Positions 1 to 64,000 of a stretch of 64,000 nucleotides of DNA are shown here, in pieces. Both the position numbers and the translations under genes were made by a program. The stretch comes from Cavenderia fasciculata (lineage: Eukaryota; Evosea; Eumycetozoa; Acytosteliales; Cavenderiaceae): assembly GCF_000203815.1 (NCBI RefSeq), contig NW_004457729.1, forward strand, positions 3,286,674-3,350,673. Reading direction: 5' to 3'. The notes below the pieces were generated by a model. It made no database searches. It saw only the letters and a program-made list of their open reading frames with translations, and was not told the origin of the DNA. The first letter of the stretch is position 1; each line of letters starts with the position of its first letter.

Positions 1-24
1 TTGCATATATATGATAATTCATTC

Positions 25-83
<59 letters not shown>

Positions 84-819
84 TATAAATATATTTATAT
101 TGACAGTGACGGTTCAGTCAAACCTCTTCATCTTCAATCACCATCCATGAAAACAAAAACAAAAAAAAACCTATTTGTTCATATTTTTTTTTAAAAACCA
201 AATTTGATTGATTGGTTATTTTTGGTTGGAGGAGCTGCAGTTGTTGTTGTTGTTGTTGTTGGTTGAGTGATTGAAGATTCCTTCCTTTCTTTCATTACTT
301 GTCCTAGTATCTATCAGTCATTAATATTTATTAATTTCACAAGACACAACAACAACAACCTTTTTCTCATTACCATTATTATTATTATTATAATTATTTG
401 AAATAATAATAGTATTATTATTTTATTCCAATCATTTTTTATTTTTTGGATTTCCGATATCTAATCATCATCCTCATCCACTCATTCTTACTTCAACTTG
501 AGTTCACCTCACATCACCTCACTCATTACTTTTTGTACAACCCAAACTCAACCCAACCATAATTTAAATTAAATTTGTGTCTTTTTTTTTTTTAATTTAT
601 TGTTTTATCCCTCTCTTTTCCTTTCACATTCCCTTTTCCATTAGCTATATATATACAGTTTATATTAATTTACTTCCTTTTTAATTTATTTATTATTGTA
701 GAGTAGAGATTACGTAAAGAAACGCTTTTAAAAGATTTTTGAAGGCGATTCCAACTACGATCTCGTACGACACTAGCATCTCATCAAAAATAGATTACTT
801 AAAGTATTTTTTCAGTTCG
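1..819. other. AT-rich spacer and 5' region of the MATH-USP7C gene
   Basis: No gene is seen. It holds an ATA/AAT microsatellite (25-82), a short TTG repeat near 240-262, many T-runs and a possible 3' splice site near 700, so the gene downstream may have a non-coding first exon. An upstream in-frame reading begins at a TTG at 739. The first ATG is at 820. Confidence 0.5.
25..82. repeat. (AAT)n microsatellite
   Basis: About 19 uninterrupted ATA/AAT units. The same triplet encodes the Asn tracts of several proteins here, but this copy lies in non-coding sequence. Confidence 0.9.
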
Positions 820-3800
820 ATGATGAGTTTCACCTTTGACACTAGCGGCGGCAGCAGCAGCGGCAGCAGTAGCAGTAACTCCTCACAACAGGCACAAGGA
901 AGTTCAAACCCAACCAACACCAACACTGCTCATCCAATCACTGGTGCCAAAGATGCCTTGAGCTCCGCCGTCACAATTGGAGGAGGAGAAGACTTTAATA
1001 CTCCCACTCAAGGTTCAAAGACTGTCGAGATATCAAACTTTTCCAATTACAAGGAAAGTTTCTATACACCTATATTTCATTTATGTGATTCAAATTGGTA
1101 AGGAAAAAAGAAAACAAAACAATTAAACAAATATTGTATATATATTTATTAATTTATTAATTTTTATTTTTGTTTAGGAGATTATTAATATTTCCAGAAG
1201 GTAATAATAGTCCAGGAAATATATCTATATTTCTTGATTACTATGATATTGGTGTCAACCCATTATTTGAAAAAGATGCCAATCTAACGTTAACTCTTAT
1301 CAATCAAGGTGACTCGAAAAAGAATGTCAAGAAAAGTATGTGCAAGTAGACAACAACCAATCAAAAAAAAAAAAACAAAAAAAAAGTTGGAAAATCGAAA
1401 AACCACCATTGGAGGATATGGAGGTGTCGATCGTCGATTTTTAAACACAACTACAAGATATAATAATAACAGTCTTGCTAACTTTTGATATTTCATTCAT
1501 TTTCAAATTCCATTTCTAAATTTATTTAGCATCACAACACAAGTTTTCATTCAAAGGTGTAAATTGGGGTTTTGTCAGTTTTCTTTCACTACAAACTTTA
1601 TTAAAGACTGAAAATGGTTTCCTTATTCAAGATAAATTAAAAATCAAAGTGGAAATTCAATCTCATTCTGGTACAATAGATAAATCAGATCCAAAGTATG
1701 TCGACATAATATATTTATTTATATATTTTGAATTATTTATTTATTTTTAATTTCTATTTATTCTTTTAGAAATGCAAAACCATATGGTAAATTTAGTTAT
1801 AGTTTAACGAATTTTAGTCATCATTTTGAAAACTTTTATTCTCCAACTTATTATGTTTGTGGATCGAATTGGAGGATCTATATCTTTCCAAATGGATATT
1901 CTTCACCAAATTATTTTTCAGTGTATCTGGATTTGTTGGACGTCAAGTTTAAACCATTGATGAGCAAACATCTCTTTTTTGCAATCGAAATTGTCAACCA
2001 AAAATATCCTGAAAAGAATCTAAAGAAATGGGTCGACCATCAATACGACGATAAAAATATGAACTTTGGTTTCCCCAAATTTGTTCTACTCTCAACACTT
2101 TTAAATAGTGATCTTGGTTACATTGTTGACGATACAATCATTATCAATATCGAATTTACTGTAATGTCTTCAAATTGTGATGAACCTTCTCCAAAGTATG
2201 TAAAAAAAAAAAAAAAAAATTATATATATTGTAGAGTTTTAATTAATTCTTTTTTTCTTTTTATTTTTATTTTATAGTTTTGAAATTGATTCAAATTTAA
2301 ATAATCCAGATTGTGGAAAGTTTACATTTCCTTCAAAAAAGAATCCCAATATCGATCTGCTATTCTCTCCAACATTTAATATAGCAGGAAGTAATTGGCA
2401 ATTGGTTAGTTATCCACTCGAAAACTTGACCGATTATTTTTCAATTTATTTGGATTTGGTTGATATCAAAACTAAACCACTCTTGAGAAAACATATATCA
2501 TTTGCAATTGAAATTGTCAATCAAGTTAATCCTTCAAAAAGTTTTAAAAAGTGTAAGCAATCAAATCAATCACATAATAATATTAATAATAATAATCTAA
2601 TCAATTCCTTTTCTGTTTATTTATTTATTTTTCTATTTTTTTAGATATAAGTAATATTTATTCATATAATTCATTTAGTTGGTTATTTCAAAAGTTTATG
2701 AAGGTTTCAACACTTAATGATCCAAAGTATGGATTTATAAAGAACGATACGATCATTATCAATGTGGAATTGATTATTATATCATCGGATTTCTTGAAAC
2801 CATTGCCTTTTGATCACACCAACACCAACCTTGTAGATAGTCCCATCAAAAAATCGCAACAATTACTCCTTCTTGAACATTTGAAACAAGAAATGTTATT
2901 GTCATCAGCGAATACCACCAACCAACCAACTGTAAATAATACTGAATCCAGAATAGCAACCAATTATAATATTAACAATAACAACAATAATAATAACACT
3001 GCCAATACCACCAACACTACTACTACTACCACCAATAACTTTGTTAATCAGTGTTATCCATCGGTATCTCATCCATCTCCATCAAACTCGATTGCATTAC
3101 CATATAATTTCATCGATGAATGTTCTCACTCCAAGAACCGATTAAAGGAAGAATCTGGTTCATTCTGTTTTGACATTCACAATTTTTCCACTCTCGACAA
3201 ATCATTCTACTCTCCAGTGTTTGCTTTAAACCGTACCAAATGGAGATTCTATATCTTTCCAAAAGGTAACTCTGTACAAAACTTTTTCTCATTGTATTTA
3301 GACTATGTCGATCCAAAGACAAAACCAAAGATTAGACAATATATTTGTTTTATTTTAGAAGTTGTAAATAAGAAAAATCCTTCTAAATCTGAAAAGAAAT
3401 GTAAGAATAAGAAGAAATGAAAAAAGAATAGAAAAAGAAAAGAAAAGTTTAGATCTTAAATTAATTATTTCTATTTCTTAATTTTAGATTCCTTCCATAC
3501 CTTTTGTTATAGTAGTGTAAATTGGGGATTCAAGAAATTCATCTCACTAGAGACGATTAAAGATATGGCAACTGGATTTATGGAAGATGATACTGTCACT
3601 GTCAAGGTTACTATTTATTTCTTATCTCAATCAATTTTGGATACTAAACAGTATGTATATATTTAAATAATAATTGTTAATTGATAAATATTTAATTATT
3701 TATTTTATTTTTAGTTTATTGGGATATTCAAATGAAAGATCAAAACATCTTAAACTTCATATGAACAAGGAAGATGATGTATTGACACCAGAGACAATTG

Positions 3801-5133
3801 CCAAACAAAAGACAGAGGAAGAAGCATACTATTATCATACGATCAAGTTGACAATGGATTCTGATTTTGAAAAGACCAATTGTTTTGATTTGATCGACTT
3901 TAGTAATCACCAACCAATCAAGATCAGAAAGACTTCTACTCTCTTGGAATTAAAGTTACAAATCCAAATGATCTATGGTATCTCTTTTGAAAGACAAAGA
4001 ATTTGGTTCTGGGATCACAATCCCAATCAAAAACCATCAAAGGTTGCAAGATGTCCTGTTATTTTAGATGATGAAGATATTTGTATGTAGAAACTAAAAA
4101 AAACCAAAAGAATATATATATTTAAATATTTATTAATTATCTTTTCCTATCTTTCTTTAGTTAATCAATATATTTCTCATTTTAGTGGACTTGAAATGAG
4201 ATTCCATTTGGAAGTATCATCAGCACCTCAACCAAATGATAAGAATCTATTCTTTGATCCTATTCAAGCAGACTATTGTTTGATCTTTTTCAAGTACTAT
4301 GACTCTTGCAAGCAAAAGATTGAGTTTATTGCCTCCAAGGTATCATACACTGTCATTCCACTGTCTGCTTTTATTCCGTTCCTCAACCAAAAGATTGGTA
4401 ATACTGTCGACAGTCCATTGTTGCTCTATGGTGAATTCTCAATGAATCTGCTCTATCAACTCGATCCAAATCGTACTCTCAAATCCTATGGTGTCAATCA
4501 TGGTGATATTATTTATTGTCAAAAGATTCAACCATTAAGGTAAATATTTTTATTTAGATTTAATTATTTAATCAATTAATTAATTATTAACAACCATTTA
4601 TTTATTTATTAACAACCATTTATTTATTTATTTAGAGAGAAAGCTCAATTACCATTTGTATCAGATTATTTCAATTTTGTTTACAACAAGGTTATTATTA
4701 CATTCCAGATTTTGAATTATAAGAATATCAACAATGATGCTCCATTTTCATTTAAACTCGAAATCTTAAAGGGAATGACCTTTGTTGAAATTGTTAAAAG
4801 AGTGGCTGAAGTAGTTCAAACCTTCCCTCAAAATATCAATCTCTATTCTGTTTCTCAAACGTATGTCGAACACCTCAAACAATTAATATTATTAATATTC
4901 ATTTATATTTGATTATTAACTTTTTTTTTTTTTGTTTATCTTTTAGACCTCCAACAAACAATGCTTTAATCTCACCTGAAGTATCCAAAGTTTTGTATGA
5001 ACATTTGACATATCACCAAAGAAAGGTGGACTTTATTTTGGTAGAAGTCAAAGAAACCTATTTGCCAATCGATTTCCTAACAAGATTGGATCCAAATAGA
5101 ATATTTTATTATTTAGATCCAATTTATCATTAA
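820..5133 (+). CDS. Four-MATH protein with USP7-type C-terminal region, no protease domain
   Basis: Eleven exons: 820-1097, 1178-1335, 1530-1695, 1770-2195, 2278-2552, 2645-3400, 3488-3650, 3715-4082, 4161-4539, 4636-4860, 4947-5133, giving 1126 aa in one frame. Four MATH (TRAF-like) domains lie near residues 62-200, 201-343, 345-480 and 600-740. Copies 1, 2 and 4 show the WR-x-x-IFP-x-G strand, and copy 3 is degenerate (WQLVSYP). A Ser/Asn/Thr-rich linker precedes copy 4. Residues about 776-1126 match the ubiquitin-like C-terminal region of USP7/Ubp15, including the EEAYYYHTIKL, IWFWDHN and LDPNR segments. In USP7 a Cys/His peptidase lies between MATH and this region, and none is present here. 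A role in binding substrates or partners of the ubiquitin system is inferred. The acceptor at 4160 is preferred because one at 4185 would give a stop. The start is the first ATG (820 or 823). Confidence 0.88.
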
Positions 5134-5769
5134 TATATTTAATTATAATATCCAGCTCAACTCAACCAACTCCAAACCCAACCAACTACCATCAACATTT
5201 ATTTATCTTTTAAAACAACATAGTTAACCATTCAATTCGGTTATAAATCACATTGTAGCTATTATTCTAGACACAATGCTTTTTATTCATTATACACACA
5301 TACACAAACGATAGATACTATTAATAATCAATAATAACCTCCTGATAATCCATGTCCAAAAAAAAACCAGAAACTATATAGATAATAAAAACTATTTTTC
5401 TTTTTATTTATATCTACAAACCATTTACATCTATTCTATTCCATTGTTAAAGTAAATTATCTGGATGGTCATATATTTATTACAACGAAAATAAATGGCA
5501 ACATTCAACTTATTAATTGATTGTGGGGGTGAACTCTTGAATTTTAATCACTGAAAATAATACTCCTAAAATGGGACTTTTTAATTTTTCTTTATTCATT
5601 CTCAAAGATAGCAATATAGTACAGATAATATACGTCAAATAGAGATAATAGATAGATAGACAGATAGAAAGAGGAGGTGTAGTATCATCATCAACAAATA
5701 TCATCATACCAATCAACCATCACCATCTAACTATATATATAAAGATTAGATTAGATTAGATAAGATTAG
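5134..5769. other. Intergenic spacer
   Basis: AT-rich, with no coding signal. It should hold the 3' end signals of the MATH-USP7C gene and the promoter of the E2 gene. Just before the E2 start are a TATA-like run and tandem ATTAG units (about 5743-5769). Confidence 0.6.
5733..5745 (+). promoter_or_regulatory. TATA-like box of the BIRC6/UBE2O-type E2 gene
   Basis: TATATATATAAAG lies 25 bases before the ATG, followed by repeated GATTA units. Dictyostelid core promoters usually combine a TATA box with T-runs. Assignment is by position only. Confidence 0.4.
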
Positions 5770-8700
5770 ATGGCAGGAAATCTTGAGAAACAATTTGAGG
5801 TATGGACTACCTCTCAAGACAATCCAGAGGAATACATTTGGTTACAGTCCACCAAGAGTACAGTAGAGCTACTCTTTATGGGCTTTGAAATTCATATTTC
5901 ATTTCCTATCGATATAGCTGATTTAAAGTCATTTGTAGGTTGATCAATGAAAGATGATGATTTTATAGTTTGTTACTAATCAGACCTGATCGTATCATAC
6001 ATATCATATTATATTGTAGAAATTCATTTCAAAAGAAAAGTCATGCGAAGGATGGATCAGCAAATTAAATGAAGACATTCCGCTCAATACCAATATTGCA
6101 TCCTTTAGTGATATCTTGTCTTTAGCTTACAAGTTTTACAGGAATGTATGTGTAACATTTAAACAAACAACAAACTATACACTTGTTATCATGAAATTAA
6201 CTCTCTCTCTCTCTATTATTTTCATTTTTGATTGTGGAAAATTTAAAAAGAGAAATGCCAGTAACAAGGTTACCATTGATGTAGATCAAGATGATGATGG
6301 ACAAGAAGAAGATGAAGACGACTCTGACAATGAAGATGAGGATGAAGATCAAATGGACGAAGATGGTGACTTTGGAGATGACATGGAAGAAGATGAAGAA
6401 GATGCATTTGAGAATGATGAATTCCAAGAAGCGTATGTTTAAACGATCATGCGATCCAAAAATATTTATGATACCAATACTTATATATGATTTCAACCAT
6501 TGTTTAGATTACAAACATTAAAGATGAAAAAAGTATGGGCAAAAAAGGAACAAGAGATTAGAGCACAACTTGGAGAAAAGAAAAAGAAGGATCCAAAGGT
6601 ATCGAACATTTTCAGTAGTGATGCGGCTTTTGGTATCTTGACAAACGATCTGTTTAGTATCATGCAAAACGTACATTCATTGGGTTTCTCTGCTCAACCA
6701 ATCGACGATAACATCTATTGGTGGCAAGTTAAAATATTTGGATTCGATCAATCATCAAAGATTCATCAACAATTACAACAAGTTAAAAAGGAATTTGAAT
6801 ATGTATGTTAAACATGGTGGAAATGAAATGTTATTAACAAACAAACAAACAAACTAACCAACCTCTTTATTTATTTAATTAATGATGGTTAGGACTATGT
6901 CGAATTACAAGTTTTATTCACAGAAGATCTTTATCCATTCTATCCACCAACTTTAAAAATTATTAGACCTAGATTACAAGGATTCATGATTGGAAAGGTA
7001 TGTTTTAATTAAATTATTCAATCTCCACAAAATATAAATCCATTATTATAAATAAGAAATATTAATATTAATATTTCTTTTCTTTTTTTTTTTTTTACTT
7101 TTTTTAGATTGCACATTTAGAAATACTTACACTTGAAAATTGGAATCCAATTTGTGATATGAGATTTGTATTGAATCATCTTAAAGAGGTTCTAGAGAAA
7201 TACGCACAACTGGACGTCAACAACCCACTCAATTCCTTACAAAACTCTGGTTCATATTCTTTGATTGAGCATTATTTGCTCCGTTTGGAATTGCTCAGTA
7301 ACATTGTACCACGTGCGAATCTAAAGTATGGTTTGCCATCGAGTATTGTCAAGCCTGCAAATGTCATCACCAAGCAAAAGGCCGATCAACCCAAAGACGC
7401 AAAGGGCCAATACTGGGCAAAGGGCACCGGTTATGGACGTGGAGGAACACAGGGATGGAATGTCGAAGCATTTGTTGCCGCTCAAAAGGAACGTGACTCT
7501 GAAACAATTTCGCTCATCAATGCCATCGAGATGGAAGTCAAAAAAAATCAACCAAACTTTGATGTCTTGGAAGAATCATGTCTCATCCCATTCTTTGAAA
7601 GCTATTGCAGAGATATTGCTCCTCTTGACGTTGAAAGACATTCAGATCTATTTATATCAATATTTACTTTAATCGAAACTCTTGTAGATTATGAATCATT
7701 TGTTCCATTATTCTCTCAATTATCTTATCAAGTATGAATATCAATAATATTTTAAAATTCAAAAGTTACATATGTATTAATTGAATATTAATTTTAATTT
7801 ATAGACAAAATCATTAGGTGAATTCCTAGCTATTGCAGGAACTCAAATTGAAATTGTATTCAAAGTTTTAGATGAAACTCAGTATGTATAAATTGAAAGA
7901 TTAATATATTAATGGATTAATGGATTACTAATATTTATATTATTATTTTTGTAGGAGAAAAGCATTAAAAGCTCAAAGTTTAATGTTAGTTGTAAATAAA
8001 AAGGTTCAGACGAAATTGAAATCAATGATGGATGAGTTGAGAAAATTGGAAAGTGCAAGAGCAGTGCAACTGCGAATTCCAGGAGAGGTGGATACAGCAG
8101 TCGACACCAAGTATTGTAATCTATTAAAGTCACACATGTTTGAGATGGCTAATTTGGGTGCCAAGACATCTTCTTCAAACAGTCAATCAAGAATCCTTCG
8201 TATTGCACAAGAGCAGGGTGGTTTGGTGCACTCGCTTCCGCTCACTTTTGACTCTTCTGTCTTTGTACGTGTTGACGAGAACCACATGGACACTATGGAA
8301 GCACTCATCACAGGGCCAGCCGACACACCGTACAGTGCTGGCTGCTTCCTCTTCCACATTACATTCCCCGCCAACTATCCCGCTGCACCTCCACACGTCA
8401 CTTTGCTCACTACTGGAGGTGGTACTGTTCGTTTCAACCCCAACCTATACAATAGCGGAAAGGTGTGTTTGTCACTCCTCGGTACATGGTCAGGTGGAGA
8501 AGGTGAGAATTGGAACCCCAACACCAGTACTCTACTTCAGGTGCTTGTCTCTATCCAGTCGTTGATTCTCGTTCCAGAGCCTTTCTTTAACGAACCGGGT
8601 TATGAGACACAGATGGGATCGGCTCAAGGTCGTGCATCCTCTCTCAACTACAACTCGACCATTCGTATTGCCGCAATCGAGTGGGCTATGGTCGACATGA

Positions 8701-8894
8701 TCAAAAAGCCACCCGCCTACTTTAAGGATATTATTCACGCTCACTTTTACTACCAGCGCCAAAAGATCAAACAACAGTGTGACAAGTGGTTGGAAGATTG
8801 TAAATCAAATAGCGATGCACAATTCAAAATGGCAAAAACAATCAATAATCTCAATGCTGAACTTGCCAATTTAAAGGAACCTAAACCTTTCTAA
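5770..8894 (+). CDS. BIRC6/UBE2O-type ubiquitin-conjugating protein with a second, inactive E2-like domain
   Basis: Eight exons: 5770-5934, 6020-6145, 6251-6432, 6508-6802, 6893-6997, 7108-7731, 7805-7881, 7955-8894, giving 837 aa in frame. Layout: a short N-terminal domain; a very acidic Asp/Glu stretch (about residues 105-155); an E2-like fold with YWWQVKIFGF, FYPPTLKI and LENWNP but no cysteine where the catalytic one should be; a linker; then a full UBC domain (about 620-760) with FNPNLYNSGKVCLSLLGTW, which holds the active-site Cys. NPN in place of the usual HPN, and the EPFFNEPGYE segment, are typical of the large BIRC6/UBE2O E2 class. Expected activity is ubiquitin transfer from E1 to substrate, possibly as an E2/E3 hybrid. 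There is no BIR domain and the protein is far shorter than BIRC6. The acceptor at 6250 is weak, and retaining that intron would also stay in frame. Confidence 0.88.
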
Positions 8895-9364
8895 AAAAAA
8901 ACAATCAAATCAACAACAAAACAAACCAATTCTTCAATTATTTTGAAAATAATTAGTGTATCTGTCCCTCTCCTCTCTCTATGTGTAAAGAAGAAGTACA
9001 AACAAATCATATCAATTATACATATATATAAAGAAGAAGAATCATATTGTAAATCAACTTAAATAAATATTTCCCATTTTTTTTTCATAAACATTGTGTA
9101 ATGTTCGAAGGTCAGCAGACTATCACATGACGTTACAGTAGTGACATACAAGATCATTGCCTAATGCGGAAAAATTGTTCGATTGATTATGCCAAAAACA
9201 ATGAACTTCAAGACCTGGCAATATATTATTTTCTTTTTTTTTTGCAACCTTCATCAATGGTGTGTCAGTTTTTCATTGATCAATACAGTGCTTTTGTAAT
9301 ATAATAATTATTAAAAGAGTATTAAAGTAGTTCTTCTTCTACAACAAATTAATATATATATAAA
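8895..9364. other. Intergenic spacer before phosphofructokinase
   Basis: AT-rich with T-runs. I looked for tRNA-like boxes in 9100-9240 and found none. A TATATATATAAA run ends two bases before the next ATG. Confidence 0.6.
9351..9362 (+). promoter_or_regulatory. TATA-like run at the phosphofructokinase start
   Basis: An ATATATATATAA run sits directly before the ATG at 9365. That is very close for a TATA box, so it may belong to a short leader instead. Confidence 0.3.
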
Positions 9365-11870
9365 ATGGAAGAAGAAGAAAAGATTGTAGATTTTACATAT
9401 GACAAGAGCAGTGAAAAGAAGAGAATAGCTATTCTCACATCAGGTGGTGATAGTTGTGGTATGAATCCTGCTATTCGTGCCTTTACTAGAGCTGCTCTCA
9501 TTAAAGGTGCTCAAGTATTTGCTGTTCGTGAAGGTTACAATGGTTTGGTAACTGATTCTATCATTCCATTACATTGGGGTTCTGTTGCTGGTATTATTAA
9601 TAGAGTATGTTTAATATAATATATAGAGAATTAAATTAAATTCTAATTTGATTTGATTGATTTGAATTAGGGAGGAACTATTATTGGTACAGCAAGAAGT
9701 GTAGAATTTAGAACAAGAGAAGGTAGAAAGAAAGCAGCATTTAATTTGATCAAGAACAAGATTAATAATCTATTGGTGATTGGAGGTGATGGTAGTTTGA
9801 CAGGTGCCAATCTACTTCGATGTGAATGGGCTAGTCTTTTGAAAGAGTTGGTTGAAGACAAGGCAATCGATGAGGAGACCTTCAAGACACATGAAACACT
9901 TGGCATCGTTGGTTTGGTTGGTTCTATCGACAATGATATGTGTGGTACTGAAATCACAATCGGTGCTGATACTGCTTGTCACAGAATCTTGGAAGCTATC
10001 GATGCTATCCTCAGTACAGCTGTTAGTCATCAAAGAAGTTTTGTCATTGAAGTTATGGGTAGAAATTGTGGTGTATGTAGAAACTATCCAAATATCTATA
10101 TTAAATATTAATTATTAATTATTTGATTGTTTATTTATTATTATTATTATTTAGTGGTTAGCATTAGTTAGTGGATTAACAACTGGTGCAGATTATATTC
10201 TTTTACCAGAATGTCCACCAGAGGAAGGATGGGAGAATGCAATGGTGGAGAGTTTGGAAAAGGGTAGATTGTCGGGAAGAAGATGTAGTTTGGTGATTGT
10301 CGCCGAAGGATCCATCGATAGCAATGGAAAGCCAATCTCACCGGGTTATGTTAGAGATGTACTCGAGAAAAAGGCTGGTCATGATGCTAGAATCACCATT
10401 CTTGGACATGTGCAGAGAGGTGGTATCCCATCGTTTTGCGATCGTTATGTATCGACTAGAATGGCTGTTGAAGCAGTCAATTATCTCTACAATGGTAATA
10501 TATTGGAACCCGTGTTGATTGGTATGCACGGTAACCGTGTGGTGCGTGCTCCCTTGATGGAGGCAGTCAAGGAGACACAGGCAATCGGCGCATTGATCAG
10601 AGAAAAGAAGTTTGCCGATGTTGTCAAGCTCAGAGGTGGTATCTTTCAAGAGGCACACACTATATTCAACATTTGTGCCAATTTGAAACGATCACCAGTC
10701 GCCAAGAAGGGGTTCAACGTTGCGATCCTCCATAGCGGTGGACCATCGCCGGGTATGAATCCAGCAGTCCGTGCGTTTACAAGACTTGGTATCGATCTAG
10801 GGTACCGTGTGTTTGGTGTGTTTAACGGGTTCTCGGGTCTGGCCAAGGGTGACTTGCAAGAGTTGACATGGATGACTTGTAATGGGTGGTCGGTGATGGG
10901 TGGTGCCGAGCTGGGCACCAACCGTTCGACCCCTAACGAATCCAATATTGCCGCGATCATCAAGACATTGCAAGACAACAATATTGGCGCCATCTGCATG
11001 TTTGGTGGGTACAATGGTTATGTTGGTATCACCGAGTTGGCCAAGTTCCGTGCCAAATACTCGTACTTGCAAAAGGTGGCGTTGGTGTGCGCACCAGGTA
11101 CCATTGCCAACAACGTGCCAGGCACGGAAACATCGATTGGTGCCGACACATGTCTCAACAACATCTTGGACGCACTCGACAAGATCAAGCAGTCGGCTGT
11201 CGCCAGTCGCCGTCTGTTTGTAGTCGAGGTGATGGGTGCCCACTGCGGTTACCTATGCTCGATGGCTGCATTGACTAGTGGTGCCGAACGTGCCTATACC
11301 ATGGAAGAGGGTATCACCATCAACACGCTCGTAGACGATCTCAACATGTTTGTCGACCGTTTCAAGCGTGAACACAAGATTGGTCTCATCATCAAGAGTG
11401 AAAGTGCCTCTGAAACCTACTCTACCAAATTCATCTATGAACTCTTCAAAGAAGAGGGTAAGCACCTGTTTGATGTACGTGAGTCTATCCTCGGCCATCT
11501 TCAACAGGGTGGTATCCCCTCGCCACTCGACCGTCTCAACGCGTCTCGTCTCATGTACCATTTCTTCCAACTCCTTCAAACCGAGGTCATTGACAATCGC
11601 CAAACCGATCTTTCAGGATGCATCGGCTTTATCAAGGGAAAAATTGTTTTCACTCCTCTCCAAGAAATGTCTGAAGGCATCAACCACAAGTATCGTCGTC
11701 CACAAAAGCAATGGTGGCTCGATCTCCTCAAACTCTCTTCTCAAATTTCAGTGTCTCGCGGTGAAGCCAAAATCAATGACAACCTTAGAACTCCAATTCA
11801 TTCGCCAACCATACATTCAAAACCATCTTTGGAAACTGATAGTTTACTTAATCCTTTAAAAACTTTATAA
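9365..11870 (+). CDS. pfkA: ATP-dependent 6-phosphofructokinase
   Basis: Three exons: 9365-9604, 9671-10072, 10155-11870, giving 785 aa. The enzyme phosphorylates fructose 6-phosphate to fructose 1,6-bisphosphate in glycolysis. It has the tandem two-half layout of eukaryotic PFKs. The N half has the nucleotide loop [20 protein letters not shown], the catalytic [10 protein letters not shown] and the MGRNCGW segment spanning the second junction. The C half repeats the fold with [24 protein letters not shown] and MGAHCGY, and keeps [15 protein letters not shown]. The N-terminal extension before the first loop is short (about 22 residues). The D. discoideum enzyme is known to lack classical allosteric control; whether that holds here cannot be told from sequence alone. 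The middle of the long exon is clearly richer in G+C than its ends. The gene runs tail to tail with the next, 42 bases apart. Confidence 0.97.
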
Positions 11871-11912
11871 AAACAATATTATTTCTTTATTTAATACCTA
11901 GATGATGGTGAT

Positions 11913-12481
11913 CTACCTATTTTGATCGGGTGACGATTGACAGCTCTTGCAAATATCTCCTGCTGGAGATCGGTATCGGGCCGCTCCAACTTTAAATTCA
12001 CCACAAAACGTACGTTGTCCATCTCTGGCTATGTAATGGTATTTGTCACCGTTACCAATTTTCACATAAGTCTTGTCTGCTGAAGGAGGGGAATTTAATG
12101 CTCTGGGTCCTGTTGGACCTGTTGGACCTCTTCGAGAATTATTGTTAAATGCATTTTGGTCTGGAGGAATCTTTCCTGTCGTGGAATATGGGGTTGGAGG
12201 ATCGACAGAAGTAGACCCATTCAGTGGTGCTGAGGTTTGAGATACAGAGGAATTGTTAATGGGTCCAAAGCCATTGGTGTCTATGACACTATTATTCTTA
12301 TTATTATCAATGGCATTATCCAAAACATTGGAATTTGAATAAGAATCCTCTGAGTCTGATTTGGGTTTCGAAATCAGTAATTTTTGACCAAAGTCAGAAG
12401 TAAGATTATCCATATTTTCAATATAGTTGTGTATGATGGGATTATTACTTTTACCATTACTATTATTATTATTATTATTAC

Positions 12482-12542
<61 letters not shown>

Positions 12543-14607
12543 TAATCGATTAGAATAGGATGGGACATTGATTTCTTTTGGATTCACTTGGGAAAAGTCT
12601 AGTTTCAGATTTTCCTCTGTCGTGGATAATTGGGTTGGAGGATTGAAACCATTTAGGTTGACAAAAGCAGACCCATTCAGTGGTGTTGAGGGTTTAGATA
12701 CAGGGGGATTGTAAAAATTGGTATTGTTGTTAAGCCCTTCTCTTTGGTGTCTCAACCCATTGTTGTCTGTTTGATGCCCAGAGCCATTGTCTGTTTGGTT
12801 CCCAAAGCAATTGTTGTCTATTTGGTGTCCAAAGTCACTGGTTTGGGACTTTGAGGAAATTTGAGAACTGAGTCCATCAATGTTTGTGTCTATACTTTGA
12901 GTATCTTTGGTTTTATCGGATTGGCCCTTTAAAATATTGGATTTTGAATCCTTTGGATCTGGTTTTGGTTGTGAAATAGTAACTAGGTTAACCTTTTCTT
13001 TGAGGAGGTTCACAAATCGGGAGGGACCCCCACCTCTCTTTGTTATTTGTTGTAGAGTTTCATTCACCGAAACCATCTCTCCAGTCTTTAGGTAATTCTT
13101 TACTCTCTCCATTTTATTAGCAAAACTTTTCTCTCTATTTCGTAAATTAATTCTCGAGAAATGATACGACTCTACAACCAAGATTCTTTCAGCTCCATTG
13201 TTGATAAAGTAAAAATCTTGTTTGTCTTCAATTTTGAAATGATATCTAAAGATGTTTTGTGGGGCCCTACCACATAGAAGAATGATTCTCGGTTTGCTTT
13301 TAACAATTTCAATGGCTCTATTTATCATGTGCTGGAGACCATCACCTGGGATTCCAATTTTACTATTTAATAATTAGATATTTTAAATATTTATTAGTTA
13401 AAAAAAAACAAATTTCTTTTTATAATTAATTCTTCATACCTATTATTTACAAATGGATAAATATCTGTAATCGAAAATGAATATGGAGATTTGGGATCTC
13501 TCCAACCGAATATCTCTTTCATTTTTTCGTTCATGTTTTTAAATGATATACAATCCCTGGTACCAGATACATTTTTTGCCAGATGCTTTGGACTCATTGG
13601 GTCCGATTGGACGATTGAAATATTGATTTTTAGACCTGGAGGGAAAGAAAAATTAATCTCTTGGAAGTGTTGGTCACAAACAGAGACCTTTGGAACAATT
13701 CTCTCTGGATTATATTCATCTTTAGTTTCTTTCAATTCAAGAGGATGAATATCGACCCACCACTTCTTGTTGATTGACTTGATGCAATCATATGCGGGTT
13801 GAGATAATTCTCCGCATGTTGTTGAACGAATTTCCCACTCTTTCTCGATATTCTCTCTGTTTTGTGCTGTTGAAAATTTTCATTAGAGAGGAAGGAAACA
13901 AACCATTATTAAAATATTATTAACATACATTGAAGGTAAGGATCAGATCTTTCTTTTCCACCTTTTACATATAAATTTGAAACCAATGCCAAATAGCAAA
14001 CAAAATGTGGATTATTTTGATATTTGACCATTAAAGAATAATCCATCTCGGAACTTAATTCACCTAAAATTGACTTGATTCGATCTGCCTCTTTGCATTG
14101 GATTGGTTTGAATTTACTATTGGTTTTTCTAGATCCTGAACCAGTCGATGGCGTTAAAGGAGATTGTTTGGACGAGATGTTGGATGTTTGTTGTGAACTG
14201 GTGCTAGTGGTGTTATGCATAACATCTGGACTTTTTTGTTGGTGATTGGGCTGATCTTCAGTAGTTGAGGACAAATGTTTTGAGGGTTGAGAGACGCATT
14301 CTTTGATACTAGCAATAGACTCTATTCGTTTTTTATCCTCGGTGATATGATCTGAGGAGCTGGAGAGAGGAGCGAAATTGGCCTGTACCGGATTTGGTCC
14401 TTGAGGTATGGGTGCACTATCAATATCCTCCAAATGATCAAATATGCACCATTCTCTTGTTTGGGAACAAAGATACTGACGCTCATAAACACATATGTGT
14501 GATCTGTTATTGTTGTGGCACTTCGCTTTATCTTTGCAGTCTATACCAAAGTAACAAAGATGATGAGCTTTGCAATAATTTTTAAATTTCGTTTGAGTTT
14601 TCTTCAT
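11913..14607 (-). CDS. Orphan protein with N-terminal CCCH-like fingers and a C-terminal Cys cluster
   Basis: Minus strand, exons 14607-13929, 13866-13440 and 13362-11913, giving 851 aa in frame. I do not recognise the family. Residues about 10-57 are Cys/His rich. One stretch fits a CCCH finger (C-x7-C-x6-C-x3-H, ending WCIFDH), and a less regular Cys/His group precedes it. A Ser/Thr/Gln-rich linker follows. Residues about 230-500 look like a globular domain with WWVDIHPLE, GIPGDGLQHMINRA and PRIILLCGRAPQNIF, a Rossmann-like hydrophobic strand and loop. Then comes a long Asn/Ser region with a poly-Asn tract encoded at 12459-12541. The C-terminus (about 790-851) has a compact CGEFKVGAARYRSPAG plus CKSCQ motif that could bind zinc. 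An RNA- or nucleic-acid-related role is suggested only by the CCCH finger. It is divergent from the nucleotidase gene, with 283 bases between starts. Confidence 0.8.
12459..12541 (-). repeat. ATT/AAT repeat coding for poly-Asn
   Basis: A near-perfect ATT run on the plus strand, interrupted by two ACT units, read on the minus strand as about 25 Asn with Ser interruptions. It lies inside the orphan CCCH gene. Confidence 0.9.
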
Positions 14608-14890
14608 TATAATTTTCTATAACTATTTGATATTGTTAAAATGTGTATTTGTATAATATTAAGTGTAGGTGAATGAATTCAAAGGTTAGACAACGTATTG
14701 CTATTATCAAAAAAAAAAAAAAAAACCGACCATCCCTCCAATCAATCTATTTTCATCGCCCATTTACAAGTTCGACCAGTGTACACATTCGACAAAAATT
14801 TATCTTTAAAAAAATTTGAAGTTCTAATTTTGGGTTGAATAAGACCTTGCAAAAATAGAAAGGTAATACATTATTTTTTTATAAAATATC

Positions 14891-16017
14891 ATGTCGATTC
14901 CTATTACTAGTAGTTTATGTTTAAATCAATTAAGAAAGGTTGCACTTGAAGCAGTCAAGAGAGCATGCGTAGCATGTGTTGAAATACAATCATCGTTGGT
15001 CAATGACGAAACCATCAGCAAGAATGACAAGTCTCCCGTCACTGTCGGAGACTACACTGTGCAAGCACTGATCATCGACGAGCTATCAAGAATGACCAAA
15101 GAGATGGACGGATCAACTGAATACGACTTTGTAGCAGAAGAGGATGCCGACACACTCGCTCAACAACCACTCGTCCAAGCAAAGGTGTTGCAGTTCTTTA
15201 AGCAGTTTGCACAACAAGATAGAAAGTCTACGATCGACGAGACAGAGTTGTCGGTTGTCTTGGACAAGGGACGTATCAAGCAACCTGCTACAAAGAGATG
15301 GTGGACTTTGGACCCGATCGATGGAACGTTGGGATTCTTGCGTCGCGATCAGTATGCTATTGCACTTGCACTCATGGAGGACAATGAACCTGTCTTGGGT
15401 GTGTTGGGATGCCCCTCGTTGCCATTGGAAACACACAACCCATCCTCACCAAAGGGTTGCATCTTTGTTGCTCAGCGAGGAAGAGGTTCCTTTATGATCG
15501 CATTGGGCAGTGACGCTGAACAACAAATCAACGTCTCTTCCAAATCAGATCCATCGCAAGCAATCTTTACAGAAAGCTTTGTATCAAGAGGTTTTGGTCA
15601 TGAATTAAACAAAAAGATTTCAACTCATATGGGTGTAACTAAAGATGCTTTAAAGTAAGAGAATGGAAAAGAGAAAAGAGAAAAGAGAAAAAGAAACAAA
15701 TTAATATTAATATATTTATTTGGTTTATTTTATTTTATTTTAGGATTGATAGTCAATGTAAATATGCAATGGTAGCAAGAGGTGATAGTGATGTCTATGT
15801 TAGATTAACCGACGTCAATTACAAGGAATGTATTTGGGATCATGCAGCAGGTCAGATTGTGGTAGAAGAAGCTGGAGGTATTGTCAGAGATTTCAAAGGC
15901 AACAAGTTGGATTATTCTGTTGGCAGATTATTGTCAAATAATGTTGGTATTGTTTGTTCAAATCAGAATATGTACCCAACTCTATCAAATGCCATTTCAA
16001 ACTCGATACAATTTTAA
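14891..16017 (+). CDS. 3'(2'),5'-bisphosphate nucleotidase (HAL2/MET22 type)
   Basis: Two exons, 14891-15654 and 15744-16017, 345 aa. The enzyme removes the 3'-phosphate from adenosine 3',5'-bisphosphate, the by-product of sulfation and sulfate assimilation, and often also acts on PAPS. It belongs to the Li+-sensitive, Mg2+-dependent inositol monophosphatase superfamily. All three metal motifs are visible: FVAEED (Glu-Glu), DPIDGT, and WDHAAG in exon 2. VTVGDYTVQ near residue 55 is the usual N-terminal substrate segment. Length is normal for the family. The single intron sits between the DPIDGT half and the WDHAAG half. No signal peptide is seen, so it is probably cytosolic. It shares a short divergent promoter with the orphan CCCH gene. 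Confidence 0.95.
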
Positions 16018-16872
16018 AATCTAAAGTCGTCATTTGGATGATCATCAACAAAGCAACACAACAATTCAAATACAAGTCATGTCATTAAAGACACAAACCA
16101 AAAAAATAATCAACAACTAGGAGGTTGTCGAAAACAGGAGTAGTATTTTATTTGAAATTCAATCCACATCATCAATCAACAACAATGAACTTCAGCTAAA
16201 CACCACTCAAGAGTAAACAGTTGAAAAAACAACAGTGGGTGAAACACAACACATAAATGATATTCTGATCTATCACTAGATACACACCACACTTGTAGGT
16301 ATTATTTCATGGTTTAAATCACCCTCGCTCACTTATTGCCACTCACTTCGATGAATCATTCAATCATCAGAGGTAATTTATAATTTATCTGTTTACACAC
16401 ACAATTCCCAAAAGTAACAATATGTTTATTTTAATAGGATATAGGAGTAGCACAAGATATGGTAACTTTTTTTAAAATAGTTCATTTCCATCTTGGTAAA
16501 ACACATATCACTTTTAAGTTTGCCATTGGTGGTGGTGTTTAGTTTCTAGAGCGGATTGAGTCATTGAGATGCTAGATGAACAAACCAAGGAAATGAAATG
16601 AAGGGGATTGATTGTAAACATTATCATCACATATTCTCCAAACTTCAAAAGATTGTTTTCAACAAACACGAGCAAACTGGTCAACAAGTTTGTATTAGGA
16701 GGTGTATACTAGTTTAAAAATATCCAACCACCATAGGGTATCATTCCTGTGGGTGGTGCTTATCAATTGATATCTATTTTGTAATTTAGTAGGAGGTGAG
16801 GTAACCGACAACAAATTGCAATTTCCATCTTCAGTCAACGATGTTGATTTTTTTGAAAAACCTGCACAGTTG

Positions 16873-16909
16873 TTGGTCACCCTCTATATTGTAGGTCGGG
16901 GGTGACCAA
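16873..16909. repeat. 10-bp perfect inverted repeat (hairpin)
   Basis: TTGGTCACCC at 16873-16882 and its exact complement GGGTGACCAA at 16900-16909 are separated by 17 bases. A related GGTCACCCGTCACCC lies near 17142. It could be a structured RNA, a binding site or a mobile-element remnant. Function unknown. Confidence 0.55.
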
Positions 16910-17100
16910 TTTAAAAAAATATCTGCCAGCAGTCGAGTCATATGCCTCACCACATAAAAACAATAATCGTCTTGATTAACCAACACCCTCTAAACTTGGA
17001 ACCTTTGGGTTTCATTTTCATTGTCAAATATTCAAAGTAGAGATTTAAATAACCACAACAAGTGGAGCCTTAGCCAACCGACAAAAAAAAAATTAGTTTG

Positions 17101-17226
17101 TCAGTCATTTTGTGTCTCGGTAAGTTTAGACTTTTGGTGGTGGTCACCCGTCACCCATTCCTCAGGGACATATGTTTCACATTCATTCACGATCAATTCA
17201 GATAAATCCTCTTCGCAATCAATCAT
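17101..17226 (-). CDS. Possible small ORF or gene remnant (41 aa)
   Basis: An ATG on the minus strand at 17226, just after a run of 22 A on that strand, opens a 41-codon reading rich in Glu/Asp with good amino-acid mixture (segments CEEDLSEL and YVPEEWVTGDHH). Another minus reading at 16695-16880 has a similar look. No splice link between them was found and no family is recognised. It may be a small gene, a dead gene fragment or chance. Confidence 0.2.
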   Translation of the reverse strand: MIDCEEDLSELIVNECETYVPEEWVTGDHHQKSKLTETQND

Positions 17227-17228
17227 TG

Positions 17229-17250
17229 TTTTTTTTTTTTTTTTTTTTTT
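17229..17250. repeat. T22 homopolymer
   Basis: Uninterrupted T22 on the plus strand. Such runs are frequent in dictyostelid promoters. Confidence 0.9.
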
Positions 17251-19688
17251 AAATTATTTTTAAACACAACTCTGGCAAGCAGTACCACACACACTCCATT
17301 CAACACAACACAGTAAAGTAGGATTCTGACAGTACCACCCAGCTCAGCTAGCTTATTATGTTACATTAGAAGGGGTAGGCTACAATACAAAAAATATCAT
17401 CGTCGTTGTTGACAAGCAAGCATCCAAACACACCAGCAAACATCATCATCATCATCATTCGACTTTTAGTTTTTTCCTTTCAAGTATTTATTAGAAGGTC
17501 CGAAAACAGTTGCATTGTTGTTTGTCCCCAAATCAATTGTTTTTTTTCTTTTAATTATTTTACATCAGGGTGATATAGATATCTACTCTATAATATAATA
17601 TAGGCACTAAACTAAAAGTGATTAAACGACACACACACATAACCGACAGCCTAGTTTCCCATCCCTTCATCATCATCATTCTCATCTTTTCCCCATCACC
17701 CACACACAAACTAATAAATCATTCATTTTATTTATTTCTAATATATATTTAAATATCTAATAGACTAGTTAGTTGTGTATTTATTATAATTATTATAATT
17801 ATTAATAAGTATAGTTTAGTAGTTTTTTGTTGGCATAGGAAACACAATCAAGTAAACTTAAAAAAAAAAAAAGAAAGGTAAGAAATATTATTATTATTAG
17901 CCCATCTAAGAGGGTTATACGGTCACACACATTCATTCTATCATCTACATTTTTTGTATTTATTTATTGATTGTCAACAACCCATTCAAAACCCTAAAAA
18001 CACTTGGTTCACAAGACCTTGTCTTTCTTTTACAACAACCACTCACTCCAATCCAGTACCATACCACCACCTCTCCTCTCTTGTGTTATGACAGGGAGAG
18101 ATAAAACTAGATCTAAAAATTTGTTTTAAAAGAGGACAGACAGAGGTAGGTTGTGTTTGTGTGTGTGAGATAGAGAGAGTGTTTTGTGTTCATTGACTGA
18201 CACCAAAATATTCCATCCAAAACCATGATACGATTCATTTCATCCTTTGTCTTCAAGTATTTATCTCTCTCTTTTTCCACCTTTTGTGTTTTGTGTGTGA
18301 GCGTTTTAAAGTACTTATCTCCCAGCTCTCTCTATCCTTCCTCTTCCTTTATCAATATATATAAATATACATTGTGTTGTTGCAGAAAGTGAATGAAAAA
18401 AAACAAAAGACACTCTTCAACAGTCATCCATCCATACATTTACCACGCAACAAAACAATTCAAAAGTGAGAGAGAAGAAGAGCTAAAAATATAAACTTCA
18501 AACATTAATGTTTGCAGTCAAACAACAAATCCTTGTTCATCATCTCACTTTTTGTTTAATTTATCTACTCTATAAATATATGTTGTAACAATTAAATTCC
18601 TATAAGAACTACTACTTAGACTACAAATACTTCTGACACCTGATGTTCAATTGAAAGTGAGTTTAAAGAAAGATAATTAAAATCAATCATCAAACAGTTT
18701 GCTATTTTAAAGATAGATAGATAGAAAGATAGATTCATCCACTTTCATACAACATACTTTAGTACTAAAGTATCGCATCAACAACAACAACTTGTTCAAT
18801 TCCATTGTAGTTTTTTTTATTTTCCATCCTCGAGGTATTCAATTAAACGATTGCGCAAAACTACTGTTTTTGTTTATTGTCGCCGTTTTTTTTTTATTTG
18901 GATTACCATATTTGTCTAATTTTTACCATTGTTGATCTCGTTTGTCATCCATCATCCACCTCTTCTTGTCCGTCTTCACACAATATTGTCCAGAGGCTGC
19001 TTATTGAAATTCAACCTCTATATTTGTCCTGTTCCATTGCTTGTTCACTCGGGGGTGGAGGAGGAAAACGACGTAAGCAACACCTTGTTTGCAGGCAGCG
19101 GTAGGGGTGTTATATATAACAAGTATTATATTTACCCAGAGAGCAACACAGTGAACAAACATTTAGTAAGCAGTACAGTACACCAACTTTATTTTTAAAT
19201 TATTTTTTTTACAAAAGAATCTCTATCTATCCTATCTATCTATCCATATCTTCATCGTTCAATATTACCATACACAAACCCAACGAACAGCAAAATTATA
19301 AAAGAGTGTCGAATTATCAAACTATCTATCCATCTTTCCTAAATCTAAAAAAAACAACCATATATATAACACTCTTTTTTTTTCTTGTCCAACATAGTTT
19401 GTTTTAAATAAATAACTTTCACACATTACATTATATTATTTAATATTCATTTCCTTCACAACACAATATCGTTCACCACTACCACATCTTTATATCACAA
19501 AAAAGATATTAAAGAGATAATATTTTAATATATATTATTTATTTATTCATTGTATTAATAATTAATTCATTTTATTTTATTTATATACATATAAAATCTA
19601 AAAGATATTTTTTTTTCTTTTTCTTCCATTCCAAATTTCAAGTAACCAATTTCTACTACTCCAATAATAATATTATAATTTGTGAAAA

Positions 19689-21536
19689 ATGGTGATTATG
19701 GATGAACAATATAATGGTATCCAATTGGATCTTGGAGGACCACCAAATAGCCATGGCAATCATTATGTCTTGCGGAATGGTACGATTCATCAGAGTGGTG
19801 CATTCCAAAACTCGACCAACAATCTAATCAATGGTATACAAAATGTGGGTCACTCTATTACGAATGGTATCCAAAAGGTGCCCAATGAAATACACTTGCT
19901 ACGCGACCGAGTCTCCAACAAGGATTATTTCCTCATGACCGAACAAATCGAGATGGAGGAACATAAACGTGACCGATTGATTCATTCGCCAACGACCAAG
20001 TCGATCAGCTCCAAACAGCTACTAAAGCGACCACTAGGTATCAAGGACAATGATACTGGTTTGGAAGAGACTTTTAACGATCACAACTCGAAACATCGGT
20101 TTCGGTCTTGGTCGTCTCCCTCGGTTCCTGTACCAAAAACTGAAGCATCTGTTCAGTCGTCTGTTGAAACCAAAAACGTCAAAGCATTGACACTCCCACG
20201 TGCCGGCACTCGATCCAGTACCAATCCTCACCACTTTACATTGTTAAAGAAACATTCATATAACCTAGACAAGGAAAATGAAGGTATCATGGAAGTAGAC
20301 GAAGAAGAAAGAGCTCAAGAAATACTTGACGACTATTATTCATCTGCTGTTGAAATGGATGAAGATGAAGGAGAGGAAGAAGAAGAAGAGGAAGAGTTAA
20401 CAAGAATTCGATCAATGTCATTAGGATCCAACGACCAAGGATCTGCTTCATTATCATCATCCTCAATTGCAGTCGAAAAATATAAAAAGATGCAAGTTAC
20501 TTTGGATGAACTTAAAGAATGTCAAGAAATTATCGATATTGTAAATAATAATAATAATAATAACAACAAAAATAGTAATAATAGAATTAAACCAATCAAC
20601 ACCAACAACAATAATAATAATAATGAAAAATCAATTATTAGTAATAGTGGTATTCTAGTTTTAGAAAGAACTAATTCGACCAATAGTTTGGACTGTATGG
20701 CCGATACTGAATACCCTACTACCACTCCAACTCCAAACATTTGTTATACGACAAACCGACAACTAAATACACCATCACCACGAAACATGTCTTGTGGGTC
20801 ACCAACCCATAGTACTACTACTGCATCATCATTACCATCTTCACCTCGGTCGACATCTCTTTTATCCATTACATTTTCCAAACCTACCAACAGTGCCATT
20901 AGCAATATTAGTATTGTCAAGGCCAAACCAACCCCTCCACCAAGATCCCCGGCCTCGCTACTAAAGCATTCCACTGGGTCATCATTGGCTGTACCAACAA
21001 TTACCACCACCTCTGCATCATCGTCTCCGAATGGCGCAGGTAGCACCACCACCACCATCTCTCCATCTCCATCACCATTGTCATTGTCGTCTAACAACTC
21101 TATCAATAATAATAATGGTCGTTCATTAACTCCAACAATGATGCAACAACATCAACCTCATCCATCTCGAAATCAACTATCAATGTCTTCACCCAAGATT
21201 ATTATAAACAAACATCTTGTAAGATGTGATAGTAACGGTAGTATATCATCCTCGACATCTAAATCAAACGAACAATCTCAATCCCAATCCCAATCATCTT
21301 CTCCAAACCTATCACCAAAGAAAGCAACAAAGACTATTGCTCTTTCCAAATCAAAGAGTAGTAGTAATGTTCCAACAAATACCCAAAAATCATCAAATAG
21401 TGGAAGTGGTAGTGGTCAACATAGTCCATTGGCTCCACAATCACTTTCTTCAAGTGGTACAAATATTGCTTTCCAAAATGAATTAAAATTACATTTAAAA
21501 GCAAAAGAAGAACGTAGATCATCTATTTCAAAATAA
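19689..21536 (+). CDS. Low-complexity orphan protein (615 aa)
   Basis: Single open frame with an in-frame TGA just before the ATG, so the start is well fixed. I do not recognise it. The first 190 residues look ordered and may be a conserved core (HNDTGLEE-like segment near 120, RFRSWSSPSVPVP near 138). An acidic stretch DEDEGEEEEEEEEL lies near residue 220, then a short predicted coiled segment (EKYKKMQVTLDELKECQEI), Asn tracts and a long Ser/Thr/Pro-rich tail with many SP and RSxS-like sites that could be phosphorylated. No membrane segment or signal peptide. It follows the 3.7-kb gap, which suggests a large regulatory region. A regulatory or scaffold role would be a guess. Confidence 0.75.
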   Translation: MVIMDEQYNGIQLDLGGPPNSHGNHYVLRNGTIHQSGAFQNSTNNLINGIQNVGHSITNGIQKVPNEIHLLRDRVSNKDYFLMTEQIEMEEHKRDRLIHSPTTKSISSKQLLKRPLGIKDNDTGLEETFNDHNSKHRFRSWSSPSVPVPKTEASVQSSVETKNVKALTLPRAGTRSSTNPHHFTLLKKHSYNLDKENEGIMEVDEEERAQEILDDYYSSAVEMDEDEGEEEEEEEELTRIRSMSLGSNDQGSASLSSSSIAVEKYKKMQVTLDELKECQEIIDIVNNNNNNNNKNSNNRIKPINTNNNNNNNEKSIISNSGILVLERTNSTNSLDCMADTEYPTTTPTPNICYTTNRQLNTPSPRNMSCGSPTHSTTTASSLPSSPRSTSLLSITFSKPTNSAISNISIVKAKPTPPPRSPASLLKHSTGSSLAVPTITTTSASSSPNGAGSTTTTISPSPSPLSLSSNNSINNNNGRSLTPTMMQQHQPHPSRNQLSMSSPKIIINKHLVRCDSNGSISSSTSKSNEQSQSQSQSSSPNLSPKKATKTIALSKSKSSSNVPTNTQKSSNSGSGSGQHSPLAPQSLSSSGTNIAFQNELKLHLKAKEERRSSISK

Positions 21537-21848
21537 GTAGATAGATATAATGGGATTAATAATAATAATATAATCATCTAATAATATTAATAATAGTTAG
21601 TTTAATCAATCAAAAATTTGTATAAATGTCAACAACAATAATAATAATTATGGAAAGGGATTTAAATAACTCTTTCTAGGTCTTTTTTTTTTTTTCTATT
21701 CTATTCTACTCAACTTACTTACTACCAAGCAAATAATAACAATAACAAATAGCTAGGATGTTTTTTTAAATAAAAATAAATGTATTATTATATATCAAAT
21801 ATTTAAATATGTAACAATTAAATTGAAAGTTGTTGCTGTCTTGTATTT
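21537..21848. other. Convergent 3' spacer
   Basis: AT-rich tail-to-tail spacer between the orphan protein and the NSUN-type gene. Only T-runs and AATAAA-like signals are seen. Confidence 0.6.
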
Positions 21849-23438
21849 TTAATTAGTGGTTGTTGTCGTTGATTTCATCTTTACAATTCTAGCTATAAAC
21901 ATTCCACTTGTACCATTTTTCGGATAAAATCTATATGTATGTTTAATATAACCTCTACTAAATGGAACAACTGTTATATTTTGATTTGATTGTCCATCTC
22001 CATCACTTTCAGTGTCTCTGTCAGTATCACCAAAACAAGGTTCAAGTTGACTATTTGGATTATTTTCAAGTAACCAAGTTACAACATCTTCATTCTCTGC
22101 TTTACAAAAACTACATGTACTATAAACTAAAACTCCACCTTCTTTTAATAAATTAAATCCTGTTTGTAATAGTTTTTTCTTCAAAAATAATAATAAATTT
22201 AATTTAGTATCTTTTTGTTGTCGAATAGATATATATATATATATATATTTATAATAGATACCTGTAAATTTGTTAATTCAGTCAATTCTGATGGAATGAA
22301 ATTCCTTCCAATTTTACTATATTGAATTAAATGACGTATTGATGCATCCAAACTACACTCTGCATCAACTATAACTCTATCATAGTACAATGAATTGGAA
22401 TATCTCATAAAGTAATCTGTACTGAAATATAAATCCGGTAAATCATATTTAATCTTTTTCGTATTCTTTTTTGATTTTCTTTTCTTTTCTATATTTGTTG
22501 TTGTTGTTGTATTTTCCAATTCTTTCTCTTCTTCTTCTTCTCCTTCTCCATTTACATTTTCTTTATCTTGTTCTTTATCATTTTTTTGTTTCTTTTTTAA
22601 TCTCTTTTTTACATTTGTATCTGATAAATGAGGTAATGGATCCAAAGAAGATGGTGCTTTTATATTGAATGTTGTAGCATCACATTGAAACAATCTAGCC
22701 TTTGGTATTTTGTATTTTTTGATGACAGTCTTACATGAACCAAGTCTACTTGGTGATATATCGACACCAGTCACTGATCCCTGTCCCTTGATCAAATCGG
22801 CAATCATACAAAACTTGGTTCCAGGTGCACAACATATATCCAATACATTGTCACCTGGTTGTGGATCCAATGCAAGTATAGCTGCTCCACTACTTGCATC
22901 CATTCCATACATTATTCCTTTTTTATAACTATTATAATATATAGACGATAATGTAATGTTAATACACATGTCATCAAATCAAATCATTCTGACATATTTG
23001 TACATACCTAGGTGAAGAAGATATACCAACAGTAGACTTTAATTGATAAAAGTTTGGTAACCATGCCAATTCTTTTAAAGGTGTTTTAAGTTCTTGTTCA
23101 ATTTGTTTGACTGTTTGTTGTTTGGTATCATGATGACCATCTTGATGATGACCATCTTCAAGTATGAGACGATTGTTTAATCTAATGAATCTAGGTAGAT
23201 CATCTAGATTGATGTCATATGAATCTTGTGGTATATTATTGTCAACTAGAAAGTCTATAAACTCTTTAGGTTTGTTTTGAAGGAATGCTGATAATGCTTC
23301 TTTGTTACTAACAACTGAGATTTCAGTTGTTATTGATTCTTCTTCTATCTCATCATCTCCATCATTGACTTGTTGTTCTTGTTCCTCTATTTCCTTTTCT
23401 TTCTTTCTCTTTTGATGATGATGATTATTTCTATTCAT
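21849..23438 (-). CDS. NOL1/NOP2/Sun-family RNA (cytosine-5) methyltransferase
   Basis: Minus strand, exons 23438-23008, 22928-22262 and 22178-21849, 475 aa in frame. The family transfers a methyl group from S-adenosylmethionine to C5 of cytosine in rRNA or tRNA. The N-terminal part (residues 1-140) is charged and contains DLPRFIRLNNR, typical of the region before the catalytic fold. The SAM-binding core has MDASSGAAILALDPQPGD, NVLDICCAPGTK and VTGVDISPSRLG. Two cysteine motifs follow: DAECSLDASIRH in exon 2 (the usual Pro before Cys is Glu) and YSTCSFCKAENED in exon 3. A Lys/Glu insert of about 45 residues lies between strands 4 and 5. Exon 3 uses a TGAAG acceptor after a T-run, chosen because it keeps the frame. 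The exact RNA target is unknown. Confidence 0.9.
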
Positions 23439-24025
23439 TATGTATGAATGAATACAATACTTTTGAATTCAATATTGTACAGATAAATTAATGAGATACG
23501 ATTAGTTAGTTAGTTTCCTTTTAAATCGATTGTATCTTATTTTTTCGAATTTTGAAAGTTCGCCCGCCCGCTAAATTAAAACCAAATGAATTCGAAGCGA
23601 CACTCGACCCACTCTCACTGCATGCAATGGGTGATCTTAAGTCGATGATGATGGTCTTGGGATACAATATTAAATAATTGAACGAATTCAACAAAAACAC
23701 TCAAAACTACTTTCACACACAACCCGATACACCACCATTCGATTTCATCTAATCAGCCCAACCCCTCCTTCTTTCTAATGTTTAAAAATAAATAAGTTCA
23801 TCATCTTCACCATTCATCATCAGAGTTTATTTATATCTTTAAATTTTCAACAAATACATCAACATCTATTTTTATCTTTACAACAACTAATCAGAAGAAC
23901 ACAACAGAGTACATTATTATTTATTTATGTGATTAATAATAATATTTTAAAGATCACCTTTTTTAAAAAACAATAACAAGAATTGTATAATAAGTATAGA
24001 TAGAGTATCGGAGATAGTAGATTAA
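23439..24025. other. Divergent promoter region
   Basis: Head-to-head spacer between the NSUN-type and seven-span genes. It contains a GCCCGCCCGC patch near 23561-23572, unusual in this AT-rich setting. No other feature is seen. Confidence 0.55.
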
Positions 24026-25439
24026 ATGATTACACCAAACTCATTTACAGAGAATGATTCACTTGATAAACTAGTTTTAGCCTTTTTGGTATTTAGAATC
24101 GTGGTGTCTGCTGCCATTAGTTTTTCTGCTTCTGTTCAAACATTCTATGAGATTAAATACCAACATTGGCGTAATGTCATTAATCCTAGATTCCTTGTTT
24201 TACTTGGAATCTCTATATTCCTTGCTTGTAAGTAAAACAATACTCTTCAGCCTGTAACAAAAAGTACTTACTTATTATTTACTTAAATATATTCAAGTAA
24301 GAATTGTTTATACTGGAGTATTTATAGAAACCAAAGATCAAGGATTTACATCTTCAACTGTTTTTGTTAGAATGTTTGTCACTTTTTTTACTCTACAATC
24401 TTGGATATTCATTGGTAGTTTTTGGATGCAATTACTCTTTACTTTATATATTGCTAAAAGAGTTAGAATGGAGGTAATGTTGACATTTAATTATACAAAA
24501 ATCCAAAAGAGATTTAAATTAATTATTTATTTTATTTAATTTGATTTGATTTGATTTTAGACATCAAAAAGAATATTTAGTTATTCAATATTGATTTGGA
24601 TAGCATGTTTTTTATTTACACTAGGTAATATATTTGTTGCCATTTATTCACCGACACATGCTGATAGATATTTTACAATTGGATTCTTGATTATATTGGT
24701 TGTGTTGGGAACTATGTATGCTTCGTTTGGTCTCATACTCAGTAGGATGATGACAAGTTCTAAAAAGAGAAGTAAGGCACCTGCCAAAGTAGTCTTTTCT
24801 ATCAAGTTTCTGGCTTTAGTATCGATTGGTCTTGTGGTGGCTGTACTCATCCGTGACTTGATCTTTGCCATCATTTTAAAGATCCCAACCAACAATAATT
24901 GGCGTCATCTGTCAAACTTTTTGTCGTTTGTCTTTGAGACGACTGAAGCTATCGTTGAGATGATTGCTATTGCCGAGATACCTTGGAACTACTTTACACT
25001 ACGTCCTATCAATCCATCGGTTGTCAAAGCCTACAAATATCCCCAACAACCACATCCACTGTCATCACAACAATCTTCATTTATCCGATCCAACAACAAC
25101 AACAACAACAACAAACGCTCCAACGATCCAACATCATCAACCTCTTCCAACTCTAGTAGTAATGACTCTTCCAACAAAGACAATACCTCTTCAACCGTCT
25201 CTGTCATTAAACTTGGTAAACAAAGAAAGAACAACAACAATAATAATGACAAACAACCCTCAACAATAATAACAACCTCTACAACAACAACGTCTGCTAG
25301 CAACAACAACAACAACACCCAAATTTCAATTGAAATGCAACCAATTGGCAGTCCAGTCACAATCGATGACATCAACAACACTAATACAACAACTACTACT
25401 AATCAAGACAATGGTACGATCAGTAGTAGTGATCCATGA
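24026..25439 (+). CDS. Seven-span membrane protein, possibly THH1/TOM1/TOM3-like
   Basis: Three exons, 24026-24227, 24298-24473, 24561-25439, 418 aa in frame. About seven hydrophobic segments fill residues 15-275: near 16-38, 52-72, 88-115, 130-150, 160-185, 200-225 and 235-260. Short polar loops separate them, including one with SSKKRSKAPAK before segment 6. The cytosol-side tail (about 285-418) is rich in Asn, Ser and Thr and looks disordered. No signal peptide is seen. The topology and hydrophobic pattern resemble the plant TOM1/THH1 family and distant GPCR-like proteins, but I see no diagnostic motif, so the family call is tentative. Function unknown. Confidence 0.75.
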
Positions 25440-25945
25440 GGAGAGGGGATGCAAATGTGAGTCATCATTGCACATTGTTAGATCGTGATGATTGGATTGG
25501 ACGCCCAATCAAACCCACACCACACCACAATCTTGAGAGATACCCAATAAACAATTTGCATTGACAAAAATCTAAAACGTACCTTTCGATCAGCTGCTGA
25601 CCTTGTCACGAGACTTGCAGCTGTGAGAGAGGGAGAGAGAAATCTCTCACGATTTTTTTTGGTGCACTTTTCACCTACCCAACCGAGTCAGCAGTCAACC
25701 TTCGGTCAATTTTGTTTTTTCATTGTGCTTTTGAGTTTGTAGCCTGCTGTGTGCACTAACACTATCTTTGTCTTTCCCTTGCTTTAAAGTGTTGCTTATT
25801 ATATCTATTACTACAAGATATATAGAATATATATTCAATAACAAGAAATTTCAATTTGTATATATATATTATATATTAGATTAATGTTATCATCTTAGTA
25901 TTTTTTAGATATATATATATAAAGAGATAGATAGATAGATAGAAA
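25440..25945. other. Intergenic spacer with core promoter elements
   Basis: The first half is more mixed in composition. It includes CAGCTGCTG and GCAGCTGTG, near-complements about 30 bases apart around 25592-25628, and GAGAGAGGGAGAGAG. The second half is AT-rich with a TATA-like element next to the eIF4E-like start. No gene is seen. Confidence 0.55.
25906..25925 (+). promoter_or_regulatory. TATA-like element upstream of the eIF4E-like gene
   Basis: The 20 bases TAGATATATATATATAAAGA sit 20 bases before the ATG, followed by GATA repeats. The identical 20-mer occurs at 43986-44005 upstream of the IRE1-like gene. Confidence 0.4.
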
Positions 25946-28900
25946 ATGTCAAATTACTTTAACGTATTACAACAAGATGAAGATGATGATTTTGTAAACA
26001 TTGTAGATGAATCATCAATCGAACAACAAAAGTTAAACATTATTGAAAAGGAAAAGGAAGCAGCTGCTGAAAAGGAGGATGCTACTACCTCGGATAATGT
26101 TCCAACTACTACCGCCACTACCAATGCCACCCCAACCAACACTACTACTACAACAACATCAGATGAAGAACAAGTAACAGAATCATTCCCTTACAAACCA
26201 ACTAAGAGACAAGATTTACAATTCGATGTACAATTTGACTTTTCAGCAGAGTACAATGAAGAAGAATCGGCCAAAGAATTCACTCAACCATGGGTAGTAT
26301 TCTTTGACAAGAAGAACAAAGAAAAAATCACTCCAGCACCCGCAAACCCAGGAGAAAACGATCAATATCTTCAAAATATTAAAAAGATTGGAACATTTAA
26401 CACTTTAAATGTATGTTGTTTGTCAAATCACTATTGAAATGTTGGAACATATATATATTAATATATCTGTTTCTATTTGTCATTCATCATCATTATTATA
26501 GAGTTTAAAGGAATTATGGAAAGGTTTATCATCACCAGTTGACTCTAATATCAGTATCTTTAAGGAAGGTATTGAACCAGCTTGGGAAGATGTAAAGAAT
26601 AAGGATGGTGGAAAATATGTAAGTTGATAGAAATAGATAGATATTTATTTCTACAGAGTATACTAATCAGATGATATCTATTTCTATATTTTCTTTTATT
26701 ATTAGTCTGTAAATTATATGAAAGATCATCCAGAATTTTCAAGAGTATTAAATAATTGGTTTTCTTTATTAACTACAATTGTACAAGAATCAAAATGGGA
26801 ACATTATAGTCAAACTGTAAAGTATACAAACAAAAGTATAGTTATATCTACTTGGTTATAGCTAACAACCTTTTTATTTTTTTTAATACTTTTAGAATGG
26901 TATTGTTTTATCATTTAGAAGTTGGGGTGTTAGTATTAATCTTTGGAATGATAATTCAGACAATCAAGATGCTGTTCAAGCTCTCAAAGATACCATTCAA
27001 AATATATTAAAGGTTAAATATGCCAAATTCTCTTCTCATAATGTAATTATCACAAATTAGATCTGAACCACCAATTCGATTTTGAATACTTATTTCTATT
27101 ATTATTTTTTTATAGAATACAATTTTCTTAAAAACATTAAAAAAGAATGATGAAAAGAAGAAAAAGACAAACAAAATGTATGGAAAGATTGATCACAATT
27201 CAAATTTCCAATCCTATATGCAATCTAATAACTTACAGGTAGAGGATGGATGGAGTATTGTTGGTTCATCGGTCAGCCAAAACAAGAACCCATGGTCATC
27301 GACAAACCCAGCCCGTAAGATCAAGCCAATGCAATCGTCATCTGATGACTTGAGAACTCGTAGAGACCAACAAATCGCTCGTGAAATGCAAATTGCCAAG
27401 GAAATGCAATTGTCCAAGGAGTCTCTATCAAATACTACCTCGTCGTCGTCGTCGTCATCGTCTGAACCAGTCCCAGAGATTCCACAAGGTGTTAATGCCT
27501 GGTCTACTGGTATCCTCTTTGGAAAGGGTCCATCTGACAAGTCTGAACAAACTGTCCCAGAAACTACCACTACCACCTCCACTACCTCTGTTCCATCATC
27601 CAAGATTGTTGAACAACAACCAGCTTGGGGTGCAGTCAAGAATGTCGACTGGCAAAGAGAGATTGAAGAAGGTGAGATTGTCGAGGATGACTCAATTGTC
27701 ATTATTGCCAAGTCAGAGGAAGACAAGCCAGCTGCTGCTGCTGTCGACGTCCAACCAGTTGTTGTTGCTGCTGAAAAACCAAAGGTCAATGCTTGGGCCA
27801 CCGGTCTTTTCTTGACTCAAACCAAGCCAGAGGTTGATACCACCATCAAGGTTATCAGACATGAACCAACCCCACAACCACAAACAGTCAAACAACAAGA
27901 GTTGGAAGAAGGAGAGATTGTAGAAGAACAAGTTGCTGTTGTTCCAGAAAAGGTTGAAAAGAAAAAGACAGTCGAAAAGAAGGAACCAAAGAAATCTAAC
28001 AACAACAAAAAGGAAGAAAAGACAATTGTTGAAAAGAAGGATGAAAAGAAAAAGGATGAAGCTTTCTGGGAGCAAGATAACAACAAAAACAACAATAATG
28101 GTAAAAAAGTCACAACAACCAAAGAAGGAAGAAAAGAAGGAGGAAATCGATCCAGAACTCCCACCACTTCCAACCAAGAAGCCAGATAGAGAAGCTGAGC
28201 GTAAAAAGGAGAGAAGAAACAGATTCATCGTTCCACAAGTTTCATTGTGGGAAAAGAATGATGTTCTCAAGATGATGGAGACTGTTCAAGAGCAAAAGCA
28301 AGAGGAAGAACATATTGCCACCACCACTGCTGCTGCTACTGTTGTTGTCGCTCCAGTTGCCATTCAAGAAAGAGTTGTCATCTCTATCAAGCCAAAGACT
28401 GAAGAGAAAAAGATTGCCATCGAGACACGCAAGCCAACCGAAGAGTGGATCGAAGCCGACAAACCAAAGAAGAAGAAGCAAGTCGAAGAAGAAACTACCG
28501 AACAAGACAACAATACTGCTGAAAAGGTAGTTGAAAAGAAGGTCGAAAAGAAAAAGATTGAAAAGGTTGTCATTACTCCAACTCCAACCAATATCAAGAA
28601 CAAAAATATTTTATCAGCCTTGGAGGTTGAAGCACCGCTAGTTGTTACTCCAAAAAAGAACAAGTCTAATCAAACTACAGCAGTACCAGTTCCAGTTACA
28701 ACTCAAAATACTACCACCACGCAATCAAATAATAACAATAATTCACAACCACAAGTTAAAAAGACTAATACTTCAACAACAACAACAACCACCAACAACA
28801 CTACTACTGCTGCTGCTGTCGCGAAGAAACCAACCACCACTACCAACGCCCCTGTCACTACTACCGCCACTACCAAAAAGACTAACAACAATACCAACAA

Positions 28901-29078
28901 CAAATCAGTTACCAAGGCAACTAATACTACAACAACTACCACTACCAAATCAACATCCAAATCCAAAACCCCATCCGCCATTGAAACCATTTTTACTCCT
29001 TCACTCATTATGAACCTTGGTATTGTATTTGTTGTTTTATTACTTGGATTTATTCTTAAATATCTATTTTCCAATTAA
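25946..29078 (+). CDS. eIF4E class II-like cap-binding domain with long charged tail and C-terminal membrane anchor
   Basis: Exons 25946-26410, 26502-26618, 26706-26816, 26896-27042 and 27116-29078, about 933 aa if one base is skipped in the A6 run at 28103-28108. Residues about 105-280 are an eIF4E fold: PWVVFF, YLQNIKKIGTF, KELW (Trp 161), GIEPAWED (Trp 183, Glu 184) and FRSWGVSINLW (Arg 239, Trp 248). The QNIK-IGTF segment and loss of the second cap-stacking Trp resemble the 4EHP (eIF4E2) class, which usually represses translation. The tail has two EEGEIVE motifs, two NAW[SA]TG motifs and Lys/Glu- and Thr-rich stretches. It ends in a hydrophobic segment (about 908-929, IMNLGIVFVVLLLGFILKYL), which fits a tail anchor. 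If the last intron is retained, translation stops at 27058-27060 and gives a soluble eIF4E. Two separate genes remain the alternative. Confidence 0.75.
28103..28108 (+). other. A6 run at a reading-frame break
   Basis: Coding is clear in one frame up to NNNNGKK (about 28108) and clear in the +1 frame from SQQPKKEE (about 28110) onward. Removing one A joins the two. A sequence or assembly error in the homopolymer is the simplest reading; a real frameshift allele is possible. Confidence 0.8.
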
Positions 29079-29239
29079 AAATTTTCAATATATATCTTTA
29101 TAAATATATTTATACCCTTTTTATAATTATATAATTCATAATAATAAAAATAAATTTACCCATTTTAATATTAATACACATGTGATGTAATATTTAATTT
29201 AATACTCTTATTTTTGTTTGGTTTATTTATTAATTTTTT

Positions 29240-31223
29240 TTAAATATTTAATAAAGATAAACAAACAAGAGGTAAAACCAAATTATCTATTTGGGTAGTT
29301 GATGCCTCAATTAAACAACATAGTGTAGAGGTAATAATGATGTGAACCAGTGTGGAGAGGGTAAAAGGAATACCAATAAATGGTAAGAGTACAAGACATG
29401 CCAAAACGGTGCATGTGATACCACCGATGGTTCCTTGTAATGATTTGGAGGTACCAAACATTTTTGTACGTCCATATCTCACTCCAAAATAGGATGCTGC
29501 ACTATCACCAACACCAATAGTTAGCAAACCGGAAAAGATAGAAAGCAGTGGCTTGGTTGTAGAAAAACTAATGTCGAGATAGAATGGGATAACAACAGGA
29601 ATCGAGCATCCAAGCAATAGGTAAATATGGGTAAGTGTAATAACACCAGAATCTCTTGCGTCCAAGAATGCGTCCATGTATCCGGCAATATATTTTCCCA
29701 TCGGAGGAACTCTACCATATTTCAATATTTCTATTAGTATCAATGCACTGATTGATACTCCAAATGATAATGACATGAATGTTCTTTCCATCAATATCCC
29801 TGGTAAAAACATTATAATTGCTAATAAATGGAAATATTTTCTTAATATTATATTTGGTTGTTGTTGTTGTTGTTGTTGTTGTTGATTATTTGTTGTTGAT
29901 GATGTTGATGTTGATGATGATGATGATGATGTTGATTTCTTTGATGTTGATGTAGATGTTGATGTTGATGTTGATATAGATGTAGAGTTGTTATTATTGG
30001 AAGAAGGAGGTGAAAAGAATAAGATGGTAACAAATAGTAATCCAATCCAACATGCAATAACGGTAATTCTATTTCCAACAGATGATTGGTATAACATTTC
30101 GAGTGATTCTGGAATGAGGTAGGTTTGTAGCCAAAGGAATATATTTTGACCAATTAAATGATAGAGTAATGGATAGTAGACTCCAAATATCATAAACAAT
30201 GCAATCGTGTAGAATAATAGTACATGGAGTGAAAACATTGTGTTTGATTGTTGAATCAACGCATTGTTTCGTATAAATGTAGTCAGTCTAGATGTTACTA
30301 TACCAATGAGTATAGCACCAATGATCAATACAACAATTGCAACTTTAATAACTTGTAAATTATCAGTCATAAATTCCAACTCTTTGACACCACCACCACC
30401 AGACCCTGGCCAAGGATTGACATGATCCCATTGATCGTATAAATAGAAAATCGATGGTATTGAAAGTGATGAGATCAACTGACTTATAATAGATGCCTCT
30501 CCAAATGTAAAACTAGTTTGGAAATAATTTAATATTGCTTTGAATAATATTATAAATAATATATTATATCCAATTACAAATATCATTGCTTCTATTCCTA
30601 AAAGGATAGTACAGATAAGTTAATAATCATATAGTGTTATTAATATTATTATCAATTGACATACCAAAAGTAGTATAATCAATTACTATAATGAGTAGAG
30701 AGATTAAGATTAAATGTAGATACTTCTTTTTCAAAATGACAAAGAGTAATGTTACAGATGCTAGGTATGATGCCAAGAGTAGATGTTGTACAGTGACAAT
30801 GGTTGAGAATATATGTGAAGGGATTGAATAGGATGATGACACCATTCCAAGATTAGATGATTTGATCGATGTGTAGACCATTGGCAATAGAGACAGTGCC
30901 AATGGTAGTCCTTGATCCAATCCCTTTTCAGTTCTAGTTGATTTGGTCAATACATGATTAAAGATTGGTTCTTTAATGTAGGATGACAAGATGACTAGAC
31001 CAATATTAATGACAAAGAATATGAGTTCAGATAATGATGATAAAGGTCCATCTATATATCTTTGTTGTTGTTGATCTTGAATACGTTTCAACCTATCGTC
31101 GTCGTCATTGAATAATTTCTTGATAGATGATGATGATGATGATGATTCGTCTCTATGATGTGACCAATACACTAACAAACTACTTATCACTATCAATCCC
31201 AATTCAACTGTTTCTCTTTTCAT
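29240..31223 (-). CDS. Dolichol kinase
   Basis: Minus strand, exons 31223-30665 and 30597-29240, 638 aa. The enzyme uses CTP to phosphorylate dolichol in the ER membrane, making the lipid carrier for N-glycans, C-/O-mannose and GPI anchors. The protein is almost entirely membrane spanning (about 13-15 hydrophobic segments). The C-terminal third has the family signature: RKYFHLLAIIMFLPG, LKYGRVPP, then GVGDSAASYFGVRYGR and KSLQGTIGG, which form the CTP-binding and catalytic region. A Ser/Thr and Gln insert near residues 385-430 breaks the middle loop, as is common in amoeba proteins. The family is normally 510-550 aa, so the extra length comes from this loop and the N-terminus. It converges on the eIF4E-like gene with 161 bases between stops. 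Confidence 0.92.
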
Positions 31224-31742
31224 CTTTTAATCAACTAGGTACCCTCTCTTTCTCTCTACCTAGCTAGCAGTAGTTTCTATAAATTAATTTAAACTATTTT
31301 TGATCATCCATCTCATTTCTCTTTTTTCAATACATTAATTTATTAAAATTCATAGTCAAACAAATAAAATGATACAAATAACAATAACCATAGCTGCAAT
31401 AACTAGTATATATTAATAATCAAAGAATAATAATAATATTAATAAATGTAGACAAGACAAAAAAGGAAACAATTTACAAGTGGGGTGAAAGTAGTAAAGC
31501 ACTCATGGGTAGCTCACTAGTGAGATGAACGAATCGCATTGTGCGAGTAAATTTCATTTCATTCATCTCTCTCTCTATCATTTCTATATGTTATATTCTT
31601 TGTATATCAACAATAGATATTAATAGAAACGTACTTATTTATTAGTAATAATAATTTGAACAAATTTGTTAAAGAGTAAGTCATTAATATTCGAAAGAAA
31701 TCATCCAATTGTATTAATTAATTAATCCATTTATATTTCTAG
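31224..31742. other. Divergent promoter region with likely 5'-leader intron
   Basis: Head-to-head spacer between dolichol kinase and fucokinase. A GTAAGT donor at 31676 and a TTTCTAG acceptor ending at 31742, directly before the ATG, suggest a 67-base intron in the 5' leader of the fucokinase gene. CT repeats lie at 31568-31580. Confidence 0.5.
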
Positions 31743-34700
31743 ATGAAAAGAAGAGGATGGGATGCAATTGGAGTTACAGCTTCAACTTATGAACAGGCAC
31801 ATGAATTTGTGAATGAATTGAATGCTAGAAAATGTACTGGTATGATCAATGAAAATTGTATCATTGTACCTATTCCCGATCCAGTCACATCAAACACTGA
31901 TAATATTCCGATTGATCAGATCAAGTATCTCAACTTTACACGTATTGGTAGTGGTACATCTACGTTGAATTCATTGGTGACGATTGCAGACAAGTTGAGT
32001 GGGTTGGCCGGTCGCTCATTCATCGATATCGAGGTGGTCAAGAACTCTAAAATACTGTTGCTTCACATTGGTGGTCTCTTTCATCACATGACACTTGTCA
32101 ACCTTTGCTCTAAAGCATTCACATGTATGGTGGTTGACAAGTATCCACTCAGACGTATTCACTCTGGTATCGGCGGTACACAATGTCCAACTGTTGACAG
32201 CGGTGGCGGCGGTTCAAGTTCATCATCACTCTATGGACTAAACAACAATGAGATCAAGGCTAAACAAGAAACTTGTAGATTAGAGATGTCGACTGCTTCA
32301 GCTGCCACTGCTGCGAGGGCAGCTGACGACGACTATGCTGATGATCCAGCATGGGATGTTGCTGATGTCTACCCATTGTATCCAATTGACATACTACTCA
32401 GTAACCTCAATCGCATTGAACGATACATTGACGCTGGAATGATTGTTGCTAGTACTGAATCATTGGTTCTGCTCGAAAATGATGTCATGGACATTCAAGT
32501 GGGTGGACGTATGTGGAACAGCGAAGGTATTCAAACGTTGGTTATACCGGTCGACGCCGAAGTTGCAACACGTCACATTGCCGTAAAGACTGATGCATTT
32601 GGTGTCATTCAAGAGTTTGGTAATAAATTCTCAGAGACTGAGCTACGAGACAAAGAATTTATATTTCGAGAAACCAACACCAAAACACAACAACAAGAGG
32701 AAAAGGTGATGGTATACACCAATATCATTAGAATGTGTCCAAAATCGGTAGAGAAACTTCTCTATCTCCAATCCACAACTCCCTTCAACTCTTGCACCAC
32801 GTTGGCACTCGATAATGGTGCATCGCTACTCAAATTCTCTGTCTATCCAGAAATATTAGAAGTAATGAGTCAGAGTCAAAAACTAGTATCCTATCTCTCA
32901 CTGACTCCTCATCATTATAATCCAAGTTTTGTCTTGGAAATGGCACGTCAAGTATTATGGAAAACCTTTCGTTCAACTCCTCTAACAGCCATATCAGTTA
33001 AAGGTCACTATTCATTTTTAAAAGATGCTGGGTAAGCAAATTATATAGATTATTCATGTTATTATAGTTTAAACTAACCAAAAGTATCCTTTATATTACT
33101 TAGTGATTTATTATCATTTTTAAAATATCAAAAGGAAATAGTTGAAGATATTTTAATTAAAAAGGTAGTACATTCATATATTGATAATAAGAATCCAATT
33201 GATGGGTTTGTATTGAATAGCCTGTTGAGTGGAGATGGAGTGGCCGACAAGAACTCGATTATTATTAGTTGTGTATTGTCGGGTAGTTGGAGTGTCGGAA
33301 AGGATTGTGTCATTCTAGGTGTAAGAGAGTCGTTTTGTGGAGCACACTTTGCCGATCGTATGACCATCTCAGAGGTTCAACTCAAATCACCTTGGAATTC
33401 AAAACCAAAACATTGTAAATCTATCAATCAAATTGGAGGTATTGGAGGATTACAAAACAAGAAATCAACAACAACAACAACAACAACACCACACACAAGT
33501 GATATTGGAGGTATTGATAAATTGATTGAAAGTTCATTTGACAACAACACTACCAACAATATAACGAGTGACCATGGGTCAAAAACAATCATGGGTATTT
33601 CGTCGTCTGAAAATAGACCACGTGTATTGGTGATTGTAGGTATTGACGATAATATCGATCTCCTCTACACTGACCCCAAAGCAACAATAGCCAATCAGAA
33701 ATGGGACGATTTCTTCACATCGTCTGGTATATCGCCCGACGAACTTTGGCCTCCCAACTACCCAAGACTATTGCGTTCAGCTCGTCTCTTTCCAGTGTTG
33801 TCAGTGTCTGGTGACGAGGACATGTTGGAGAGTGCGTTGTGGATACAAGATCTTACCAAAAAACCACCCCTCTCGGTGATTGGACGGTGGAAGGCATCCA
33901 AGAGAATGAGTATTGCCGATATTACGGGTGAGACTACTCTTATTGCAGAGACACGAGTGAAATACCTCCAGCGGACAGCCACCCTTAGTGCGTCGGTACA
34001 ACAATTACCCCGTGACCAAGTGTGTCAGCTGCAGGAACAATTGGAACACTCGAATCGTGTCGAGGGTGATGTGGCAGCATCGTTTCTTTGGCGTAGAGTA
34101 CTCTCGTTTCGAATCGATATGATGAGGGTCAATTCAGTGTACTCTGAGAATTGGAGTCGCCAATGCCTGGATATCTACTTTCTCAAGTGGAGTAGAATGC
34201 GTGACCATACACTCGACTCTGCATTGCAGGCTATGGACCGTATCCTCATCACCACACCGTCTCACGTCGTACCTCGTATACTATCCAATATGAGTGATCT
34301 CATGGCCATTTGGATGGCTGGAAGGGGTGGTATTCGCACAGGACCCGCTCATCACAGCAAATGGTGCGAAGCACTATTATCATTCTCTCGTGGTGATGAA
34401 AAGGCTGGTATTCTCAAGCTGACGAGTGAGCGCGCCAACTGGCTAGACACATGCGAGAATGTGATTATTGCTGCCAGACATTATGACGCAGCTTGTCAAA
34501 TACTCATTAAAAACGTGGTGGATCGGTCCCCATCCACTACCAAGCCGCTAGACAGCGGTCCCGTACCGATCGAGAAATGGGTGCGTGTCGAGACACCGGG
34601 CCGACTGGATCTTGGTGGGTTCTGGACAGACTTTGCGCCCATGTCGTATGAGCAGGGTGGACGTGCTGTCACGGCCGCCATCCACATTGACGGCGTTGCA

Positions 34701-35939
34701 CCGTACGTATGTCGTGCCAGACGTATCAGCGAACCAATCGTCATCTTTTCGTCTGCTCAATCTGGCTCTCCACTAGTACTCCAAAGATTCGCCGACTTTA
34801 CAGATTTCAAGCGACCTCTTGCACCCTATGCATTGCTGAAAGCTTGTTTTCTTCAGGTTGGTATTGTCAACCCTCCATGGTCTGTTTATAATTCACATGC
34901 TGCGACTATAACCGACCCTACTACAACTACAACAACAACAACAACATCAACACCACCTTCAACAGGTGACATTGACCAAGATGCAGATATATTAAAGAAT
35001 CTAAGAGATTTACAAGGTAGACAAAGCAAACAAACACAGCATCACAAGAGACACCATGAATCATTAAAACAACAGTTGGAAATAGTCGGTGGTTTGGAGG
35101 TGGAGATATCATGCCCGCTGCCGTACGGCAGTGGATTGGGATCGAGCTCGTTGCTGGCAGCTAGCGTGCTGACTGCGATTGCGCGAATCTATGGTGTCGA
35201 GTTTATGTCACCGTCGCATTTGGTGCATGCGTGTACCAAGGTTGAACACATGATGACTACGTGTGGAGGATTCAGCGACTCGCTTGGAGGTGTCGTCGGA
35301 GGATTGACACATGGGTGGAATGAAAAGATCGATATTGCAAACCTCACCAAATCCAAGCAAGAGTGTATCAATGTCCAATACTACAACATTCAACTGACAC
35401 CTGACCAAATGGGACATATCGGACGTCACATGCTCCTAGTCAACACCAATCGCCCACGACTCAACCCTCAAGTGACCGAAGCGATCAGAGGATTCCTAGC
35501 GAGAAAGAAGTCTACCCTCGACGCAATAGAATCCATTGCATCGCAAACCGATGACATGCGAAAGGCTATACAGAGTGCTGATCTAGCCGAGATTGGTCGA
35601 CTACTCACAAAATACTGGCACACCAAGAAACAAGTATCGACAGGATCCAAGCTACCCGGTTTTGTCATGGATTTGGAAAAGATTATACATGACCAGATAC
35701 ACGGCTACTCTGCAGTTGGTGCAGGTGGAGGTTTCCTCTTACTCATCACCAAAGAGCACAACGACGTAGCACGTCAAAACATCCTACAACTTTTAGCAGC
35801 CCATGAACTCGACCATCAATACGATTCCAACACCTATAGCAACATCACCCTCCATATTCCATCTATTACAAATAATGGTATCACTTTAAATTATGAAGAT
35901 CATTCTGGTGATCCACAAGTATTATTTGTTCAAAGATAG
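31743..35939 (+). CDS. Bifunctional L-fucokinase / GDP-L-fucose pyrophosphorylase
   Basis: Two coding exons, 31743-33031 and 33104-35939, 1374 aa. It salvages free L-fucose: the GHMP kinase makes fucose 1-phosphate and the pyrophosphorylase makes GDP-fucose, the donor for fucosyltransferases. The N-terminal half has WDAIGVTAS, VPIPDPV and RIGSGTSTLNSL, the nucleotidyl-transfer signature of the plant and bacterial FKGP enzymes. The C-terminal half has ETPGRLDLGGFWTD, the ATP loop PLPYGSGLGSSSLLAAS and TTCGGFSDSLGG, all typical of fucokinases. Low-complexity inserts (a poly-Thr stretch near 33465-33490 and another near 34920-34950) and an Ala/Asp-rich loop make it longer than the plant enzyme (about 1055 aa). 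An acceptor directly before the ATG implies a 5'-leader intron. A fucosyltransferase lies 6 kb downstream. Confidence 0.93.
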
Positions 35940-36417
35940 ATTGATAGATAAACACATATAAAATAATTAAATAAATAAATTAAAAAAAGATAATTAAAAA
36001 ATATCCTAGAAATAATAATAATAATAATATTAATAATAATAATATTATTAATAATAATAATAGTTTGTTTAGGCTTCAATTCGTTAAAGAATATAATAGT
36101 GTCCCTTCATAATGTGTGACACGTACATTACATCATTCCTATTGATAGATATCAGCAAGCAATCGGCCTTGTGTAATAGGTTCCAACACAGTAATCACTG
36201 ACCAAATCTTAGATCAACCATGCAAGACCTCAACAGTAAACGAACCAGTGACATGTGATCTGTAGGTTAGTTGTCCAAAATAAGTATCCACATCTACGAC
36301 AAAAAACCAACAAACTGCAAAAGTTGCACTATGTGGAGGTTTCGTTCTTTTTTTAATTTAATTTTCTTTTTGCATTCTAAAATTATAAAAGATCGCTCTT
36401 TAACAACTCTTTTCGTC
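35940..36417. other. Intergenic spacer
   Basis: AAT/ATT repeats at about 36010-36062, which can fold on themselves, then a mixed-composition stretch (36070-36280) without ORF. The stretch was checked by eye for a tRNA and none was found. A small ncRNA here cannot be excluded. Confidence 0.5.
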
Positions 36418-36958
36418 ATGTCAACAACTACTGAACAACAACAACACAGTAATAATAATATACATACTAGTAATACTACAGCTAATAATACAACAACAAA
36501 GATGAACGCCGCCGCAGCAGACAATGCTCTTACTCACCAAGCTCCAGCTGACAAGTTATCTTGGTTCCAAAAGATTCAAAAGAAGTTCACTGTACCTCCA
36601 CCACCAAAGACATTAAAGGATGCCTTAAAGAGAGATTATATCCTCGTTGGAGGTAAGTTAAAAATAATACTATAATAACATTATAAGTTTAAGTATAAAT
36701 GTAGTATATACTAATTCAAACAACATATATTTAATATATTTAGGTGCATTTGCAACTTTAGGATTCTTATCATCAGGTGTATACAACCATATGAGAGGTG
36801 GTAATCAAATCACCACCAACAAGTTACTTCGAGGCAGAATTTATGCTCAAGCAGCTACTGTTGGTATCATGTGTATCTATGCATTCACCTATCAAGCCGG
36901 TTTGGACAAGGACGCCGCTGAAGAAGCCAGAAAGAACCAAAAGATCATTTTAACATAA
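36418..36958 (+). CDS. HIG1-domain mitochondrial protein (RCF1/HIGD type)
   Basis: Two exons, 36418-36652 and 36744-36958, 149 aa. HIG1 proteins sit in the inner mitochondrial membrane and support assembly and supercomplexes of cytochrome c oxidase. The N-terminal 55 residues are Gln/Asn/Thr/Ala rich. The HIG1 domain (about 70-140) has two hydrophobic hairpin segments: ILVGGAFATLGFLSSGVY, then GNQITTNKLLRGRIYAQAAT and VGIMCIYAFTYQ. The RxRxxAQ-like motif (RGRIYAQ) is the family hallmark. The first ATG in the exon is used. A reading upstream of it lacks an ATG context and is probably leader. Confidence 0.9.
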
Positions 36959-37407
36959 GAAATGTGACCACAACATACACATATAGCCGGGGACAACAAT
37001 CAATAGTACATAGTTCAACTTATATATATACACCCTTACTTTTTTCAATTAGTAACTCTCTTTTTTACTAGCGAGAAAGTAATATGGTGTATCAATAATA
37101 ACTAAGTTAGTGGGTCAAAAAAACAACAACAACAACAATAATAATAGGATATTTTTTCAATAACAAACAACAACTTGTAGATAATAGCTAAACATATAAC
37201 AACAATAACACAAATTATTTCAATAATACTTTTAAACTATGTATTATATAAAATAAAAATTATATAAAAAAACAGTAATGGTCATGCATGCAATAGTAGT
37301 CTAACAACAACTATACTTATAGTTTGTTAAACTATAACCTGCGCACAACATTCTCTTTTTCTTTTTTTAAAACATTAAATATATATACATGGTGTTTATT
37401 ATTATTA
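36959..37407. other. Convergent 3' spacer
   Basis: AT-rich sequence with AAC/AAT repeats between the HIG1 and DJ-1 stops. No gene signal is seen. Confidence 0.6.
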
Positions 37408-38068
37408 TTATTGACAACAAGATGGAGAAGAATAAATTAAAGATTTACATATTTCATCTCTTTTCTCTTGACCCAATAGTTGATGGATGATAGTTAGGGC
37501 AAAGTCAAAAGTAGTTCCAGGACCTTGTGATGTAATGAGATTTCCATCGACAACGACCGATTTGTTTTGATAACCTGCTCCTAGAAGATCAGAGTGTGTT
37601 GGATTGGGATAGCAAGTGAAAGATTGTTTACCATCCAACAAACCATGTTTGGCCAAAACAACAGCTGGAGCTGCACATATCGCTCCATACAACTTACCAG
37701 ATTCCTTTTGTTTCTTTAGTAAATCAATGAGTATCTGACAATTGGAAAGATGGGTAGCACCTGGCATACCACCTGGAAGAATAATAGCATCAAATGATTC
37801 TTGATCAACATCTTTTATGAATGCATCTGCTATAATCTTTACACCTCTTGATGCAGTTATCTATAGAACGGGATACTATAGTATTAATAGAGATTATTTT
37901 CTTTCTTTCTTTTTCAGTGGATGATGATGTCGATCCTACCTCCAAAGAGTATTCATGGACTGTTGCAAGTGTGACAGTTACACCAGCCCTTCTAAGACAA
38001 TCTACAATAATGATTGCTTCCATCTCTTCAGATGACTGTGCTATTGGGACTAATACTGTTTTTGTCAT
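37408..38068 (-). CDS. DJ-1/PfpI-family protein (PARK7-like)
   Basis: Minus strand, exons 38068-37940 and 37860-37408, 193 aa. DJ-1 proteins protect against oxidative stress and have been assigned glyoxalase, deglycase or chaperone activities. The first ATG gives MTKTVLVPIAQSSEEMEA, which contains the conserved Glu that contacts the reactive cysteine. The nucleophile elbow is YGAICAAPAVVL with Cys near residue 107, and HGLLDGKQSFTCYP follows. LPGGMPGATHL forms the loop at the active site. Length matches the human protein (189 aa). The C-terminus ends in SPSCCQ, two adjacent cysteines. A longer reading upstream of the ATG has no ATG and was not used. Probably cytosolic. Confidence 0.94.
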
Positions 38069-38630
38069 TATTATCTCATTCGTTTTAAATTGTATATATC
38101 TATGTTCATACTTCAAAACATCAAACTATTTGAAGTCAGTTGACACAACCAACCATGTTTTTTTCTTTTTTTTTTTCTATGAAGTGCACCCTAAATTAAA
38201 CAATTGCCGGGCAGCTCTCATTCATCATCATCAACAACACCGCATTATATAGATAGATATATCTGTATACTAGAGATTACTTGTTTGAGACAACGGTATT
38301 TTAAAGCGGGTAGAAAGTGTTAGTCATCTCATCGGCACAATAGTAGTAGAGTAGTAGAGTAGTAGAGTAATAGAGTAATAGTACACCACCCCCCCCCCCC
38401 CAACCTATACTATCACCATCATCATTACAGTATACTATCTATTTATATAACTAGTAGTAATAGTAACATTATTCATTGTACAAATAGTTAGTTAGTTAGT
38501 CAGGTCGTCGTCGTCGTCAATCAGCTGCAAAGGATTCTTCTTGGGTAGGAGTAGTAGTTAGTAGGAGATCAAAGTTAAAAGTTAGTTAGTTAGTTAGTTT
38601 ACAACTACATACATACAACAAACAACAATC
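38069..38630. other. Divergent promoter region with poly-C tract
   Basis: Head-to-head spacer between DJ-1 and the ataxin-2 gene. It contains AGTAGTAGAG repeats (38340-38380), a run of 13 C (38389-38401), GTCGTC repeats (38504-38518) and TTAG repeats before the ATG. No gene is seen. Confidence 0.6.
38389..38401. repeat. C13 homopolymer
   Basis: Thirteen consecutive C in an AT-rich promoter. The minus strand is G13, which could form quadruplex-like structures. Confidence 0.9.
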
Positions 38631-41377
38631 ATGAGTCAAAAGGAAAAGGGAGGAAAGAAGCCATACGCTTCATTCAACAACAATAATAACAATAACAACA
38701 ATAACAACAACAACGGAGGAAAGTTAAATAATAGTGGAGGTTATAATAATAAACAATCTTCTCCATCAAACAACAACAACAAGTCATCACCATCAAACAC
38801 CAATAATATCAATAACAATAATAACAATAATAATAATAATGAAGATTTAGAAGTTAAAAAGATGAAGGATAGATCACTTTATATGGCACTTTGTTTGGTT
38901 GGTTATCAAGTATCGGTGACACTAAAGAATGGAGTAACCTATGAAGGTTTGCTTAGCTCTGCAACCACTACTAGTGGTGCTGGTTGGGGCATTGTCATCA
39001 AGATGGCCAGAAAGAAGGAAGTGCCACCACCAGCCATCATCACCACACCACCAACCCCGTTGATGGTCATTGAATCCAAGGATTTCCTCTGTCTTACTGC
39101 CACTGGCGTCGTATTTGATAATCTCTCCACCTACCAACAAGGTTCTGGTCGTGGCAGTGCATCCTTCCAAAGCGACACTGACATCAGCGGACATGATGGC
39201 GTCGTAAGAGAAAGAGAGCTCACTCCATGGATGTCGGATGGCAGCGAACACGAATCACTCGAAGCAAGTGCACTCAACAAACAAAACGCATCATGGGATC
39301 AATTCTCAACCAACGAGAAGCTCTTTGGTGTCACCTCTTCCTATGATGAAGATCTCTACACCACCAGTCTCGATCGTCAATCTGATAGTTATAGAAATAG
39401 ATTAAGAGATGCCGAAAGAATTGCTCAAGAAATTGAAGGTGTATGTATAAATATAAACAAACCAAAATGGTATAGTAGAATTCTATTATTAACCTTTTTT
39501 TTATTCTATAGAAAACATCATCAAATTTACATATGCAAGAAGAAAGAGGACAAGTAAAGGGATCAGATTATGATGAAGAAGAGAGATACAGTAGTGTTGT
39601 TAGACAACCAGATGCAAAGGCTGGAGCTAAACAACAAGCAGGTGGAAACTTATCATCATCGGCTGGAGTATATGTACCTCCAAACAAGAGAAATCAACAA
39701 GTTCAACAACAGACACCACAGCAAACACAATCGGCACCAGTTACGCCACTTACCAAATCATCTTCATCTACTTCATTAAAGGATGAAAATAATACCAAAC
39801 CTGCTGTTGCTACTGCTGGTGCTGCTGCTGCTGTTGGCACTTCTACCACGTCAACTACTACATCATCGACACCAACCAAGGACGAGAAATTGACTCAACA
39901 ACAACAAATCTTTAAGGAATCGGAATCAAACTCTGCCAATTCTCTAAAGACATCTGGTAATGGTATCAATAGCGACAACTCACCAGTTACCAAACTCAGA
40001 TTCCCAGTTAGAGAGAGAACCAATTCGATCGATCACAATGACCTTGTCTCTTCGCCGCGTGATGGTCAGTCTCCTCGTACACTTGCCAACTACACCAAGG
40101 TACGTGCTGCCATTGTATCGGAAAAGATGAGAAACTCTGAGCCACGCTCACCACTCTGCTCGCCATTGGTCTCTGATCCAGTCGGTCTCAGCGCACTCTC
40201 GCTCCACTCTTCCAAGCCTACATTTACCGAAAACACAATCAAGGAATTCAACGAGTTCAAGTTGATAAAGTCAGAGGTTGATCGTAAAGCACAGATGGAG
40301 CAACTCAAGAGCTTTAGTCGCGACTATAACATTAGCAGATCACGTCCATCGTCACCATTGATTGGACCAAATTCACCAAGACTTGCAAATATAACAGCAT
40401 TATCACTTTCTCCAACCAATCTCGACAACAAGGATGACTCCAAGACTGAAGATGTCAAAAAGGAAGCTACAGCAGCAACAACAACCACAGCAACAACGAC
40501 CACTGCAACCACTACAACCTCGAAATTAAAATTAAATCCAAATGCCAAGGCATTTACACCAGGTTCATTGAGTGCCAATGCACCCGTTTTTACACCAAAG
40601 GGGTTGACCCTCAAGCCAGCTGCCATACCAGCCTCTGCACCCCACGATTTCAGTGGCATGCCAGGCGGCGACATTGGAAGAAGCACCTCCAACAACACAG
40701 ATTCGACCACACCCATCAACGAATTGTATTATGAATCAATGAAAAAGAGACAACAAAACCCAGAGAATCCAGAGTCAGTGTCTAGTTATTGGTCCGACGT
40801 GCCATCCTATCGACAACAGTACGGAGGTGGTGAAGACGAACAGTATGGTTCGCCAGCCGGTGGCTATTCCATGCGTCCACCCATCATTCCAATGGGTGTC
40901 GTCCCTATCCCACCATATTACCCATCGCCACCACCAATGGTTGCTCCACCACAAATTAAATCGATGAAAATGCCATACAATGGTCAACCAAGATCCTATC
41001 CACAACATCAGGGAGTTCCTGTTGCATCGAATCAACCCCTTGGCCCTCCTCCATATGCTGTTTTCCAACCACAATTCCCACCCCCATTTGCTGTTCCAGC
41101 CATGTACAATCCTCCACCACCACAACATGGAGTTCCAAAGAGATACTATCCTCACCAAAATTCCTATCAAATGCAACCACATATGATGATCCCACCACAA
41201 AATAACTCTCAGTCACCATCTCCTTCACACCAATCCCCACAAATTCCTTCCCCAACTTCTCCAACTCACAGCCGAATCATAACCTCTCAACCTGCTTTTA
41301 TCCCTGCCGCATATCAAAATTATGGAGTACCTCCAAGATATCAAAACGATCCAAATCAAGGTTATCCACCAAATTAA
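38631..41377 (+). CDS. Ataxin-2 family RNA-binding protein
   Basis: Two exons, 38631-39440 and 39512-41377, 891 aa. Ataxin-2 proteins bind RNA and poly(A)-binding protein and act in stress granules, P-bodies and translational control. After an Asn-rich start, an Lsm domain (about 80-165) has YMALCLVGYQVSVTLKNG and ESKDFLCLTATGVVF. The LsmAD domain spans the intron: WDQFSTNEKLFGVTSSYDE, LYTTSLD, RDAERIAQEIEG, then NLHMQEERGQ and DEEERYSSV. A PAM2-like motif, LNPNAKAFTPGSL, near residue 645 would bind the MLLE domain of PABP. The rest is Pro/Gln/Ser rich and disordered, with a C-terminal PPPY/Tyr-rich part. All hallmark pieces occur in the usual order, so the call is strong. Confidence 0.95.
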
Positions 41378-41530
41378 AAATAAACTTTAAAAAAAAAAGC
41401 TAAATAATATTTACTAATTATTAAAACAAAGCAAATCAAATCGATAATAATAATTAATTCTTCTCTAATAATACAATAATAATATAGATAGAATAAGGGA
41501 ATGACATAGAATAATTAGGAATTAATATCA
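41378..41530. other. Short convergent spacer
   Basis: AT-rich stretch between the ataxin-2 and fucosyltransferase stops. Nothing else is seen. Confidence 0.6.
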
Positions 41531-43670
41531 TTACTTTAATTTTAAGTTGTTTGGAATTGAAAAAGGAATTGCCATGGGTGCACCAAACTTGCTATAATCG
41601 CAACAACGTAGGTTGAGAGGACGATGAGTGATTTCGACAGTGTCGGCGAGTTGTGATTTGGCGCTGTAGTGGTTGATCGAGTAATCGGTTGGTCCATCGA
41701 TATCGTTGAATGTAAGGTAGAGAATCAAATCCTTTTCATTGCCTCTTAGTTTTTTGTGCATTAAAATGCCTATTTCATCCTCGGTCAGTGCTCTCTTGTA
41801 TATCGTTAGGTCGTCCATATGACCAGCCAACGCTGGTCTGTCACAGCCAACTGAAACAACCTTGAGATCGAGCCCACTTGGTTTGGGACCACCTCCGACT
41901 AGGTCCTCAACATCTGGCTTTCCATTCATATATATTATTGCCTTGGTCTCTGTTAAAACAAATCCTACATGAGTCCATTCCTTTTTTCGTAGTGGTCTTT
42001 CACTCGCAAAGCATTGACCATCGACACATAATCTAATAAATGTTTTCTTTAGTATCCTATATGTCTGAATTTCACATTTATAGTTGGTATCTCCAATTTC
42101 AATGATACTAAAATGAATGAAGGATTAGTAAACTAAAATATCAATCACCTTTTTTTTTTTATAACGTACTGTGATGTACCGAGATGAAAAGGTTCAATCC
42201 AAAATGATATGGTGAATCCATTATCACCTATTACGTGAGATTTTGATTCTTGATATAATCTCATACAAGTTCCATTCTTTAAACTGAGTGCTCTCATTGA
42301 ATGTCTTACATGATTTGGTTCTCCATAATTTACTCGATATTGAACAATATTTCCTAATTTTAATTTATCCTAAAAGTAAGATTAAAAAACTGTTAGTTTA
42401 TATATGTATTTATTAAGAATACAACGGGTGTATTGTTTTGTTTACATACCTCTTTTAAAAGTTTATCAACATGTTTACAAAGAGCACATTCACCTGTATA
42501 GAAAATACACCTTTCATATTTCTCGATCAAGTGTTGTGGCAAAGGTTTCTTTTTCCATGCAAAGTATTCTTGATAGGCTGTTTCATTATTGGTCAAATAA
42601 TTTAAATAATCTGCCAATTGTTTGGGATTGGAGAATTTACTAGTGTCAACGATACTATTCTCTGGAATATATGAATAAATGTTTGGTGCTCCCATATAAA
42701 CTGGTAATGCTCCACTCCTAAATTAAAATAATAATAAAATAATCAATTCAAAAATATTTTTTGGAAATATTATATTTGATTTGATTTACATACAATAAAG
42801 CAGTATATACCTTTTCAGATACATAGTCTGTTAGATTATTATTTTCAAATGTTAGAGCAAATTTATATCTTCCTAGGATTCTAACCTTGTTGATCATTGC
42901 TTTACCCAAGTCTGTCCAAATCGATTTTTGAGTCTCCTCTACAGGAATATCATAATTGTGTAAACATGATCCTACACTTTCAACCTTTGTATATTTCATC
43001 ATTTCCTATACAACATAAAAGGTTAGTCTTGTTTGGATTATATGGTTCTTCTTCTTTTGAATCGTACCAATAAATAAATATTTCTAAATGAAGCACCACC
43101 AAGACAACAATTTTCAGCCATGAATACGGCAGCACTCCTTTTGACGTTGAACTCTTTTGGAGTGACATAAAAGTCATTGACCGATCCATTATATTGTTGT
43201 CCCCAACTACATGCAAATGTAGTGGGTACGTTACAACTACTCCTATAGGTCATGTTGATATCCATATGTTGAACGAATCTTTTTTCAGATGCTAATGGAA
43301 AGTACTCGTCGTGTTCAAAGCCAAAGTTGATCCACTTTTGGTGTGGCTCCTTTTGAGGAAATGGTGTGAGAGGGTCGTCAAAGTATTGTCTGACCCATCC
43401 TCCAATCTGTTGTGGTTCGAACAGTACTGCATCAGCATCTGCCAATCTTGCTCGGTCACCCAAATAGTAGCACTCTACCTCACACTCTTTCTTGGTTATA
43501 TATTGTCCTACATAGTTTGGTAACGGGAATGGATGTATTCCGAAACCAGTCCACAACGCCTTTTCATTCCAATTCAATATGTATACTGATTCAACCACCT
43601 GATTGTTATATTCCAATAACACCAACAACAGTAGTGTAATAGCTACTATAATAGTTTGATTATGATGCAT
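41531..43670 (-). CDS. GT10 fucosyltransferase fused to a C-terminal LamG-like domain
   Basis: Minus strand, exons 43670-43068, 43005-42794, 42717-42450, 42369-42170 and 42107-41531, 619 aa in frame. GT10 enzymes transfer fucose from GDP-fucose, usually alpha-1,3 to GlcNAc, in the Golgi. The first ATG gives a short cytosolic piece and a signal anchor (residues 7-22, IIVAITLLLLVLLEY). The catalytic region has WINFGFEHDEYFP, MTYRSSCNVPTTF, AAVFMAENC and the donor-binding YKFALTFENNN, YVSEKVYTALLSGALPVYMG and APNIYSYIP. A Cys-rich stretch (CIFYTGECALCKHVDK) ends this part. Residues about 370-560 form a concanavalin/LamG-like fold: ISFWIEPFHLG, WTHVGFVLTET, IYMNGKP and AGHMDDLTIYKRALTEDEI. Fusion to a LamG-like module is unusual for this family. 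It might guide the enzyme to glycans or attach it to a partner. Confidence 0.9.
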
Positions 43671-44080
43671 ACTACTATCTAATAAATAAATAATCTTGTG
43701 TTCTATATATATTATCTCTTTCAAACAACAACTTTATAAAACAACAAGAAGAATAAAAGTTCTTCATCTTGCTATAGTGGTGGTGTGATTGATGAGGAGA
43801 AGGGGGTGATTGATGCCCCCAATCAACTTGGATGCATCTATAGTCAGGGTGTTAACAATAAAGACAACACACTGATTTAGGGTGCAATTAATTTCATTTA
43901 TTTTTAATTTGTGTGCTTCTGAGTAAAATCGAAAGCGGGAGAAATTTGAACCAACCGTAATCCAAGCAACATTATCGTAATTAATTAGATATATATATAT
44001 AAAGATAGATATTAGACATTATAGATTATGAGGAGAGGATAGAACTAATAGTTTAATATTCATCTTCATCTTCTTTAATC
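43671..44080. other. Divergent promoter region
   Basis: Head-to-head spacer between the fucosyltransferase and IRE1-like genes. GTGATTGATG is present twice near 43785-43820. A TATA-like 20-mer occurs at 43986-44005. Confidence 0.55.
43986..44005 (+). promoter_or_regulatory. TATA-like element upstream of the IRE1-like gene
   Basis: The same 20 bases as at 25906-25925, here 76 bases before the ATG. Confidence 0.4.
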
Positions 44081-47000
44081 ATGAATCAAATATCATATCC
44101 ATTGTACGGATCAAATGGTCTTCGTACGTTTATTGATGCGATACCTGCATCAATAGAGAACCCAGAGAGTTGTTATAAACTCAGAGAATACAAAGCTTAC
44201 TATAACCCAAAAACATCTGCTGCAGGGTATGTTTAGAATAATCAATAATCAATAATCAATACAAATTCAATAATCTAATATATATATTTATAAATCTATC
44301 TATCTATCTATCTCTTTCTCTCTACCTTTTTCAAGTATCATAGAATATACAGAGACTGAAGATCAAACTCAATTAGCTCAGAACATTAAATTGTATGGAT
44401 GGTCGTTGGTTGAATTAAAGTGGATTATGACTCTTTTAGAGACACACTTTGCTAGTAAGCTCGTTCCACCTAAACGGGTGGTTGAAGCGATCATGGATGT
44501 TTTAGTGATGTTGTACGACGCTAAATATCTAGCTTTGGGTGGTAGCGAGTCACTACTAATGCAGATAGAGGCTAGATTAAATTTAATGGGTATCTTGATG
44601 AAATATATTCCACAAATGTTTAGAGATGCTAAATTTGAATTGGAGTTTATGACAAAGGGTGGCAACTTTGCAGACAGAGTTGCATTTGACCGTTATTTGT
44701 ACTATCACAATACTCATATTGGAGACGCTTACAAAGATCTCGCACAATACCAATCGGTGTTGGGTGATGCAGAGCCACTATCATTCCCACGTGTGATAGA
44801 TCTTGCCGTCATGCTCGGACACGATGAATACTATATGGACCCCAAAAACTTCTCATACGATGTGCAAGACGAGGGTGGTTTGATCTTGGCATGCACCTTT
44901 GCTGCCGACTTGGACACACTCAAGTACATCTATTCACAGAGAAAGCACGAATACATGTCGTCGACACTCGGCAACAAACGTGCTGAAAAGATGGCGGTCG
45001 AACGTAATCAAGCTCAGATTCTCAAGTTCCTCTACCAAAACTCGTTTGACTTGGGTGACTTTTACAATGGCGACGGTTTGTCGGATATTGACGCACAAAT
45101 AACTGGATGGATTCTCGATGCCTTGGAAAAGGATCGTCCTGAGATCATCAAGGCCATCCTCCTCAGACACGCCGACATCTTCCAAACGCGGTTACTATAT
45201 ATCATGTCCGAGATGATTCAACACCCCAAGGCCATCAACCTTCTCACCACTTTTAGATCGATCGACAAGTCCATGGCCATCTTTCAAACGGGCAACAAGG
45301 AGATGGTCTCCTTTTTGTCGCTCAAGAACAACAAGTTGAAAGGCGAACCCCAGAAAAAGAATGAACCGAATCCCTTGGTGCCGTTGATATCGATCGCACC
45401 CAATCTCGAGGTGCTCCAATTCATCACCGAACATTACATGTCGCACGACCGTTTGAACGCTCGATTCTCTTTCAAGATTTGGAAGAGAATAGTTAAATCC
45501 CCACCACAAGCAGCCATCTCACTCGTGCAGGAATTCTCGACAGCAGAGATATTCATTTTGTTGGGCAGACACGACATGGCGCTCTATCTATTGAAAAATC
45601 ACTTTTCTGCATTCCATTCAAACCAACTCTGTTCAATCATGCAGGAAAGCTCCAACAAAGGAATCTATCAAGAATATGTTAAAAAGTTAAAGGTTGAAGA
45701 GGCAGAGAGATTAAAAGCATTGGATTCACTATTACTCGAAGAGGACAAAAAAGCAAAACCTGCTGCAAAAAAGAAAAAGAAAAAACCTCAAACTCCAACA
45801 CCTCAAACTCCTCCTCCTCCTCAAACACCTGCAACAACAACAACAACAAAAGATCAACCCAAAGATCAAGCCACAAAAAATCAACAACAACATGCACCTA
45901 CCAAAGATCAACCAAAAGAACAACAACAGGCACAGGCAACAAAAGATCAACCCAAAGATCAATCTAAAGATCAAACCACAAAAAATCAACAACAACAAAC
46001 ACCTACTAAAGATCAGCCCAAAGATCAAACAACAAAAAATCAACCTCAAACTCCTCCTCCTCCTTCTCAACCAAAAGAACAGCCAAAACCTACACCTACA
46101 ACACAACCACAAACTCCTCAAACTCCTCAACCAAAAGAACAGGCAAAACCAACACTTTCTCCAAATAATCCTTCATTGAGTCAACAAATAGAAAAACTAT
46201 CAATATCAGAAAATAATAATCAACCAACTAAATCACCAAATAATCAAGCAGTAAACTCTTCACCAACGACCAAACAAATGAAAAAAGAACAAGAAAAGAT
46301 ACAAAAACAATTACAATTCCAACAATTACTTTTGAAATATAATATTGTTGAAAGTGAATTGGATAGTACTATTGGTAAAATGAAATATTGTAGAAAGGAT
46401 AAATATATTATTGGAAGAGGTAGTAATGGAACAGTGGTGTACAAAGGTCTATGGAGTAATCAAATCCCAGTAGCCATCAAGAGAATGAACAAGGAATTCA
46501 ACTTGATGGACAAGGTGGCCGAAGAAGTCGATTTGATGATAAAACTAACAAATGAGCAAGGGCTGCACATTGTTAGATACATTGATCGTGAAGAAAACGA
46601 TGACTATATCTATTTGGCAGTATCATTGTGTGAATTGTCACTTCTAGATTGGTTTGAATTTGCAGATGAAAAGTTACCAGCTCATCTACGCGAACAAAGA
46701 CATAGCATTGATAAAAAATCACTCATCTCTGATGTCATCCAAGGTGTTGCATTCTTGCACAAATACAACGTTGTACATAATGATCTCAACCCTAGAAACA
46801 TTTTAGTCAATAATGGAAGACTCGTTATATCCGATATGGGTCTCTCCAAGATGATCACAGCCGTCGATTCTTTTTCACTGACACATTCACCAGCTGGGAC
46901 GGGAGGGTATCACCCCGCCGAAGTCATTTTAAGAGACCAGAGAAAAACAAGTGCCGTCGACATCTTTTCGTTGGGTTGTATCATATGCTATCTTTTAAGT

Positions 47001-47669
47001 GATGGCAAAGACCATCCTTTTGGAAAGGACACGTGGGACAGAATGCCCCGTATCATGAAGGACATGCCCAACGCCGAAGAGGCACTTCCCAAGGGCACCA
47101 GTAACGAAGCCATCGATTTAATCACACGTTGCATTATCAAAGACCCGTCACTCAGACCCAATATCCAGCAAGTCATCCACCACCCATTCTTTTGGCCCCT
47201 CGACAAACAAATCAACTACATTAGTGCCGTCTATCAGTCGATGAAGGCCTCCACGCTGCCACCAACCACCTTTAACACGAGCATAGACCCACGAGGCAAA
47301 ACATACTCACTTCTCACTGAATACCATGCACTCAAGCGATGGGATGCACTCATTGACAGCAACATCATGGAAGTGATCAGCGCCGGAGTCTCATCTCCCT
47401 ACCACTATGAAAATGTCAAGGATTTATTTAGATGTATGAGAAATGCAATTGAACATCATCAAGAAATTAAATATCGTTTACAACAACAACCAAGTACCGA
47501 CAAAAAGATAGAAGATGTATTTGCAAGTAGAGAATCATTATTCCAATACTTTGTAAAACAATTCCCAATGTTGATTGTATTCACTTATCATCGTTTACAA
47601 TCACTCGATAATTATATTTCATCATCACCTATTTTACAACCTTACTATCCTCAACAACAAAATAAATAA
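44081..47669 (+). CDS. Soluble IRE1-like kinase-RNase (irl family)
   Basis: Two exons, 44081-44226 and 44336-47669, 1159 aa. No signal peptide or membrane segment is present, unlike IRE1, so it should be cytosolic. D. discoideum has a family of IRE-like kinases (irlA and others), and this belongs there; the exact member is not resolved. The N-terminal 500 residues look like degenerate ankyrin-type helical repeats. A Lys/Gln/Pro linker (about 520-670) repeats TKDQPKDQ-like units. The kinase (about 737-1010) has IGRGSNGTVVYKG and PVAIKRM, but HND in place of HRD (VVHNDLNPRN) and DMG in place of DFG (ISDMGLS). The KEN RNase part has WDALIDSNIM, SPYHYENVKDLFRCMRNAIEHH, with the catalytic Tyr, Asn and His positions retained, and FVKQFPMLIVFTYH. 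RNA cleavage is therefore plausible. Confidence 0.92.
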
Positions 47670-47783
47670 TAAATCATAAATAAATAAATCTCTGACAAAA
47701 CTAAAACTATATCCTTATTTATTTATTTGTTTCTCTAACCAAAAGAAAGAATACTAGTAAGACTATGATGATATTAAGATAGA

Positions 47784-48719
47784 TTAAAAGAATAAAATGA
47801 AAATAGTAATAATGGAAAGAAAAGTTGGAATTAATCTAAAACCAGATGATCCTTCAATAGTAAAGGTTGTGGATGCAAATGTTGTTGTGAAATTGTTTGG
47901 AACGTCAAGAGAAGACTGTTTGCTCGTATTGAGAGCTTGAGATAATGGTTTGGCTGGAACTGATGGACAGAGTTCCACACCAGAGTTTTCTTGAAAGTGT
48001 GGTTTGCAATTGGCATCGGCACAGTCACCTACACACTTGAAATGAGAGATGGTGTTTCCTTGACATGATGATTTGGTATATTTGAATACTTTAGAGTATC
48101 CACCTCTATTGTCAGCATGAACTGATACACCTGACCAAACACATGCACCCGATGGAAAAGACTCTACACGGACATTGGAACAATTCACTGGTGCATCGGA
48201 TCCTCCAGTACTTGAAATATCATCAGTATCGGTACCACTACCACTATTGCTACCACCACTGCTACTGCTACCGCTACTATTGAAGGTATCATCATTATCA
48301 GAATCCAAAAACAATAATCTTGAACAATAACCTTGGATTTTGAATGGTGAGTAGATTGGCGACTCTACATAGTAAAAAGACATTTGATCACCATCTCCAT
48401 TGAAACAAGTTGATACTCTGACATCTGGATTTTGTTTTGGAACTGGAAGTGAATCACAATCAGAAACTGATGTAAAATCATCTGATGAAATATTAAAACA
48501 TTTTGATGAACTAAGAAGATTATAAATACAATTAAAATAAATATTAGTATATTCCTAAATAATGAATTAATAGTTTTAAATTTAACCATACCTTGACATT
48601 GAAACGGGATCACCTTTACAATTTGGACCCTTGAACAAAAGTGCCCTCATTTCATATGAGGAAACAAATAAACTGTGTCCAATAATAGCAACTAAAAGTA
48701 AAATAATAACTTTCAACAT
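47784..48719 (-). CDS. Predicted GPI-anchored cell-surface protein
   Basis: Minus strand, exons 48719-48592 and 48510-47784, 284 aa in frame. The N-terminus is a clear signal peptide (MLKVIILLLVAIIGHSL). The middle has paired cysteines (KGPNCKGDP, KCFNIS, SDCDSLP, STCFNG, GYCSRL, NCSNVR, GACVW, SCQGNT, FKCVGDCADANCKPH), so it is probably disulfide bonded, with an SSGSSSSGGSNSGSG hinge near residue 115. The C-terminus has a polar Ser/Thr region followed by a hydrophobic tail (FRLIPTFLSIITIFILFF), a typical GPI signal. I do not recognise the family. A role at the cell surface, such as adhesion or signalling, is inferred from layout only. Confidence 0.82.
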
Positions 48720-49205
48720 TTTCTCTTCTCAGTCAATCTATAAATATAATATATAATAAATATATGTATATGTATATGATATAATTATATAAATAATAAC
48801 TACTTTTATATATACAATGAATGAATTAAACTAGTTGATGATGATTTAATATATTTATGAAAATAAAATAGTCTAACCCTATTTCCTGTTTTCTGAAAAA
48901 GGAAATTATAGTATTGGATTTTATGATATCTTGAATGGAACTTTGGACTTTTTATTATTGGTTGTCTTTTAGTTAAGAGGGAGGGGGTGCGAGCTTGTGG
49001 TGGGTAGGTAAGGTAGGTTAACCAATAAACATAGAGTTTGAAAGTTGAAAGTTGAAGGTTCCGTAAGCATACGGATGATGATGCGAATAACTAAAATTAA
49101 AAATATACAATCTGATGACACACACCCTTTGTCATCTTTGCACCAATCCTATATGCCTTTTGAACTATTCATTCATCCATTTCTATTTTGAAAAAAAAAA
49201 ATAAC

Positions 49206-49237
<32 letters not shown>

Positions 49238-49281
49238 CTGTGTCTTGTGTATGTATGTACTAGTATTGTGTACATGGGTAT
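48720..49281. other. Intergenic spacer
   Basis: Promoter side of the GPI-type gene and 3' side of the C2-WW gene. It includes a GGGAGGGGGTGCGAGC patch near 48980-48996, GGTAGG repeats and an ATT microsatellite (49207-49235). No ORF is seen. Confidence 0.55.
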
Positions 49282-51046
49282 TTAACAGTGATGGTGACAA
49301 TGGCCTCCATTGCTTCTAACGTAATAGTATTGTTGTTGAGCTGCTAGTTGTTGTTGATAGGCCATTTGTTGTTGGTATGCTAATTGTTGTTGTTGTTGTT
49401 GTTGATAATAGTACATTTGTTGTTGTTGTAGAGTTTGTGGTTGTTGTGGTTGTTGTTGTTGTTGTTGTGGAAGGTAGTTTGGTGCACCGTATGGTTGTCC
49501 GGCTATTGGAGCAGCACCATATGGTTGGGCAACTGGTCCGACTGGAGCAATAGATGGTTGTGGTGGTGCAACATTGGCAGATGATGATGGAGTAACTGGT
49601 GTGATTGGAGTGGAAAAGGTTGGAACTGATGTTGGAATTGCAGCTGCGACTGGGACTGGAGCTGGAGCTGGAGCTGAAACAACTGGAGCTACTGCAACTG
49701 GAGATGGTACTGGAGCTGGAGCCGAAACAATTGGAACTGGTGGAGCAGATACAACTACTGGAGCTACTGAAATTGGAGCTGGAGCAGATACTAAAGGTTG
49801 AACAAGAGATGATGGTAAATTCCAATGTGAGGTTTTGGTGCTATGATCAACATAGTAAACCTTTCCAGTAGCATCAACTCTTTTCTCCCAACCAGCTGGT
49901 AATTGTTCAATTGGTTGTTGTTGTAGGACTGGTGGTGGTAATTGTTGTTGTGGTAATTGTTGTTGTGGTTGTTGTACTTGTGGAGTTATAGTTGTTGGTT
50001 TAACATCAGGAGTGATAGAAATATTTACAACACCATTTGAGAATAATGGTTGACCATCTTGAATGCCGACATCAGTGTAGACACCAGACACCATTTGACT
50101 GGTCAATGGAGCATTATGGAAATAAATGTCACCTTCCAAGACACCAACGACCATTTGTTGGAACATGATTGGTTCGATAAAGGAGACCTTTTGGTTATCG
50201 TTGAGTTGGGAGAGGTCGGTGATACACGATTGCACAGTGACAAAGGCTTGTCCGTAGGATGGATCGTTGTTGTTGTAGTTCTTGGCTTGACAGATACTGA
50301 ATACGATTGGGTTGACCAAGAGGTTCTTGAGACTGGATTCGACGAGTACTTGGTCAATGTCTGACCATGTGAGGCCGGTTGATTTCTTGGACTTCCAAGA
50401 TGGCTTTTTCAACTGTGACAAGTTGTTGGACTTGTGTTGACCGGGACGTGTTTCGTCGACATGGTAGAGCAAGAACTTTTCCGATTGCTGGTCCATTGGA
50501 GACAATGCGCCTTGGTAGAAGTTGGCAGTTAGATTCTTAAATGTCAAGAGGGTCTCGTTGATTTCAACCATCTCCAAGTCGTATTCGACTGTGCCGGTGG
50601 GCTTGCCCTGGTTACGGATGACGACAGAGTGGTGGACGGGTCCAGTGACAACCGTCTTAAAGTCGACAGCAAAGCCACCGACAAAGTTGTCCGACCCTAC
50701 CAAGCAAGAGTCGTGTACCTCAACCTCGAGCTTTCTCTGAGTGTCTAAATGTAATTGTGTCTTTGTTTGAAAGAGGAAATTGCTTTCAAATTTATATGTT
50801 GGGTTATCTGTCTTTGCGATTGTCTCTGTCTTTACTTTTTTATTTTCTCCAAAGAAAAACTATATAGATTAACAAATTTAAAAAGATTGTGTGTGTTAAT
50901 AAAGACTTTGTGTTTAAACATTTCCCTCCCTTCTAGATCTATTTTAAACTTACCTTGACATAAGGATCAAGTGGAGCATTTGATTCTTTCTTGAGGGTTA
51001 AATTAATTCCCTTTACGTTACTAATTTTAACAAAGTAGTTGACCAT
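49282..51046 (-). CDS. C2-WW domain protein with Gln/Ala/Pro-rich tail
   Basis: Minus strand, exons 51046-50954 and 50859-49282, 556 aa. The first 130 residues form a C2 domain (MVNYFVKISNVKG, PLDPYVK, KTDNPTYKFESNF, LEVEVHDSCLVGSDNFVGG), which usually binds membranes, often with Ca2+. The Asp-containing loops PLDPYV and VHDSCLVGSD are kept. The middle 200 residues are unassigned. A WW domain lies near residue 340 (LPAGWEKRVDATGKVYYVDH, with the second Trp in SHWNLP), expected to bind Pro-rich motifs. The tail is rich in Pro/Ala/Val, then poly-Gln/Tyr, and ends in GGHCHHHC, a possible metal-binding end. Layout suggests a membrane-recruited adaptor; no catalytic domain is seen. Confidence 0.87.
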
Positions 51047-51784
51047 TTTATAAAGAAAGTATATAATAAATATGTAGAGTGGGGGTAGATATATTAGAGG
51101 TAATGTGTTAATAAATAAATACAACTTTGTTGTAATAATAATAAAGTGTTGATGACTAAACGTTGTGATGTTTATTTGAGGTCTCTCTCAATCTTTGCGA
51201 AATTTTTAATACGAAAAATAAAATTCAATGGGAGGAATCTCTTGAGCCTCCAAGAGTGATTGCAATAAAGATCAATCCCTTTTTTCTTTCTTTTAAGCAC
51301 TAGGGTTTCTACGTGAGAATGCAAGGGGTGGCGGAGAAAAGTGATCGATTTTGTGATGATGTCACAACGCACAAAGATTAAAGGACATAAATTACTAATG
51401 TGTTTTATATTTATTTAATTTATGTTGGGGGTAGGATGTCGATTGATTGATTGGCATTGCTATCATATCAGATACTATTATATATCTAAAAATATTTGGT
51501 TCCAACAATATCAATTATTTAATAAACATGGAAAATTTTTGTTTTAGGTTCGATGATCATCATACTTTCCATGTTGTGGTTTGTCTTTCTGTTTGTTTTG
51601 TTTTGTTTTGTCTTTGTCTTTGTCTTTGTCTTTGTCTCTCTCTTTTTTTTGTTTTAATATTATTGATCAAAAAAAAAATAAATATATTGTTGTTTTTTTA
51701 AAAAGGGTATTATTGGTAGGTAGGTAGGGAAAAAGGAAATCTTCCTTTTGATGCAATTGATTGTATGGGGTAAGCGTGTGAGTT
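51047..51784. other. Intergenic spacer
   Basis: AT-rich, with a TTTGTC repeat (51608-51640) and T-runs. No gene signal was found. It carries the promoter of the C2-WW gene and the 3' end of uridine kinase. Confidence 0.55.
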
Positions 51785-52711
51785 TTAGTGATTTCCAACA
51801 CTATTTGGTTTCATATTGTTATCCTTGTCTTGGAGTTTTGAACGGATGTGTCTGACAATAAGATCGATAGCAACAACATTATCGGCTCCTCTTGGAATGA
51901 TTACATCAGCATATTTTTTAGTCTAAAAATAACCTCGTGTTAGTCATCATGTGATTTTGCTTCTTGTTTCTTGTACAACATACTGGTAAAATGTATTCAT
52001 CAAATGATGGTTTGACAAACTTTTCGTATTGGTACAAGACACCTTCCAAATTACGTCCTCTTTCGGCAATATCACGCAATACTCTTCTCGAGAGACGAGT
52101 GTCAGAGTCAGTGTCGACGAAAATCTTAATGTCCATTTGATCACGGATCTCTTGGGTGTAGAGTGACAGAATGCCCTCGAAAATAATGACATCAATGTCT
52201 GCGATTGGGGTAGTCTCTTCCAATCTATTGTGAGTCTTGAAACAATAGGTTGGAATGTTAAAGTGATTTCCACTCTTTAATTCCTTGATGGCACGAGTAG
52301 CATAATCCCAATCAAATGCAGCTATTTTTAGAACAGAAATAATAATATCATGTGAAATCGTTAGTATTCATAATAATCAAATCCTTCTTGACTTGTATCT
52401 GATAAATACATGGATGATCAAAGTTATAACTGGCAACAGTTGTCAATTCGTCGTGTGTTAATGGTCTGTAGAAAGAGTCCAAACAAATGACTGAAATACG
52501 CTTATTTTCAAGTCTCTTGATGATCTCTTCACAAACAGTAGTCTAAGTAAGGAGTAAAGAGTAAAGAGAGTATAGAGAGAAGAAGGAATAACGAAATGAT
52601 GGGAGGAATGAGTATAAACCTATTTGCTGTTTGTTGTTGGTGCGTTGTTGTCATAGACTATCTATATACCTTTCCACTAGCAGTGCCACCAGCAATACAA
52701 ATCATCAACAT
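51785..52711 (-). CDS. Uridine (uridine-cytidine) kinase
   Basis: Minus strand, exons 52711-52670, 52542-52410, 52321-51984 and 51922-51785, 216 aa in frame. It phosphorylates uridine and cytidine to UMP and CMP in pyrimidine salvage. The P-loop is split by the first intron (IAGGTASGK then TTVCEEII). LDSFYRPL follows, then NFDHPSAFDWD, with a Ser where the family usually has Asp or Glu. The uridine-binding and lid segments are [21 protein letters not shown] and the Arg-rich [29 protein letters not shown] ends the fold. Length is normal for UCK enzymes without an extra domain. Cytosolic. Confidence 0.94.
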
Positions 52712-53229
52712 TTTCGAGTAGTAATAGGAAGAGGAGTAGAGTAGAAGATTAGAGTACTAGTACTAGTAGTTGAAAGTAAATATTAAACACAGAGAGAGAA
52801 AAGAAAAGAAACAAAAGAATGAAGAATGAAGAAGAAAACTGACTTGGGAAAGGTTGATCACTCACCAAACCCCCACCTCCTCCAAACTTATTTTTTTGCT
52901 CGTTTTCACCACTCTAGAGCAAAATTTAACACACGATTCGTCGTTCGGTAGACTGAGCTCATCATTCATTTTCCGAATCGAATGATCTTTCATGTCATAG
53001 ATTGTTTAGAATCATCTGGTGGAGTCAATTTAGAAACTATTAAGTTGTTTCTTTTTCTTTTTGTTGGTCTTTTGTGGGTTTCTATTTCTATTCTCTTCTA
53101 TTCATTCCAATAGAAGAAGTGTGGATATATGATTTATTACAATTCTATTATCCAATCTTTGGAATTGGATATTTGATGGGTTGGATATTATCTGGTTAGT
53201 TGGTTGGTTGATTATAATTATGATTATGA
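52712..53229. other. Intergenic spacer
   Basis: Upstream of uridine kinase and downstream of the transporter. GAAGAATGAAGAA repeats near 52820-52840 and T-runs are present. No gene is seen. Confidence 0.55.
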
Positions 53230-54795
53230 TTAATTTAAAATAGGTGAATTCTGTATAGATTTACTTGTACGTGTAATATAAAGGCTATTGGTGGAAGAAT
53301 TATTAAATAATTCATCGTCGTCAATAGAGTGGGTGGGGCTGCTGCTGCTGGTGTTGGTATCAATATTATTTATACTATCATTGTTATTAATCGATGATTG
53401 ATTTGGCAATGGAGATGAATGTAAAAGTGGTGATTGATTTTGTGATTTTGGTGTAGCATTCTTTCTTTTTGGTGATTTGTTGTTATTATAATTATTATTG
53501 TTGTTGTTATTGCCAAGTCTATTTAAAATGTCCAAGCATATACCATTATTATTATTATTATTATTGTTATTTGATTCACAGTCAGATGCTTCGGTGTGGT
53601 CGATAGTCGAGTTGGAATCAAACACCTTTTGACGATACTTGATGATATTGTAGGCAAAGAAGCCGGCGAGGGTGAGACCCATCCCGACATAGTTGATGGC
53701 GACATACGAGGTGTGGAAGATGACCGACGAGATGACGATGAGTAGGATGATCTTGGCGTTTCCGACGATGGCATAGTAGAGCGCCGACGTGTACTTGATA
53801 ATGTAAAAATGGGACAAGTTGTAAAAGAAGGCGGCAAAAGCGAGTGCGCCGACAATCAACCATGGCTTGAGTGGGTCGGGGTAGGGGTCGTGGATGAGAC
53901 TGGGCAGTTCCTTGTACGCCCAAATTGGGATAATGACAAACACCGACGGCAGCGACGTGCATAGTACGATCGACAGCGTCGTCAGGTCTTTATCCTTTTG
54001 CAGCGATGAGATGAGGATACTCTGCAGCACTGCAAAGATCGTCGACGCCAAACTATAAAAGAATCCCCATTTGTCAAACGACGGGTTCTTGACAACAGAC
54101 AACGCGGCACCAATGATAATGATGACCGTGCACACAATCGACGTGGCATCGAACCTCACACCCTCAATGAGGATCTGAAAGAATATAATGAATGCCGGTG
54201 CCGTCGCCTTGATGATTTGGTTGAGTGAGATGGGGATCGAAATGATACTAATGTTTTCGAGTACATAGGTCAGCGCTTGAAACGTCGAGCACAGCAGAAT
54301 CATCTTCCACCGACGCTTGAGTGCCGCCTTTGGAAACGTACTCATCTTGAATCCAAACACGCATATGCAACTACCAACAAACGTGACAAAGGTGCCTGTC
54401 AAAATGACAAACACAGGGTTCATGAATCCAATCGTAAAGAGATACTTGTTGGCAAATGACAAGGAAAGGTTGAGACTGACAAATATCACAATCCATATAC
54501 CCGCCGCCAAGTTTCGTTTCCATGGTGGCCATTCATCCGACTTTGTTATGAATTTGTTGGTCTTGTCATCACATCCATTCTCTAATCGTTCGTATTCCTT
54601 ATTACCATCTTTCTTTTTTCCTTTTCCACCACCACCACCACCATTCTTTTCTAAATCTACTTGTTGTTTTCCATCGTCGTAGTCATCTTCATCCAACAAT
54701 GAATTATTTTGTTCAGAAAATACTATAGTTGTCTCTGCTGTTGTCGTGTTGTTGTCGTCGTTGTTTTGCTCATCGTCTCGATGATCTCTGCTCAT
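53230..54795 (-). CDS. TPT/SLC35-type nucleotide-sugar or sugar-phosphate transporter
   Basis: Single exon, 521 aa. Members of the drug/metabolite transporter superfamily carry nucleotide sugars into ER or Golgi, or phosphate sugars across plastid membranes. After a charged N-terminal tail (about 90 residues), ten hydrophobic segments run from about 96 to 385, starting NLAAGIWIVIFVSLNLSLSF. They include NKYLF, the SLNQIIKATAPAF helix typical of TPT proteins and the KYTSALYYAIVGNAKIILL helix. The C-terminal tail (about 395-521) is Asn/Ser rich with poly-Asn. The substrate cannot be read from sequence. GDP-fucose or another nucleotide sugar would suit the nearby fucose genes, but this is inference. 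The middle of the coding sequence is strikingly G+C rich compared with its two ends. Confidence 0.9.
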   Translation of the reverse strand: MSRDHRDDEQNNDDNNTTTAETTIVFSEQNNSLLDEDDYDDGKQQVDLEKNGGGGGGKGKKKDGNKEYERLENGCDDKTNKFITKSDEWPPWKRNLAAGIWIVIFVSLNLSLSFANKYLFTIGFMNPVFVILTGTFVTFVGSCICVFGFKMSTFPKAALKRRWKMILLCSTFQALTYVLENISIISIPISLNQIIKATAPAFIIFFQILIEGVRFDATSIVCTVIIIIGAALSVVKNPSFDKWGFFYSLASTIFAVLQSILISSLQKDKDLTTLSIVLCTSLPSVFVIIPIWAYKELPSLIHDPYPDPLKPWLIVGALAFAAFFYNLSHFYIIKYTSALYYAIVGNAKIILLIVISSVIFHTSYVAINYVGMGLTLAGFFAYNIIKYRQKVFDSNSTIDHTEASDCESNNNNNNNNNGICLDILNRLGNNNNNNNYNNNKSPKRKNATPKSQNQSPLLHSSPLPNQSSINNNDSINNIDTNTSSSSPTHSIDDDELFNNSSTNSLYITRTSKSIQNSPILN

Positions 54796-55309
54796 TCTAC
54801 TGTTTGGTGGTTAATGATTGCAGGGGTAGATGGATATATCTTTTCAGTTATCGCGCTATGATTGTATTGTATTGTAGATGACTGCAGTCGTCGTGTTAAC
54901 AGTTAAAGTTGGATAAAGTAAGAGAATAGTATATAAATGTATTATGTGCAAGTTGTTGTTGTTGTTGTTGTTGGTAAAGTGAATGGTGTTAACTATAAGT
55001 CATGACTCTGTTCTATCTATCTATCCTATTTATTGTTTGTTGTATGTATTATTATTATTATTATTGAACTGTACGAATATGTTTTTGAAAAGGTTATTTG
55101 ATAATAAATTACACTACCCGCTTGTTCTTCTTCCCAACATTGTAAAAAAATAAAAATAAAAATAAAAAGTATTGAAAAATCTCGAGCTTTTGTCCAGGCT
55201 ATTTGGAGGGTGTTTGAAGAGATCTCTCTTCACTTCAACACATAAGCAGTTCATCTTTTGTTTAGCGTAGCATATGTATACATACTATATTGCAGATATA
55301 TATTTGTAG

Positions 55310-55490
55310 CATCCAATTGAACGAGGATGTAGACCTCCTAGTTTGCGTCCGATTCTCTTCTACTCAAGAAAGTTTGACCAAGCACAACGAAATTACAGCA
55401 CGAAAGATCGAGAACTACTTGCCGTCATACATGCCTTGGAGAAGTACGACTACTATCTCAAGCTGGCCCCGCTCACGATTTTGTTCTTTT
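55310..55490 (+). mobile_element. Ty3/gypsy retrotransposon fragment (RT-RNase H region)
   Basis: In frame from about 55343 the reading is RPILFYSRKFDQAQRNYSTK then DRELLAVIHALEKYDYYL, the start of the RNase H domain after reverse transcriptase in Ty3/gypsy polyproteins. The preceding residues (QLNEDVDL) appear in another frame, so the copy is broken. Homology stops near 55480. No long terminal repeat or other domain was found close by. Confidence 0.75.
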
Positions 55491-55547
55491 CTATGGTATT
55501 CTTTGCACATGTGACACATTTCTTTGTATATTTCTTGATAGAGTCAA

Positions 55548-55569
55548 CAAAAGAAGGGCCCTTCTTTTG
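55548..55569. repeat. 22-bp perfect palindrome
   Basis: Left arm CAAAAGAAGGG, right arm CCCTTCTTTTG with no spacer. It sits exactly between the gypsy and hAT fragments and may mark a junction of the two insertions or a terminal repeat. Confidence 0.7.
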
Positions 55570-55592
55570 AACTTTATACGCAAAGAGATTAA

Positions 55593-55954
55593 ATCAACTT
55601 ACAAATTAGAGCATGCAATGTTGAAGGTATTAAACCTCTCCGTCCCATTGTAGACTCCCCCACCCGTTGGGGATCTACCTTCGATATGTTGGTACGTGCC
55701 ACCCACCTCAAGCCAGCCATGAAGATGGTCTGCTCTTCAGATCCTCTTCTAAAGGAATACTGGATCGATGATGAAGACGAATGGGAAGAGTTGGATTCAA
55801 TTATCAAGGTGTTGAGAGCGTTCAAAGTATCTTCAGAAACCATGTCCCAAATTGGTTCTGGAAGCTCTATTGCCAACATAATCCCTCTACAATGTCCTAC
55901 TGGACCAACTCGAGGACGCAAAGGAAAACTCAATCACCGAGGTTGTAAATTTAG
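55593..55954 (+). mobile_element. hAT-type DNA transposase fragment, frame broken
   Basis: From 55593 the reading includes KPLRPIVDSPTRWGSTFDML, the hAT transposase TRWxSTxxML signature, then DEWEELDSIIKVLRAFKVSS and SIANIIPL. At about 55887 the frame changes and continues as YNVLLDQLEDAKENS up to a donor-like GTATGT at 55955. A stop lies just before 55593. It lacks the N-terminal and C-terminal dimerisation parts, so it cannot be active. Confidence 0.8.
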
Positions 55955-56319
55955 GTATGTATTCACGTGTTTATATTTATATATATATATACTTTAATTT
56001 ATATATAGTTACTAATTCTTTCTTTTTTATTTACTTTTTATTCATTCATTCACCAATTCATTTCCCTTTCATTCATTTATTCATTTATTCACCAATGAAC
56101 TACTGCTACCACTCATTATTATATATTATAACCTTGTAACAAATGCATCGATGACATTAACTTAGATCAAAAAAATATGAATCTTTTGAATATATAATAC
56201 CTGTGATTTTAGAGGAGAGGAGATATTTTAGCAATTGTTATTCTTTTTACAACTATAGAGTGTTGATTTTGATGAATAACAAAAAAATATGAAATGATTG
56301 TCCTAATATCGATTTTAGG

Positions 56320-56592
56320 ATAATCCGGAAATATCCAGGTCGTTTAATCGGTCATTACTTTCTAATTACCATTATTTTAAATATACTCAATTTCTTTCAT
56401 TCTATAGAAGATTGGGATCATAATATTAATATAGGTAAATCCAAGTTGTAAAATCTGGTTATTTCAGATTTGGATAATAGGTCTATTTGCCTGTCAAGTA
56501 GTAGTACTATATCTGAATCTGAAATAATTAGATGTCAAATGTATTTCCAAAGTCCATATGACATTAGTGTCAGACTATTATGGCAAATAAAT
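56320..56592 (+). other. Possible exons of an unrecognised small or dead gene
   Basis: After a TTTTAG near 56321 the reading DNPEISRSFNRSLLSNY has ordinary protein character. A second block, 56468-56592, lies between a TTTCAG acceptor and a GTATGT donor and encodes SICLSSSSTISESEIIR and then MYFQSPYDISVRLLWQ. Joining via a 27-base piece (56408-56434) is possible in frame. No family, start or end is recognised. Confidence 0.25.
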
Positions 56593-56598
56593 GTATGT

Positions 56599-56641
56599 AT
56601 CTATCTATCTATCTATCTATCTGTCTGTCTATCTATCTATC
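56599..56641. repeat. (ATCT)n tetranucleotide repeat
   Basis: Tandem ATCT/GTCT units. An (AAAT)n stretch follows at about 56667-56695. Confidence 0.9.
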
Positions 56642-56896
56642 ACACAGAGTATGGTTGGTTTCCCAACAAATAAATAAATAAATAAATAAATAAATTACAA
56701 AGTTGAATCTATCAAATATCCTATATTTATTTATTTTTAGATTGAATACTTTTTCATTCTCATTCTCATTGTAGACAAACATACATATTTGTATATATAT
56801 ATATTTATATTGTTAATAATAATAATGAATATTGAAGTCATTCATAGGTACTATTATGATAGATAGATAGATAGGAAGATTGTGACGACAAGGACG

Positions 56897-59506
56897 ATGG
56901 ATATTCGATACTTTCGATTCATTCTAAGGAATATATATGTTGCAAAGATTGTATGGAGATATGCAAAGCAGATAACAAGACACATTATAGCAAATCATCA
57001 TCTATATCGCGATAGTAAAACACCTGCTCTCATCAAAAAGTACAATCATCCTTCGATAACATTAGAATGGATGTTAAAGAATGGGTTCAGTGGTCTACTT
57101 GCTGACAAGGTTTATTTGGGTCAAGTATGTATAATAGATATATAGATAGATACATAGTATAGTAAAACTAACATATTTGTACCTTCTTAGTATATAACAA
57201 TTGAGAGTATGAACTGGATTCAATATGCAACATTGGAGAACACAAAATCAATCCCAGTCACCTTGTTGGCCGACTGGATGCATCGAACCATTCAATTCAA
57301 TAACTTACCAATCAATCATATGATAAGAGTGGTTTCACAAACCAAGAATCCTCTTCTTATCCTTATTATAATGGATAAATATTTACAAATTACATCTTCT
57401 TCTTTAATGTCAGCTGATAAAAAGACACAAGAACTTGATGATAATAATAATAATAATAATAATAATAATGTTGGACAAGAAGATAAACAAAAGAATCCAT
57501 ATCCTCTGACAATAGATACAATTGCCAAATTATATCATTGTAGTTATAAGAGTGGTAATAGAGAGTTGTTAAATAGAGTAGTAGATTTTATCGATAAGGC
57601 ATTTGAAACGAGGATCGAGTCAAGTGCAATCAACTTTATCCTTACCACTAAATACTACTACTTTATTCACTATGCACGTCGAGTATACCCGGACCTCATC
57701 AAGAGCCATCCATTGCGGTATATCCCATTACACTATAAAAAACAATTGGTTGAATGTCTAATGTCAGACTATGACATGATAACCATCTCTGTACAAACCT
57801 TTGAAAACTTTATCAACAACATTCCTCTTGTCAACTATTATCCAAGAGGTAATTCAAAATACTCTCATCTAATCGATTTAATTCAATATATTTGGATTAA
57901 AATTAGTCATAATGTAAATAATAATCAAAATAATAATAATAATAATAATTGTAATAATAATTGTAATAATAATGTAAAAAAAGTAAATTGTAATAATAAT
58001 CAAAATAATAATCAATATAATAATAATAATAATATAATAATGATGTTTGAAAAAATAGATATATTTGTTGAACAATTGTTTACAGATTTGGATAGTAGTA
58101 AATGGAAAGGTAAAATCATTAGTACAACCTACTCTATAAACTATTGTACTGTCAATGATTTAAAGACGATTATAAGACTCATTTGCACACTCAACTATAT
58201 CAACCAACAATTCAATATTGGCAATTTATCATTTGTGCGATTCTCCTGTCACAACCTACTATCAATCTTTGATTTACCAAACTCTGTATTTCAATATATC
58301 ATGGCACTTTCCAAGACTATTGATGTCCCCCGTCACCAACTTTTAAATGGAGCACTTAAATCAAACAATATTGATAATATAGAAATTCTATTAAAGCAAC
58401 AAATGAACAATAACAATAATACTAATAACAACAATAATAATAATAACAATAATAATAATAATATTAATAATAATACAAAGGAAATATCATGGAAAGCAAA
58501 TACTAGACAAGTACATGAATATCTTTGGACAAATACACAGTTGGGTGCAAATGAAGGATTGACAAAGAGCCGATACGATGACATACAAGTGGCCATTAAA
58601 AATGTTGATCATCTCTATTTGGACTATTTACTCGATCTCTTTCGCAGCCAGCTCGAGGTATCTCAGCTCATCCCCATCATAGAGTCGGCAGGGTTGGTCG
58701 ACCAAAATATGGCACTTAAGATCTTTCACAAGTTTGTGTCGACTGTCCACCCGGTCTTTGTCAATACCAAGTGCACTATGGCCGGTAGCTTGGGCTGCCA
58801 GTTTGTAGTGCGCACCTTTTCCTCACACCTGTCAATCTATTTTAAAGATGACACTGAAATCCACCCCAACTCTGCCATGTGTATCGTCACCACGGCCATG
58901 GTTATGGGCGAAACCAACATGCTCAAATACTTTTCAAACAAAGTAAATATGGTACTTGACATGTCAGAGGCATTGTGTCATACAGATACTTGGAGGTATC
59001 TCGTGACTGACCACTTGACCAAACTTCGTGTTGGCAAATTTACAAAAAACTATCCTCTGAAACCAGAGTTTAGAAAACGGATCATTGAAAAGGGCAACCT
59101 GTCCATGTTTAGAGAAATGCTAAAGGACAGTAGGATCGACGAGAATCAAAGTTTTTTCATGCCAATTGTTAAAGAAATGGTTTTGGTTGCACTAGAATAT
59201 AACAAGCTTAAAATACTTGAATATATTCACTACAATGTTGTAAAGTTGGATTATAGTAATATCAATCCAAATTCCATCAAACCTACAATCCGAGCAAATC
59301 AATTAAAATCAATTAAATATCTTGTTACTTGTGAAACTAATAACAACAAAACAACAACTAAAAAGAAAACAATGACATCAAACGATCAACCAAAACCAGT
59401 ATCATTAAAACTACAAACAAAATTAATGGAAATAACAAAAGAAATTGGTCAAATTCCAATTTATAATTATTTATTTAATCTAAATCAAATAAATCAAATC
59501 AAATAA
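56897..59506 (+). CDS. N-rich orphan protein, likely helical-repeat type
   Basis: Two exons, 56897-57124 and 57191-59506, 847 aa. I do not recognise the family. The N-terminus (MDIRYFRFILRNIYVAKIVW) is basic and aromatic, as in many dictyostelid ankyrin-like proteins of expanded families. Poly-Asn blocks (encoded near 57440-57468, 57916-58037 and 58407-58475) split it into modules. The segment from about 58540 to 59250 reads as alternating helices (QVAIKNVDHLYLDYLLDLFR and ESAGLVDQNMALKIFHKF) and resembles degenerate ankyrin or similar repeats. That part is also richer in G+C than the rest. No catalytic motif, signal peptide or membrane segment is seen. An in-frame GTG upstream was ignored. 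Confidence 0.75.
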
Positions 59507-59644
59507 ATCATGTATAATGGAGTTGGTTGTTTAAAATTACGTTGTTGTTATTATACAATCCTCGTAAAGTCTTTTTTTCTTTTTTTTAATATTTATTTTG
59601 TTGTTCTATATTGTTATTGTTGATGTTGTTGGATTTCCATGGAT

Positions 59645-61991
59645 TCAAGATATACTTTTGTTACTATTGTGAAATAATTGATAATCTTTTAAAGTTCCCT
59701 TTAAAGAACGTAATTCTTCTTCTAATCTTTGATATTCAGTCTTTAATCTTTCTACCTTTTCTCCTCTCTTTTCATATTCCAATTGAATCTCTTCAATTAG
59801 TTTTTCTTTTTCTTCTGGGTCTCTACACCCTTCCAATCTTGTTTTCAACTTGTTAAATATATCGATATCCTTTGTAATGACTCTATGTATCTCTTCGTAT
59901 TGATGATATTTCTTTTGTGAGACTTGTAATAAATTACGATAGTCTTGATCATCTTTAATTTCGAATGGTTTCATTTGATTGGTATTATCATATACAACTT
60001 GATATTGACTATTACTACTACTACTGCTACTACTACTACTACTACTACTTGTACCAGTGGTAGAACTACTAGTAGTATTACTACTTTTTGGTTTTTGATT
60101 ATTTGTTTTAATAGTTTGACTATTATGTCCACCATTAATCTGTTGTTGTTGTTGTGGTTGTTGTGGTTCATTTTTGTTAATCTTGGGTTGTTCGTTTTTA
60201 GGTACATTTGTTGATTGTTGGGTTTTTGATGATTTGTTAGTATTGAATGATGTTGATGATGATGAAGGTTGTGGTGCTGATGGTTTATATGGGGCTGGTG
60301 GTGGAGTGTTTTGAGGGAGAGATATCGTTTGTGGTGCTTGTTTCTTTATATGAGAATGCCGTGACATGTTTGGATCGTTGATATTGTTTGGATCTCTTGG
60401 TGAAATGGGTGGAGACGATGAAAAAGATACTGGCGATGTCGATCTTCCACCACCACCACCTCTGCTGTTGGTTGCTTTGTTTGTAATAGGAGATAAATAA
60501 TTGTTGTTGACTGGTAAGTTGTTGATTTTGTTATTTGGTGGTGGTTTGTTTACCGGTAGTGACAAGGAAGGTGAATTTCGTGTTGGTGATAATGATGAAG
60601 GGGTGGTTGATGTTGGACTCTTTTTACCAGATATTGATGACGATCCATATGGGATTGGTGTATTGACCGGTAAATCAATTGATTTCCTGTTATTATTATT
60701 ATTATTGAAACTTGATCTTCTTGGTGGAGGTGAAACTTTTGTTGATTGTGAACTGTTGTTCCCAGGAGTTGGTATCGATGTAAAACCACCACTATTGTTG
60801 TGAGAAGAGGTATGTGACATTCTACCACTACTAGTATCCATTTTATAATCCAATGAAGTATCCATTCTATCGTTTCCACTACTATTATTGTTGTTGTTAT
60901 TGTTGTTATTGTTATTGTTGTTATTTGAATGAGAATTCCCAAATGAAGGAATAGAGGGAACAGGTGGTGAAATGACCATCGTTGGCACTAGTTTGTTTGA
61001 CTTTTGAGCATTGGTGACATTTGAAAACTCGGGTAATAGTGGTGCTCCACCCATTGATGATGATGATGATCCATATGAAGGTGGTTGTTTGAGACTGGTC
61101 GTTGATGTTGAAGATGACGATGATGAAGACGAAGAGTTGGAGTTGGGTGAATGTGTTCTTCTATTGTTGGTCGGTGACAATCCTCCAAGCGACGATGAAG
61201 AAGGGCTTGGTGTATCGGGTGATAGACTGTTGTTGTTGTTGTTGTTGATTGGTATTGGTGGTACCAACGTCGACGATGATGACACGGGAGAAGGTTGTGA
61301 AATATAGGGTGGGATGGAAGAAGATGTTACAGTCTTTGCCGTCGTATACGCAACACCTGCTTTTGGTTGACGTCGAGTCTGCAATGAAGATGAAGTGGTA
61401 GTAGTACTACTTGTCTTTGTTTTAACTACACCTCGAGCTAAACAAAAAAGAAAAAGAATAGTTTGTTAGCATGTTCTCTTCTTTCTCTCTTCTCTTCTTT
61501 CCCTCTTCTTTCTCTCTTACATTGTGATTTGTTTTTGTTATCAAATTCAATGACTTTACTAGTTCTGCTCCCCTTGTTAATCTTTTCGTGTGCAATTGTG
61601 TTTGATTTGTATCTCTTTCTATCATTGTCGGTCAGTTCTGACAACACGAGGATCTTCTTGCGAATGTGTCCAACCTCTTGGTACTGATCGTCCTGCTGAC
61701 AAAGACACTCCATCAAATTACTCGCTTCGTTGGTTGCACTGACTTGACGTTCTTCATCATCTATGATTATCTTTAACTATATTGATAACAAATGTTAGTT
61801 AGTTGTCCCATCTACCATTGACATCAATGTCGCATCATCATCATCATCATTCTTACATTGTTATCATTATTGCTAAATTGAATCTGCATTGCAGAACCAC
61901 CGTTGGTGAGTCTATCCAACATGTCAGCCGTCAATTTGATTGACATGACATACTTTGGATCGCTCCTTGGTACGATTATTCCACTCTCCAT
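59645..61991 (-). CDS. ELL-family RNA polymerase II elongation factor
   Basis: Minus strand, exons 61991-61857, 61776-61521 and 61437-59645, 727 aa in frame. ELL proteins raise the elongation rate of RNA polymerase II and take part in super- and little-elongation complexes. The N-terminal region (residues 1-130) has MSIKLTADMLDRL and a beta-rich stretch typical of the ELL N domain. A long Ser/Thr/Pro/Asn-rich middle (about 150-600) is disordered with poly-Asn and poly-Ser. The C-terminus (about 610-727) is the occludin/ELL homology domain: QYQVVYDNTNQMKPF, then the coiled region KKYHQYEEIHRVITKD, LKTRLEGCRDPEEKEKL and EEELRSLKGTLKDY. Both ends fit ELL, so the call is good. Confidence 0.9.
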
Positions 61992-62532
61992 TCTTCTTCT
62001 TCCTCTCTCTATTTATAAATAAATAAAGATAGATAGTTACAAAACTACCCTTTTCAAACTTGATGATTTCTATTCTATATGTTATGTGTATGAGATGAGT
62101 AATGAATGAATGTATGATGTACAAGTTGTAGTAGACAAAGACAGATAGATGGATGATAGAATGCTAACTCTGAGTCGAGATACTTGTTGAAGAATCTTTA
62201 CTGATCAATTTTGATAATGGCCTTTCTTCTTGAGTTTTTTTCAATAATTAAAATAAACCAACTTCACCAAATTTAATAAAATAATAAAATAAATAAATAT
62301 GCGAGTAATAGTTGTAGTATCGTCAACCATCAGTTCAGTTCAGTATTCTTCTTTTATTATTATATTTTTATGAAAACAAATATATTTAAGTGTGTGTTTA
62401 TCTTTTCTGTGTGTGTTTAAAATTATTTATTTCTAAATAGGTTTATATTATATTATATTATATTATATGTATGTATTGTTATTATTATTATTATTATTAA
62501 CTTTGAAATATAACTACTACATTTAAAAAGTA
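61992..62532. other. Intergenic spacer
   Basis: Upstream of ELL and downstream of the AUP1-like gene. It holds (TTATA)n near 62446-62470 and an ATT microsatellite (62480-62498). No gene is seen. Confidence 0.55.
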
Positions 62533-63628
62533 TTAATCACTTCTTTCAGAATGATTTGATACTTGAGTTTCAATATCATCGATTGGTGGAACAAACTTGC
62601 CAGATGAAAGGTCCTTGGCCAACTCTTTCTTTTGAGAGTAAGAGTAGTCAGTAGCTTCGATTTGGAGATGGTTGGCAATACGTGTTTGAACACGTTTGGC
62701 AAACTCGGCATCAGTCTCGTTTTGTGCAATAAACATGTGTGACAAAAAGGTCAATTCGAAACGGTGGAATGGAACGAGGAACCAAAATGCAAAGTTCTTC
62801 ATCCAAGACGACCCGAGATAGTCAGTGTTGACGGGCCATGGGTTGTTCATGCGCATGGCGACGGGGATGATACCGTGGCCGAGTCCAAAGACAAACTTGT
62901 TGAACATCATGATACCCTTGGAGCCGTTGGTCAAACCACCCTCTGGGTAGATGAGCAATGGCATCTTGGTCTTGTTCAAGCCGTCCAAGACGTCAGTACG
63001 GGCCTTTTCTTTGTTGGCTGGGTCAACGAAAATAGTGTCCATCTTTTTATACAATTTGCCAACAATTGGGACCTTGCTGATATGTGCAGCAACAAGTGTG
63101 TGGAAATAAGGGATGATTGTCATCACTGGGTATGGATCGAAATCACTCATATGGTTAATAACAATCACTCTACCTGATTTTGGATCTCCAACACGTGGAA
63201 GATTTTCTCTGGAAAAAAGCAAACAATATTAGAATGAGATGATTCCAGAAATATATATAGAGACTGTCTGGCTATATTTTATCTACTTACAATCCATTAT
63301 ATTTAATTCTGAAACCCATTAAAACCAACAAGACATGCTTTAGTAAAAAGGATAATGATTTTGGTACAAGGAGCAATAAGAGGTAGGTAAGGATGGTCAA
63401 AAATACACGGATTGGCCAGAGTCCAACACCGACTGGCAACCACAGAGCAAACAACAAATGTTTGTAGGTATATGGCTTATGAACACGGGCATAGTTGAAT
63501 AATTTATATAAGGGTAAGGCTGGTTTCTTTGGTATTTGTATATCTGCGCCATCAATCTCTATACTATTATCATCACCACCACTATTTTGTTCATCATTAT
63601 TATTATTATTATTAAATCTAGATGCCAT
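62533..63628 (-). CDS. AUP1-like PlsC acyltransferase-domain protein
   Basis: Minus strand, exons 63628-63291 and 63208-62533, 337 aa. After a poly-Asn start, a hydrophobic hairpin (about 60-90, LLFALWLPVGVGLWPIRVF) would insert into the ER or lipid-droplet monolayer from one side. The PlsC fold has NHMSDFDP (His 132, Asp 137, the HxxxxD motif), IFVDPANKEKART, YPEGGLTNGSKGIMMF and IIPVAMRMNNPWP. WMKNFAFWFLVPFHRFEL and EFAKRVQTRIANHL resemble AUP1 (ancient ubiquitous protein 1) more than other acyltransferases. Animal AUP1 also carries a CUE domain and an E2-binding helix; both are missing here, where the protein ends in a short acidic tail. Lysophospholipid or glycerolipid acylation is the expected activity. 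Confidence 0.87.
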
Positions 63629-64000
63629 TTTTATATATATTTATCTATTTATATAAATAGTGTTGTGGAATAGGAAGAATTAATGATTAGATTATTATTA
63701 TTATTTGTACAATGACACTCTTTTTATAAAAAGGTGATGTATTGAAATGAATGAAAAGGAAATCAAGAGATGAAGAGACAACACCCATTTAAAAAGAGAA
63801 AGAGGGATAGGTTTGAGCTGAGAACCAAGAAAACTCGTTGTGGTTTTGTTGTTGATGAAAACAAAAGTATCGGCAATTATAAGTGATCACTTCTTCTTAC
63901 TCTACCCCCTTTTCTAAAACTTCATTCAAAACATGATGGGGTTATAATCAGATATTTACCGATCACAATAATATCATATTTTGAAATTGTCAATAGACAT
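63629..64000. other. Upstream region of the AUP1-like gene
   Basis: AT-rich, with a TATATATATTT run just before the ATG on the minus strand. No other gene is visible before the window ends. Confidence 0.5.

Follow-up and report, generated by a model that had tools for sequence, protein, structure and literature searches.

The window analysed here is a 64 kb stretch of the Cavenderia fasciculata genome with an AT content of 65.0%. Its plus strand harbours an eIF4E-family gene whose five exons are joined in phase, beginning with the ATG of exon 1 (Table 1). The first four exons measure 465, 117, 111 and 147 nt and are followed by a long terminal exon. All four introns display GT..AG boundaries, lie in phase 0 and have a GC content of 0.21–0.23. 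A convergent neighbour (29240–30619, minus) appears to encode a multi-pass membrane protein. Above the cut-off it matches no Pfam family, and a GVGDSAASYFG stretch in it is reminiscent of the dolichol kinase or CDP-diglyceride synthase families.

Table 1. Features of the eIF4E-family gene, in positions of the 64 kb window
Feature	Position	Strand	Content	Basis
Exon 1	25946..26410	+	start codon, acidic N-terminal extension, first part of eIF4E core	open frame, phase 0 join to exon 2
Intron 1	26411..26501	+	91 nt, GTATGT..TATAG, GC 0.23	
Exon 2	26502..26618	+	eIF4E core; W183-E184-D185; Lys158 at Trp73 position	
Intron 2	26619..26705	+	87 nt	
Exon 3	26706..26816	+	eIF4E core	
Intron 3	26817..26895	+	79 nt	
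Exon 4	26896..27042	+	eIF4E core, final part	
Intron 4	27043..27115	+	73 nt; if retained, stop at 27060	
Exon 5, first part	27116..28108	+	charged low-complexity tail, eIF4E-core frame	open frame 27116-28189, codon scores, motifs
A6 run, coding-frame change	28103..28108	+	maximum-likelihood switch	
Exon 5, second part	28110..29075	+	other frame; Thr/Lys-rich tail and anchor	open frame 27924-29078, codon scores
Predicted transmembrane segment LIMNLGIVFVVLLLGFILKYLF	29004..29069	+	stop two residues after	

An earlier note on this DNA had described the last intron as a 73-base intron of normal type, and its GT..AG ends and the in-phase junction of exons 4 and 5 agree with that description. Its retention would indeed end translation where the note had placed the stop. 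The accompanying proposal of a switch to a soluble form finds no support: an in-phase stop lies 9 to 45 nt into every one of the four introns, so that intron 4 does not stand out by having one.

The eIF4E-like core

The same note had recognized an eIF4E-like core with a WED motif and conserved tryptophans, which is borne out by profile search and by alignment to PDB sequences. The Pfam IF4E family (PF01652) matches residues 112–272 with an E value of 3.2e-29 and 102.1 bits, against a curated cut-off of 28.7. Among the 34 PDB sequences matched at E < 0.1, the best three are eIF4E2/4EHP proteins (∼2e-14), followed by eIF4E (2e-12). With positions in eIF4E numbering (W43, W56, W73, W102, E103, R157, K159, K162 and W166), alignment to the 1ej1 chain places Tyr141 at W56, Lys158 at W73, Trp183-Glu184 at W102-E103, Arg239 at R157, W241 at K159, S244 at K162 and Trp248 at W166; Trp116 falls in the Trp43 column of a second alignment, which includes a human row. 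The cap-stacking aromatics at 56 and 102 are present together with Glu103, and the protein is predicted to bind the cap. The dorsal Trp73 on the eIF4G-binding face of class I eIF4E is replaced by Lys158. Two alignments agree on this replacement, and the register is supported by the position of intron 1 in the core, which is common to this gene and to the first intron of the paralog described below (FNTLN/SLKELW and FNSVQ/GFWRYW, the slash marking the intron).

Membership of class II, which had also been put forward, is sustained in part: position 56 is occupied by Tyr, but Trp43 is kept, unlike in metazoan and plant class II proteins. In the defining source, class II members carry a residue other than Trp (Tyr, Phe or Leu) at position 56, and Trp43 is replaced in metazoan and plant members and kept in fungal ones (PMC1260017). 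Among the closest known systems is 4EHP/eIF4E2 (plant nCBP), which is the top PDB match for each of the two anchored proteins discussed here; the window protein resembles it in having Tyr at 56, in keeping Arg157 and in having lost Lys159 and Lys162. With these two lysines lost, as they are in 4EHP too, the cap affinity of the window protein may be low. The differences are the retained Trp43, the Lys at W73, and a tail of ∼650 residues with a membrane anchor, whereas 4EHP is soluble.

The tail, the predicted anchor and the A6 run

When both frames of exon 5 are read end to end, the full product comprises ∼933 residues, of which ∼630–653 form a low-complexity tail. To judge from its composition this tail is probably disordered; its net charge is −1 in the first part and +15 in the second. 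The 331 residues of the first part include 7 Trp. NAW[SA]TG and EEGEIVE each occur twice in this part, a repetition suggesting that they may act as binding motifs, and PAWGA, NPWSS and DGWS are further Trp motifs. No Pfam family matches the tail above cut-off.

The predicted transmembrane segment spans residues 910–931 of 933. Its apparent insertion energy is −3.06; when the last 60 residues were shuffled 300 times, no shuffle did as well. As yardsticks, SEC61B, CYB5A and VAMP2 score −0.76, −0.41 and −4.66. With a mean Kyte-Doolittle value of 2.70 over the best 19 residues of the segment, its frame ranks first among 25 frames in the window that do not overlap and are at least 200 aa long; the ends of two of the other 24 are hydrophobic as well (> 1.6). 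No second membrane segment was found in the protein, the best score elsewhere being +2.40. A single-sequence AlphaFold2 model of the last 78 residues contains a helix at 53–76, with a mean pLDDT of 81 for residues 51–60, 95 for 61–70, 91 for 71–78 and 52–69 for the rest; as a lone hydrophobic sequence tends towards helix anyway, the model lends mild support. These results uphold the earlier observation of a C-terminal hydrophobic segment of ∼22 residues with few residues after it. Tail-anchored proteins such as Sec61-beta, cytochrome b5 and VAMP2 likewise possess a lone hydrophobic segment at the C-terminus (followed by two residues in the window protein and by none in the paralog); what sets the present case apart is a cytosolic domain predicted to adopt an mRNA cap-binding fold.

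The connection between core and anchor is less straightforward than had been supposed. Intron 4 was said to link the core in phase to a long charged tail. The phase is correct, yet the tail is split over two open frames, and in the assembly the frame of the anchor, the second of them, is displaced by one base relative to that of the core. The assembled sequence ends the eIF4E frame at 28189, upstream of the anchor, which gives a product of 637 residues. In 40-codon (120-nt) windows the codon scores are best for the first frame as far as the window that starts at 28016, without exception, and for the second frame from the window that starts at 28076 onwards. The best one-base switch points, 28108, 28105 and 28102, are at the A6 run and together hold 0.53 of the weight. 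After 28076 the second frame scores positively in all windows to its end (0.2 to 17.6), with +16.3 bits over the last 40 codons, and is free of stops for 322 codons.

Bridging introns that would reconcile the frames were sought among GT..AG candidates of 40–300 nt with a frame-correcting length, those with GTAA, GTAT, GTGA or GTAG donors being listed. The 26 candidates were rejected: their GC content is 0.33–0.44, against 0.21–0.23 for the introns of the gene, and none has a T-rich acceptor. The least bad of them, 55 nt long at 28101–28155, is improbable.

Reads of the 454 type are prone to homopolymer errors. Such an error in the assembly is what most likely shifts the frame at A6, as the species was sequenced with dideoxy and Roche 454 technology (PMC5282741). 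On a rival view the A6 run is correct and the gene truncated; its product would then be a soluble eIF4E whose charged tail ends at 28189, and the anchor-coding stretch would be a relic. This would match the reading of the assembly, but the second frame keeps its positive codon scores and freedom from stops to the very end, and is so clean that a relic would have to be very recent; we consider truncation very unlikely. Slippage at A6, by the ribosome or by RNA polymerase, would allow one gene to supply both the soluble 637-residue form and an anchored form. The coding signals of the two frames do meet at a homopolymer; however, six A are short for transcriptional slippage, and the paralog needs no such device, so that slippage deserves scant credence.

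An intact paralog and the question of two genes

A profile search of the genome (31.0 Mb in 21 contigs, with 10 IF4E candidates scored) yielded nine IF4E matches that group into six loci. One of these, L011 (G000:C14:1764309-1766294, minus; L011:2310-4295), consists of three exons with introns of 60 and 78 nt and encodes 616 aa free of stops. Its IF4E match has an E value of 8.2e-37 and 126.8 bits; its best PDB match is eIF4E2/4EHP (4.4e-28), with the wheat-type class I eIF4E 2idv near at 7.5e-28. The dorsal Trp is kept (GFW). The last ∼380 residues are of low complexity and devoid of Trp, and the final 22 form a hydrophobic segment with an insertion energy of −0.76, equalled in 0 of 300 shuffles; a helix is predicted over 55–82 of an 83-residue C-terminal stretch. 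Here the anchor is in the same frame as the core, both being contained in the open frame of the last exon. That frame ranks first in 13 of the 14 codon-score windows of the exon, and although the scores become weak near the end (−5.5 and +1.5, and +1.4 for the final 40 scored codons), it is still the best of the three frames.

At the other four eIF4E loci, whose 3′ ends were modelled by eye (the locus L013 in both ways tried), no C-terminal anchor was found, the best end scoring +4.8. The two anchored proteins pair with each other at a support of 82/88, below the starred level, in a tree of 10 rows in which the window row is a long branch. They appear to have their layout in common and not their tail sequence: no similarity between the two tails was seen, and when parts of 275 and 169 of the 653 residues of the window tail were searched against the genome, they found only themselves and one hit with an E value of 0.8. 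The window tail contains no YxxxxL-phi motif, and the sole match in the paralog tail sits inside the hydrophobic segment. The idea of a membrane-anchored eIF4E, raised in the earlier note, thus draws its strength above all from the paralog, in which eIF4E core, low-complexity tail and C-terminal anchor are found intact. It is probable that the genome contains two eIF4E-family genes with a tail anchor, one of them intact; the window copy taken by itself is shaky, and the case for the pair is stronger.

A different arrangement of the window locus would be two tandem genes: a first one, lacking intron 4, for a soluble eIF4E-like protein that ends at 27060, and a second, beginning with the ATG at 27176, for a tail-anchored protein of low complexity. 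The Pfam core match does stop within exon 4, at residue 272 of the 280 coded by exons 1–4, and the beginning of exon 5 is AT-rich, its first 100 nt having the lowest 100-nt GC content (0.23) in the whole of 27116–29078. The codon score of 27116–27175 was considered as proof of exon 5 and discarded: it looked supportive against few controls but failed a proper null, as the first 60 nt of the exon are matched or beaten by 70% of the open noncoding windows (n = 9,887) and by 53% of those that are A-rich (n = 569). The scores of this stretch are accordingly compatible with noncoding DNA.

Several observations weigh on the other side. By the same criteria an in-phase intron arises by chance in 170 of 16,730 AT-rich noncoding windows of 151 nt (1.0%), a count in which the windows overlap and the criteria were fixed after intron 4 had been seen. 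The gap between the two genes would be just 115 bp, and two out-of-frame ATGs precede the in-frame ATG at 27176, the first of exon 5. No AATAAA occurs at 27043–27300, and three occur at 29079–29300; because an AATAAA lies within 120 nt of only 10 of the 21 window frames that reach 250 aa (a set that includes two frames of this gene), its lack after 27060 counts for little. The GC profile is of similarly modest value: the 100-nt GC content falls to 0.11–0.18 at 25800 and at 29080–29200, but the spacer upstream of the gene (25450–25750) has 0.37–0.48 over much of its length, so that the lack of a low-GC gap in exon 5 or at A6 speaks only weakly for one gene. The paralog, with core and anchor in a single open frame of its last exon, also argues against two genes, which would moreover leave the frame change at A6 to be explained. 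Two genes meeting near 27060–27100 are therefore unlikely. One gene giving rise to a single anchored product is the reading that we prefer, with a probability of roughly 0.75.

Putative function and related loci

A single anchored product would combine an N-terminal extension, an eIF4E/4EHP-like cap-binding core, a long disordered tether and one C-terminal transmembrane helix. Insertion of the helix would follow synthesis, with the endoplasmic reticulum (ER) as the most likely membrane, and the core, on its tether, would face the cytosol and keep capped mRNAs at the membrane. That such a cap-binding product tethers mRNA at some membrane is an assignment that we favour by a small margin. If a single anchored product is granted, the ER is a somewhat better candidate than not for the membrane in question: by general rules, a long tether of mixed charge and a very hydrophobic helix, beyond which the end is short and weakly charged, point to an ER tail anchor more than to a mitochondrial one. 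The genome also holds a Get3-family match (at C17), of a family that matches in 14 control prokaryote genomes too.

The dorsal Trp73 is the site used by eIF4G and the 4E-BPs. As it is replaced by Lys in the window protein, recruitment of eIF4G in the usual way would probably be impossible, and the mRNAs held by the core would then be stored, silenced or positioned, translation not being started. Given a single anchored product, a tether of this non-initiating kind is reasonably probable, and the protein may act as a repressor. The opposite role would be promotion, with capped mRNAs brought by the anchored protein to the surface of the ER or of mitochondria and translated there. The paralog at least, whose dorsal Trp is kept, could bind an eIF4G-like partner; the window protein, however, has Lys in that place, and both anchored proteins are most like 4EHP among solved structures, albeit with 2idv nearly as close in the case of the paralog. 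A promoting role seems to us rather unlikely.

A more elaborate scheme would regard the tail-anchored eIF4Es as a dictyostelid subfamily of cap receptors, in which the window member, deprived of W73 and so of the eIF4G/4E-BP site, docks Argonaute through the Trp motifs of its tail and forms a silencing platform on the ER. The Argonaute component derives solely from a likeness of these motifs to GW-type motifs and from three genomic sites with Piwi-domain matches; the scheme as a whole is quite doubtful.

Membrane-bound mRNA tethers are known in AKAP1 and SYNJ2BP, which an anchored eIF4E would resemble in holding mRNAs on a membrane; these are not cap-binding proteins. To our knowledge, eIF4E proteins have been treated as soluble factors. 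The accessible parts of four accounts of eIF4E diversity contain no mention of a membrane-anchored eIF4E (PMC3388326, PMC11791286, PMC1260017, PMC7139794). Within the open-licence literature no report was found under membrane-bound eIF4E as a named phrase or under dictyostelid translation initiation factor 4E, and the only match to eIF4E, cap-binding protein and C-terminal transmembrane in combination concerns cilia. An anchored cap-binding protein, if real, would imply that mRNAs can be sorted or silenced at a membrane via the cap itself, and the occurrence of two such genes in genetically workable amoebae would make this directly testable.

The combination of Trp43 and Tyr at 56 in the window protein is also reminiscent of the signature of fungal class II and of class III (eIF4E3). 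In the tree the human eIF4E3 row stands apart from the anchored pair: it joins, at 85/90, the eIF4E paralog L013 (G000:C9:275778-276208, plus), which may be an amoebozoan eIF4E3-like gene. Class III is reported only in Metazoa in one survey (PMC1260017). Adjoining the eIF4E paralog on C2, repeated open stretches with PRRPVPRS-like units (L010:952-2332, minus) perhaps constitute a tandem repeat.
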